From positions 8,050,501 to 8,114,500 of the forward strand of contig NC_088787.1 in assembly GCF_949628265.1 (NCBI RefSeq): a DNA stretch of 64,000 nt. Direction: 5' to 3'. Below, in pieces: positions 1 through 64,000 of this stretch. Both the position numbers and the translations under genes were made by a program. The notes below the pieces were generated by a model that searched no databases, was not told the DNA's origin, and saw only the letters and a list, made by a program, of their open reading frames with translations. Every line of letters starts with the position of its first letter. Positions within the stretch are counted from its first letter, which is position 1. The DNA is from Cloeon dipterum. Taxonomy: Eukaryota; Arthropoda; Insecta; Ephemeroptera; Baetidae.

Positions 1-150
1 CCTTTGCATTGCAATGACGATCGAGTCCATTTGGATTTGGAAGGATTTCGAAAGCTGTTCCGACTCGTTACTTGCTGGTTTGTACCTTTCCAGCATGCGT
101 GAATTTATTTTGTCTAGCGTTTCAATGAAAAGACTCCATTGTCCTTTTCT
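1..150 (-). repeat. Interspersed repeat family R1, edge-truncated copy
   Basis: About 80 bases around 60-130 are nearly the same as a stretch near 33990-34075 (shared words include ACTTGCTGGTTTG, CCTTTCCAGCATGCGTGA and TCTAGCGTTTCAATG). The same family is seen at 10255-10600 and 38222-38465 in the opposite orientation. The copy is cut by the left edge of the window, so its full length is unknown. No coding frame or terminal repeat is evident; it could be a SINE or a non-autonomous element. Confidence 0.7.
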
Positions 151-235
151 GGACGTGACTTAATCAAATTAGGCCGCGATTATTTTGGAACAAGGAGTTG
201 TCGCGTAAAAAACTGTTTCCTGAAATAAAAAATCT

Positions 236-425
236 TTTCCAACGTTTCTACTGCGAATGGCTGGACTGATTTTGGTTTTCAGAACGTCAAAAGAAAGAAT
301 ATTAAGTGAAGAATGCACATTAGCAGGATTGAGTCTAAAATCGCAGCGGAAGTGCCTTAAAAATAAATTTATTATTAAATTATACGGTGGCGCCATCTGT
401 TGGCGGCTTCGGACACTAAAGGCTT
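236..425 (+). repeat. Interspersed repeat family R2, copy 1
   Basis: This stretch aligns with about 4738-4925. Shared blocks include GATTTTG(G/A)TTTTCAG, ACGTCAAAAGA, a diverged GCAGCGGAA/GCTGCGGAA block, ATGCCTTAAAA and a TATACGGTGGC block near the right end. Divergence is substantial, so both copies look old. The 4.7-kb copy is fused to an inverted left arm. No coding potential was seen. Confidence 0.65.
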
Positions 426-848
426 AAACAACCGTTGTATTATAAACAAAGTTTTGATTTCGGATACAATATTTTACATGAAATTATTTGAATTATTTCT
501 TTTTGTTTGTGATCAAAAACTATTTATAAAAATATTCAAGACAACTAACTGAATTTATTTAGAATCAAATTACCTGCATGGTGCTACTGGCTCAAAATCA
601 GAAACACTAACCGCAAATCACTCTCGCTATAAATAACCCCTGTCCGTCGGTGGTTTCGGCTCGTTCGCTCGGAAGGTCGAGTAATTAATTCGCTTTGGCT
701 GTCACGCCTAGGCAAAGGTCTGGAAAACAACAAATTTGCGCGACTTTCGGGGCAGAACAGCGGGACAAAGGCGCCTTTGAACTCGCGCGCGTAGTGAAAT
801 TCTCTCGCAGACCAAACACAAACGCGGCGCGTGCAAGAAAAGTGTAAA

Positions 849-973
849 TATAAAAGCTCGCCGGAGAGGCAGATCAATCCATCTTCATCATTTCGGTCGT
901 TCGCCATTAATCACAAAGGCTTTGGCGGACTGCTTTTTCGCTCGTCTACATACATGCACACCGTAGGTAAATA
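849..973 (+). promoter_or_regulatory. Possible TATA promoter and first exon of the His-rich gene
   Basis: A consensus TATAAAAG lies at 849-856. Sequence about 25-30 bases downstream (near 874-890) has initiator-like TCAATCC and TCATTTC. The first downstream ATG, at 954, opens five codons ending in a good splice donor (GTAG then GTAAAT). The phase fits the acceptor at 7837: one base left over here, two supplied there. This would join M-H-T-V-A to the histidine-rich exon over an intron of about 6.9 kb. The promoter motif is seen directly; the link to the exon is inference. Confidence 0.35.
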
Positions 974-1082
974 GGTTCACCGAGAGCACTATGTACACAC
1001 AAAAGAAGATACTGCGGCGATCGATCCTGCAAAAGCAGCATCCACCGGCAAAAGCCACCCGCACCCTCGCTCACTCGCAGAC

Positions 1083-1125
<43 letters not shown>

Positions 1126-1130
1126 TCTCT
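1083..1130. repeat. (TC)n microsatellite
   Basis: A nearly uninterrupted TC dinucleotide tract of about 45 bases. It produces a spurious Arg/Glu-rich frame on the minus strand and a Ser/Leu-rich frame on the plus strand, neither of which looks coding. Confidence 0.95.
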
Positions 1131-1466
1131 CCTTGTATGCACACGAGAGAGCACGTGCGCCGGGCGTGAACGAAAATAAAAATCCTTTCTCAAACAGAGC
1201 AAAAAAAATCAGCCGATATTTGCATGTCAACTCCAAAGTGCCGCAGCCACGAAATCTATCAATATCTACTCCCCCCAAGCTAAAGAAGTTGCTAGAATTA
1301 TGATATTATCAGACAAAAATTGGAAGGTTCTCAAACTGTTTTAAATTTTTCCCGAGAAAATAAGACTAGACTTGGGGATTAAATATTTTCCTACCAAAAA
1401 TTCGATTTATCAGGCGATTTACTCTGTTTTAATAGTCAGATTCTAGGCTAAGATTTTCGTTCTAAG

Positions 1467-1752
1467 CAGTGGGGTCCAAATTCGTGCGACGCGCACAATC
1501 GCACATATGGCGTCTGGTGGAGTATGGCGCGAAAAAACGGTCACGTGAAAATTCGCAAGAAGAACCAGGTTTTCGTCAGTATTTTGTGACATAATTTGCA
1601 TTACTTAGTACTAATTGTGTCTTTTGCGTCGTAAAAACAAACTCTTGACACTCGTAAGGCAACCCAAAGAGAGCTTTTTGCTTCCCACGTTCAGACGCCA
1701 TCTTGGATCTGCGCAGGGGAAACCAATTTTATCGCGCATCTGGACCCCGCTC
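1467..1752. mobile_element. hAT-type MITE, copy 1
   Basis: A 286-bp non-autonomous DNA element. It begins CAGTGGGGTCCA and ends TGGACCCCGCTC, imperfect terminal inverted repeats of the CAG...CTG kind found in hAT transposons. It is flanked by a perfect 8-bp target-site duplication GTTCTAAG (1459-1466 and 1753-1760). Related copies lie at 26087-26361 and 45087-45361. There is no transposase; any frame inside is incidental. Confidence 0.9.
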
Positions 1753-1760
1753 GTTCTAAG

Positions 1761-4660
1761 ATACGAATATCTATTTTTATATTGCTTTTTATCCCTGTTC
1801 GAAGACCGGGATTTTTGAGATATTTAAATTAATAGGAACGAAAAATGAGCTAAAATACCAATTATTTGCAATATCTCTTCTGGAAGTTTGTTACAACTAC
1901 ATGAAATTCAAATTTCTCCAACCATTCTAGGGGCAAAAATGAAAAGAAAGGTCAAAATTTTCCCAGTGAGATTGTTTTGGCAGCTTGAGCGAAATTACTT
2001 GGTCCGGTTTCAAGCGTGACAGTTTAATGGTTGCCACAAAATTAATTACAGCTCTTTAGAGAGTTTGTAAAGAGCTCAGGCAAAGCTTTTTAATTCCTAG
2101 TTTTGTGATTTCAATATTTAAAGTTTTCCATCTTCCAATAGGACGAAGAAAAAGCTCAGCAAAAGTTTACGATAGCATTTTTATCATAAAAATCATTTTG
2201 TGCTCATGATTGACTCAATATTTTTTTGTCTTTCCAAGAAATTCTCCCAGTGTCTCAGTTGCCTTTAATATATGCGTGGTATATTATTTTACTCTATCAA
2301 ACTTTCCGTTTTCCCGTAAAATTAGCAGATTGTTTTGAGCGATTTGATTTTGGAATATTCCTCGTTAGCGAGCGAGTTCGCAAAGTTTGCGCGGTAGGCG
2401 ATGGCTGGACGTCTGAAAGGCAAATTATTTCACGCGGTTTACCTTGGCACAAACTACTGTAATAAAGCGAACGAGTTTGGCTGCTTGGTCATCTGCATCC
2501 GATAGAGCATACTTCCATTGGAATGTCTCCAACCGAAGAATGCAGGATGCGGTATAGAACAACTTCAAGCCAATATGTTTATTACATCATGCCTCGTAAA
2601 ATGTCAAAGTTTGTCGAGGTATAAGTCCATTTGCATACTTTAAATTGCAGACAAATTTTCCATCTCCGTTTTTACTTGGAAATAAGTTTTTTTTCTAGTT
2701 TGCTTTCAATTTTCTCGCCACATGTATAAAGGAGAGATGTTCAATCTCCGGCATCAAATCAGGTTGACACAAATACGCGAATGAAATTTTAATGCATGTT
2801 ACGTAACCAATGTATCCAAAATGTTCACTTTCATTCCTCCTTTTTTGATATTGATATTTATATTTTTTATCACAATAATAATTGTTCTATAAGGCTTGTT
2901 CAAGTCTAAATTTAATAAAAAAATAGCAAAATAACGTAACCTATTATGTGTATAGCTTTCAATTATTTAAAACGCAGAAATAAATATAGATAAAAATTAC
3001 TTCAAAACTAATTTTGTTTCAAAATGTCTAATAATTTAAAAGATTTATCACAAAATAAATTTTTCCATTTAATCGTCTCTTTAAAAAAGCAACAATCAAG
3101 TTTACAAGGAAAAAGATCGACAATATTAAAAAATTCCAATTCAACGTACTAATGAGACTTTAAAATGTGCAAAACGAGTTTAAATTAAAGCAAAGGTGGT
3201 TTGCGAGTGGCAGCTATCCGTTCCTTCCAGTTAACAGAAACATTGTTGTCCACCAGCGTTTCATTTCCTGCACTAAAAAGGCGTGTTGCAGATGAGCAAT
3301 CGATCCTCGTCTCTTCGCTGAGTGTTTTTTTCTCTTTCTCTCTGATTCTGCTTGGTCTTGTTTCCCGCATCGCGAGCCAGCAAGCGAGTGACTTAAAAGC
3401 AGCAGCTGTTGCCGCGTGTGTGTGTGCATGGTGTCAAACGCGAATCGCATCCGCTTTGCCTCCGCGCTCGCTGATAAAACATCTCTATCACATTTTATTG
3501 AATTTATTTTTTCTGTTACTCTTTCGCCCTGCTTCATTTGTATTCAAGTAAAGAACATCTGCGACGCACAACACCGAGTGCGATTGTTTATTCCAGACGG
3601 ACAGTAATGCGTGTATGACTCGGGAATTTCGTCTGTAGAAATATTCACGAGGCGTACGCGCGAGTGTCGCAGCGAAATTTTAATAAATAAATACTGCACG
3701 GTCCGCCAATGAGGAAGCTGGCACGCAGCTGGATTTTCAGCACTCTTTAGAATTTTAATTTATGCGTTCGTCATAAATTATGAGAAATTTTTAGTATTTA
3801 TTTTTATACTCATTACAGGAATTGGAGATGTATTTTTACAACTGTAGGTTTTGGCAGTTGTAAAATCTTCTAAATATTAGACTGTTTCATTTTTAGCATA
3901 TTTTTTAATTTGGTATAGTTATTAAAATTATTTGTTCCTACCAGCACCAAACTTAATAAGGTTAACTTTCCTTAATTAAATTCTTATCACATGTTGTACA
4001 CGAAGAGTGTTTAATAAAATTATTGATTGTTTCAATAATTGATTGAAATAACTGCTGAATTCAGTCCTATAGTTTAAATTTGCATATCAGAATTTTTGAA
4101 TATTAATAATTAATTTAAAAGCAAATTTGAAAAAATCCAATGGAAAACAAAATAATGTTAGGATTTTTTAAACTATTAAACTTAGAATCTAAACTTGTCA
4201 ACAGATAACAAAATACTTTTCAATTTTAGTCGACCATATCACTTTATCTATACATATTTTTTCGAATCATGAACTTCTGGGTTTAAAAAACGGTTCAATG
4301 GTTCAACTAAAACCAACATCTTGGTTAAAACGGGTTATTGAAAAGTAAAACAATCGCCAAAATTAGGAAAAAATCTACGATTTGCATGGATACCCTGATT
4401 TTTCTGCCCAAAGCTACAGATTTTTATATTCTGGACAAGTTATATACAATTCAAATAAAAGGTACTATTCAACTAATAATTTTTCCTTAGCAGATTTCGA
4501 TAAATTTGGACAACTTTTAGTTTACAAGAAATCAAAAGCTTCCAGAAATTTCCAAATTAAAATGTTTATAATGCATATTTTAGCTCAAATTTGGTTCCAA
4601 AGGGTATTAAATGCCTCGAAAACAATAAATCGAACCCTTTCTAATCTTTAAATATGACCA
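1761..4660. other. Non-coding stretch, no gene recognised
   Basis: AT-rich sequence with a more GC-rich patch around 3190-3700. Frames in both directions there overlap each other and lack family resemblance or splice support. It may be the long first intron of the His-rich gene and contain regulatory sequence; nothing specific can be supported. Confidence 0.6.
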
Positions 4661-4661
4661 A

Positions 4662-4925
4662 TTGACGTGCTGAAAACCAAAATCAGTCCAGCCATTTGCC
4701 GTAGAATCGTCGGAAAAATATGTTACTTCAAGAAATAGTTTTTCACGATTCTACGGCGATTGGCTTAACCGATTTTGATTTTCAGCACGTCAAAAGATAA
4801 TTAAGTAAGTAAGGAACGCACAGTGGCATGATTGAGCCTGGAATTGCTGCGGAAATGCCTTAAAATTAAAATTATTACGAAAGTATACGGTGGCTTCAAA
4901 CACCAAGTGCTTATACCACTGGGGT
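4662..4925. repeat. Foldback element fused to repeat R2, copy 2
   Basis: Bases 4662-4793 form an imperfect inverted repeat. The left arm begins TTGACGTGCTGAAAACCAAA and the right arm ends TTTTGATTTTCAGCACGTCAA, with about 45-50 bases per arm and a short loop near 4713-4740. From about 4738 the right arm continues into a stretch related to 236-425. It looks like an R2 copy whose end was duplicated in inverted orientation, or a foldback-type element. No coding sequence. Confidence 0.75.
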
Positions 4926-6970
4926 ATTGGGCAGAGTTGTTTTTTAATGAACTGAAAAGATTAAAATTATTGACGTTTGAAAATTTTGATTTCAGATTCA
5001 ACCATTAACGTTAAAATTAAAAAAATAAATCCCTTATTCTAATAGATTTAAAAAAAGTTCATCTTGAAGCTCTATAAATCCCTCTTATCATTTCTTGACA
5101 AACTTTGTTTTTAAATTATTCCGAGGCTCGATCTGTAATCGGCTTCACTGTTGATTCTCTTTCCTTTTCTATTAAATTTCTACGTCTCGATCCCTGCGAG
5201 TGAGCACTCATTCGGCGCGCGCGGTGTGTACGACGTGTACGAGCACATCTGCTCTCGACTTCTCATCCTTTCATCCATATTTTACGAGGCAATATTCTCA
5301 AGTGGAATAGCAGAAATATATAATATAATAAACACACGCGCCTGCCACTATATAGACACTCCGCCTCTCGGTTATTATTTGCGGACGTGTTTCACGACCA
5401 TGCCAAATTGTTAAACAGTTTTGAATTCTGCATGTGGAGCGTGTTTCACACGCAAAACGCATTTGCAATTTCCGTTTTCATGTTAGAACGATGCTGAGAG
5501 AGGAAGTGCGAAGCGTAAGTCTCTCTTGTTCTTCATTTTCTTTCACTCAAGAAGAAGAACAGTTCAAGCGAACCGCAGGGAGTGTATTTAATGCAAAAAT
5601 AATGTTGTACAGCTTAATTAAAAACTTGAACTTTGGCTTTAGAAATGCGTCTAAATTAGCTATAAAAAAGCATATTTTTTCTTCACGCTTGAAAAATGTT
5701 TATTTTCTTCTTTGTGAAATTTGTTTATTTGTTTTACATGCGAAGTGTTTTTGTAATTTTTTAGACCTTCGGAAAACAAACTACTGTCCTCGTTTTGGTT
5801 TTAAATGTGTTGAAAGTTTTCATTTTCCAGCTTAAAATTATTATTTAAATTTTCAAATCACTCAAAATTTGTATTTTGTTAATTTTTCAAGTTTGTCAAG
5901 TTCGTTTACGTATGATTTTTTTATTTAAAATTTTAACATTGTTTTATTTGGGTTGAAACCATCTCGAAAAACCGTCTAAATTGGCCCAGAAGCCGTCCAA
6001 TTTGTACGGAAAAACAGCAGAGAATTTCCCGAAATAAAAACCGTCTAAATTCGCAGCCCTAAATGTGACAGATTTAAAAGATTGATTTTACAATAATTTA
6101 CATCTATATTAGCAACCGTTAAACTCTCTATACCAGTGTAGGAAAAAGACCATTATCGCGTGCGGGCGAAGCAAGAGGCGCTCTTGACACACACGTGCAA
6201 AAATAGTCAGGGTTTGTATGATGTTGGGCCATTAGGCGCGCACATTGAGCTTTTTGTGCTTGGCGGTGCTGGCTGGCTAGCTCTACACTCGCACCCCTCG
6301 AGCTGAAACAGCTCACACTCTCGAGAAAATATAAATGTGTGAGTGAGTGACAGCCGCGCAATCTCCAGTGAATATAGGGCTGCGTGGCGTGTGCATGCGA
6401 TCGGATAATAATTTGCAAAAGTTTGCATTTGCATCGCGAAATATAATTTTATTGCGAACACGTCAAAGCACTCTCAAGACAAAACAGTGCATTGTGTTTC
6501 TATGCTTCTCTCTCTCTCTCGTGCGCGCTGCAAATTGTTTTTCCACCGACTACAGACTACATAGTGCTGCTGTGCTGACAAGGCCAATTAATTAATGTAT
6601 TGCCAACTCGCCTGTGCACACAACACACACACACACACACGCTCCAATTCGTGCACGCCGATCAATAATAAATGTCAACTGATTTAAACTCATCTGCTGG
6701 AACTGCTTCTCACGGGGTCATGTGTGCCACTCTTGTGTAAAGTTTTAATTGCTTTCAATGCTTGACATTCATCAAATTACACTCAAGTCGTTTTATCCGT
6801 CAACGAACACTATAAGAGTTAAAAACTGCGATAATCATTGCTCGTTTGTTCTTAAAAGGATTAATTTGTATTGACACTTTAAATCGGGATCGATAACAGA
6901 TTTAAAATTATTTGCATTGCAATCGATGAACAATTTGTTCTACAATTAGTGAAATTAAAAAAGTACCTTT
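4926..6970. other. Non-coding stretch with a CA microsatellite
   Basis: Two GC-richer patches (about 5190-5420 and 6150-6600) contain frames without recognisable products. An (AC)n tract lies near 6619-6642. A short block at about 5955-6062, with two copies of ACCGTCTAAAT and ending GCAGCCCTAAA, has a weak counterpart near 39764-39890 and may be a fourth repeat family. No gene is supported. Confidence 0.5.
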
Positions 6971-7208
6971 TTTACGGTAAAAATACAATTTTTTTCAAAT
7001 TTTATCCAAAATTTACAGCGCTTGACCACATTTCTTGGCAGATATTAATTCCTCTCGTTGAGATCTGCCCATCAGCTTGTGAAACCTGTTAGGGAAACAC
7101 TTTGTTGTGAAATAAAACAAGATTTCAAATAAGGAGACAGTTTGCTAAATTTGCAGCCACTTTTCTAAAAAATTTACACTGCTACTTTTAGGTCAATTTT
7201 GGTTTCAA
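6971..7208 (+). repeat. Interspersed repeat family R3, copy 1
   Basis: This stretch aligns over its whole length with the reverse complement of 58121-58349. Shared words include TTTTATCCAAAAT, GAGATCTG(C/T)CCA, TTAGGGAAAC, GGAGACAGT, TTTGCAGCCACTTTTCTA and TTTAGGTCAATTTTGG. Divergence is moderate, with small indels. Neither copy holds a coding frame. Confidence 0.8.
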
Positions 7209-7837
7209 ATATTTCCTGAGAAATGATTTCAGTCATTGGCAACGAGGATTATCCAGGATTTTACTGTATCAAATCCTCTTTAAATGATTTTCAGTGCATC
7301 ATTTGTAGCAGAAATCAAAATCAAGCGTCCGTGCTTCAGGCTTTTTTATTTGAATTTTGATAGAGGAAAGGTCTAAGTTTTGCAATGAAACTAACTCCAT
7401 TCAGTCCATTCCCATTCATGGACGATAAAAACTAAATAAAATTTCTAGAATTAAAATTAAAACACTTTTTACCTTGGAAGAAATTTTCTACAAAACCATT
7501 TTTTTTAATTTGCAAACCTGAGGTAATTTTAGATTGTGTTTGGACACTCATACAAAAATGATGAGCTATTTAGATTCAAAAGTAATTTACTATTCTTAAG
7601 TTCAATTGATTTTCATGTACTAAAAATTCCGTAACAAAATCTCAGAGAATGCTAATTAAATATTATTTTTGATTCATCACTATTATTAGTATTTTACAAA
7701 GCAGTCTGGAAAAATTAATAATTTCAAAATACCCTATGACTTAACTTGAAAGTTTTTTAAATAGATTTTAAAATAACATTATTTAATTAAAATAATAATC
7801 TGATTAATTACTAATAAAATAACTCTTTTTGTTACAG

Positions 7838-8037
7838 CTGGACACGAGCACAACCACGACCACGAAGACGAGCACAGTCACCACGATCACGAGCACCCTG
7901 TGACGGCGGCCGCGCCGACCCTGAGCTCGGTTCTTCCACAGCTGGTGCAGAACCTGACTGAAAAGGTGGCGAGCACGTTGGCAGGCACAACGATGGCGCC
8001 GCACCACCACGACCATGACCACGATCACCACCACTGA
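7838..8037 (+). CDS. Terminal coding exon of a histidine-rich mini-protein
   Basis: After a good acceptor (TTTTTGTTACAG) comes a 65-codon frame closed by TGA. It starts with a block of alternating His and acidic residues (pattern GHEHNHDHEDEHSHHDHEH, nine His). A middle part of about 30 residues follows that could form an amphipathic helix (LSSVLPQLVQNLTEKVASTL, including an N-L-T sequon), and it ends with a second block (PHHHDHDHDHHH). Spaced His/Asp/Glu residues usually mean binding of Zn, Cu or Ni. The exon opens in the second position of a codon, so a 5' exon must exist. The best candidate is 954-966, which would give a 70-residue protein, but a distal signal-peptide exon could have been missed. 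I recognise no family. The GC-rich third positions stand out from the AT-rich flanks, supporting real coding. Confidence 0.7.
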
Positions 8038-9171
8038 GAGGACCCATTATCAAGCCGCGACGCGTAAAGACAATGGAACGTGCGCGGACGAGACGAAAAA
8101 TAATGTTGTTCAAGCAGTTATTGATATAATGAGTATTCCTCCGGATCGGTGTTTGCGTGTATTATTCGTAGCAAAAAATTATTAACTATTTTTCTGAGAA
8201 AACTTAATTGAAAATGGCGAAAAACGATCGAATGTGAAAGAAAGTATGGCAGGGACTGATCAACGTTCTTATAAATTAATTAATTAATGTTTGTCGACGA
8301 GACGAATGTACACCGTCGTGTACTGGATTATTGCGAATCCTTTGTTCGATTCACAGGGTAGTAGAGGGCAGAAAACTGTAATATTAAATATTAGTTGCGG
8401 AAAGGAAGGTGTTGATTTACATGTGATCTGCAACGATTTTAAAATTGTAATAGTTCCATTTCAAGTCTTTTTAAATATTTAACATAACGTATTGGCATTT
8501 CAGATTTGATAAATTGCTAGTCAAGCTAATGACTTAGGGGCTTTTATAAAATTAAGCTCTTAAATTACTAAATGAAGGGAATTTTACTCAGTGCAGAAAC
8601 AAGACAAAAATGTTATAAAACAAATTAAATTTAGTTGGGAAGAGGATTCACAAGATAAATGTTTAAAACAAAATTTAAGCGTTACTATTTTTCACTGTTT
8701 TCGGTCTCTAATGTTTTTATTAGTGTGCTAGTGTCCTTCAAATTTCAACCGAGAGTCACACACTACTTGTACTTTTATCGCAAATTCAACTATTTGGCCT
8801 TTATCTAAACGTGACCAGTCGTAAGCTTTCTATTCTGAACGAGTTCCTCTTGTGATACTAACCACGCACTTAAGTAAAAACTTCATTTTCAGCACAAATA
8901 AAATTGTCAGTGTGAACAAATAAAATAACGAATATTTAACGAAAATCGGTGCCAACGAGTGATGTATGACTGAGACAAAAGTGCTGTTTTTTTCCAATAA
9001 AACTGTTGAGAGCGCAACTTGTCTTTTCATTCATAAAAAATAACATAACTGAGAAAATTATTATGAAATTTCTACGTTTATTTATATGCATTTGACAAAT
9101 GGCATTGGTAAAAAACAGCCATTAACAGATTTATGAAAACGATCAATCTACTTAGAAAATTTGTGGATAGC
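8038..9171. other. 3' flank and intergenic, no gene recognised
   Basis: This holds the 3' UTR of the His-rich exon and, on the minus strand, the 3' end of CDCA7, with AATAAA-like signals near 9077-9085. Short frames at 8291-8482 and 8830-9030 have neither splice nor family support. Confidence 0.55.
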
Positions 9172-12100
9172 CTATAGGCCGTCGCATGGATCACTAGATT
9201 TTTGGAAGAAGTCGTTGAATTTGTGCTCTGCCAAAAGCTCATTGACCTTGTACTTCTGAAGGCGGGACTCTATTTTCGACAGTGCAATCTAAAAATTATC
9301 TCATAAATCTCCAGCCAAAGGTTTTTTTTTTAAATTTCTTACCAGGTCTTCTTGCATGGTGGTGACTTTAAACCCATAGAATGGCTCGTCTCCTGGTTCC
9401 TTCAAAGCGGAGATCCACTCCTCCTCGAGTTCTTCAGAAATTTTCTGCTTTAATTCCTGCAGTTTCTGCTCCGAGACTGGCACTTCAGCGCCAATGCTGA
9501 CGATCAGCTGCGGATTTGGCGAGTCAACAGCGTCCTTGAAGGCAGAGAATTTCTCACAGACCTTCTCCATTTCCTCCTTGGTCCTGAGCGGGGCCTTCTT
9601 TGACTTCTCAGATTTGCTGGTCTTGGCTCTTTTGTTGAACATGCCAAATGGTATTTTCACGGTCTGAAATAAGTTGCCGTGGAATGTGAGTCAGCTGGCA
9701 TTCTTGGTATTTGTAAATTTTAGCATTGACAGAATTCCTGCTTCTGTTTCAGATTGTACAGAAGTGGTTAAATTGCCATTTGCACATCAATTTCTAAAAA
9801 AATCCTTAATAATTTTTCAAGTTTAGTCTAGGTCATGAGCTAATAATTAGAAAATTATTGAAAACAAGGTTGCAAGCGTTGCCTGCAAGAAATTGGTTAA
9901 AATTGAAAAAAAAAATGGATTTTACCACTGCAATGCATTGTTAGAAAAAAATAAGTACAGGTATTTTGCAACCTGGTTAATTGGAAGCAATTAAAATTTA
10001 AAACTTTCATCAGCCAAATTTTGAGTAAATATTGTAATTCCAAGTGGGAGATTGGATATTTTTAAATTTTAATGTCAATTTTTGAAATTAAAGCAAGCGT
10101 AGTTAAAATTGGCAATAAATTAAGTATATTTTTTACTAAATTGAAATTAAAATTTTTAAATATTGATTTTTAATACCTGGATTAAAATAAGCTAGAAGAA
10201 AATAATTACGAGCTTAAGAAAGCATGGAAAAACTCTGATGCTTTCTGCTCAACACTCACCATCGGCTATGTGAGCTCACCGGATTCCAATAACACAGAAA
10301 AATGAATAACATGGGGCTCGAGTGACTGCAGAGGAGCTTGGGCCCCTTCTTGAGCATTCTTTTTGATCAACTAATTAAAATTCCAGACATTTGTCTTTAG
10401 CTTGCTGAAGAGGAAGCAAGCTAGCAATTGGCGAGTCGGCCTTCCAGTCTCGCAGATAACTATTTGAGATATTGAAAGTCAAAGAGCCGGTAACCACCAT
10501 ATTGGGCAGCCAGCAGGAACAGATTTTCCAAACTCTCGCACATCTCATATAACTGCAACACGCTAGGAATTCCTCAACAATGCGAGCCAACGAGCTGGTT
10601 TTTAAGAAAATCGGGAAAATCCAACCATTCCAACAACACAAGTATATAAAAAATCAATTTTTGCTGGTAAAATATCTTTAAAAATGTCTGAAAGCCACTC
10701 TAAAACAACTAAATTAAATATTTTCAGCATCTAGATTTGATTCGCATCATGTCAGAATAAAAAAATCAATAAATCCACCATCACAAAACCTACAAATAAA
10801 ATAATAAAACTTTTCCTACCAAAAGATTGGAGGGCCGGGTGCTAACAATCTTGTCTGGCATTTTTTTGGCCTCCTTTACCGGAAACACTAGTTCCTCCTT
10901 TTCCTTTTCCTCATTCTCCTCATCCTCACTCTCATGATCAGCGGGTGCACCAGGCCCTTCCTTCTCCATCAAAAAGTGGTGCACACTCTTGTAGCCGAGG
11001 GTTCGGACGTAACTGGAGATTTGCCCCAGCGGCGCCCTCCCCGCCTTCTTCCTGCAGAAGGAGCAGTTGCACACACCCCTGCACATGGGACACTGCCACA
11101 CCTGAAATTTAATTTATGTCAAGATTTGTCAACTTTGTTGGAGTTAGGTGGCACTTACAGGATCACGCAGAGCTTCAGCCAGGTCTTGTCCATAGTGGTC
11201 TTTGAGACAGGCGCCGCAAAATTGGCCACGTACACCAATGCAGAATCCCGACCTGCATACTGACTTGGTGTCGGCAGTTTTTTGCCTAGAAAAATTGATT
11301 ACTTAAAATAGGAGTAAAAAATTAAGCATTATTTTAAATTGCCAAAGCTTCAGTTATTTCTAAATGAAATAGTGTTTTTCCTCATGACTGATTTTTGGTG
11401 ATGCATGCTGTATTTTTCTCAGGGCTTGCAAACTGATTTTTTTCCGAAAAAATATTATAATTCATTGCAAAAAACTGTTTTAAAGGTTGTTTTATGCAAT
11501 TTTGCACGCATTAAAAAAACACGTGCATTTCTATTGACGATCAAATGTTCTGATGATGGATGACCAAAAATGGGGATTTTTAAAAATCAGCAAACAAGCC
11601 ACAAACCACCCGTCGTAATTTACCTTTAACTTCTGACTCTTTTGGCGCGATTTATAACCTTCAAGGATTTAAATTCGGAAAAAATAGTTAAATTGCAAAT
11701 CAAAAATTAATTAAGACAAGTGTAATTTAATACATCTAGATAGACTGTAAAAATGAGAGTTAAGGCTTTGCTTCAAGATAATACCATTTAAGCTCAAATC
11801 TAACAATTGCAAATTTAGAAAAAAAAGTATCATACATACCTGCACTGATGGCACGATTTTCCATTCACTGGATCATACTTCTTTTTGGTTGACATGTAAT
11901 TGATTTTGGCAATCATTTCCTCAGTGACGTCCTCGACGTTTAGGATAGTCACAGGCAAACTTCTGACAGTCGACTGAAATTCAATCACTAAATGAAAAAC
12001 TAGAAGATTGTGAGGCGAATCAATTCATACAATGGAATGCCTTCTCTTCACAGCTCCAGGTTTGAGTTTTGAAAGGAGATTGTTTAAATTGTCATCTGGA

Positions 12101-12581
12101 TTCCGGTACCGGCGATTGCCCCTCAGGTCCTCGTCAAATTCCAGACTGGAATAAAAATTACCCTCGTTAGAGTTTGTCATATTTGGAAGTTTTTGAAATC
12201 CTCACCCTCTGTAGTCCACTATCGGCATGCCTGAGAGTCTGGTGGACTTCCTATCCAGGATGGGGCTCCTAGGCCTCTTCAGGGCGCCTGCGGCCATTGA
12301 GTGCCTCCTGGCCTTTAATGCCTTTTCATTGTCCTCTCTTAGTTGACTGTTGAATTCATCGGCAACACTCTTCAATGCGGCCCTCTAAAATAAGTTTATG
12401 TATATACAATCTATGTAGGTGATTTTAGGGGTTAAAATTGAATTACCGCTTCCTCCAACGCTTTCATGTTCCTCTGACGAATCTCATTCAAATCTGAGGT
12501 ACTATCACCATCATCGTCATTTTCGTCCTGGGTGTCAGACCCGCCAAGTGGGTCGTCGTTAATTAATTCAGTGTCCAACAT
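9172..12581 (-). CDS. CDCA7: CDCA7-like 4CXXC zinc-finger protein with long C-terminal extension
   Basis: Eight exons (12447-12581, 12206-12384, 12031-12145, 11840-11973, 11159-11285, 10820-11101, 9343-9663, 9172-9288) join in frame to 469 residues. The start is ATG at 12579-12581 in CACAATG context; a non-coding exon upstream is likely. Residues of about 184-272 carry the zf-4CXXC_R1 domain: CHQCR, then C-x4[13 protein letters not shown], then [19 protein letters not shown]. In vertebrates CDCA7 recruits and activates the remodeler HELLS at hemimethylated DNA and supports maintenance of CpG methylation in the nucleus. Two things are odd. The position matching human R304 is His (LKDHYG against LRNRYG). 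The finger is also followed by about 195 residues, an acidic linker then a Lys/Glu-rich helical stretch, whereas vertebrate CDCA7 ends soon after the finger. The last two exons have no ATG of their own near the start and match in phase, so I include them. The intron at 9664-10819 contains an R1 repeat. Confidence 0.85.
10255..10600 (+). repeat. Interspersed repeat R1 inside a CDCA7 intron
   Basis: A diverged relative of 38222-38465 and of the reverse complement of 33835-34225. Shared words include TCCAATAACA, GCGAGTCGGC, a diverged ATTTGAGATAT / ATTTGAGCATTT block, and CATATTGGGCAGCCAG against CATTGGGTAGCCAG. It lies between exons 6 and 7 of CDCA7. Confidence 0.65.
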
Positions 12582-12860
12582 TGTGAAGCCTACAACTGTA
12601 TGTCCATACAACACACAAAACGATTTTTATGTAATGAAAATGACACCTCGCGTTAAAGGTCTTACAGTTTGCTCACTGTTGTCCGACTGGTCGCTATCCT
12701 CGAGCGGTACTAGCAGATTAATTGCTTTTAAAATCCAAGTAAAATAATAACAAACACAAGGATGCAGAAATTTCTGCTCCCTGTTCAACGATTAACGAAC
12801 ACGAACAATTCAACCGATTCAACGATTCATCTGTGTTGTGTGAATGTGAATGTCAGTTAT

Positions 12861-12870
12861 GGCGGGAAAA
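12861..12870. promoter_or_regulatory. E2F-type site in the CDCA7/LIG4 intergenic region
   Basis: GGCGGGAAAA is the reverse complement of a full E2F consensus (TTTTCCCGCC). It lies 280 bases upstream of the CDCA7 start codon and about 580 bases upstream of the LIG4 start. Vertebrate CDCA7 is a known E2F target, so S-phase control is plausible. The site is seen directly; function is inferred. Confidence 0.6.
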
Positions 12871-13448
12871 AAAGTAAAATAACCGGTTAATTTTAACAAT
12901 TTGAAGTCTTTACCGGTTATTTCCTACCATTAGTTTGAAAATAATATTAACAATTAAAGGAAGATTTAGCTAATTTGGTACTTCAATTTAAGTTTTAAGG
13001 ACAGCTTTTGAGGTAATTCTTGGAGAGCAATACACACTCGATTTTTAATTCTGTAATGTATGTAGCATAGTACGTAATCCTAACCGATCCAAACCGGTAT
13101 GATATTTTATGTTTATCTCATTTGTGACAACAGGCTGGAGTAAAAAAGTGGGAGAAGAGGGGCGTGATCAAAATAAAGCATGGGAAGTGGGCTGCGCCGG
13201 CTGTGCATCTCGTCTCTTGTTGCCTGCTCTTTTGAAATTTGTATTTTAAGTTGAAAAAATTAGGACTCTCGTAATTTTGGTCTGTAAATTATCTGGCATC
13301 AATCCCGATCTATGTAATGTATGTGTGAATGTAATTTTGTCAATTTCAAAACATGTCAATTTATTAATATTAGATACATATTGCTGAAGCATGCATAATT
13401 AATGATGTTGTTCCAATGAATTTTGACCTTCCTCATTCGCTTTGCAGA

Positions 13449-16400
13449 ATGGCTAGCTCTTTTTCGTTCCACGAGCTATGCGAAGAGTTGGAGAAACTCA
13501 GTTCAATGCCAAACAGACCAAGGTTTGCTAGATCGAATGCCTTCCGGACGTACATCAACAAAGTCAGAGACAGAATCGAAGCAAACTCGGACATTCAGGT
13601 GCAAAATAAATTTTATAACATTAAATTGAATTTTAACTAAAAGTCACTATTCACAGGATAAAAAATTGGGTCTCTTCCCAATAGCTCGACTTCTTCTGCC
13701 CGCTCTGGACAGGGAAAGAGGCGCTTATGGCGTGAAAGAGACTGTCTTGGCCCGCAAATACGTCAAGGTTGGGAATTATGAATAAATATTTAATTCACTA
13801 TTATATAAATATTAATTTTCTTAGGTGTTATGTCTTTCTGAATCTGGTGCAGATGCTCAGCAACTGCTTCGCTATCGAGAGCCACGAGGAGGATCCAGCG
13901 ATCTTGGAGGCGATTTTGCAGGAATCGCTGCGCACGTTTTGAAAAGTTACCTTTCTAACAATCCCAGCGTCTTCACGGTTGGCCAAATCAACGAAATCTT
14001 TGACTCACTGGCCAAAAACAATGCTGAGAACAAGCCAAGTAATTTATTTACCGAAAAACCGTTACGCATCCTTTATTTTCAATTTTTATTATAACTTATT
14101 TGGATTATCACCAGCCATAATCCCCCAAAATATTAAATTGCGTGGCTTAAGTCTAGCTCTAAGTTTTTAATTTTTCTCCTCGCAAAATGTGTGCTTTTTA
14201 ATTTCATCAATTTAAAACAGTTTAAACAGATATTAGCTATCATTAACCCTGAAACAAACAAATCATTAATTAATCCTAAGTATTAAATTGAAACTTGCAT
14301 TGGTTAGAGAAAATTTTGAGTAAAACTTCCAAATTGCAGGACTGGTTGACGAATGCCTTGAAAACTTACTGAGGAAAACTTCAGCATTGGAGCAAAAGTG
14401 GCTCATTCGAATGCTTCTAAAGTCAGTTAAATTCGGCCTTGGGCGACGGGCGATTTTCTATGCCATCCATCCTGATGCTGAGATGCGTTTTGACTCAAGA
14501 AACAGCTTAAGAGATGTAAAATCCTCGCCCTTAACCTTTGCCCTTGTCTTTATATTGCGTTCCAGGTTTGTGAAACTCTGAGAGACCCTTCGAAGCGACT
14601 GAACGAGATTGAAATCTGCTTGGGTCTGTCCTTCAGTCCCATGCTGTCAGACAAGGTGGATATCGCTCGCCTCGCCGCATTTTTCACTCCTGAGAGACCA
14701 GAGCTGTTTGTGGAAACTAAACTGGATGGAGAGCGCATCCAGATACACAAGGATCCGCAGGGAAACTTCCGCTATTTCTCTAGGTTTGTCTGCAACTTTC
14801 TTTTTTGTTCTCCTTAAATTATTTCATTTAATGAACCTATCATTTTCATTTTAAAAAATATTGCCTTTTTAAATCAAAGAAGTTTTGCCACAGTTAATAA
14901 TTCAATCAATTTTTGTAAAATTTATTAAAAAATTGTAAAATATTTGTTAAGGATTTTGCCATTTTGCTTAGAAATCTTGATTTTCTGCTCATGCTTTAAT
15001 AATTTTTTCTCTAAAGAAAAATTAAATTGATTTTTAAATATTCCGATTCTTAATTTATTGTTTTTCATGTGAAGTGCCCATGAAACTTAGCTATTTATTT
15101 TACAATTAGGGAAATAAAATTGTTACACGAAATTAAAGGCCAACTATTGACGTTTAAAAAAATAAAAATTCGCCTACATCCTTTAAAATCCTTCTGGTGT
15201 AGATTTCAATTCAGTTTTTAAATTTTAAGCTCAAAAATTCATGTGTTTCCTCAAGTTCCGTTTCAAAACAATTTTATTTGGCTAAAACACGAATAAAAAT
15301 AGTTCCATGAAAGACAATTTCCGCGGGAATAGCTTTATAACTTATACATATATATATAAAATATATATTTAAAAATTTTCAATATTTTCAGAGTAATTTT
15401 GGTTTTAATGGATAGCACTAATTTAATTTTTCAGAAATGGATTTGACTTTAGTTCAGCCTTTGGAAGCAGCATCCAAAGCGGCTCCCTGACCCCCAGGTT
15501 AGCCAAAGCTCTCCTCCCCTCAGCCTCTTCCTTCATTTTGGACGGAGAAATGATGGCCTGGGACACAGCACGGCAAAACTTCAAACAGAAAGGGCAAAAC
15601 GTGGACGTGAAAAGTCTACCTAGTCAGGGTGCCGTGGTTGCCTGCTTTTGCGCTTTTGATGTTGTCCTCTTCAATGGGAAAGTGGTCACCAACAAGCCGC
15701 TGAAGGAGAGAGTTCTACTACTGGATTCTGTCTTCCGGGAATCGCCCCAAACCATCGTCAAGACGCCCAGATGGACGGTTACCAATGAGTAAGACAAGTT
15801 TTCTTTCTCTGAAAATGGAACAAAATATCTGTGTCCTTTTTCATGTCATTTTGAGTTCATATTGGTTTAAATTTAATTTATTAGGGTTGAAGTGAGGGAA
15901 TCACTGAACAGGGCAATTGATAACCGAGATGAAGGGATCATGCTCAAAGATCCAAATTCTGTCTACAAACCGAGCAAGGAGCGGAAGGGCGGCTGGTGGA
16001 AAATAAAACCTGAGGTAAATCAATTACATAAGAAATATAGCTATTTTAAAAATTGATTTCAGTACAACAACGAGCTGATGGAGCACTTGGACGTGATTGT
16101 CCTTGGCGGCTACTTTGGAGAGGGCAGACTCCGTGGTGGGCTGGTCAGTCAGTTCCTTCTTGGCGTGGCAAAACCACCAGCTGTCCCTGGTAAGTTTGGA
16201 CTCAAACTGGAAACCTATAATTAATTTTCTTTAAAATTGTCTTCAAGCCCAAATCCATAAAATAAATTGCTAAATAAGCTTGGTAAACGATGAAAGAATT
16301 ATTTATATTCCAGGTGGAGTACCAACAGAATTTTTCTCCTTCTCCCGTGTCGGCTCTGGATACACCAAGGGAGAGCTGATGGACACGCTGGAGCGGCTGA

Positions 16401-18619
16401 AAGGACTGTGGCAGGATGAACAACCGCCAAATGTCTTTGTAACCAAAGAAAAACCAGATGTTTGGATTCTACCACAAAAATCTGTCATTGCAGAGGTTTC
16501 AACATTAATATCCAGCAATTTATCCATCTAATTAACTATATGTATTCAGGTTAAAGCAAGTGAGATAGTTCCCAGTTCTTCCTACACTGCGAATTACACC
16601 TTGAGGTTTCCCAGAGTGCAGAAATTCCGGCCCAACTTGATGTGGAGCGACTGTCTCAATCTGGACGAGCTCACCGAATTGAGAAAGGTATTCAAAAGGA
16701 TGTTCTGCATCAGATGAAAATCTAAATCTGAACAGATCTCTGCAGGTAAGCTGGCCAAGCACGTGACAAGCAGCACCGCGCCGGCAACAAAGAAGAGAAA
16801 GGCAGTGGCCTCGGCAGAACCAACAGTTGCCGCGCACTTCAGGCCTGCGGACCTGAGCAATGTTCAAAAAGTGAATTTTCTGGGTGGGCTGTGTGGGTTT
16901 TTTATTTATCAGAGTTTTTTCAGGAATCATTGCGTTTCGAGGGTAAAGAATTCTGCATCTGGGGCTTGGAGAAACAAAAGCTGGAACAGCTCGTCGCTGC
17001 CCATGGTGGAACTGTCATCCAAAATGCTGGTGATTTTCACCTCTAATTTTAAGAATTTTAATTCGTGTAGATTGAGCAGTTATTATTTTTCCTTTTTAGC
17101 CATAAAAATATCAAACTGACTGAATTAAATAAACTAGAAACTCTCTGATATTTTAATAATTCAGAGACAAAATTCCAATTTTAAAAATATGAAATAAAAA
17201 AACAAGTAAAAATGTCCCATAGTTTTATGAGCAAATTAAACAACTGGATAATCATTTATTTGTAAAATATTTTCATATTTCTGATCTTTTTTGCCATGAG
17301 GTCATAGTTTCAGCAAAATAAGATGGGACTAGAGAATATAAAGTTTCTTTTGGATTTAATATAAATTCCAATTGTCAACTAGTAACACTAAAATGGCTTT
17401 TTTAAAACAAAAATTTAGACCGTCTAATATTAATTACGTGCATATCAGTGCACATTATTTTAGAAACCTTCCAAAAACTTGCTTTTCGCAAAACTGATTA
17501 ATTTTATTTTATGTATTTATTTATTTTCATTATTATTATTTATCGTCCTAGTCCCGGTAAAATTGCGCAACGGTCAACAAACACCCAAATTTTCATTGTC
17601 GAATTGATTGTTGACCTTTTCTCGCAACAAGTAAATTCGCGTTTGGTTGTTGAAAGTTGCGTAATTTTACTGGGACCAGGTCGATATATATATTTGTGAT
17701 GAAATGGAGTGTTAGTTACCATGGTTCATAAACTGTTATGTTGTAAGAAACCTTCCTGACTAACCTTAAACACAAAACAATGTCCTATCCAATCTCATTT
17801 TTTTCTCATTAATTCCGTGGTGGTTCTAATTTACACTCTCTGTCCAGGTCCGAAGACTTTCGCGATAGTCACCGACAAGAAGGACTCGGTCAGGGTGCAG
17901 AACCTACTGCGCAGCTCAGACGACGGCTACCCAAAGTGGGACGTGCTGCACGGCTCTTGGCTGAAGGGGGTGGCTGCCGGCGAGCTGCCACTCAAACCCG
18001 AGCCGTCTGATTATATTTTGATCAGCAGCAAGAGCTACGCCAGGCTGAAAAAGGAGTTTGACAAATTTGGAGACTCCTACACAGAGCCAGCCACGATCAG
18101 CAGTCTCAAGAAGTTGCTATCGAACATGGCCAAAGACAAAACTGTCGATCCCCATCTTCTCGACCAGCTGGAAGACGAACTTCTGGGCGCCTCAAACCTC
18201 CGCAGCATCTTCAGACCCTGCGTCGCCCTTTTTGATCAATATTCTGACGTGAGTCCTAGTTTTTCACGGGTTTTGGCTGGTTTAAAATAATTTTAATGTC
18301 AGGATGGCTCAAAAAATCAGTTCTTTTGGAAGCTGCAGCCAGTCAGATTTGAGTTCAAGCTGTACGGTGGCTCCGTGGCTTCTGAACTGGACCCGAATAC
18401 AGTTACCCACGTAGTAACCAGCCCTCTTGCAAGGTAATGTTGTGCATGTTTTGTCAAATTAAATTTTTTCATAAATGCTTAAATAGTCCGGACAGGATTC
18501 TCGAGCTGAGGAATCAGCTGCGTCCCAGAAACATGTTCAGGATCGTTTCTTCAAATTGGATTCGAGACTCCAGAGCTGCAGGCCACCTCATGGATGAGGA
18601 AAACTACCAAGTTGGCTGA
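13449..18619 (+). CDS. LIG4: DNA ligase IV
   Basis: Fifteen exons give an uninterrupted frame of 901 residues (human LIG4 has 911). They are 13449-13598, 13657-13767, 13825-14038, 14340-14515, 14566-14783, 15435-15788, 15885-16014, 16063-16189, 16314-16495, 16550-16687, 16736-16870, 16924-17029, 17848-18248, 18303-18433 and 18487-18619. Domain order is the N-terminal ligase domain (residues 1 to about 240), the nucleotidyltransferase with catalytic Lys269 in ETKLDGER, the motif LDGEMMAWD, the EGIMLKD and WWKIKPE motifs, then the OB fold. A basic KKRKA patch follows, then BRCT1 (from about 646), the XRCC4-binding linker and BRCT2 (about 815-901). The enzyme seals double-strand breaks in non-homologous end joining in the nucleus, with XRCC4. 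The start follows a good acceptor (CTTTGCAG), so a 5' UTR intron is likely. All key residues seen are intact. Intron 12 holds a small MITE. Confidence 0.95.
17543..17684. mobile_element. Short Tc1/mariner-like MITE in a LIG4 intron
   Basis: A 142-bp element with terminal inverted repeats of about 29 bases. The left end reads TCGTCCTAGTCCCGGTAAAA and the right end, on the other strand, TCGACCTGGTCCCAGTAAAA; both continue into TTGCGCAAC / TTACGCAAC. It is flanked by TA on both sides (17541-17542 and 17685-17686). The TA duplication and lack of coding sequence suggest a mariner-type non-autonomous element. Only one copy is in this window. Confidence 0.75.
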
Positions 18620-19000
18620 AGGTAGGAACTTTTAAACTTCTGTAAAGGATGCGCTTTTAGTTTGAATAGGTTTGAACGTGGATACAATTATTTATTCGGT
18701 TCGGAAAGACTTATTTTTTTTTCAAAATTTAAGAAACTGAATTTCCTTCAAAGAATACTTTCTAAAATCCTGACTATGATGTTTGTTGTAGATGACATCA
18801 CATCGCCACCTTTCATAGAGCTTAATGGGAAAATGCAATAAGTACTTCTTTTATGTAAACCTTTTTATTTTTTATCGATCTCACATTTGGATAAAATATG
18901 TCACACAAAAAATGCTTAAAACACAGTTCCTATAAAACAATCAAATTATACGCTTAGAGTGCCATTAAAATATATATTTAGTCATATTGAACCTGTAAGT

Positions 19001-22000
19001 TTAATTTAAAGCAGTCATTGTCATCTTGAACGGTTCGGGCGCAGTGGTGAATCCGTCCAAAATGACCTCGGATGGTTTTGGCCCATATGGTGCTACTTCC
19101 AGTTTGAAATTCTGCACGATTGACGTGTAGAAAATGAAAGTTGTGTTCTTGGCAAACGGCTCTCCAAGACACATTCTCGTGCCTGCGTTAAAAAATAATC
19201 AATCCCCTATAATTACTGGAAATTGATTTAATTATACCTGAGCCAAACAGCATCAGCTTTTCATCCTTGTGGAATTTTCCGTCAGGCCCGATAAATCTTT
19301 CTGGGCGGAAAGTCTCAGGGTCTCCCAGGTGTTTTTCGTCCATGTTCACGCTTCTGAGGTTGACCAACATCATACAACCCTGAAAAATAATTACAAATTA
19401 AAATCGAAACCATTATAGAAGAAGGGTAAATTGCTGCACTTATGAGCTTAAAGATTATTGGAGATGGGTTCTAAATTTTTAGCGTGTTATATTTTTAATT
19501 CACTCACCACGCATGTTGAACATTTTCATTACATTAAAAATGGTTTAGAAATTAGAAAAAAATCAGAAAACTTTAAGAAAAAAATTAAAATTTGTTACAA
19601 CCATTTTTTCTGGTCACATCAAAAGAATAGATTTTGGTCAAACCTTAGGAATGTTGTACCCTTGGAAGTTTACATCCTTGACTGTCGACTTTGGCGGCGT
19701 GGACGGTGTCACTCCTGAGTGACGCATGGACTCTGTCAGCACAGCCATGCAGTAGTGAAGACTATTTATTTTTTTATCAGAGAGCTTAATACAAAATTTA
19801 ATTATTCTTCTTACTTGGGCATGTCCTCAGTCGAAGGCAGGCGATCTTTGCCGACGACCTGGTAAATCTCGTTTCGCACTTTCTCTTGGATTTCAGGGTA
19901 TTTGATTAGGTATCTGAGAGTGAATGTGGTAGTACTGGCAGTCGTTTCTGTTCCGGCCAGAAACAGGTCCATGCAGATCGAAATAAGTTGGTTTTCTAAA
20001 GGGAAGATATGTTTAAATTGGCTGGAAGACTTAAAAATTTGATTGGAAAGGGAAATTATTTATTATCAATGATGTGTTTCCAGAAATTGGAGTTTTTGCT
20101 AGATTTCCACTATCTTGTGCGATTTTCCAAAAATAAAAATTAAAAAACAAGTTAAATGGCACCATAGATTCACCAAAATAATTATTTTTAAATCATTATG
20201 GCGATTTTTTGCACAAATATTAGTGGTTCAGTTGTGCGCACTGCAAAAGTTTGAATCATATTGATAAATTGGCTAATAAACTTTAAAAATCCCACCTGAA
20301 AATGAGCCGTCGGTGTCTTTTTTCATTTCCCTAATGTAAACGTCCATGAAATCTCTCATGTCGTTTTCGTTAAACGTCTCCACATGTCGCACCACTGCCT
20401 CCTGCAAACACCAAAATTATTCAAACTTATACGAACGTAAAAAATTGGAAAAAAACAAATTAAGTGAATTTAATTTAAATATTAAAATTTAAAAATGGGG
20501 AAAACGAATGGATGGCTAAAAACTTTCAAATTCTACTAAAGAAAAATAGCTTCACACGCTTTCGTACTGCATGCAGCTTGCTGTTTTTGGCTTCATAACA
20601 AAAATCACGTAACGTATTGCGTTACTTTCTTTTGCAATAATTAATTCATTGCGTGTTTCTTATGGAGCATAAAATATTCTACGAAAATCGTTAAATTCAA
20701 TGGTTCCTTAATGGCGAAATTTCCCGCCATTTTTAAATTAAAAGTTAGACAGATTTTTAAGAAAAACTCCTCGTCGTCAACTAACTAATTCCATAAAAAA
20801 TTTCACTTCAAATTCAAAGGGACCTTACAATTTTTTGTGTGGATAATATTATGCCATTGGCTATCCACCAAAATTTCGTTCAGTAGAAAAATACGTGAGA
20901 AACTAAGAAAATTAGTTTTTGCCTGAATGAACGTCATGATTTCCTCCCCGCACTTCTCCTGCTGCTTGAAATTGTTGTTGATGACAGGGATGTGCTGGAG
21001 AAGTCTGTAGATGGGCACTGGCGAGGTCTGGTCACCGAGTCGGAAGAACTTGAGCACCAGCCTCGTCAGCCGGATGAAATGCTCGTTTTCCAGGCCGTGA
21101 ATCTCGCCTGCAATAATGTACCACAGCGTGTTGATGGCCACCGCGGGCAGCACTTTCAGGAAATCGTGGCCCGTTTCCTTCTGCTCAGGGTGCTTGGCCA
21201 TCAGGTCGCGGAAGACGGCGAACAGGATGTCGATCTCGCCGTGGATGTAGTGGTCCATGCTCTGCTTGCCAAAGCCAAAATCTCGCAGGTGGCGCAGCGT
21301 GAAACGCCTCTGCGTTTTCCAGTCTTCGCCGTCCAGGAAAAAGATTCCTGTGCACAAAATCAATATAAAAAGGTTACAATCTAATATTGTAATTATTTTT
21401 TTATGTGTTAGAAAATAAAAAATTCGTAATTAATCTAATAGATGAATTAAAAAATTTAAAACTTGATCCCTCACCGCTTTTTTCATAGTGGAACATTTTG
21501 TGGTGCACGACGGTAATGTCCGGCCTGTAGGTAAAGTCTTCCCTGGCGCTGACCTCCTTGACGTTCTCGTAGCCGCTGACGAGAACTGCAGGTTGGATGC
21601 CAAGGAAAAGACCAACCACATTTCCGTGCTTTTTTCTCAAACGGTCTAAGGGGTCGAAGGGGTGAATGTCGCCGGGTTGTCCTATCACCGCCGGCAACGT
21701 GCCCACCAGCGGCCAATTGCGAGGGCCTTTTGAAAAATGACAGGAACAGAATGGTTATGTAATTGTTTTGCCCTGGATTTTTTAAAGTGTTAAATACACG
21801 CGTTGAAAAGCAAAATACCTAATTTTATATCACAAAAGGTAGTGAAAATTAATTTTAAACTGAACAAAATTCAAGGAACAATATTTGATGTTACGTAACT
21901 CTTGAATATTTAAATAAATAAACACAAACTCACCTGGTGGAAAGTTTTTAGGCCTTTTTTGAATTACATACAGTAATAATAAAGCAATTAAACACAAAAC

Positions 22001-22015
22001 TACGGTGAAAATCAT
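19001..22015 (-). CDS. CYP2-clan cytochrome P450, copy A
   Basis: Eight exons (21934-22015, 21475-21726, 20923-21347, 20296-20401, 19815-19995, 19644-19761, 19238-19379, 19001-19182) give 495 residues, the usual P450 length. An N-terminal membrane anchor (residues 3-20) is followed by a proline hinge (FPPGPRNWPLVG). Later come the helix-C WKTQRR, I-helix AGTETT (302-307), ExxR as ESMR (359-362), FRPERF (412-417) and the heme loop FGSGTRMCLG with ligand Cys440. This is a microsomal monooxygenase. The RHLRDFGFG motif is typical of insect CYP2-clan members such as the CYP15/303-305 groups; I cannot name the subfamily or substrate. Exon 3 ends at a GC donor (CAG then GCAAAA). The exon end is fixed by comparison with copy B next door. 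It converges with LIG4 at its 3' end. Confidence 0.92.
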
Positions 22016-22592
22016 CTTAAAAGTGTTGAACGTCCAGATCGCGCGTGGTAACTGCTCTTTGTGTTTGTGTCTTCATTCAACTCTTTGAGATAAGAATTTT
22101 TCGTATTCTCTCTTGCTACCGAGACGCTCCCTGCCAAGGTTACCTGGGACGGCCTAATCATTTCCCCCAGATTTCGCCGATCTATTCTTGGCAACCTCCA
22201 TCTCGAGTGTTTATATTTTTCTCACTCTCGTGACAGGTTGTTTTCGTACCTGTTTGATGAGATGATTACATAATAGCAGTAAATATCAGCTGACTTATAT
22301 GCTGCTGTGAAGGGTCATGGTTATGATATGATATTTTTAATGGTTATGCAATCATAATAAATATCCAAACGGATGTCAAGAAATTTATGCTAACGTAACT
22401 GGTTAAAAGTTCATAATTGATTAGATAATCGAGACCTGACCCTTTAAAATAATTTCACCAGTCATGATTTAAACAATCTTTTAATTTAAATATTAGATTA
22501 CATAATCATCAGACATGCAGTTGGTTTAAAAATGTATTTGAAATCATTATGGGCTCTTCTGTAAAAACAATTGGGCATATATTTTTTTATTT

Positions 22593-24663
22593 TTAAAGTT
22601 TTGTGAAGCTGATTTTGAAATGCGCTGGCGATGTGGTGAAACCAGGCAACGTTTCGTCTGACGGTTTTGGGCCATGTGGTGGAATTGCCATTTCAAACTT
22701 TTGCACCAGTGAAGTGTAAAATATAAAAGTGGTGTTTCGCGCAAATGGTTCACCTAGGCACATCCTCACTCCTTAAAAAAATGTATTATTACAGACCTGA
22801 ATAGAGATTTCGTAATACTTATACCAGTTCCAAAAAGAAAAAGTCGTTCGTCCCGTTTAAAATTCCCGTCTGGCCCAATGAACCTTTCAGGCCTGAAATT
22901 TTCAGGGTCTCCCCAGTACTCTTCGTCCATCAGCACGCTTCTCAGGTTCACCATTACCATAGTCCTCTGGAATTTTAAATAAACACTTGGCTTGAAAATT
23001 TGACACAAAAAATTGTCCGTTTAGAAACAGCTCAAAATATCCTGAATAGAAAGAAAAATATATATTTTGGATGGGAAATTGGCTTATAAATAATGTAATT
23101 ACCTTCGGAATGAGGTAACCATTGAAGAATGTATCTTCTTTTGGTGCCTTTGGTGGTGGAAAAGGGGTAACTCCGGAGTGGCGAAGAGATTCAGTCAGCA
23201 CTGCTGTGCAATACGGAAGGCTTGAAATATTAGCATTAATTTTTAATATTTTCAATTCAAACTGATTATTTACTTCATCATATCCTCCATTGAAATGGCT
23301 CTGTGTTTGCCGACAACCTCAAATATTTCCTGTCTGACCTTTTCTTGAATGTGCGGATACTTTATCAGGTAGCGCAGGGTGAATCCGATAGTGCTTGCAG
23401 TCGTTTCTGTTCCCGCGAGGAACAGATCTACGCAAATCGTCGTCAGCTGTTCGTCTGATACAAAATTTTGTTTACAGTTATTTTTCCGACTTTTCAATTG
23501 GTTTTATAGTTTACCTGTAAAAAATCCAGTTGTGTCTTGCTGCATTTCTTTCAGATAAATATCAATGAAATCTTTCACGTTCGATTCATTGAAATTTTTC
23601 TTGTGCGCTTGAATCTCTCTCTGGAAAACAAATTAATATCAGAATATTTAATTTTAAAAAATTTTAATAAAAAAACACATTTTACCATGACAAAGTTGTT
23701 AAGTTCATCTGCACACCGCCTCTGCTCTTGATAAACGCGGTTGATGACTGGAACGTGTTGCAAAACTCTGTAAAAATTCACAGGCGAGTTCTGGTCTCCC
23801 AGTCTGAAGAACTTTAACACGCATTTGGTCAGGTGGTGGAAGTTTTCGTCGTGCAAGTCGTGCTTCACGCCGGCTATGATGTACCAAAGGGTGTTGATCG
23901 CCACCGCCGGCAGCAGATCCATCAGGTTCAGTCCGGTCTCTTGCTGTCCCGGATTTTCCATCGCTAATTTTTCGACCTCGGCGACGAGGACGTTGAATTC
24001 CTCCTGGATGTACTGGTCCATTGTTCTCCTGCCAAAGCCAAAGTCTCGCAAGTGGCGCAGAGTGAACCGACGCTGGTTCCTCCATCTTTCACCCTCGGAG
24101 AAAAATACCCCTGAAATTTTATTTATTCTTGGTTACCAGGAAATTAATTGTATGAGAAAAGTTAGAATTATACAAAAATTTAACATACAAGTTTGAGGAA
24201 GATTTTAAATATTTTTGGCAGTTACGCTTTGTCTTCCGGTATATTTACAAAATCAAAAATTAAATTAATTTAAACAACCGATTCTTTTTTCTTGGAACAT
24301 TTCGTGGCGGGGAGTGAGCATGTTCGGTCTGTAGGCAAACTCAGTCATGTTGGAAATTTCCTTCACGCATTTGTAGCCGTTGATGAACACGGCAGGCTGC
24401 GGCCCCAGGAAGAGTCCTACCACGTCGCCGTATTTCTTCCGCAGTCGCTCTGTTAAATCGAAAGGCGAGTCACCAGGCTGCTTCTTCATCGAGGGGAGAG
24501 TGCCGACGATCGGCCACTTTCTCGGCCCTTGGAATTTTCACTGTTAGAATAATTCAACAATTACAAATTAGTCCTGCTTACCTGGTGGATATTTTGTTGG
24601 CCTCTTTTGGAGAAGGTAAATTAAGATGATAGCAAGGAAAATTAGTAATATTGCCACAGCCAT
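22593..24663 (-). CDS. CYP2-clan cytochrome P450, copy B
   Basis: Eight exons (24582-24663, 24279-24527, 23686-24110, 23515-23620, 23274-23454, 23103-23220, 22825-22966, 22593-22771) give 493 residues. Exon number and phases are identical to copy A, and six of the eight exon lengths match exactly, so the two are tandem duplicates. Motifs seen are the membrane anchor, KYPPGPRKWPIVG, RHLRDFGFG, AGTETT, ESLR, FRPERF and the heme loop FGTGVRMCLG with ligand Cys439. Copy B uses ordinary GT donors throughout, including GTTGTT after exon 2. Protein divergence from copy A is considerable, so substrate use may differ. Function beyond microsomal monooxygenase cannot be told from sequence. Confidence 0.92.
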
Positions 24664-25620
24664 TTTTTCGTTCGGACGCAATTTCTGAACAGTTAATTAG
24701 AAATGAATTGTCAAGTCATTTTTCTAACAATCTTAAACGTTTTTGTTTATCATAGGAGAGATTCCACGTGGTTCTTATCAATATTCAAGAGTTGGATGGC
24801 TGATACAGATAGATTTTAATTTTTCATCACTGTAAAAAACGGAATGAATTTAATTGGATGAAAAATTTAAATTCGTAAAACGGTTTCCCCTATTAAAATA
24901 GCCTTTTCGTCGAACTTGCGGTTTTCATAAAATAAAAATTGATGGAGTTAACAATTTAATGAAATTGGCAGTCCAAAGATTTCCAGTTGATATCTAATTA
25001 TTTTAAAAGAACCTAGAAAATGTTGTAACTCAAATACGGTTATCTGAAAAGCAATCCTCCTTGGCTCTTCTCTTTATCTTTCTGAGTTTGATGACTGATA
25101 CCTCAACAATTTAATCCTTTTCTTATTGTGCAACACGTGAGCTCGTTCTTTTCTATCTTGTAATTATTGTGAATTCAGTTTCTTGAGCTCTTTGTCAGTG
25201 AACCTGATTCTGAGAATTTATTCTACGTCGTGTACTCCGTGGAATAAAATAATTTTGAGTTGTATACATCGTGTTATCAGGCTTCTCATATAATTTTTTT
25301 ACAATTTTAAATACGTTTGAGTGTCGATGACAAATTTAGACGATTTTTAGCGTGACTCAAAGGTTTTAAAAATAAAAAATATCATGATAATTTGACCCTT
25401 AAAAGATATTACAGTAAATGAAAATTGGTATGGTAACAAATAAAAAACCATTTACGAATCTCATTATTAGTTTAGTTATTTATTCTATTCTCAATTTATT
25501 ACTTTTAATTTCTCATCAGAAAGATTGATATACATAATACTAAATGACATAAAATAGGATATGGAGCAAGGGCAACAAGGCTAGCAGAAGATCAAGAATT
25601 GTTTTTCTTAATGAAGGATC
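24664..25620. other. Intergenic, no gene recognised
   Basis: AT-rich sequence upstream of P450 copy B, continuing into the 3' flank of the next minus-strand gene. An AATAAA-type signal for that gene is visible near 25476-25486 on the minus strand. No splice-supported frame was found. Confidence 0.6.
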
Positions 25621-25935
25621 TCATCCAATGACGGCCAGGTAGTCAGGACCTGCCGGCGTTCTGGCCTCGTCGGCAGTCGCGTACTCAGATTCTCCGATCG
25701 GCGTGTCGATTTCATTGGGAACCTCGTAGGTCACTTCATTTGGAGTGTTGTACTTGACCGGCTCGTAAAATGGCTCTTCTGTCGGCTTCTCTGTAATTGC
25801 AATTATAGACTCGCTCTTCCTCTGCTTGACCGACCGCCGACAAATGTTGACGCCGAGGACGGCCAGCACGATGCCGTTGAGAACCATCAGCACGACGTTC
25901 GCGATCAAAACGGCGGTCAAGGGTTCGTCACCCAT
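25621..25935 (-). CDS. Small single-pass membrane protein with Tyr/acidic tail
   Basis: A 104-residue frame of clearly coding composition. After a short N-terminus comes one hydrophobic segment (about residues 8-29), then a basic stop-transfer stretch (CRRSVKQRK) and a tail rich in Pro, Glu and Thr with several tyrosines (EPVKYNTPNE, VTYEVPNE, SEYATADE). This suggests an N-out, C-in protein with possible phosphotyrosine or sorting motifs. The frame is open upstream to an acceptor (TTTTAAG), and a lone ATG followed by a donor lies at 26957-26959. The true start may therefore be there, adding M-G-E-P-G-C. No family recognised. It may be the last exon of a longer gene, since an undetected ectodomain exon upstream cannot be excluded. 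Confidence 0.7.
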   Translation of the reverse strand: MGDEPLTAVLIANVVLMVLNGIVLAVLGVNICRRSVKQRKSESIIAITEKPTEEPFYEPVKYNTPNEVTYEVPNEIDTPIGESEYATADEARTPAGPDYLAVIG

Positions 25936-26086
25936 GCAGCCCGGTTCTCCCTTAAAACCGAAAACATAAATAGGGTTGAATTTAAAATATTACGGGGGGC
26001 GTGAGATTTGCATCGAAATAGTTGACACTAGTTTATTTTTTTAAACAAAAAAAGGCTTTTTATAAAAAAGTTTCTAACTTTTTGCC

Positions 26087-26361
26087 CAGCAGGGACCAGA
26101 TTCGTGCGACGCGCAGATATGGCGTCCGGTGGAGAATGGCGCGAAAAAACGGCCACGTGAAAATGCGCGAAATTAACCAAGTTCTCGTTAATATTGTGAC
26201 ATAATTTGCATTACTTGAACTAATTGTGTATTTTGGATTGTAAAAACAAACTCTTGACACTCGAACAGGAATCCAAAGAGAGCTTTTTGTTTCCCAAATT
26301 CAGACGCCATCTTGGATCTGCGCAGTGGGAACCAATTTTATCGCACATCTGGCACTCGCTG
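26087..26361. mobile_element. hAT-type MITE, copy 2
   Basis: A 275-bp copy of the element at 1467-1752, starting CAGCAGGGACCAGAT and ending ATCTGGCACTCGCTG. The flanks TTTTTGCC (26079-26086) and GTTTTGCC (26362-26369) are an 8-bp duplication with one mismatch. Ends are of the CAG...CTG hAT type. No transposase. Confidence 0.9.
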
Positions 26362-26369
26362 GTTTTGCC

Positions 26370-27617
26370 AAATTTTAGTCAAAAGTTTTGTACCAAATTA
26401 CAGAAATTAAAAAAAAATCCAACTCAAATCAACGGCTTCAGTATAACAATTTCTATTTATATTCCATTTCAATTTTTTGAAATAACCATTATTTATATAT
26501 TTTTTTAAATATTTTAGCTCAAATTAACACATTTGCATGAACCAATTTCAATCCATGAAAATTTATGGTGGGTTTCTAAAAATTTAAAGAACAAAATTTA
26601 ATATTAAATATTTCAGACGAAGAAGGGAATAATTACATTTTTGATAGGAAATTAGGAACTCTTTTGGATCGTGTTTGTTTTATAAACTGACTTATTTACA
26701 AAAATAAACTAATTTTAACTCACCTTTTGTCAAAACAATTTCTAAATAAAATCCAATAACAAACTTATTTTGAGCTTCAAGAGCATTTCAATGAAAAATG
26801 TGCATAAATATAGAATATTACAGTGGATATCTTGGATTACAGTGTAAATATTGCTTAAAACTTAATTATTCACGCTCTTTTTAAGTCCATTATTTTATAT
26901 CACAGCGAGAAAAAAAGTTGAAAAAAAACTAAAACGTGTAGTTCTGAATTATTTACCATTTTTTGCGTCAGACGGGTTGCACTTATCCTGTTCTTTTGTC
27001 TGAATCAACGAGCAGGAAATCTCAAAAGCGTGCAGGATATTGTGCTCATGATTATTTGCTCTTTTCCCATTGGCCTGAGGGCTGAGATACTTTTGCGGCT
27101 GTTAACGCGATAAAAGCAAGTCTAAAAATGCGCCTATTTTATTTCATGAGTCACCCACCCCTACACCCAATTGCCGGGGGAATGAGAGAGAAAGCTGGCT
27201 GGCTGCGACATCGGTAATGAAAAACCCACTTTGCGAGACAAGTGTCGGAATTAATTGGCCGAAACTCGTCCCACCGCCGCGTTTAATGTTACCAATAAAA
27301 ACTTTCTCCCGATCATTTATAGCATTCTAAATCATAATCTCCTTAAATTGCATAAACACAACCGTCAAAACAAATTATGAATCTTTTAAAATGAGTCTTA
27401 GACTAATGACCTATTTAAAACACAAATTGAGACAAAGGTTGGAGGAGATTGTTCCAGAGGTGATTGTTGCGGGTGTTTGAGTTTATTCCTTCACCTCGGG
27501 TCTGGGTGAAATCGGTTCCGGAGTAACTTATTAAATGTACACGTGCGCAAGAGGATCGATTCCACTCAAACTGGTAAGCCGGGTCTATTTTTAGAGAGGT
27601 AGTTGACATAGCGATAG
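26370..27617. other. Intergenic, no certain gene
   Basis: Mostly AT-rich. On the minus strand around 26957-27060 a possible non-coding or one-codon first exon for the 25.6-kb gene ends in ATG then GTAAAT. Everything else lacks support. Confidence 0.5.
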
Positions 27618-27650
27618 GATAAAAGGACCGGAAAGGGAGAAAATCAGCAC
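27618..27650 (+). promoter_or_regulatory. Core promoter of the Pro/Ala-rich secreted protein gene
   Basis: A TATA-like GATAAAAGG (27618-27626) is followed 26 bases later by the initiator-like TCAGCAC (27644-27650). This is a typical arthropod spacing, about 47 bases before the ATG at 27697. Confidence 0.6.
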
Positions 27651-27696
27651 ATTTTGTTACAAGTGCCCACCGGTCAAACGTCGCACAGCAGACAGG

Positions 27697-29700
27697 ATGA
27701 ACGTTTTTGTAAGTGTTCAATACATTTTCTATTTTTAGGGGGTTTGTAGGCAACTTTTTATGTAAGTAATAATTGTCCACTTTATTATATTTTCTGATAA
27801 AACAGTTGGTTTTAGTTTTTTTTTTAAGGTAAAAATTATATTTATACAAAGCGCAAATTTGGGGAGATATCTAGCGTATGCAATTTAAAAAATATGAAGC
27901 AGGTTTTATAAAAATTTTGCGGATAAATGAGTCATCCCTGTCAGTATTTTGTCCATTTTATTTAATTGTTAACATCTACTAGATTTCAGTTAGAGTTTAG
28001 ACGTTTATAAACTTAATTTTGAAATTGATTTTTGATGTATCACAAATTTGGCAAAAAAGGGGAGGGAATTTAAATTGTATTTCGGCAACTGCTTCCTGAA
28101 AGTTAATAACTCATGCTCATTTTAAGTCTCATTTTGTCGTACGTTAGAAAAAAAAGTTGAAATTAAAAACCGAATGCGCAGCCCTAACTATATTTATTTA
28201 GATTTTTATTAAGGTTAATTTTGCTTTAAATTTTCAGTTTATTTTGTATTCGCTAAACGGATTAAATTTGTGGAATTTTTCATTAAATACGTTGTTTTTA
28301 TTTCGGAATAACAGACTGAGAGAGTCGAGTTTTTTGTCGTTGAATGATTGCGATATTCGAGATCGGTTTCACACAGAATTTGGTTTAACATTTTTTTTAT
28401 AAAATTTGGTCGTGTTCATTGATCCCTAAAGTGGATATTCTTCTCAAACTCAGATATTGTATGTTTTGAAATGATTATTGTCTTAAATTATGAAGCTTCA
28501 TACTCAAATAAATGTCTCTGATTATTGCATCCTCGCGATTGGCATACCTAACTTTTAAATGTTAGATTTAATTAAATTTACTTTTTTTAATTCATAATAT
28601 CAGACTTAATAAATTACCATGGGCTGGGTCGGAATTATGGAAGACCTTGACTTAAACTAAGTGAAATTAGATGCTGAAGTCTCAACGTTGACGATTTGAG
28701 AATTAAATTTAAGTTTAATAAATTATTTACTTTAATTTTTGGCGGGGTTTAAAAATTAAAAAATTGGGGAGATATTATCGTATCGGTAACCCAAACACAG
28801 ATATTTAAGACAACTTTAAGACCACAAGAATTTTATAATACAATTTTAATTTGCCAATTTACTATACAGTGTTCAATTTTAAATTAAATTAAATTTGAAA
28901 AAAACACTTCTACAAATAACTAAAATCAAATGGTGTTTAACAAACAGTTAAAAAATGTTGAAATTTAATTTTAAATATTTTGTGTAGTTTTAAAACATGT
29001 ATGTACATGATTTATTACTACATTCATGCAAAAATTGCTAACGCGCGGCTCTAAAATTCAGTTCCTGGCTGCATTCCTATCCATCTCAACCGCCACCTTC
29101 GCGACGCACATACGGCTGGTCGTGAAAAAACCCATCTTGTCGAGGAGACCAACCAAATTCAAGCGCTGGTCCGACGTCGACCTGTACGCCGCGGGGCCGT
29201 CGGTGTCCCTGGACAGCTACGGCGTGCCCTTGCGCAGCCCTGACATCAGTTACGGCGGCTTCCGGCCGGTGGCTCCTTCCTACGCGCCGGCCGTCGCTCC
29301 TGCCGTCGACGCCGCCTCGCCCTGGGCCTCCTTTCTGAACCCTGACGCTGGAACCTTCGACCCTTTCGCCCCCAAGCCCCTTCCCGTGGAGCCCAGTCCG
29401 GCCCCGACCGAAGCCCCTGCTCTGCCCGTGACCACCACCGCAGCGCCCACCCCTGCGACCACGAAGGCCCCGGCGGCCCTGGCGGCCGCGACCACTCCGG
29501 CCAACGCCTTGCCCACCGGAGAGCCGATCGCCGTGTCCAAAATCGCGGAGACCATCACCATCGGGCTGGCGCATCCGCTCACCCTGGACCACTTGCGCCT
29601 CCATCCATCCCAGATCGACCACGATGCCAGCCTCTATTTGAGCCAGTTGGGCATCAACGGCGCCCAGGACCCCCAGCTGTTCAACCAGCAGTGGGAATGA
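27697..29700 (+). CDS. Secreted Pro/Ala/Thr-rich protein, cuticle-like gene structure
   Basis: Exon 1 (27697-27708) encodes only M-N-V-F and ends at a strong GTAAGT donor. Exon 2 (29062-29700) follows the acceptor AAAATTCAG in phase 0, giving 216 residues. The join creates a good signal peptide (MNVFFLAAFLSISTATFA). The mature part has a basic start (KKPILSRRPTKFKRW), then a long Pro/Ala/Thr-rich, probably disordered middle with TTTAAPTPATTKAP-type O-glycosylation potential. The C-terminal third is ordered-looking (LTLDHLRLHPSQIDHDASLY, LSQLGINGAQDP). A 4-codon first exon followed by a long intron is common in insect cuticle and other secreted-protein genes. No chitin-binding R&R consensus or other domain was found. 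Exon 2 is strikingly GC-rich compared with its flanks. AATAAA lies at 29784-29789. Confidence 0.82.
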
Positions 29701-29783
29701 ATTCAAAAAATAATGAATGTTGTTGTAATATTGCTATTGTATTTTTTAATGTTGAATATGACATTTTAGTCAATCCTCTCCCA

Positions 29784-29789
29784 AATAAA
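29784..29789 (+). terminator. Polyadenylation signal
   Basis: AATAAA about 85 bases after the stop codon of the Pro/Ala-rich secreted protein gene. Confidence 0.7.
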
Positions 29790-30474
29790 AGTATTATATA
29801 TATAATGTATTTTAATAATTTTAAGGTGTTGTTTTATTTAAATAAATAAATACATTCAAACTCGGTGTTTTATGTCTCTCTTTTTTACAGACGATTTGCA
29901 TTAATCAGAAAATTTAAGTCTGCTTTTAAATTCAATTGGAAATCAGCCGCTCTTATTTTAAATTTTAGAAAAGTCAAAGAATTTGTCCTCTAATTCATCA
30001 GTATAAAAAATAAAGCTTTTCCTATACGGTTGACATTTTGTATTTATTGTTTCCAAACATCAAAATAACTTTATCGTTTTAACTAAATTTAATCCTTAAA
30101 GTTTTTCGCCACAGCACCCTTTTTTATATAATATAGTAAGAGCAAACTATAGAAGAAAATAAATCAAGTTTAAATTCAATTCAAGTTGTATTTTGTAGAA
30201 TTAAAATAATAAATATTAAAACGAATGATTAGCCCTTTTTTGTTGGAAAAGTAAAGTTTTTTTTTTTAAAAAAAGTAAGTTCCAAATTTATGAGAACACT
30301 CACTTAAAAGCAAACTAAAATCCCAATCTTTCAATTTAGGGCTATTTCAATGGGTGAATATTTGACTTTTTTAATTTAAATATATGTTACAAAATTATAA
30401 AAAATTGTTTATTCGCACTTGATAAAGTCACAAATAATTCAATCCGCAATTTTTCGTTAAGATTGATTATTTAT
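29790..30474. other. Intergenic, no gene recognised
   Basis: Very AT-rich. The right end is the 3' UTR of the next minus-strand gene, with AATAAA close behind its stop codon. Confidence 0.6.
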
Positions 30475-30681
30475 TTAAATCACATTCGAAATGTTAGTAG
30501 ATAGCGTATCTCCTCTTCTTAACGTGTAAAACTCAATACTCGGCACTCGTTGACCAGCATGATGTGCCCTATTTTTTCGGCGTCTCCTCTCTTTGCACGT
30601 TTTATAAATGCAGAAAACTAACGCCACGACAGCCAGCGCCAAGACTGCGATGGCGATCGCGACACTGAACCAAAAGGACAT
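30475..30681 (-). CDS. 68-residue single-pass membrane protein
   Basis: This begins MSFWFSVAIAIAV. One strong transmembrane helix (residues 3-26) is followed by a very basic juxtamembrane run (KTCKERRRRKNR) and a Ser/Thr-containing tail (YTLRRGDTLSTNISNVI). The positive-inside rule places the tail in the cytosol. A 5' UTR intron is likely (donor GTGAGT near 30792, acceptor GATTTCAG near 30729). No family recognised. Length and layout resemble the neighbour at 31145-31462, but sequence similarity is weak, so common origin is only a possibility. Confidence 0.65.
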   Translation of the reverse strand: MSFWFSVAIAIAVLALAVVALVFCIYKTCKERRRRKNRAHHAGQRVPSIEFYTLRRGDTLSTNISNVI

Positions 30682-31144
30682 TATTATTCAGCAATCAGCT
30701 ATCACTGCTTTCGCCGGGCTCTTCTGCTGAAATCAATAGAAATTCCTGGCAATTTACACATTACTAAATAAAATTTTAAATCTTATACTCACGAAAACTT
30801 CAAAATGCAGGGAGAAAAAGGCATGATTATATCATGGAGAAAATTTTTTGTAAGCGAAACAGCTGCACGAGTGAGCTCAGCATAAGGAAGTGGATGGAAA
30901 TTTTGCTTCCTTGGTTCTTTATCATTGTCGGTTTTGAAATTATAAAAAATTATTTCTTGTATGAATATATACAGCTCGAGCCAATATTAGTATTACATGC
31001 GAAGTAAACAATATTCCTGGAGCTCTGGTGGGGACGCTTGCAAGTTCTTTCCATCAACGTGTTTTATGTAAAAGAGAAAATAGTTTAGCCAATTCTATAA
31101 GGAAAATTAGAAAAATAAAATGACGTGTAATTCATATATATTTT

Positions 31145-31462
31145 TTATTTGACATGCGTATCAGTTTGGTCTTTTATTTTTTTGTTTTCAGTATCTACAA
31201 AGATCTGTAAAATATCTGATTGGTCGAGTTCCAAGCTGTTCGTCTCTTCATTCTTCTTTTCCCGTCTATTCCTTATCATAGAATTGATCTTTTTGTGAAG
31301 GTAGCGAATTAGCAGTATGATAGCGAGCGTTAAAATTATAATGTAAAGGACCGCAAGCCATAAACGGAGCACAACACGCGTAGTGTTCACAAAATTCTCA
31401 CTGAAACATGAAAAGTTTATTGTAAAAAAAAGTTTTAAAAACTGAAACACTACTTACTCCAT
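31145..31462 (-). CDS. 86-residue single-pass membrane protein
   Basis: Exon 1 contributes only ATG-GA (31458-31462) before a GTAAGT donor. Exon 2 (31145-31400) follows the acceptor ATGTTTCAG. The product starts MDENFVNTTRVV, with an N-T-T sequon. A transmembrane helix at about residues 13-35 comes next, then a basic run (RYLHKKINSMIRNRREKK) and an acidic, Leu/Asp-rich tail. The sequon before the helix and basic residues after it fit N-out, C-in. On this strand a TATAAAAATCG box lies near 31565-31575. No family recognised. Confidence 0.68.
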
Positions 31463-31980
31463 ACTGTTTAGACTAAGAAAGATTAAGAAAAATGGTAATC
31501 AACTTGTTTTCACGAATAAAAATAATTTTGTGCAGCTGCTTGAGTGATTAGAACTAAAAGAAAGCGATTTTTATATTTTTTTCCGGGAAGAAAGTTTTAA
31601 AACTCTATATTTTAAAGTTAATGGAGGGGAGCGAGTGATTGCCATGTAATCCAATAAAAAAATCGTTTATTTATTGCACGCTACAAAATTGGCTGTTCCA
31701 TCCAAACCTAAAAAATAAGAATTTATTTTAAATTTTGTAATTATTGAGTTTTGATGCTGAAAAATTAACAGATTTGGCCAAAAGTAGTGGGATGAAGACA
31801 AATTTCTTGATTTTATTTAAGAGGTTTAGAACAAATAGAAAGTGGATTTTTATTTTTAATTTCCTTCCTATTTTTTTTGTATTATTTGAGGTGAGAGATT
31901 GAATTGATATAATTTCTTTGTATTCAATGTTGAGCCGTTTTTATTATTTCTGATAGTGTGATACACCCGGCAATATTGAA

Positions 31981-33507
31981 TTAACAGCCCTCTTGCTCGG
32001 TGAGCTGCAACGCCCTGGTGAGTCCCAACTTGCTGAGGATGCCGTTGGCCGCGGCCACGATGGTCGGCTTGGGCTTGCGTTCGCGGGTGATGATCCAGGA
32101 AGTCTCTGCGCAAATTTAAATTTAATTAGTAACATTTCTAAAGGGAAATATGTGTGGTTACTCACGGCGGGACCGGGTTCCGTCGAACCTGCAGGACCAG
32201 ACGACGGCGAAGTCGTTGTAGTCGGTTCCCAGCACCCAGTACGGGTTTTGCTCTGGAAATTTAAATAATTTAAATAATGATGATACAAGATTTTTAAACA
32301 AGATAGAGGAGGAAATTTTATAATTACTTAATTTTGAATGAATTTTTAAGTGTTTTTCTTACTTCCTCCGAAGTCGTCGTAGGCGATGGTCAGCTTTCCG
32401 TCGTGCTTGTCACTTGCGGGAGCAATCTGTCCAAGCCAGGTCTTCTGGACGCCCTCCCTAGTGAAGATTTTCGAAATTAAAAATGTGGAAAATTCTAAAA
32501 TTTTTGTAATTCTTCCGCAAATCATTTTTGATTGGTAGTATTTAATATTTTTATGTTACAAAATGAAGTTTAAATTCCAATATCGACTAGATCAGTAGCA
32601 AAATTTCGAGACGTTTAAAAAGAAATTAATTCTCTAGAGGGAAAGAATTACAAAACCATTACTAAAATAATTATTAATTTGGAAGTTACTTTCATATCTA
32701 GATTCGCTAAAAATGCGTGATTGGCCGTAATTGGCATAAAAAGCAATGCTATTTACAAATTAATTATATGCAATCTCTTTTCAAATGTTTTTAATTATTT
32801 TTACGTCACTGTAAAATTTTAATACATTCTTTTTCTATGAAAATTGATTTGATCATTTAGAATTTAAATTAACTTATTATTTTTTAGCTACTAAAAATAT
32901 TTCCCCAAATTATCTCTCACAGTTAAAGAGACAAAAAATAATATATTTAAATTTTCTAGTCCAGCGGTATGATAAAGTTTCTGAAATGGAATATAACCTA
33001 TGTTGGAGATTTTGGATCACGAATATTAAATGAAAATTCTTATAACGATTATACCATGTAACGTCTCAATAAATTAATAATTTTTTCAAAAAACTCATAA
33101 AAATAATTCAATTATCAGTGTGTTTCCTTTTAAAATAAAAATTGAACTTACTCAATGGTGAACTCCTTCAGGGTGAAAGTTCCGTTGCCGTTGTCGATGT
33201 ACTCGTGGGTGTCGCACTTTCCCTTCTCCAGGGGGCTGATGAACGAGTATTGGTACCAAATACCGGCATACTGCGCAGAAAATGTTCAAGGTACTAAGAA
33301 ATACTGGCTGAAATGGGATAAATTTTACCTTGGACCAGTCGAAGTCATGTTCGACTTCGACGTCTGGGCAATCGCCGTGGCCGTAGAACTGGGCATTGGC
33401 GACGGCGGCCAGCGCCAAGCAAGCGAGAAGATGCTTCAGAGCCACTGAAAAATTAGAATTATTGAAAAGTTAATAGCTGTCGCAAGATGATCTGAAAGGC
33501 AAGTACT
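31981..33507 (-). CDS. Secreted lipocalin, copy 1
   Basis: Six exons (33507; 33329-33444; 33152-33270; 32363-32457; 32166-32252; 31981-32105) give 180 residues. The start codon is split by the first intron: A is the last base of exon 1 and TG begin exon 2. A signal peptide (1-19, ending AVANAQ) precedes CPDVEVEHDFDWSK, the lipocalin GxW motif as YAGIWYQ (40-46), GTDYNDFAVVWSC (119-131) and SWIITRER. A C-terminal Cys probably closes a disulfide. The fold is an eight-stranded barrel that carries small hydrophobic ligands such as pigments, fatty acids or bilins; the closest known group is apolipoprotein-D/insecticyanin-like. The ligand cannot be told. TATAAAAAG lies at 33558-33566. The paralog is at 36072-37688. 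Confidence 0.92.
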
Positions 33508-33557
33508 TGTCAAGATCACGCTGGGTGAAGTATGATGCTAAGTGGCAGTTCGCCCGG

Positions 33558-33566
33558 CTTTTTATA
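33558..33566 (-). promoter_or_regulatory. TATA box of lipocalin 1
   Basis: TATAAAAAG on the minus strand. It lies about 50 bases before the split start codon, leaving a short 5' UTR of 20-30 bases in exon 1. Confidence 0.7.
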
Positions 33567-33834
33567 CAGCGCAGAAACGTGCTGGAGGGGTTGGTCCAGC
33601 GCTCATTATTTTTAGCTTGCATGATACGTGTCATTTATTTGCGATAACGTTACTCTGTGTTGAAACTGCGGCCATGACTTTTGTCATTTTTCAAGGCAAA
33701 TCTTAAAATATACTTAAAAAAGGGCAATTTTTTAAGTCGCGCAGTGTTAAATATAGGATTTGCTTCTTTACAGGCAAAAAATTTACAGCTTAATACAATT
33801 ATTTTTATTAATAACCAGCCCGCTGGCTCGCATT

Positions 33835-34225
33835 ATTAAGGCATTCTCAGGAGTTTCAAAGCAATGGGAGGTATTTGAGCAGTTCGGAGATCTAATACTG
33901 GCTACCCAATGTCAGAGATGGCAAAAAGTGGTTAGTTTAGTGACTCGAAATGCTCAAATTGCTCAACGGGCTGGGAGGCGCACCGGCGCCGACTCGCTAC
34001 TTGCTGGTTTGCACCTTTCCAGCATGCGTGATTTGGCTTCACGGGACGAATGTCTAGCGTTTCAATGCAGTCCTCGGTGCGGAGGCAACTGGCCCTTGAG
34101 TGGGCTGGGTCCCTGTGCGGCCTGGTGCGCCCATGTCATCCGTTCGCAGCGTTATTGGGACCCGGGTTTCAGCATTCGTGCTAGTGCAGTGCGCGCCCTT
34201 CCCGCTCCTCCGGTCCTCGGACAGG
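33835..34225 (-). repeat. Interspersed repeat R1, longest copy
   Basis: A GC-rich stretch of about 390 bases unlike its AT-rich flanks. Its reverse complement matches 38222-38465 in blocks: TCCCAATAAC, CATTGAAAC, GAAAGGTGC against GGAAGGTGC, GAGTCGGCGCCG, TGCGCCTCCCAGCC and ATTTGAGCATTT. Part of it matches 1-150. A long plus-strand frame across it is a by-product of GC content. No tRNA-like A/B boxes or terminal repeats were recognised. Confidence 0.75.
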
Positions 34226-36071
34226 GATAAAAAAGAGCAAAAAAATATATAACTCTGATCAGTATTGCGTTCATTGGGGCTATTTTTTTAATTCCAGCAC
34301 TAACAATTCAACTGTTAATTCGATTAAGGAGGCAAATTTACCTGCTTGCGAAATAAACAGGGAGACAGTGTTCGTCGTTTCTTGAGTCAATTTTTGCAGA
34401 AATTTAAACAGCAACCTGAAGACATTTTAGAAAAAATTTAGACAAAGATAGGAATAATGGTATTTCGCAATAATTTTTAATACATTTTATCAGCATCTTT
34501 TTCATACTCGTGACACATGATCTTTGACAAACTGTTTGATAAGAATGATACGCACACGCAAATCAGAATTTTACTCATTTTATTAACTTGCTGCTGAGTG
34601 AATCAATTTTTCACACGATTCTAGTCAAAATGTCTTGAAGTTAAAATTCCATAATATTTCATTTAAATTGATCTGATTTTGAAATTGTGATTTAGATTAA
34701 ACCAATGATATGCATTGAGTGCACTTGTGCGAAAATACTAAATGATGAAAACCCTAAAATTGACTCTCTAATCAAGATTTTGGGATGATCCTAGAGGTAG
34801 CTCGCTACCTGTTGGTATTCAGGGTTAATCAATTTTAATGCATAAAACTGCAAAACTGTTGCTATGCGCTAAATATATATTTTTGCCTCGGAAAATCATG
34901 TTTTTCACCAAATATAAAACCCAGAAATACCAATAATAATAATTTTTTATGTTTCATAGTGGCAATATAAAATTGATTAATAATTCATGTTTCTACCTTG
35001 CACCTAATATACAATAAATACTTGAATGTGGAAAGAGTTCAATAATTCGAAAAAATACACAATTTTAGCGATGCAGTGTTTTTCTTTTCGGCGAATGCTG
35101 GTTTTCGCAAGTCATTTTGATGATGCATGCAAAAATATTTTACGGAACGATTGAATTAATGGCCTTGGTGTGAGAGCAACAACATGAAGGGTCCATTTTT
35201 TATTCATTCTTGATAATATATTTGCACCCGAAAAATGCCTGAATTTGAAATTAAAAGCGTTATTTGAATAATCGAATATATACGCATTCCACTTTTTAAA
35301 ACCAGAGAGGGACATTAATTAATTAATATTCAATCAGAGAAAAGGGGTGACAAATCCTATACATGAAACAATAAAATGTTCACCGTCGTAATTAATAGTT
35401 GTTATCAGTTGTCAGGGCATCAGGCACGAACATGACACGGTATGAGTTACTTATGTATATCCGGCAGCTTGAGGCTAAATATAATTTTACGTGGGTTAAA
35501 AACGCTCATGTCAAAGATTAAATATACAAGGATAAATTTATTTGGCAGTGCGCTCAAAGCTATTTTTAATTTATCATTTCATACGGAGACCTCACATTTT
35601 CCGGAAGTCACGGTCAATTTTTATCAGTAATTTATTTTTAGCCCTTTCATTCAATGGCCAAATAATCTTACTATTTTTTTTTAATTTCTATACATGTGCT
35701 CATCTCTTTTTTGCACTTTCAACGAAAATTAATAATTTTCAATGAAATTTAAAAGAGTGAAAGAGCCAGAAAAGGACATTTTCATCAGGAGTCAATAATT
35801 ATTTGACGTAACAAGTTTTATTATCTGGCTGTTCTGAATATTAAAAAAAAGGATTTACGCTTTTAATTAAATCAAATTTACACAAATACCTTATAAACTT
35901 ATTTTCCTGATATATTTCTCAGTTTTTTTTTTATTGAAATATAGGAGATTGTAATTAAAAATAAACACGATACCTCTTGAGTTTTGCTTTAATCAATTTA
36001 TTCATTTTGCTGCGCAGTACAAAGGGTGTAATAATTTGGCTTATTATTTAGTAAAAAACATTACGATTAAT
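34226..36071. other. Intergenic between the lipocalins, no gene recognised
   Basis: AT-rich with no splice-supported frame. An AATAAA-type signal for lipocalin 2 lies near 35995-36001 on the minus strand. Confidence 0.6.
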
Positions 36072-37688
36072 TTAATTGAATTCATTTGATTCGTTGACGA
36101 CCATGTACGTGACTTCCTTCTTCGGACAGTTGGCCTGGTCATTGACGACGAAATCACGCTTCAGACCATTCTCGTGCACGACCAGCATGGCTTTGGCCAG
36201 CACCAGGTCCGAAGGTGCGCGGTCACGGGTGATTATCCAGGCGTACTCTGAAAAAAAAATGTTGAATAATTCAAAAATCTTATTAAACAATTTTTAACTA
36301 CTAAAAGGAGTGTTTCAGATTGATTTGTTAAGAAAAAATTATTATTTGCCTGAATAGTTTAATTTTCTAGCAGATAATCAATGATACTGATCCGTTTATT
36401 TTTTATTTTCAAGGCCAATAATGTTAACTGAATCATAAATCTATTTCCTTTTTTCCAGGAATTTCCCTGAAAGCTAAAAAATATATACAAATTTAACCTA
36501 CGCCGAGAGTTTGTGCCATCACTCCTGCAGGACCAGACGACTGCATAGCTTTCGTAGTCGGTTCCAAGAATCCAGTAGTCCCTGACGGCTAGACAATTAT
36601 TTCAATAATTAATTTTTGCATTGAGAGCAATAAAGTCAACCTACCTCCTCCGAAATCAGGGAAAGTGACAAAGAGTTTAGCCACTTTAAAGTCTCCTGCA
36701 GACCACGCGTAGCCGGTAGCAAACTGCCAAGCGCCAGTACTGCGATAAAATTTAATTGATAAAAAAGGGTGATGCAAAGTTTATTTAAAGAATATTCAGG
36801 TAAACTGCTGAGATTTTATGTAACGAAAATATAAAATTCAATTCAGAGGAATCCTACAAGTATGTAGCTTTAATTTAAAGAAAATTTCTATCACATAGAG
36901 AGTCACGTTGCGGGGTTATCATATTTCTTTGCTTTCTTTGCGTTTTGCACTTAGAGATGAGAGCAGGCAGACGATTTCAGAGGTCGATGATTCGAAATTA
37001 TCTGCAGCTTACATATACTGTCGTGGCTATATATTTTTTTAGGCTAAGTTCAACTGATGAGGCCTGCGGCGCTAAAACAGCTGCTGTTCAGTACGAGAGC
37101 GTGTGACATACTTTTTACAATTTTTTTAGCCTTCCATTTCAAAACAAATTTTGATGTGTTGTAATGATTTAAAATAAGAATAAACATCGTAGAGTACTTA
37201 GCATAAGGAGGGGAAGCTTTAAAATAGAATGTCCCTAAAATTTGACAGCAAAAAGAGCAAATATTCGCTATTATCACCCCCTCAATCTTGTGATTGGATC
37301 ATAATCAATTTTCCTTAATCAAATAACTCACTGGATGTTTATAGACGACTCATGGACGCCCATTGTAATGTTTTTGTTGTCGCTGTAGTCGGAAAAAGCG
37401 CAGCGGCCCTGCTCGTAGATGTTCACGTAGGTCGAGTACTGATACCAGCGTCCGTAGTACTTAAAAATGCATCAGAAATAAGCTTAAAAATTCCCAAATA
37501 AATGTGACTCACCTTTTTCATGTCGAAATTGGTCATGACCTCGACGTCAGGGCACTGGCCAGGTTCGATGGATTGGCCGGCCACGGCCGCAAAGCACAGG
37601 GCGAAGATCGCCCCTCGAAGAACCACTGGTTTTTTATTTAATAATTATATTATTAATGATTTATCATTATAACAAACATTTACTTACT
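36072..37688 (-). CDS. Secreted lipocalin, copy 2
   Basis: Six exons (37688; 37513-37625; 37332-37459; 36645-36739; 36502-36588; 36072-36247) give 199 residues. The start codon is split by intron 1 exactly as in copy 1 (AACAA then TGG). Exons 4 and 5 have the same lengths as in copy 1 (95 and 87 nt), so these are duplicates. A signal peptide (1-18) is followed by CPDVEVMTNFDMKK, YYGRWYQY (GxW motif), GTDYESYAVVWSC and YAWIITRDR. Unlike copy 1, the C-terminal exon is longer by 17 codons and ends hydrophilic (VVNESNEFN), with its Cys in DQANCPKK. An N-I-T sequon is present. A ligand-carrying extracellular role is inferred from the family; the ligand is unknown. Confidence 0.92.
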
Positions 37689-38221
37689 TGTTACTTGCGG
37701 ATCTTAACGCAGACGCAGCTTTCTGTTCGGTGGATGCAGACGTTGTCAATAACGTTTTGTCAGAGGTCAAGCAAGGCAGCGCCCGTTGACTCACAGATAA
37801 CAGCAGCACGCCGTGATTATCGGCACGCCACCGCGTGAGCAATTTAAAAATAAAGTCTTATTCGAATTCGATTTAAGCCGAGGTCAAGATTGTCATATCA
37901 ATTTTCCAGTTCTTCCAGATCATTTATTAAGCATATTTTATTAAAATGAAGCCATTTTCCTGTCTTGAAGAGAAGAGTCGGAAAAGTACGTGTCAATTTT
38001 TTTAACAAAAAATTAATGCTCTAAAAATTGGTTAATTTTGCTGTTTGAATTTTATAGAAAATTGACTCCAAAATTAGCATCCTAATTCGCTCTGTCTCGT
38101 CCCTCATTATTTATTTACCTCACAATTCGCACTCCGTGGATAGATCTTTACGAGAGGAACCTAGATCAAAAGTGAAAATCATTGATAGTAAAAATAATTT
38201 ATTTTTTTAACCTCTGCTCAA

Positions 38222-38465
38222 CACAATCCCGTGGGCTATGAGCTTACTGAGTCCCAATAACACCGCTGAGCGGATAATATGTATATTGGGCCCGAGTGGC
38301 CCATCTTTTTCGCCTCCCGAACCAAGGTTTTTCATTGAAACAACAGACATTAATTTGTCGATAAAGCTGCTGGGAAGGTGCGAAAATCAGCAAGTGGAGA
38401 GTCGGCGCCGATGCGCCTCCCAGCCTTTGGAGCTATTTGAGCATTTCAAGTCACTAAATTCACTT
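38222..38465 (+). repeat. Interspersed repeat R1, copy
   Basis: This matches the reverse complement of 33835-34225 (see that entry) and, more weakly, 10255-10600. The resulting 76-residue frame is not considered a gene. Confidence 0.7.
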
Positions 38466-39145
38466 TAATTTTTTTAAGAAATTTGGAAAAATTTAGAAAG
38501 GAAGGGCATTTTGGTATTAAAATTGTTTAAACTGACCAGAAAAATTATATATTCATAAGCTCATCTGCTAAATCAATGCATTAAATTTACCAAAGATTGA
38601 GATAGTAAATTTTACTATTTAACCTTTTTGGCAATAAAATATGGAGACATATTAATTTTTATTAATCAAACATTGTCGATAACAAAGGGCACAGATAAAA
38701 TTCAGTTTTAGACATATGATGAATGTTTCATATGACTAACCGGTGATTTTTTTAGCAATGGTTCCGCCTATGAAATTAGAAGCACAGTTGAGTTTTTGGT
38801 TCCTGATCTTTTATTGACTATACATAGGTGGGGATTTTGGTTAAAAATATTAAATTTAGCACAACTGATTACAGATCGAAATAGCGTAATATGTGTGACT
38901 CAATAATTTCTGTCTCAAGCAGTTAGGTTGAACAGCAAAATTTTAAAATAGGATAGATAGCGTTTGCCAGGGAATTCGTGCAAATTAAATTTTTATTACG
39001 AAAATTTTCAATTTCACATTTTTATACTTAAGAAATATATTAAAATAAAATTCTAATTGTGAACATTGCCACAAAAAATCATAAAAATTATGAAAATATG
39101 TGATTAAAATGTCATAAGCCAAAATATTGAAATATTTTCCTTCGG
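38466..39145. other. Intergenic, no gene recognised
   Basis: AT-rich; the right part is the 3' flank of the membrane-protein gene at 39146-40997. Confidence 0.55.
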
Positions 39146-40997
39146 TTAAAATCCCTTGTTTGGAGGTGGAAGTGCTGGAATAGTGATCTTGGAAGGAATC
39201 TCATATTCGTCATTATTTACAGCGGAAGGGGTCTGTTTAGGAGCAGACGGAGGCTGTTGGTGGTTGATGGACACGTAGGCGGGCTTCCTCATGATGCTGT
39301 TTTCCCTTTTCAACTCGCACTTGACAGTTGCGAAGGATACTGCAGGCGCGGCGACTTGTTTCTTGTTCCGCAGCTTGATGTATTTGGCAACCAAAACGCT
39401 GAAGAGGACCGCGTCGTAGGTCGCGGCCACGAAGGTGATGATGGCGCCTTTCGGAAGATAGGTCTTTTCGGCTTTGTGCTGCGACATTTTTCAAATTTGA
39501 AACGCGACGAGTCTTTAAAAAAGGTCGAAAATGGAATACCATTTCTGTCATCATCGAATGGTTGAGCATCCTCAGGCGCTCGCTTTCCAGCTCATCCTTG
39601 ATTGGAGGTGGACAAATTGGCTCGCCATCTAATTTTTTTACAACATTATTAGGGTTGGGGATTTGCGTGTTAGATTTAATATGCATTAAAGAGGAGGTAA
39701 TTAAATTGCATTAGGAAGTTTTTCCTGGCAGATTTAGTTTTTTTTTTTTGCTGAATCCATCAGTAGGGCTGTGAATTTTAGACGAACGACTTATCTTTTC
39801 CGAGCTTCCGCGATCCTCATTGGACGATCTAATGAACACGAATCATGCAACACTTAAAATAGTCTAAAACCGTCTTAAATCGGCCTTAAAGGCAAAAACG
39901 CTAAGAAAACTGTGTACGAATAAGAAAATTAGCAGAATAAGAAAATTAGGCGAGCGAGGTGAAAGGTTACAGCGAGTGAGTCGGGAGAGGAAAAACGCAG
40001 CGGGCAAATCGGAAGGGTAAATATGGCGCCCACTGCATGCGCGCTGAACTCCACTTCCAAAAACGTTTTTAATTTTGGAATGAAATGCTGTAGCAATGGA
40101 GGCGCGGTTAGAGTTTATTTCAGCGCATCGAACGCGGCTTGCTCTTCCTCGCCCCAGTTAAACTCTACTCCCTATTGCGTCAGATCAAACAAGCCATCCC
40201 CTCAGAGGTGCAATTAATCAAAATTGGATTTTTTTTCTTTCAGAAAATGTGCCACTAGCCATTATTAAACGAAAAACGTGTAAATTTGGCTCAGAGACCA
40301 TCTAAAATCTTGTATTTTGTGAAATCTTTAATGTTTTATCGAACTCTCTTTAATTAATCAATTAACCTCAACGAAATTTACATGATTTTAGAAACGTGAT
40401 TTTAATTTCCAAAAGAAGGTTGGGATTGCACGAGTCTTGACCCAACAGTAACAGACACCACTTCTTTCTCTTTTCAAAAATTGGCAGGATTATGAAATAA
40501 ATGTCAAACTCCTCTCTCTAGAACCATAAAAATATGAAATTTCGCATTTTTTTAGCTCTAAATATAGCTAGAGATTATTTGTCACTGGCTAAGAAGTCTT
40601 GATATTGAAGTGACTTGCATTCATTTAGAGTAAATAAAATTCAGACAGAAAAATAGTCAATGCTCTAACCCTATAAAAGAATTAATTTTGTAAAAAATTA
40701 AATTGGAGTCGAGGTTTTCTTACTGGTAGGGTCGAAGAGGTCAAAGTGATGGCGTTGGCCAAAATAGGTGCCCTCCAGAGTAATAGCCTTGTTGAGCGAT
40801 TGGCAGAAACAATCAGTGGAATGCTTTCCTTCTTGCACACCCATTTGTATTTTTAAGCACCCATTCTCCGGCAAGGGGCAGTTTTCCAAGCCTGCAGAAG
40901 TAAAATGAATTAACTCGCAAACAATTTACCGTGCATTTTGCAAACCTAAATTGGCCGTTACAAACGAAAGCACGAGGACAACGCTGAGAGCATGCAT
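39146..40997 (-). CDS. Type I membrane protein with Cys-containing ectodomain
   Basis: Four exons (40946-40997, 40724-40891, 39540-39628, 39146-39478) join in phase to 213 residues. A signal peptide (MHALSVVLVLSFVTA) leads to a small ectodomain with five cysteines (ENCPLP, NGCLK, DCFCQ, PICPPP). A charged stalk (IKDELESERLRMLNHSMM) follows, then one transmembrane helix (about GAIITFVAATYDAVLFSVLV), a basic stop-transfer (KYIKLRNKK) and a tail with YVSINHQ, YEIPSK and a proline-rich end. The last intron is only 61 bp (GTATTC to CGCAG). Without that join the last exon would be a separate 113-residue frame beginning MSQHKAEK, so the join is the weakest step. A TATATA box lies at 41056-41061. Layout suggests a small surface receptor or adaptor; no family recognised. 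Confidence 0.65.
39764..40220. other. Intronic GC-rich patch, possibly an old repeat
   Basis: Within the large third intron of the preceding gene. It contains a block resembling 5955-6062 (GGGCTGTGAATTTTAGACG here against GGGCTGCGAATTTAGACGG there on the other strand). A plus-strand frame (40023-40217) has no support. Confidence 0.3.
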
Positions 40998-41055
40998 TGT
41001 TGTTGGCACTGGACTAGAAACTTCGAAAATCGCAAATTCCGTGCTGTTCACTTGC

Positions 41056-41061
41056 TATATA
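41056..41061 (-). promoter_or_regulatory. TATA box of the type I membrane protein gene
   Basis: TATATA within CTATATAGC on the minus strand, about 60 bases before the ATG. Confidence 0.55.
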
Positions 41062-41292
41062 GTGATTGGTTTGTCAAGATAATGTTTATTTCTGTCAATG
41101 CTACGCAATTCCAAAGAGGAAAAAATTTTAGGCGGAAGAAACAGAAAATTCAACCAATTTGCATATCCTGCCTTTTGCATATCCAGTTTTCGCATCCTGT
41201 CGTGAGTCAGAATTAAACAAAATCAACGTCTCTCCGACGAAGCAAAACTTTATTTTTAAGATCGACATAATAAACTGAATTATCGCGCAGTC

Positions 41293-44200
41293 CTAAAATT
41301 CGTAGTCTGAGACGACGATGAACAGTTTTGCAAGGACGGTGCCGCTGAAGGAGCCGTTGTGCAGAATTTCCATGGTCAAGTGCAGCTCGATCTGCTGTGG
41401 TCCCTTTATCGGCCGCACCAGGGAAATTATTGCCTGCGACAGAATAATATTATATCATGAGTCATCAATAATCCAAAATAATAAACTTTTGTTCTTACAA
41501 AATTAATTAACAAATAATATTCTAGTTTACATCTCAAATTTAATAACACTTAAAACATATTTTACAATAAAAAATAATGAGTTCAAATAATAATTGTTTA
41601 GGTTTTCAGCAGGATTAATAAAAAATATGACAGTTAAAGATATTTTATGAAAATGAAAATTTTTAAATATTTAGAACTCTAAATGCTAACTACAATTATG
41701 ACGAAAACTCTAAATATTAACAAAGTCAACCCTTATCTTTAAATTGTATGGCAATAAATCATTATTACGAAATATGCTATGTTTGTAGGTGCTTTTTCCT
41801 TATTTAGACTTCTTCAGTTTAATTAATTACCTGGTTGTGGCTTTGTCTGCGGATGCGGAAGAACTCCTTTTCCACTGCGGGCACGTGGGGCGGCGCCCTG
41901 GCGCTGACCATCTTCAGGTCGAACCGGACGGCCGTGCTCTGCCACATGGGGCCGCGCATGGTGAACAGGTCGAGGTAGCCGACGGGCGGGATGGCGATGT
42001 TGGAGACGAACGTCATGTAGTTGTTCGAGATGGTCTGCGGCTCCTTCATGCACTCCAAGTCGTCCTTGTGGCAGTACAGACTGTTCTTCTTGCACCGACT
42101 GGAATTAAATTATTTTTCAGAATATTTAGCTGAATATCAATGGCGTTTAATTTTTTATCAGAAATCTATTAATCTAATAACACTGATTTTGATGCAACTG
42201 GTAATTTTCTTAAAAAAATAAAATTAAAATAGAAAAACAATCGGTTGTCTCTTTTAAAATGACGCGATGTGACGGGTCTGAGGACAAAATTCACATGAAT
42301 CCAAGCAAACTCAACAAGATTTACACCAAAAATTAATCTTTAATCTCAAAATTAAGGTGTGCTTTGGGCTCCTCTTGCCAAGGCCAATCGAACTAGCTCT
42401 AAATATTCTGAGTAAAGGTCAAATTTAATGACAAAAATGTTAGTTTTCGTTTTTAATTTTGGAATGGTGTTCAAGAATATGGAATTTTGAAAATGTTCTT
42501 TGAAGTTGTCCCACAACATGTGCAATCTTATGTGAAAATTTTGGAGTGCTCCTCGTCTGCTAGAAAAAAACTAGTTAGATTTTTTTTCTTGTTCATTTTT
42601 TCCCAATTTGTAAACTCCAAATCTCTGGTTCTAACCATCGGAATTGCAAAAACTGAGCACCATTAGACCCGGCTAAACCTCCCCGGACTAGTTGAAGGGC
42701 TTAGGGGGTGCTCATTATCCACCCTTTCCAACTCCCTCCTGCTACAATTTTAAAAGCAAAAATGTACTACTTAAAGAGAGCATTTAAGCTTGCTCAGGGC
42801 TTTGAAATATTTTAAATTACCAAAAACTCGCTCTAAATTGACATCCTATAATTTTATTCAAAATTAAATCCGTGCATGTACTTATATAAATTTAATGCAA
42901 AAAAATCCAGGGCTATTTAAGTTTTTACTTTTTGGAATGTAGCAGTTTGGGGATAGAAGGGATGGGTTTAAACCAGAGCAATAAAAATAAGTAATAAATA
43001 TAGTGCATAAATCGAACACGGAGTTTCTGTCCAATTAATTTCCACTATTGAGGAAAGTTTTGTTAAAAGTTATTTGATCCTTACTTTTTGTGTTCCGTCT
43101 CTCTGGAATAGCCTGACGGACAGTAGACGGAGTTGCACTGGTGGCCGCCTCTCGTGTTCAAACATACTTGGTCTGAACGACAGATTCCCGTGTTGCTTGC
43201 GCATTCATCAATATCTGAGAGTAAAAATTAAAAATTAGACAGATTAATTAAAAAACTTCATAAAGCATTGGCAGATTTCCAACTAATTAAATCAATTTCC
43301 TTGAATTTTCCAAAGTTCTTATTCTGTTTTGTATAAACTGACTGGAATATTAACCTATGCAAGTTCTATCATCAGAACCAAGCCTGTAGCCCTCAGGGCA
43401 GCGACAGGTGTAGCTTCCAGGCGTGTTCTGACAAATGCCGACGCACAAATTCCTGTCCTTAAACTGCTCACACTCGTCAATGTCGTAGCATGATCTAGAA
43501 ATAGTTAAAAAAAATTACTCCAATTTTTATGTTACTAAAAAATAATAATGTTGAGAACCTTCCGTCTGGCTGCAGCACGTAACCGGAGTTGCAAGAGCAG
43601 CGGTACGAGCCCCAGGTGTTGAAGCAGTTGTGTTGGCACAATCCAGGGCCCATGTCGCACTCGTTTATGTCTACCAACAAAAGGTTTCAATTTAGCTTAA
43701 AATATTTTTTACGAATAGATTAATATTTTTTAGAGATTATGTAATTAGACTAAATGAACTACTTTTCTAAACATTGTTGACATGCCCATGCCCATTCCAA
43801 AAAATAAAAAAATATGCCAATTGAAGAAAATCAATAAAGTGTATTAACAAATTTTGTAAATAAGTAAAATAATTTAAAATTTTTAAATTAAATTTACTAA
43901 TTTTTTAAAGCCTTATTTCCAGATTTATTGTGCGAATCATTAAATATTTTAAACAAAACTATTTTATTTAAAGTGATTGCAAAAATTTCAGTTTAACTCT
44001 TACCAACACAGACTTTGTCATCGTTTTCATTCTTGAATCCTTCCTTGCAGTTGCACCTGTAGCTTCCCTGCAGATTCTGGCACACGGAGTTGCTGGCGCA
44101 CAGCTGCCGATTGTTCTATGATAAATTAATATGTCTATTTAAGATCCGAACGTTTCAATAATTAGTAAATGCGGGTTACCCCAAACGAGGTGCACTCATC

Positions 44201-47200
44201 GATATCGATGCACTCTTTAGTGACCTGGTTCACCAGGTAGCCCTGCGGACACTGGCACGAGTACGAGCCTATTCTGTTGAAGCACTGCTGGCCCCGTGAG
44301 CACGAATGCGTCCCTCGCGTGCACTCGTCAACGTCTGGAAATAAAAATGACATAAATCGCTTTGAAAATTGGAAACAATTTTGATTTAAATACCCTTGAA
44401 GTGCCTCTAGATTTAAAAATCACGTTGACATGTGACAAAATTTTTTGTCAGATTTTTTTAATGATTTATAATTTTTTTTAATGATTTGCCCAGAAATTAA
44501 TTAAAAAAATTAATTATTTCTCAAACAGATATAGGTAAAATTATTGAATTTATTCAAATTTATTAAGCATTAAAAAAGGAAACTTTTTCAAGGTACGAAC
44601 CGACACACTGAGTTCCCTGCGGATTCATTTCAAAGCCGTGTCCACAGTCCAATTTGCGCGAACAGTAGTACGATCCCGGAGTATTGACGCATTTCTCATT
44701 TTCCCTGCATGGATTGCTCAAGCATTCGTTCAAATCTGCAATGAAAACAATTTAAATTCAAATTAATCACAAATAAAATATAATTTACCTGTGCAGACTC
44801 CTGTGGGACTGGATTCAAAGCCAGTTTGGCACACCTGGTCAACACACTCGCCCGCGAGGTTGAGCACTTTCCTACCCTCGCAGGTTTTCAACACGCAACG
44901 GAACGATCCAGGCGTGTTTTTGCACTGGTATCGCGAACCAAGCCTTGCACAGTTGTTGCTCTTCAACAAACACTCGTTGTCATCTAAAATTTTATATGAT
45001 ATAAGTTTATGCTATTATTTTTATTAATCGAGAGAATTGAGAAAAATATATTTTATTTGAGAATTTTAAATTACTATAATATATTGCAGCGGGGACCAGA
45101 TTCGTGCGACGCGCAGATATGGCGTCCGATGGGTTATGGCGCGAAAAAACGGCCACGTGAAAATGCGCGAAAAGAACCAAGTTTTGGTCAATATTGTGAC
45201 ATAATTTGCTCTACTTGTACTAATTGAGTCTTTTGGATCGTAAAAACAAACTCTTGACACTCGTACGGCAATCCAAAGAGGGCTTCTTGTTTCCCACATT
45301 CAGACGCCATCTTGAATCTGCGCAGTGTGAACCAAATTTATCGCACATGTGGACCCCGCTAATATATTGTACATAATGTTTAATCTTGTTTTATTCTGGG
45401 TGATTTTAATTTTTAAATTTACCTAGTGTACAACAATAAATTTTAATTCAGCTTTTTAATACCTTCACACTCTCCAGTTTGTGCGTTGAGAGTGTATCCA
45501 GTTCCGCAGCTGGTTAATCTGAAGCACTTGTACGATCCGATCGTGTTGTCGCACCGCTGGCCCACCGTGCAGTCGTGCAATTCCAGGTGGCACTCGTTGA
45601 TGTCTGCAATATGTAATTTAGTCTCAATTTCTCACCCTTTTTACTCTTTAAAATGACTTGCCCACGCATGCCAGCGTGTTGGGATCCTTCTCGAAACCTC
45701 TTTTGCACACGCAACGGTAGCTGCCCATGTTGTTGAAGCAGTTCTGCGAGCTGTCACAAACTGGAATTCTGCTTTCCACACACTCGTCAATGTCTGAAAA
45801 TTAATAAAAAATAATTTAAATGAAAGAATAATTGCTATTTTCTGTTTTACCGACGCATCTTCCAGAGTTTGATTCGAATTTGAAACCAGCTTGGCAGTCT
45901 TGAAAAATAGGAGCGGTCACTGTCGTCGTGGTCGTCCTCGTTGGGGCCGGGGTCGGGGCCCACGAGAAGGGCCTTTGGGTCCGCTTGGCGGTGCAGTTGA
46001 AGCCCCCGTAGGTGTTTCGGCACGACTCCATGACAGGGTCGCAGTCGTCCAGACCAAGGGCACATTCGTCCACGTCTGATCAAACGGAGAGGAAAATGTT
46101 AAGACTTAATATTTTAAATTAAAATTTATTTAAACGAAATTTGAGAACCCAATGGTATTGGTAATTAATTTTATCTATTTTTAACCACTTCTATTGTTTT
46201 AGAGAGTTTATAAATAATATTTTTTGTTGAATATATGAAAGTATAAAGCAGTAGCCTCTATAAAAATGCAAAGAATTTTCCCAAAATATTAATAACGGTC
46301 AATAAATATTTTATAGATAAAAAATTATATCTAGAATTTTTTTAAAAGTAGAATAATAATTTTTTAATTTTCCCACATGTACCTATGCATGTGCTGATGG
46401 TTTCGTTAAACACAAATCCCTGAGAGCACTTTTCCCCGTTGATGGGGATGCACTCGTAGGCGCCGTCCGTGTTCACGCACGTCTCGATCTCCTCCTGGCA
46501 GCTGTGGATTTTCTCGGCACACTCGTCAACGTCTGAACGAAACCAATTGTCTTAGTCCAATCCGAATTTTAATTGGAAAATATTTATTTTGTACCCAAGC
46601 ATTGCTGAAGGGTGGTGCTGTACTTGAAACCTGCTGGACACCTCCACGAGGCCTGTTTGTGGCAGATGAAACTGCCCATTGTGTTTAGACACTTGAGATT
46701 CTGCTCTCTGCAGTCGTCTAGGCCCTCGAGACACTCATTGACGTCTAATAATTTTAGAATATATATTAATTAAAATTGAATTTTAATATTTTAACAAAAA
46801 TATTTAAATATATTCGTAAAAGTACATTCAGATTTTCAATTTTAAATTATCAAGAGATATTATCACATTCCAAAAAAAATCTTAAGCATATTTTTACTCT
46901 TCTTAATTTTTTCTTTGGAGCATCTATTTAATAAAAACCAAATCTGACCCAGACAATTTCGGGAGAAAGCAATTGTCTTAATTCTAAATTTTTTATTTTA
47001 ATTTAAACTCGATAAAATCAATAAATAAATTTTACATCGCTCTGTGTAAAATTTAAATTAGGCTGGAAGAAGTTAATTTGCTTGTTTTACCTTCACATTC
47101 CTTGGTTTCTGGATTGATTTGAAGCCCTGGAGCGCACTGCTTTTCCTTCGAAACGTTTTCGCAGAAGAACGAGCCCACCGTGTTCATGCAAGTCGTGTTT

Positions 47201-50200
47201 CGCGGGCAGATTTTCTTGTTTGCAATACACTCGTCGAGATCTGCACAACATGACAGATTAAATTATAAATCTCTGAATTTTTAATCGCACTTACCGTCGC
47301 AGAGGAAAGTGGTTGGACTCAGGGCGTACCCCTCTGGACACTTTGATTCAGGCACCTTACCACCTGTTTCTTCCTGAGATAAGTCATCTCCTGATTTTTA
47401 AATCAAAATATTCAATTAAATTATTAAAAATGTTGAAAACAAGCAAAATGAAGGTGGCAAAAATTTAGTTGAGCCTAGAAACTAAAAATAAAAGGAAAAT
47501 TTACATATTTCTTGTAGCTTTCCAATAGAAAACTTATGAATAAAGAAAAAAAGAAAACTTCTATTTATAACGATACGTCTCTGAAAGTGAAATCTAAAAT
47601 TATTACATATTTTACGTTCGCCTGCAAGCATGACTTACCGTTTCCCGGTGAGCTCTGGAGCGTTCCCGGTTGCATAATCGAGCCGTCAGGCGTCAAACAG
47701 ACGAACGAGCCGGCTTCGTTGCGGCACTCCATGCCGGCCAGTTTGCACGCGTTGCTGTCGGACGCGCATTCGTCGATGTCTGCAACAGCAAGTTTAAACG
47801 ATGGTCTGATATTTTCAGTAAAATAAAAAATATTGTTTAATGGAATGAAGGTGGCCTAATTATCTGTATTAAGTAAGCCAATTTAAAATATATAAGTTGG
47901 ATGGAGATGGTAAGAGTTAAAATGAATTAATATACAAAAACATGAGAATAAATCAAATGTTTCCTCATTTTAGTCTATATAGAACAAATCAGAGATATAT
48001 TTATAATTAATTTTTAACAAGAAATATGTGTTTGCTAACTTCTCACTAAATAATAGACATCTATAGATAATTAAAAAGTGAAAGTGTTACAATTTAAATA
48101 ATCCAGTAATCAAATTCTTGGCAAAAAATAGTGAAATTAATCAGCCCAGTGTGAAACAGGGTTTATTTTTTTGATTTAAAATTTCACCATTGCAGTTTTT
48201 CTTATCCGCAGCGAGGGTGTAGCCTGACTGGCACGAGCATTCGATAGCTATGCCAGTGTCCACGCACTTCTGGCTGCAGGGGTTGTTTGACCGGCACCTA
48301 TATTTAATTTTAAAATTAAAACCTTCTAATTAAAGAAGACAAGTCCCAAACCGATCGTTTTCTGGCAGCAAAATGCACGATTTTCCGTCTGTGTCTAATG
48401 TAAAACCCGTTCGGCACTCGCACTCATACGACCCTCTTGTCGGAATGCAAATGTGCTGGCACAACTGTCCCGGGAATTGATCACAAAAATCTGGGGAAAA
48501 AATAAATTATATTTCAAAATCGTTGAAAATTCTTTAGAAAATTGAAATGTAGTTAATTTTAGCTTCAATTACTGTCGGCCTCTTCGCTGTCGCTGCCGAG
48601 GTCATTCAGTCCAATGCCAATTTTCTGAATGGGCTGCGTCAGGGTGGGTGCCGACGCCAGCCTGCCCGTGTAGGGTTGGCTCGAGCAGCACGTCATGTAG
48701 GCCACGTTCCACGGCGGACCGAAAAGGAACTCGTGATTTGCGCACGCCAGGGTCATTGACGAGACAATCAGGCCCAATCTGCACGCACTGCAGCAGTCCT
48801 AAAAATGTTATTAAATTTTTTAAACTAAAAATTTTATTAAACGTAGATATGGGTGCAACTCTAAATACTTACAATTTCTTAAAAACCTTTTTATAATTAA
48901 TTTAATTTTTTATTTTAAATTTGTGAAATAAAAAGTAAATATACTACTGAAATTATTTGAAATTAACTGTAAATGTTGAAGCTTAAGACAGATTTTAATA
49001 TAATTATTTGCAGTCCATCATGAGGACTGCGGAATATTTTAACATTTGCTTTTGCTATCTAGCTGTCAATCTTAAATAACCTAAATAAGAGGCATATTTC
49101 ATAATTGAAAATCAGGTAAATAAACAAAACCTTTCTGTATCGCGTTGAAACCCCTGGGAGACCTACGCAGTCCTGGCCGTCCCTGGCGTCCTGTTGTCCC
49201 AGACTGCACTGTTTTGCCCTTAAATGAAACAAGCAAATAATTTTTCAGCAGGGTTGAAAATTAATGTCAAAATAAAGCTTTAATTTTAATTGCAAGGGGA
49301 CTTAAGGAGTCAAAACTAGACCAGTATTATTTACAGTTTTAAGATGTTAAATAGAAAATTAACTCACAAAAATATTATAAATTAAATTATGATGTTTTTA
49401 TTGCATTTAACAAACAAAATGTCATTGGTCGGAGGAAAAAATTGGCACGAGATCTTTGGAAATCAATAATATTTTTACCAAAAATAAAGGATAAAATCAC
49501 TGACTCCAGCTAGAAATTTTCTTATTTAAAAAGAATTGACAAAAACTTGTACTGCAAGATAATTTTACAGAAAACAATTAAAAAATCATTTTTTTTGTGA
49601 TAGAAATTTAATTTCTGTTCCTTTATTGGGGAATTGAGCTTGAAAATAGTAAAATAATTCCATTGCGTTGCATTTGATTTTTTTCTCTGGCGAACCTTTC
49701 TGCCTCGACGCAGCAAATTTCGATGGCAGTGAGACACATGCTGAGGTGCTCTGACGGCACATCCCTGGGCGTGGAAATACTGGAGCAGCTCTCCTCCTTG
49801 CGTCCCAAATTGCAGCAGTGCTTCAACGTCGCGTCTAAATCGCCAACTTTGAGAGAAAGAGAGAGAAAAAATATGAAACGAAGAAGGAAATAATATTCCC
49901 TGGTGAACGCGAGCGAAGGGAAGGAAGCGGATTGTTATTGTTTCTCCGAAGACACTGGCCGATAAGCACCCTCTCCTCGGTCTCGGAGGTGATAAACCTG
50001 CGCTGCAGCCAGCTCTGTGTGCTGTTTTTTTAGTAAACAATACATACAAAAGCCGTCCAAACACACATCAGATACCGAGCAGCACTGTTTCAACGCCAAG
50101 ATAGGGAGGAAGTAGTGCATTACATAGAATTCCCTGTTTGTTCTGCTGGATAAACAGCTTTTTTCCTAAATTATTTTACGCGCAGACAGTGTATGGACCG

Positions 50201-50990
50201 GTCACTTAATTGTGTTGTTGTGCACAAATTTCGGGCGGCGCGCGGCAATTATTGTAGATTAACGAACGCCGTCTGCGCCGAGTGAATTGGAGACAAAGCA
50301 AGCGGTGACGTCAAGGGTTAACAGAGGTGCAAGGATAAATTTCAAACGCGCAGCTAGCTTTGTTAGACACGAGGAACTCAAACGCGTAATAATTCATGAT
50401 TTGAATGGGATTCTGATCAATTTTCTGCTGGAAAGAACGGCAATACACATGGACAGTCAAATTTAAAAAAAAAAATAATGGCAAATAATATTCAGTGAAT
50501 TAATTCAGGAATTCTAATTTACTATGAATGAATTTAATTTTAAAATTTATTTTCCTACATTCTAATTTAATTCCTAATAAGCAATATAAATTAAAATTCA
50601 AGCAAAAATTAAATAATTCAACCCTGAGAAAAAAATCACCACAGAGCAACCAAATCCTAAAGCCATTTAAATTTTTTAGATTTAATTAGAATAAATCCTG
50701 TAATCCTTAAAATAAAAATTAATATATCAAAAGACTTAGAGTTTTAGTCAATGTTACTTCGTAAAAAACTAAATTGCCAGACAAGAGATTGTTTTTATAA
50801 AATAACCGCATGGCAATTTTCCCACCCATTAATGCGCAGGAAAAGGAACTGCACGCTTAAAATGCAACCCGATCGGCCTGTTTGGTTACTTTGATAGCAA
50901 TCGCTTTTGACAATTTGACAAATTACCTGCTGCACTGGCGAGTCGCAGGGAAAACGCGAGCACCAACGAGACGATCGACGGATGCAGCAT
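41293..50990 (-). CDS. Fibulin-1/2-like extracellular matrix protein
   Basis: Twenty-three exons join without a frame break to 1112 residues. From the 5' end they are 50927-50990, 49696-49834, 49131-49218, 48573-48798, 48352-48490, 48188-48297, 47639-47779, 47295-47390, 47091-47240, 46595-46744, 46383-46532, 45851-46075, 45662-45793, 45463-45603, 44789-44983, 44601-44735, 44180-44334, 44004-44115, 43559-43670, 43355-43494, 43085-43214, 41831-42098 and 41293-41433. Order: signal peptide, two anaphylatoxin-like modules (HCCNLG...EICC; QCSLGQ...[10 protein letters not shown]), a linker, about 16 EGF-like modules, most calcium-binding (D-x-N/D-E-C starts), and a fibulin C-terminal domain ending [17 protein letters not shown]. 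Fibulins bind basement-membrane and elastic-fibre proteins. More EGF modules are present than in vertebrate fibulin-1 (9) or -2 (11). One module (45851-46075) carries a Pro/Thr-rich insert. The intron after 45662-45793 has a GC donor (G then GCAAGT). An intron holds a hAT MITE. Confidence 0.92.
45087..45361. mobile_element. hAT-type MITE, copy 3, in a fibulin intron
   Basis: A 275-bp copy starting CAGCGGGGACCAGAT and ending GTGGACCCCGCTA, with a perfect 8-bp target duplication ATATATTG (45079-45086 and 45362-45369). Its interior is very close to copy 2 (for example GTGAAAATGCGCGAA and CAGACGCCATCTTG). It lies between two EGF exons and does not disturb splicing signals. Confidence 0.92.
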
Positions 50991-51680
50991 CTCGCCGAGA
51001 ATGAATGAATGGACCACTATAAGGAGGAAGAAAACACACACACACACTCCACACCCCAGCAGTGGAGGGGGAATAATGACTGTCTCAGTCGGCTCCTTGT
51101 AAAACACTCCCACGCACAAATTTTTTAACAAAATATGCAGCAGAATTGTAGAGAACTTTCATTAATGCTGAAAAACCATCACGGAATATTTAATTAAACT
51201 GCTCTAACTGGAAAATGATTGTTTTTTTTGTCAAATTTTAAACACTATAAAATTAAGTAATTGTTTAACTAATTTTTGGTGCATATAGTTTAATATAAAC
51301 GGCTTTAGTTTCATTTATAAAATTATTTACAAAATTGTCACAAATATTTATAGAATAGCAATTTTGTTTGAACATTTTTTTAAATTTTAGGATTAAAAGC
51401 GATTTTAATGTATCTCATTCTTCGTTTGTAATATATATTAGTTTGGTAGTTTTTACTACTTTAAATATTAAATTAAAAGGAGGCAAATGTTTTTACTAGA
51501 GTAATCTAAATGTATTTCAAACAACATAGCTGTTATTCCTTTAACCATCTTTTAACTATTGAAACTAAATCAAAAGAATTACTATTACTTGTGAGTGAAA
51601 CTAAAATGAATATAATTAAAAATAGACAAATAATAATTATTAAGCCTGACGAAGTGAATCTTTAACATAACATCAGAGAA
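50991..51680. other. Intergenic, no gene recognised
   Basis: The upstream region of the fibulin gene, with a CA/GT-rich tract near 51034-51048. No core promoter motif is convincing. The plus strand here shows none of the family promoter motifs found further right. Confidence 0.5.
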
Positions 51681-51689
51681 GGAAAATAC

Positions 51690-52040
51690 CGATGTCAAGG
51701 TAAAAAAGAAAACCCAAAGCCAAAAAACAAGGCGTGAAACCAGCGGGCTCCAACGACAAAACTGCAAAAACTAAAACTGGCGCTGACTCAGGTGGACCCA
51801 ACAAAAATGGATCTGGAGCGAAATCTGCTCATGTTAAACAAAAAATTCTACGAAGATGTAAAAAAAAACAAGGGTATCAAGCAAGACAAACCAAATTCCA
51901 ACTATTGCAATTATTGTACCAAGATGTCATTAGGAAAATCATTTTTTCCTACAAATTTCAATTTCCTAAATCAGAACACTCAATTGCATACAAAAACTAC
52001 TATTTTAAATTCGTCATTTTATTTATACTGAATTCTGTGA
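51690..52040 (+). pseudogene. Orphan 3' exon of the Lys-rich secreted family (relic A)
   Basis: The translated text KPAGSNDKTAKTK, then SGGPNKNGSGAKSAHVKQK, resembles the last exon of the gene at 52251-54365 (SGTNKNSSAVKTANAKQKV). After KQK the resemblance continues only in another frame (VKKNKGIKQDKPNSN against KKVNNKGRKQEKPKTN), so a frameshift has occurred. No matching first exon, signal-peptide exon or family promoter box was found upstream between the fibulin start and this point. It is probably the 3' remnant of a lost family member. Confidence 0.65.
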
Positions 52041-52186
52041 ATTCTAAATAAAATTAAAAACATTCAAAAGGTATGAAAAATACAAAATAAATTTTCTAAA
52101 AAAATGCAGAAGTGCGCTGATATTTGTTGGCAGTATGGCGCTGAGGAAAATTGAAAAAAAAAACATGGCTGATCAAGCGCGTTCCA

Positions 52187-52235
52187 ACAGGAAGCTGATG
52201 TGAGCAAGACCTGGTATTTGCCATCAGTTCGAAAG
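52187..52235 (+). promoter_or_regulatory. Family promoter, gene B
   Basis: ACAGGAAGCT (52187-52196) is followed by the initiator-like TCAGTTCGAAAG (52224-52235), 16 bases before the start codon. The same pair occurs before the other family members. Confidence 0.65.
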
Positions 52236-52250
52236 CAGCTCTCGGTGAAA

Positions 52251-54365
52251 ATGATGAAACTAAGCGTGCGTCGAGTGAACGTTATTGTTCATATTCTAAA
52301 AATTAAAAATGATTTAATTAGGCTTGTCTGCTCCTCTTAACTCTCTTGGCAACCCTGACCGCTGCAGCCCCCGCGAAGATGGACCAATACGCCCCCAAGA
52401 AGGATGATCAGGTTTTGCGTGTTTCGAAATTTAGTATTTGAATTCAGAAATAGGACTTTTGATCAGGCCGCTGATGATATAGCTGCGGAATTAAAGCAAA
52501 TCGAATTGGTACGGTACATTCTCATGGTTTCAGATATATTCTAACATTATGAATCCAGATACCTGCCTATCCAGAGGAAAAAACTAAAGGATTGCAGGAG
52601 TTGCTTGATGATGGGCCAGGTATTGATTTGTCGAGTCGAACGGATTTAATTTAATGTTTTATCAAGCTTACGCCTTTTTGTCTCTTTTAGTTTCCAATTT
52701 AGTTATTACAAATTTTGCTCGTATTTATTTTTTGTGTAGAAAATAATGTCTAAAAATTCCTATTCGGTCTGAATATACGTAATAATTATTGTCAATTATT
52801 GGATTTTTTTTTCAAAATGTTTTATGGGTTATGGGCCACATCGTGGGGCTGTTAAATGTATATTCAGTTAGAATTGGAAATTTTAAAAGACGGTATTTAT
52901 TTTAAGTACTGTAGTTTCAAGTAGCGCTCTATTACCTCTGGAAAAAATTTTATTCCTGAATTTGGGGTTTTCACTCCAGATAAAAATCTCATATTAACTA
53001 TTTATTTGCTTTACTCACAAATATGTCATTCAAGTACCTGTAGTCTCCTACTACTTTTCACTTTTGGTCGCGGGTATTATTGTTAGTAATGATTGTTAGG
53101 CGATTTTTATATTAGAAATTCGTTAAAGCAACAGAGAAAGATTTTGAATTAAAATCAGTTTTCGCCGGAAACACGAGCAAACAAGTTGCATCACTAAGAG
53201 TTCCGAGCGTTTAATTGGGAAGGACCCGGCTCAATCGGGTAAATTCTTTGCTCATTTTAAATTTTACTTCTGTCAATTCTCTTAAATTGTTATTTCCAAA
53301 GTCGATTATGAATTCTATTTAAGGTCCTTGTATTCTGTTAGTAGTAGTTGACAGAGGAGCCTTTCTTATTAAAAATAGAAGAATTGTTCAAGATCCCGAT
53401 TTATTTGTCACCTCCTAACCCCAGAGAACACTATTAAATACAAGTTTATATGTATAACACGCTTAAAATTTGTAGTTTACTCTCTTTGTCAAAAATCATG
53501 TCGAAAACAATTTTTGTTCATTTAATGGAATCAATCGAATCTATAGAGATGAGTAATGATCCGGCTGCGCTAGCAAAACGATTGAACTTAAATCTTACGC
53601 AAATTATGCCGGTAAAGTTGAGTTTTCCATTTGAACTTTTGAGTGCTGAAACCACTCTCAGGGTCCAGATAAATTAGACGAAATGACAAGCGGAGGGCTT
53701 TGGATGCAAGAGGAGTTTAGAAGACGCCCTGAGGAAATTGTAACAGTTAAAGTGATCAAAAATTTTATAAATATTAAAAATGCCACATAAACACAGAAAA
53801 AAGACCAGCTTGCTATTAATATGAAGTCAGACGACGAGGAATCCGTACAAATCAAGAAAGAAAACCCCAAGAAAAAAACAGGTAAAATAGAATTTTCGTT
53901 CTTTCTGGAAGAAAGTTTTATGATGACAATTAAATCGCTAATATTCCTGATATTTCTGAATATTTGCCAACACCCAATAAATCCAAATAAATTTTCTACC
54001 CATTTAAAGTTTAAAATGAAAATGTCCCGAAAGATTTTATTTTGGCTTTTTGTGTCTTTCAAAACAAATATTCAAATTTTTAACCCTCATTGTCAGAGGC
54101 ATCACCAGAGCAGCCTAATCCAGTTTTCAAGACTGCTGGCAAGTCGGATGGCTCAAAAAAGGTGGCTGTTGTAGGATCTGGAGATGGCAAGGCCTCAAAA
54201 GCAAAGGCCGTTGCTAATGCGAGCGGTACCAACAAAAATTCATCTGCGGTGAAAACTGCCAACGCTAAACAAAAAGTGCAGCCCAAGAAGAAGGTGAACA
54301 ATAAGGGCCGCAAGCAGGAGAAGCCGAAAACCAACGCCGGCACTGCTCCCAAATCTTCTGGATAG
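52251..54365 (+). CDS. Lys-rich secreted family protein, gene B
   Basis: Eight exons (52251-52265, 52322-52411, 52467-52508, 52559-52619, 53547-53611, 53662-53739, 53797-53881, 54097-54365) join to 234 residues. Exon 1 encodes M-M-K-L-S. Exon 2 completes a signal peptide (ACLLLLTLLATLTAAAPA). Short acidic/amphipathic exons follow (AADDIAAELKQIEL; EMSNDPAALAKRLNLNLTQI; GPDKLDEMTSGGLWMQEEF). A highly basic, Lys/Ala/Ser-rich, probably disordered tail ends with KQKVQPKKKVNNKGRKQEK and APKSSG. Two introns break the phase-0 rule of the family (after exons 4 and 7). Exons 4 and 5 are joined over 927 bp by phase only, so another small exon may be missing; reading on from exon 4 would stop after 13 codons. 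AATAAA lies at 54410-54415. No known family; a secreted structural or binding protein is inferred. Confidence 0.75.
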
Positions 54366-54409
54366 TTGCAAAAATTGAACATGTGACAAAATTGCAATAT
54401 TAAAGAAAC

Positions 54410-54415
54410 AATAAA
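54410..54415 (+). terminator. Polyadenylation signal of gene B
   Basis: AATAAA about 45 bases after the stop codon. Confidence 0.7.
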
Positions 54416-54866
54416 GAAATTATTTTCTGACTCTTTTTTTTATAAAAATTCATTTTTTTAGTCTTTAGATTATATTTTCAAAAATATTAATTGCAAAATT
54501 TCAAATTTCGGTGCAATTATATCTAAAACCCTAAATTTCCTAAATTTAGAGCTTATAACTAATTTTTGGAAATAAAATAATGTCTTGAATTGAATAAAAC
54601 ATCAGAGAAAAATTTCACTTATATGTGTGTTTTACCGCAAAAAGTACGAATGATTTAGAATATTCGATTTTTCACTAAAACCCAGTGGAAAATATGCTCG
54701 TATGTTTCCCAACTTTCCATCGCTAAAGCGGATGTTTTGATCAAACTGCAACGCACAGTTGGAAACGAAGCTTCTAGCATTTCGTAGTAAAATGGGCAAA
54801 TACAATCATGGCCGACGAGATCCGCTCCAAATATTGAAATACTGCGCAGTTTTTCAAGGACGATTA

Positions 54867-54924
54867 ACAGGAAACTGCTCCATCACATATGCTGAAACTC
54901 TCGAGAGTTAAATCAGTTTGAAAC
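54867..54924 (+). promoter_or_regulatory. Family promoter, gene C
   Basis: ACAGGAAACT (54867-54876) and the initiator TCAGTTTGAAAC (54913-54924), 46 bases apart. A further shared block upstream (ATGGCCGACGAGATCCGCTC near 54809) has counterparts at 52165, 58669, 59800 and 62517. Confidence 0.65.
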
Positions 54925-54953
54925 TTATGCTCGTCGAGAGGCAAGCGTTCAAA

Positions 54954-57515
54954 ATGATCAAGTTAGGCGTGAGTCTACACACAATATTTTGAAAATACAA
55001 TTGGAATTTCCTCGACATAATATAGGTGTGTTTCATCGTGCTCAATGTAATCGGGTCAAGCCTGGCTGCCCCGGCCAATGATGTATCAAATCTTAAGATT
55101 GCCCAGAAACCAGAGGGCAAGCCCGCAGACCTTGGCGCTTCCAATAACAAACTGCAGGTAAGGGAGAAGTTTGAATTTCTGTATGGTGATATGAAAACAG
55201 GAAATGTCTGTTTAAGAACTTGAGGGGATCGATTGGCACTGACCAAATGGTCCTGGTAGGTGTAGAAATGCTAACAAATATATTATGTTTAAAATTAATC
55301 TCTTCAGGCTGCTCCTGTCATTCAGTCGGACGAGAAAAATAAGGAGGTAATGCAAATTCCCCTCCTCATTGTTCGGTCTAAGACGTGATGCATAAATCAA
55401 CAGCAAAAAGTACAGTCTCTTATTGCCGTTGCCGATGCAGCAGTTGCAGAATTACCCCAGCAGAAGGTAAATATAATTTGATTTGCTAGAGTAAATCAAA
55501 CTTAATGTGCGTGTGACTTATTATTTAGTTTAATCAATTTTTTTGTTATTTCCTTTTGATTCTATTCTATTAAAGAAGTCTGTCGGCTCATTTAAACTCA
55601 GTATTTTTCTGTTAAAAAGGAGCAAATATTGGAAATGTACTGACAATGAGAACGTGGAAATTTCAATTTTTTAATAAAAAAAACAATGAATATACATGCA
55701 GAGCGATTTATTTTAAATTTTGCACTGAATTTAATAAATCAAACGTTATTCAGAAACCCATAGACGATAGCGCTTTCAAGAACAACCTGCAGGTAAGGGA
55801 GAAATTTAAATTGCTGTATAGTGATATGAAAACAGGAAATGTCTGCTTCAGAACTTGAAGGGATCGATTAGATCTGACCAAGATATGGTCATGGTAGGTG
55901 CCGAATTAGGTGCAGAAAAACAAACAAATCATATTTAATTAATCTCTTCAGTCTGCTGCTGTCCTTCCAGATGACAAGAAAGAAAATAAGGTAATGCAAA
56001 TTCCCCTCCTCATTTTGCGGTCTAAGACATGATGTGTAAATCAACAGCCAAAAATGCAGCCTATCAGCGCCATTAGCGATACAGTAAACGCAGAACCACC
56101 CCAGCCGAAGGTAAAAATTGATTTTCTAGAATAAATCAAAACTTGAGTGACTCATTTTTTAGTTTTAAGCATTTTTTTGTATTATTTTGCTTTCACCATT
56201 AAATAATTTTGTTGGCCATGAGCTGCTCATTTAAACTCAGTAAAGGATCAAATATTGAAAATGCATTGTTTTAGTGCTGTTTTTCACAATTTGTGTTCTA
56301 AAATATTTAATTTGCCAACAGATGAAAATACATCAAATCCAAGACAGTGTTGGTGAAACAGGAGATTCGCAACAAAACAAGGTAAATAAATTTATAATGA
56401 GCACGTGAAATTTAATACCTTTAAGGGAATAGTTTTGTATGTTTAATGACGTCTACTGAGGACGTAAAAATTTCAAGTTTTGAAAAAAGGGGTTTTTAAT
56501 TTTTGCACTGAATTGTAAAACACTTAAATTTCTTTTTTTCCAATATTCATATTAAAAAATATGAACTCAATACGTTTAATTAAATTCTTCGCGTTGTCCG
56601 ACTCGCTATTCCAGAAAAATTAGAACATATATATTTTTATTTCTTATCACCCTCCACAAATTAATCTTCTGTATTTCTTCTTTCTTTATTCGTTCTCTGT
56701 TATTGGATGGAAAAATTATGTGCCTTATTTTTCCAAATTTCCTTTTAACCAGCGTAGCATATTGCATGACTTTTAATCAAATTTTAAAATATTAAACAGA
56801 TGTGTGATTAGTATTTTGTGGACAATTTATCAAACATTAAAATCAATAAAATATTTGTATCACTTTTCTTGAACATATTATATATCCACAAAATTAAATC
56901 AGAAGCAAATAAAAATAGATTATCTGCTAACCTTTCGAGTAAATAATTAAATTAAATATCCATCAGTTGGTGCCTTTGAATAAAGCTGTTCAAATTGATG
57001 TAATGAACGCTCCAACGATGCTGCAAGGAAAACCACAGGCAATCAGCGGAGAAAACGTGCAAAACTCTGGCGAGAAAAAGACTATCAATTTGAAAGGAGT
57101 GATGCCAGTCAAGGCAGAAATTCCGTCCAAACTCTCTGTAAAGTCACCCGCCGGGAACGCCAAATCTGACCCAAAGAACACGGACGCTCAACCGCAGGCA
57201 ATCAGCTTGAAAAATGGGCAAAATTCAGATGGGAAAAAGGCTGTCGATACTAAAGCGAAGATTCCTGACGCTAAAGTTCCATCAAAACCTACTGGCTCGG
57301 CCTCTGAAGTCAAGGCTCCCGTTAAAGGAAAAGCGGTAGCGCAGGTAAAATCTAAACAGAATAAGGTGCCTGCTGTTCCTGCTGAGAAGAAACCTGCTGT
57401 TAAATCAGACAAGCCCAAGCAAACTCCGGCAGAAAGTGGAAAGCCGGTAGCTAAAGTTGAGAACCCACCGAACAAAACTTCCAAAATTAAAGCTAAAGCG
57501 GCTAAGAAACCATAG
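54954..57515 (+). CDS. Lys-rich secreted family protein, gene C
   Basis: Eleven exons, every one a multiple of three, give 359 residues: 54954-54968, 55026-55157, 55217-55255, 55308-55346, 55404-55466, 55754-55792, 55852-55893, 55952-55990, 56048-56110, 56322-56381 and 56967-57515. Exon 1 is M-I-K-L-G. Exon 2 finishes the signal peptide (VCFIVLNVIGSSLAA) and ends NNKLQ. The run from exon 6 to 9 repeats the run from the end of exon 2 to exon 5 (NNLQ; NLKGSIRSDQ; SAAVLPDDKKENK; AEPPQPK), introns included. The long last exon is Lys/Pro/Ala-rich and carries its own repeat (PQAISGENVQNSGEKK and PQAISLKNGQNSDGKK), ending KIKAKAAKKP. Predicted to be secreted, strongly basic and disordered. AATAAA occurs near 57780. 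No known family. Confidence 0.8.
55146..56110 (+). repeat. Intragenic tandem duplication of a four-exon block
   Basis: Unit 1 (about 55146-55466) and unit 2 (about 55781-56110) are offset by 635-644 bp. The intron following NN(K)LQ is 59 bp in both and nearly identical (both contain GATATGAAAACAGGAAATGT). Following exons have lengths 39/42, 39/39 and 63/63. Flanking intron words such as GGTAATGCAAATTCCCCTCC and AAATCAACAGC also recur. Intron conservation indicates a fairly recent event. Confidence 0.9.
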
Positions 57516-58120
57516 CTTAAGTCTAATAGCGAGCCCAAGCTTGTAAACTGGATAGATGCATGAAAATGGGAGTTGAAAATCGTTTTTGGACTTTTTAATT
57601 GTTACTTTATTTTTCACACACAGTCAAGTTATATCTTGGGAATCATAAATTATCTTGTAAACAAATTAATTTTATATTTGCAAATTATTTCGATCAAAAA
57701 ATCTCTACTTTGTTTGCATTATCACGTGTGTAAATAACTTTTGTAATTCGTAAGCCACAATGTATCTGAAAAATTCAAGAATAAAAATAAAAATTGATGA
57801 ACACCATCTATGTGAACTTTCCTTTTAAATACACCACGGCAATGTAGACCTGTTTGTACGTTTTTCAATATGTTTAAAGATTTTGGAGTTTAAAAAATTT
57901 TATGTGGCTAAAAAGTCATGAAATTTCATGATTATGGCGTCTACAGGTTGATCAGAACGCACATAAATATTTTTCGGCTTTCTTAAATTGCCAGCCTTGA
58001 TTATTTTGAGCAAAATAATCTCAATTTGATTTTAATTATTGCAATATTTAATTATTTATGCTTCATAATCCTGGTAAATGCTTGTTGCCTATGCATGAAC
58101 TCATCCTTTAGGATTCAGTT
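57516..58120. other. 3' flank of gene C and spacer, no gene recognised
   Basis: 3' UTR with AATAAA signals near 57780, then AT-rich spacer. Confidence 0.6.
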
Positions 58121-58349
58121 GACGCCAAAATTGACCTAAATCAAGCTGTATAAATTTTTGTAGAAAAGTGGCTGCAAAGTTAGTCCTGAGGACTGTCTCC
58201 CTACTTGATATCTGATTTTATTTCACAAAAAAGAGTTTCCCTAAAAGGTTTCACACGCTGTTGGACAGATCTCGATGAGAGGAATCAAAATGCTCCAAGA
58301 AAATGTAGTCAAGCGTTATACATTTTGGATAAAATTTGAATTTTTACTG
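58121..58349 (-). repeat. Interspersed repeat R3, copy 2
   Basis: The reverse complement aligns along its length with 6971-7208, including TTTTATCCAAAATGTA, GAGATCTGTCCAACAG and TTTGCAGCCACTTTTCTA. It sits in the spacer between family gene C and relic D. Confidence 0.8.
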
Positions 58350-58668
58350 TATCGCAACGTCTTTTTTTAATATTGGAATTTTAGAACAAATTGTTTCTCG
58401 AACAACTATATGTTTATTGCATCCAACAATTCATATAATTTTCAATTTTCGCCCTGTACATCAATCCACTTTAATATTAAGAATAGGTTTCTACATAATT
58501 CACAGGGGCCTAGCAGGCCCAGAAAATTATTTTTCACTAGATTTTATTACCAATATTAAAAACATCTACAGGGGATTGAGCCTTGTTAAAAATGCGTCAC
58601 AATTTCACAAACGCAAAAACGTTATTCGACCGAACATCAGCGCAGAACGTGCAGTGGACAGAAACAAT

Positions 58669-59147
58669 AATGGCCGACCGTATCCGCTCCAAATAATTTG
58701 AAATTGTGCAATTCCACGTAGGATAGAATTCTAAGAAAAAGGAAACTGTTGAGCATGGGAACATGCTAGTTTTTCTCAAACTTTCATACATTTTTGAAGT
58801 TGGTATATACACGTAGATTTCAGACTCAAAAGTTTATAAAATGTGTAAATGGAGCTTCAATAAACAGAACTGAAATTACAAGCAAGATCTTATAACTATT
58901 TTTTGTCTTGATTGGAGCAAACTTAGCTGCGCCGCCAAAGAAAAAGGGAAGAGGATCAATTATGAACGAAAAACAATTAAGAGCAATAATAACTCTGGGC
59001 AGCGAAGTGTCACCCTTATATAGAGTTGTCAATGTGCCAGTAGATAAATTTATCATTCCAAACGATAAAATAATTTTATTTCATATAATATCGTCCTTAA
59101 ACAAACAGACCATGTCCAAAACTGGGGGAGATGCAATAGTATCTTAA
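58669..59147 (+). pseudogene. Relic D of the Lys-rich secreted family
   Basis: The upstream block ATGGCCGACCGTATCCGCTC (near 58670), the box AAAAGGAAACT (58737-58746) and a worn initiator near 58819 match living members. ATGTGTAAATGGAGC at 58841-58855 corresponds to the 15-nt first exon (M-x-K-x-S), but the donor position reads TTCAAT instead of GTAAGT. A frame then resembles the end of exon 2 (LIGANLAAPPKKK) without a proper acceptor before it. It continues 60 residues to a stop at 59145-59147. Unspliced translation from the ATG stops after ten codons. This is most likely a dead copy; a drifted gene with other splice sites is the alternative. Confidence 0.65.
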
Positions 59148-59800
59148 TATTAATTTTTTTTTCAATTTTTTCACGTCGGAAGTGATATGCGGTCATATGG
59201 GAAAATGGAGGGTGCATGGAAAAGCCAAACAACTACATAAAGATAAAAAATATGGAATAATCAATCAAAAAGCGACAAGAAACTCAGAATAGCAACTAAT
59301 TTTGCGTCCAATCTTTCGAAAAATAGTTAAATAATAAAACAAACTATTTTTATTTCCAAATCAAAAATTCAATACACTGTATGTGGACTGACGACTGCGA
59401 AAGACAACACTAGTGATATTATGGAATAATAACTATTTGAACAATCTTATAAGCAATTGCTTCGATAAGTTTTAATGAAATAGATTTTAACCCCCTGGTT
59501 TTTCCAATTATTCTCTAAACACGCGAATAATGCGAAAGTTACTTACTCAACAAAGCTTTACAATAAATCTGAGAATTAGGTGTTTTCCAGAACCAGAAAA
59601 ATATAAGAAAAACGCATTCAGTAAAAGAATTGATTTGGTTGTCACAGTGATCCTCAATTCTAAAATGAATAAACACACATAAAATACCAATTCGAATGTT
59701 TTGGAGAAAAAGTAGAGCATGCGCGATGCATTGGAAACTGATAATGATATCACACTGATGATTTCAACGGAATCTTCGTTCTCCATGTTGTCAAAACGTC
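59148..59800. other. Spacer, no gene recognised
   Basis: AT-rich sequence between relic D and gene E. Frames on the minus strand at 59547-59786 and 59809-59991 overlap the gene E promoter and lack support. Confidence 0.55.
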
Positions 59801-59874
59801 ATGGTGAGCTAAATCCGCTCTGAATAACAAAGGTAACAAAATTTTGTGCTGAATTTTCCAAGGACAAAAACACA

Positions 59875-59933
59875 ACAGCGGAAGCCACTTGGTTGGGACG
59901 CACAATTTTTTCCAGTTTTTGTCAGTTTGAAAG
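59875..59933 (+). promoter_or_regulatory. Family promoter, gene E
   Basis: ACAGCGGAAGC (about 59875-59885), a variant of the family box, then the initiator TCAGTTTGAAAG (59922-59933), 29 bases before the start codon. Confidence 0.6.
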
Positions 59934-59961
59934 TTTGGCTTGCGGTGAAGCCAGGTCCAAA

Positions 59962-62021
59962 ATGATCAAACTGGGCGTAAGTAGGAGCCAAATTATTTGA
60001 GCCAGTGCGATAATTACTGGGACGCGCGTGTTGCTCTCAATCAGAGTGTGCACCAATTTAATTTATATTTGAGTAAAAATGAACTGGTTTAGACTTTTTA
60101 TTATTTTTCTCAAAGTTAAGACACGTTTTAAACGTCGTCAAAGGTCTAAATTGATTTTCTATAGTTAATATTTATTTGAAAGGATTTGAAATAAAAGTTC
60201 ATACTGATGCACGGAAAAATCACATACATTTTAAAAAGATTATCTACAAGTCTATCGCAAATAATCCCATGAATAATGAAACTATTTAAACGCAAAATAA
60301 CTTACTATTTAAGACCCAAAAATAATGCAACTCGTGACATTTAGGTATCTTAAAAAAATCCTGTTTTGTTTCGAAACACTTCTATTAACAATAACTAAAA
60401 AGAGAAATCAAAACAGTTTAGGCATAAAATAAAAGGGGCAAAATACCAATTTTGTGAAATAAAAACATATTTCGTTGGACAACAGGCAAATATTTTAGCA
60501 GATTTTTTTAGTTGCGCAGTTACTGAGTAATAATAATATAGTGTTAATTTTGATACCATCTTAATTTGCGTCCAATTTTATGAGTTGGGCTTGTTCAAAA
60601 AGCACCAAAAATTGTACAAAAATAAACATACAACCCTTCGATATGAGTAATAAAAATTCTAGAGCTTCAATAATCAAATCGAACCATTGGCGCTAGGTGT
60701 TTCTCATCGCGTTCGAAGCTTTGCTTGGGACAATTTTAGCTGTCCCGGTTCCAGCGGACACGATGCCAAGTATGCCAGGGATGCCAGGTATGCCAGACTT
60801 TTCAAGCTTGCTTGGAGGGGCGGGACAAGGAGGTTCCCCCGCTGACGTGCAGGTTAAACCCCACGAATAAAAATTGTCAAATCACTTTATTATTATTTAC
60901 CATCTTCAGAAAATATTGGATATGCAAGCTAAGTCACAGAGTCAGCTGTATGGCAGTGATATACAGGACGCTATGGCGAAATCGAATCAATTGCAAGCAG
61001 TATGAGAGTCAGTGGTAGTTGTGTTCACGCATGTTCTAAAACAATGTTGTACTTCAACTGGAAAAGGAGTCCATGGCGAAGGCGGCCGAGATGCAAAAAC
61101 AGATGGAAGCCCAGATGGCTGCAATGACGGCAGGAATGCCAGGAATGGGAGGAATACCAGGAATGGGAGGAATGCCAGGAATGGGAGGAATGCCAGGAAT
61201 GGGAGGAATGCCAGGAATGCCAGGAATGGCACAGACTCTACAGTCCAGCACTTCGAAGGTAAAATTTTCAATACTTTAAAAAACATGCCTGAAACAAACA
61301 TAAAAATCAGGTTCAACCACCAGTCGCTTTGCCTGCAGCGACGACTCCGAAGCCTCCAGAAATCCCGAAAACTACTGCAAATATTGCGACAACCAAACAA
61401 ACCCCTCCTCCTCCTCCACCTCCTCAGCCAGTGGAACCTAAAAAGGTCATCCCTGATCCGTTACCACCAGCAAAACCCGAGCAAAAGCCTGTTGAGGTCA
61501 GAAGCACAGCTCCAACGACGACTGCACAGCCGACGACGACTAATCGTGCTGTCCAGCCAGTAGTGGACTACAAGAAACCTTCCGACGTCAAAGCTCCTGA
61601 AAAGACCATTGTGGCAGCTCCTGTTGTCAAAGTCCCTGAAGTAAAATTGCCTTCAAGTGAAAGTGGTGCCAATAAGGCCGTAGGAGTCAAAGAAAATTCT
61701 AATGTACCACAAGCACTGGTGAAAAAGGACTCTAGTGCACCACAAGCACCCGTGAAAAAGGAATCTAGTGCGCAACAAGCGCCGGTGAAAAAGGACTCAA
61801 AAGCCAAGCCTGCAGTGAAACCATCCAGCAGCAAAGACGCCAAGTCAAGCCAGCAGCAATCTGGGGCTAAGGGAGCTCCGCAGACGGCAAATTCGAAAAG
61901 TAGTAATAAAACAAAGGCTGCTAATTCCAAAACAAAAACAAAGCCTCAAAAGAAAAAGCCAGCACCGCTGAAATCCAATTCCAGCGCCAGAACTTCGACA
62001 ACTAAAAAGACAAAGACCTAA
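59962..62021 (+). CDS. Lys/Pro-rich secreted family protein with MPGMGG repeats, gene E
   Basis: Five exons, all multiples of three (59962-59976, 60697-60852, 60910-60999, 61067-61258, 61311-62021), give 387 residues. Exon 1 is M-I-K-L-G. Exon 2 gives the signal peptide (VFLIAFEALLGTILA) and a MPSMPGMPGMP stretch. Exon 3 is Gln/Lys-rich and helical. Exon 4 starts with a Met/Ala/Gln helix (AKAAEMQKQMEAQMAAM) followed by five MPGMGG-type units. Exon 5 has a run of seven prolines, Thr/Pro-rich sequence, three repeats of the type APQAPVKK(D/E)SSA, and a very basic tail (KTKPQKKKPAP; TTKKTKT). Intron 3 is 67 bp with a poor pyrimidine tract, so the exon 4 start is the least certain point. Predicted secreted, cationic and largely disordered. 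No known family. Exons 1-3 are closest to gene G. Confidence 0.8.
61133..61229 (+). repeat. 18-bp coding minisatellite (MPGMGG units)
   Basis: About five tandem copies of the 18-mer ATGCCAGGAATGGGAGGA with a single variant (ATACCA), within exon 4 of gene E. Near-identity of the units suggests recent expansion and likely length polymorphism. Confidence 0.9.
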
Positions 62022-62500
62022 TTTGGCAAATACTATTGAAGCCTCTTTAATTTGATATAAAATTATAGCTGGATTACGGAATAAAAGATGGTTTTAATTT
62101 GAAAACGCCCTCTATTCTATCAAATTTACCTGTTTTTTGCTATTCCTTCTCTTGTAGGGATTATCTGTTTTAAATATAAATAAATCTTGCATTTCTTATA
62201 ATTAGGAGAGATTTTAAGCAACGCTAACGATGCTGAGAAATTAAAAAGAAAATCTAAATTTATCGGTATGTGTTGAAGAAATTTCAACAATCTTACAGGA
62301 AAACGGTCTAAAATATATTGAATGAATGTAATTTTGGCTGTTTTACAGTTTTTATTAAACAAATTTTTATTATGCCTCAAAATAACAGGCAACCCATATA
62401 ACAAGGGATTAATAATTATACGTAATCGCGAGAGAATTAACTTTTTTGAGAATGGAATTTTTAAAATGAGATCGAGTGAAATTCAAACATAGTTTCATTT
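62022..62500. other. 3' flank of gene E and spacer
   Basis: A likely polyadenylation signal, AATAAA, lies in GGAATAAAAGATGG near 62081. The rest is AT-rich with no supported gene. Confidence 0.6.
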
Positions 62501-62516
62501 ACAGTCAGAAAATGTG

Positions 62517-62690
62517 ATGGCCGACTCCAAATAACTAAAAAAGAGCAAATAATAATATTGAAGATGGAATGAATGCTGTCTTTGATAGGAAGTTTCTCCA
62601 TTGGGAATAGTGTTGGTCAGTTGGAAAGTTGCACAATTATCGAAGCGAGAGGCCCGGTTCAACATATTTCAATGTAGGCTATATAAATTC
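62517..62690 (+). pseudogene. Relic F of the Lys-rich secreted family (promoter and first exon only)
   Basis: GATGGCCGACTCC (62517), the box ATAGGAAGTT (62585-62594) and the initiator TCAGTTGGAAAG (62617-62628) match living members. GCGAGAGGCCCGGTTCAA at 62645-62662 aligns with GCGAGAAGCCCTGTTCAA just before the gene G start codon. At the place of the first exon the ATG has become ATA and the donor GTAAGT has become TATATA. No downstream exons were recognised, so this is a broken 5' remnant. Confidence 0.65.
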
Positions 62691-63525
62691 AAATAACATC
62701 AAATTTTAATAAAACTTGAAAAAAAACATAAATGAGAAAACAAAGTGCTGTCGTGGGTGAGGAGCAGGTAGCGTGGTGATATATTTGTAAATAAACTATG
62801 ACTTTCTTCTAGTTTATGATAAAAATGATACATTTTTAACCATTTCATATCAGGGAATAAAGTCATTCGTACTGATGAAGCGCCTGGTGCAACTGAAACC
62901 GGACGAATGGGAACTAAAATGACAAAAAATATGACATATATGGCAAAACTCATGCAAACATTTTAAAATATTTTCTGGTACTTGGCTTAATTCTTTTGTC
63001 AAGATTATAATTTACTCGGTCCTGTTTTCATTAAAGTAATTTAAATTAATTCAATATAGCTAATTAACCTGCCTTTTAAAAAATAATTTATATTTATAAA
63101 ATTTATTTACCATAGACCGAAGTAATGCGCTATAATAACACGTTTAAAAAAATCGTTCATATTGTTAATGAAATTTCGTTTTCTAATATTAATTTACTGC
63201 ATGTGAAGATGATTCCAAATTTTAAAAATGCAATTCCTATTGGGCCACGTCTTTGTTATTAAAATTTCCATCATTGATTTTGATTTTATCAAATTAAAAC
63301 TTTTATTTGCTACGTACGTCACGAAAAATCATACGTGCGCGTGGATGCTTTTCCATGTAGAGCGGATGTTTTGTCCAAACCTTGAAATATACATGGAAAA
63401 TCTCTGACGGTAGTACAGTCGTCATCAGTTGCTTCCATGATGGTGGATAAAATTCACTCCAATTAAATTTTACAGCGAAAAGCTGCGCAGTGATTTCCAA
63501 TAACGTAAAACTTACCAAGTCACAA
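62691..63525. other. Spacer before gene G, no certain gene
   Basis: A minus-strand frame of 84 residues at 62699-62953 begins like a signal peptide (MSFAIYVIFFVILVPIRPVS). It has no promoter, splice or family support. The rest is AT-rich. Confidence 0.4.
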
Positions 63526-63582
63526 ACAGGAAGCTTATCAGTTGGAAAGTAAAATTTCATCTACGTTCCATCAGTTTGAAAT
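63526..63582 (+). promoter_or_regulatory. Family promoter, gene G
   Basis: ACAGGAAGCT (63526-63535) and the initiator TCAGTTTGAAAT (63571-63582), 45 bases apart and 31 bases before the ATG. Confidence 0.65.
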
Positions 63583-63612
63583 TTGAACTAGTGGCGAGAA
63601 GCCCTGTTCAAA

Positions 63613-63996
63613 ATGTTCAGGCTGAGCGTAAGTGGAGCAAAACTTCAAAAAATTTCAGAAATACAAATAAGTTGTTCATGTTAGGTGATTTTCATCACGT
63701 TTGAGGCTCTGCTTGGGGCAACCCTTGCCGCACCAGCAGACTCAAAAACGCCAGACCTTTCCAAACTATTGGCAGGTGCTGGACAGGCAGGCTCCAACGT
63801 TGATTTACAGGTATGCACGGCAAAACATATTAAACTATATTTTAATAAATAAACTTGACAGAAATTGATGGCGGCCGGTGGTGGTAATGCGCAAGCAGTA
63901 TGAGTTTTATCATATTTTTCAGAGCTCTCTTGCTAATAATAAAATTAATTATTTCTAAAAAAGATGCAAGAACAGCTAGCTGCTGCACAAAAGCAG
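63613..63996 (+). CDS. Lys-rich secreted family protein, gene G, 5' part only
   Basis: Four exons are visible before the window ends: 63613-63627 (M-F-R-L-S), 63685-63810 (signal peptide VIFITFEALLGATLAA and SKTPDLSKLLAGAGQ), 63863-63898 (KLMAAGGGNAQA) and 63964-63996 (MQEQLAAAQKQ, followed by GTTA). All are phase 0. Exon 2 is very like that of gene E (FEALLGTILA; SSLLGGAGQGGS), so G and E are the closest pair. The C-terminal exons lie outside the window. Predicted secreted; function unknown. Confidence 0.8.
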
Positions 63997-64000
63997 GTTA

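Follow-up and report, generated by a model that had tools for sequence, protein, structure and literature searches.

Tandem mini-exon genes in the mayfly Cloeon dipterum with predicted secreted, basic-tailed products

What do the tandemly arranged, lysine-rich mini-exon genes of the mayfly Cloeon dipterum encode, and do they belong to a known family? The window analysed is a 64,000-nucleotide stretch of contig NC_088787.1 (positions 8,050,501 to 8,114,500), and window numbering is used throughout. A preliminary description had proposed a tandem series of Lys-rich mini-exon units with a signal-peptide-like start. The + strand carries four such genes in a row (A, B, D and E), together with relic copies, and for A and B the proposal is borne out by published models. 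The gene models are as follows.

52251..54365, + strand, gene A, 8 exons, 234 aa: 52251-52265, 52322-52411, 52467-52508, 52559-52619, 53547-53611, 53662-53739, 53797-53881, 54097-54365
54954..57515, + strand, gene B, 11 exons, 359 aa, 10/10 introns phase 0: 54954-54968, 55026-55157, 55217-55255, 55308-55346, 55404-55466, 55754-55792, 55852-55893, 55952-55990, 56048-56110, 56322-56381, 56967-57515
59962..62021, + strand, gene D, 5 exons, 387 aa, 4/4 introns phase 0: 59962-59976, 60697-60852, 60910-60999, 61067-61258, 61311-62021
63613..64000, + strand, gene E, 597 aa, 5/5 introns phase 0, ending at 65693 past the window edge, matched in the genome: 63613-63627, 63685-63810, 63862-63897, 63964-63996, 64060-64125, 64176-65693

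The product of gene A is identical over 234/234 residues to NCBI protein P0003 (LOC135937266, Cloeon dipterum), which is named uncharacterized. Gene B matches NCBI protein P0001 (355 aa) exon by exon, bar exon 3 and nine extra residues. P0001 is isoform X2 of gene B, in which the 39-nt exon 3 is skipped and nine residues are added from an upstream in-frame ATG.

The first exon is 15 nt long in all four genes and encodes MMKLS, MIKLG, MIKLG or MFRLS, in line with the M-x-(K/R)-L-(S/G) pattern described earlier. Its boundary splits the signal-peptide-like sequence with a phase 0 intron in 4/4 genes, and exon 2, previously described as a signal-peptide exon, completes the hydrophobic N-terminus in each of them, as judged by hydropathy. 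The tiny first exon is nothing special, since short signal-peptide first exons are usual in Anopheles cuticle-protein genes (PMC2259329). Most of the remaining exons fall within the expected 10-30 codons, with the exception of a 64-codon exon in gene D. Nearly all internal introns had been described as phase 0, and 24 of 26 introns are; both exceptions are phase 1 and lie in gene A, after exons 4 and 7, the remaining five introns of that gene being phase 0. Internal exons are divisible by three in 19/22 cases, a tally that takes each duplicated gene B exon singly, though these are not independent. Most introns are short (50-67 nt in 20/26). A long cationic last exon, as had been claimed, closes each of the four genes. 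Exon 4 of gene D carries PGM-type repeats, and repeats are also present in gene E.

Gene B contains an internal duplication of a block of exons:

55119..55637, + strand, first copy of the duplicated block (end of exon 2, exons 3-5), 74% identical to 55754-56263
55754..56263, + strand, second copy, covering exons 6-9, from the alignment to the first copy

Together with the skipped exon 3 of the published isoform, this duplication bears out the earlier suggestion that phase 0 exons can be duplicated or lost. Most middle exons are symmetric, so the reading frame survives their duplication or skipping and the middle of the protein can vary quickly.

Three relics had been reported. Each was examined by comparing local-alignment scores with those of 200 shuffled sequences; a negative-control stretch gave 200/200. 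The relics and associated elements are listed below.

51690..51870, + strand, relic 1, what is left of a basic tail exon; 51798-51844 aligns best, to 54229-54275 in the tail of gene A (score 44)
54793..54851, + strand, element upstream of gene B, common to relic C (58655-58713)
58058..58480, no strand assigned, dispersed genomic repeat between gene B and relic C, outside the family (at least 46 matches, with 40 of 2805 candidates scored)
58655..59145, + strand, relic C, 5' element and signal-peptide-like remnant (FFVLIGANLAAPPKKK), intact first exon not seen
62617..62679, + strand, relic 3, weak 5' remnant by shuffled local-alignment scores

The score of relic 1 (51798-51844) against the gene A tail was reached in 0/200 shuffles, and so was that of the relic C 5' element (58655-58713) against gene B. 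The body of relic C showed no significant match to gene D (100/200). For relic 3 (62617-62668), 1/200 shuffles reached the score against gene E and 76/200 that against gene B. On these scores two of the three relics are clear, one of a tail and one of a 5' end, while the third, also a 5' end, is weak. The upstream regions of genes A and B gave 7/200. A 26-base core of the gene B upstream element occurs at two places only in the whole genome at up to 3 mismatches, gene B and relic C. A CAGTT initiator-like motif is present upstream in 5/6 aligned units and absent from relic C; CAGT is an arthropod initiator. The first-exon pattern was found at four places, the four genes, on both strands of 143.5 kb comprising the window and downstream sequence. 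Genome-wide, the first-exon motif at 0-1 mismatch returned B, D and E only, gene A being too divergent in that context, and 10 more places appeared at 3 mismatches. The sequence CATCAGTTTGAAA was rejected as a family marker: it occurs at 20 places against 11 for its reversed control and is thus not specific. A search of the window against Rfam at gathering scores gave 0 matches.

The products share a common plan: the start resembles a signal peptide, the modular middle is near-neutral or acidic, and the tail is long and basic, with disorder predicted. In 4/4 proteins a 12-residue window starting at residue 4-6 has a mean hydropathy of 2.25-2.61, the signal-peptide call being this hydropathy score alone; an Ala-rich, cleavage-site-like stretch that follows was noted by eye. 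The net charge of the last exon is +16 over 88 residues, +22 over 182, +28 over 236 and +35 over 505. Cysteine is limited to 0-1 per protein. On the charge-hydropathy line 4/4 proteins fall on the disordered side. AlphaFold mean pLDDT was 44.9 for B (2 sequences) and 53.1 for A (alone), and since the alignments are shallow, this low confidence is weak evidence of disorder.

The preliminary description recognised no described family, and the searches agree. None of five proteins (A, two B proteins, D in a 390-aa version, and E) reached a Pfam cut-off, with one hit for A below threshold (14.3 bits against 29.6), and 0/3 proteins matched NCBIfam. Among solved structures none matched A, and B gave one chance-level match (E 0.89). 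Protein searches gave Cloeon dipterum proteins only (two in one search, one in another), or nothing, and no homologue beyond Cloeon; candidate length is bounded in these searches, so fused or much longer models would escape them. This family was not found among the matches listed by a literature search on mayfly secretions.

The explanation we favour, at roughly even odds (about 0.5), is that the array is a lineage-specific, fast-changing tandem family of Cloeon dipterum encoding secreted, disordered polyelectrolytes, most likely structural or adhesive. The split signal peptide would direct secretion. Outside the cell, the charged, partly repeat-rich chains may self-associate or bind acidic surfaces, and the polyelectrolyte might then serve in a secreted coat, matrix or adhesive, which is the least certain step. 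The mature proteins are only mildly basic overall (mean net charge per residue 0.04-0.07), which counts against this explanation.

Several known systems share parts of this architecture. The signal-peptide-like start and symmetric small exons recall schistosome MEGs, which are reported to be restricted to platyhelminths. MEG introns are long, up to 5 kb (PMC10526429), in contrast to the short Cloeon introns, and the MEG descriptions at hand do not mention a single long basic last exon. Compared with MEGs by description, the genes were rejected as members: no homology was returned and the host is a mayfly, not a platyhelminth. Aphid bicycle genes form an insect orphan family of putative effectors with many small same-phase internal exons and fast evolution (PMC9168663). 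The likeness lies in those exons and in the fast evolution; nearly all internal exons of bicycle genes are phase 2, and their products bear CYC motifs (PMC9168663), whereas the Cloeon introns are phase 0 or, in two cases, phase 1, and the proteins lack CYC motifs and have at most one cysteine, so membership was rejected here too. By analogy, the modular body of the Cloeon genes resembles that of MEG and bicycle genes without homology. Insect CPR cuticle genes have a signal-peptide first exon of 3-36 nt (median 12), many phase 0 introns, initiator motifs and compact tandem arrays, with mostly 2-4 exons (PMC2259329). The short signal-peptide first exon, the many phase 0 introns and the compact tandem arrangement are shared; the Cloeon genes differ in having 5-11 exons and no match to the chitin-binding consensus. 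In the Drosophila glue genes Sgs1/3/7/8, partly clustered and encoding rapidly diverging Pro/Thr/Ser-rich repeats, an intron also lies inside the signal peptide, but it is phase 1, not phase 0; the available part of the paper stresses cysteine richness and does not mention a mini-exon string (PMC6352337).

Resemblance to CPR genes in the 15-nt first exons and the upstream CAGTT initiator-like motif (PMC2259329) raises the question whether the products belong to cuticle or eggshell, as a low-complexity class so far unrecognised. This is improbable: neither a chitin-binding nor any other Pfam family was found at cut-off, and aromatics are scarce (W, Y, F and C together number 1-6 in each mature protein). 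CPR membership itself was rejected, as the R&R chitin-binding Consensus (pfam00379) was found in 0/5 proteins at E up to 1. NCBI has titled P0001 'histone H1, early embryonic-like isoform X2', and the tail of the gene B product is Lys/Ala/Pro rich, but it is scarcely credible that gene B and its neighbours encode linker-histone-like nuclear proteins. The globular linker-histone domain was found in 0/5 proteins (Pfam, E up to 1), the N-terminus is strongly hydrophobic in 4/4, and A is named uncharacterized. The public name is misleading, with a probably secreted mayfly protein filed as histone H1. Genes D and E could also be decaying copies without expression. No database protein was found for D, searched with an earlier 390-aa model in which residues 88-90 of the searched part are wrong, or for E, searched with a chimera query and 7997 candidates sharing most words scored; transcription of D and E is accordingly unsupported, and relics adjoin them. 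Decay is nevertheless very unlikely. The last-exon frame stays open in 0/1000 base shuffles each for D and E, as for B (11/1000 for A), splice sites are present in both genes, and the length-bounded searches would miss fused or longer models.

It is possible, though doubtful, that these proteins serve in conflict (reproductive, immune or symbiont/parasite-facing), with diversifying selection acting on their mini-exons, and work like the products of schistosome MEGs or aphid bicycle genes. In the gene B block, codon positions 1+2 differ at 34/120 sites compared with 21/166 in short introns (P=0.0013), and dN is 0.34 against a dS of 0.22, a test of one duplicated block of 60 codons. Gene B and its copy in another Cloeon dipterum record share only 250/336 aligned residues (7/21 in exon 9), and the relics indicate turnover. 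Against all block introns, however, P is 0.026, and against position 3 it is 0.28, which makes for a modest signal; it could be mimicked by gene conversion or by constraint that splicing places on short introns. Elsewhere dN is below dS: 0.31 and 1.24 for exon 2 of D versus E, 0.09 and 0.18 for the gene E tail repeat. No paper linking better conservation of introns than of exons to positive selection in secreted proteins turned up in a literature search. We take these data as a modest hint that the gene B mini-exons may be under diversifying change, and the amino-acid change in gene B fits a conflict role and the favoured structural role equally.

A broader and tentative proposal, itself rather unlikely, is that a micro-exon system arose independently in an early winged lineage, in an insect that is free-living, in which symmetric cassettes are duplicated and skipped and coding parts outpace introns, yielding ever-changing secreted proteins. 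If true, the origin of modular secreted families like the MEGs is not confined to parasites and gall makers. The array is compact (14 kb), and with its intact genes, relics and internal exon-block duplication it makes exon gain and skipping traceable.

The divergence of the longer intron in the gene B block varies with the alignment. In an alternative alignment the short introns differ at 18/166 sites and part of the downstream intron at 17/141, compared with 21/166 and 38/156.

On contig C2 (37456129 bases) of the 190-Mb Cloeon dipterum genome, the window spans positions 8050501-8114500. Splice sites and open frames were inspected by eye to assemble the exon chains of four genes, with reading continued past the window edge on the same contig:

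52251-54365, plus strand, gene A, 8 exons, 234 aa
54954-57515, plus strand, gene B, 11 exons, 359 aa
59962-62021, plus strand, gene D, 5 exons, 387 aa
63613-65693 in window numbering, plus strand, gene E, 6 exons, 597 aa

As the preliminary description had proposed, a 15-nt first exon (MMKLS in A, MIKLG in B and D, MFRLS in E) is present in all four genes and is followed by an exon that completes a hydrophobic, signal-peptide-like start. The introns, described there as nearly all phase 0, are so in 24 of 26 cases, the exceptions being two phase-1 introns of gene A. This excess gives P = 5e-6 against an expectation of 50%, which is an assumption, and the duplicated exons of gene B are non-independent. 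The length of 19 of the 22 internal exons is a multiple of three. When the window and 79.5 kb downstream were scanned on both strands, the first-exon pattern matched genes A, B, D and E only.

The by-eye gene A and the NCBI LOC135937266 protein are the same across 234 residues. The NCBI "histone H1, early embryonic-like isoform X2" corresponds to gene B minus the 13 residues of exon 3, with its start moved nine residues forward to an in-frame upstream ATG. This start is probably wrong, since a 344-aa counterpart in a second C. dipterum record, also devoid of exon 3, begins MTKLG. No protein match was found for gene D (residues 1-112 of an earlier model as query) or for gene E (query inside a chimera) within limited candidate lengths; because of these limits, and with the 7997 candidates sharing most words scored for E, fused or much longer models would be missed. 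Exon-intron structure is secure in genes A and B, and in genes D and E it is good. The public name of the gene B protein (P0001), "histone H1, early embryonic-like", stands despite its signal-peptide-like start; given that start and the lack of a linker-histone domain match, linker-histone identity was rejected. The family is real and misnamed.

Units beyond the four genes were evaluated by local-alignment scores against 200 shuffles each. No shuffle reached the score of the tail relic (51798-51844) or of the 5' relic C (58655-58713); a negative-control stretch was reached by 200/200. Of the seven units claimed, the four genes and these two relics thus stand, while the third relic (62617-62668; 1/200 against gene E, 76/200 against gene B) is weakly supported as a family remnant. 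The body of relic C does not match gene D (100/200), and the upstream parts of genes A and B match moderately (7/200).

In genome searches, protein B gave 6 matches, all within gene B; protein A gave 7 in gene A and one other (E = 7.1); protein E gave 3 in gene E, two weak hits on C5 (E 0.13 and 0.14) and gene D exon 2 (E = 0.45, 62% across 42 residues). The first-exon context at 0-1 mismatch was found in genes B, D and E only, and the upstream core, a 26-base pattern 5' of gene B, only there and in relic C. The family is apparently lineage-specific. The Pfam cut-off was reached by none of five proteins searched, and passages of the Cloeon genome paper (PMC7250882) mention no such family.

According to passages of published accounts, schistosome micro-exon genes (PMC4350168, PMC10526429) and aphid bicycle genes (PMC9168663) resemble the mayfly family in their modular body; judged by homology, phase and cysteine motifs, the family belongs to neither. 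In Drosophila salivary glue genes the signal-peptide intron is described as phase 1 (PMC6352337). Parts of a study of Anopheles cuticle (CPR) genes report an intron in the signal-peptide region of 86% of intron-bearing genes and a first-exon length of 3-36 nt (median 12), the authors stating that such an intron is not unique to these genes (PMC2259329). By this comparison, the short first exon is ordinary.

Mean hydropathy reaches 2.25-2.61 in a 12-residue window near the start of all four proteins, and the charge-hydropathy boundary, in its known formula, places all four with disordered proteins. AlphaFold mean pLDDT (44.9 for gene B with two sequences, 53.1 for gene A with a single sequence) agrees with disorder, though weakly, because the alignments are shallow. 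Positive charge sits in the tails, the last exon having been described as cationic: net charges in A, B, D and E are +16, +22, +28 and +35, against -8, -1, -3 and -1 in the middle parts. Judged from sequence, the most likely role is that of a predicted secreted structural or adhesive polyelectrolyte (probability about 0.5). A role in conflict ranks next and appears rather unlikely.

In gene B, exons 6-9 repeat a block that runs from the end of exon 2 through exon 5, and both block copies are present in the second Cloeon record. Of the 34 residues that each copy encodes in its two later exons, 27 are identical between records for copy 1 and 18 for copy 2, compared with 13 and 16 between copies inside each record. 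Since same-copy matches are the higher, the duplication is older than the split, and copy 2 is the most changed. Coding differences fall at 34/120 sites of codon positions 1+2 and 12/60 of position 3 (P = 0.28), and intron differences at 21/166 sites of three short introns and 38/156 of the longer downstream intron; positions 1+2 differ from short introns with P = 0.0013 and from all introns with P = 0.026. With dN 0.34 and dS 0.22 over 60 codons, this suggests, short of proof, diversifying change. Outside this block, constraint is visible in exon 2 of gene D versus gene E (dN 0.31, dS 1.24) and in the internal repeat of the gene E tail (dN 0.09, dS 0.18). In that repeat (64156-65009, window numbering, past the edge) the end of the preceding intron was duplicated along with the exon start, and the copied intron piece, near 64591-64611, is now read as coding.

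Outside the array, 5 of 10 open frames taken from the window matched Pfam; these neighbours are a zf-4CXXC_R1 gene, DNA ligase IV, two cytochrome P450 stretches and an EGF-type gene. By-eye reading places a zinc-finger gene, on the opposite strand, next past the array. Two frames have no Pfam match: an unbroken 229-codon plus-strand frame at 29011-29697 encoding an Ala/Pro/Thr-rich protein, and a plus-strand frame at 7804-8034 rich in His/Asp/Glu (HEHNHDHEDEHSHHDHEH), which may bind metal. A dispersed repeat of ~420 bases (58058-58480) has copies of 72-85% identity on contigs C1-C5, and in an inverted-repeat scan no terminal inverted repeat stood out clearly. On the minus strand, a pair of short open frames resembling each other, 26063-26299 and 45069-45299, are perhaps copies of another repeat.
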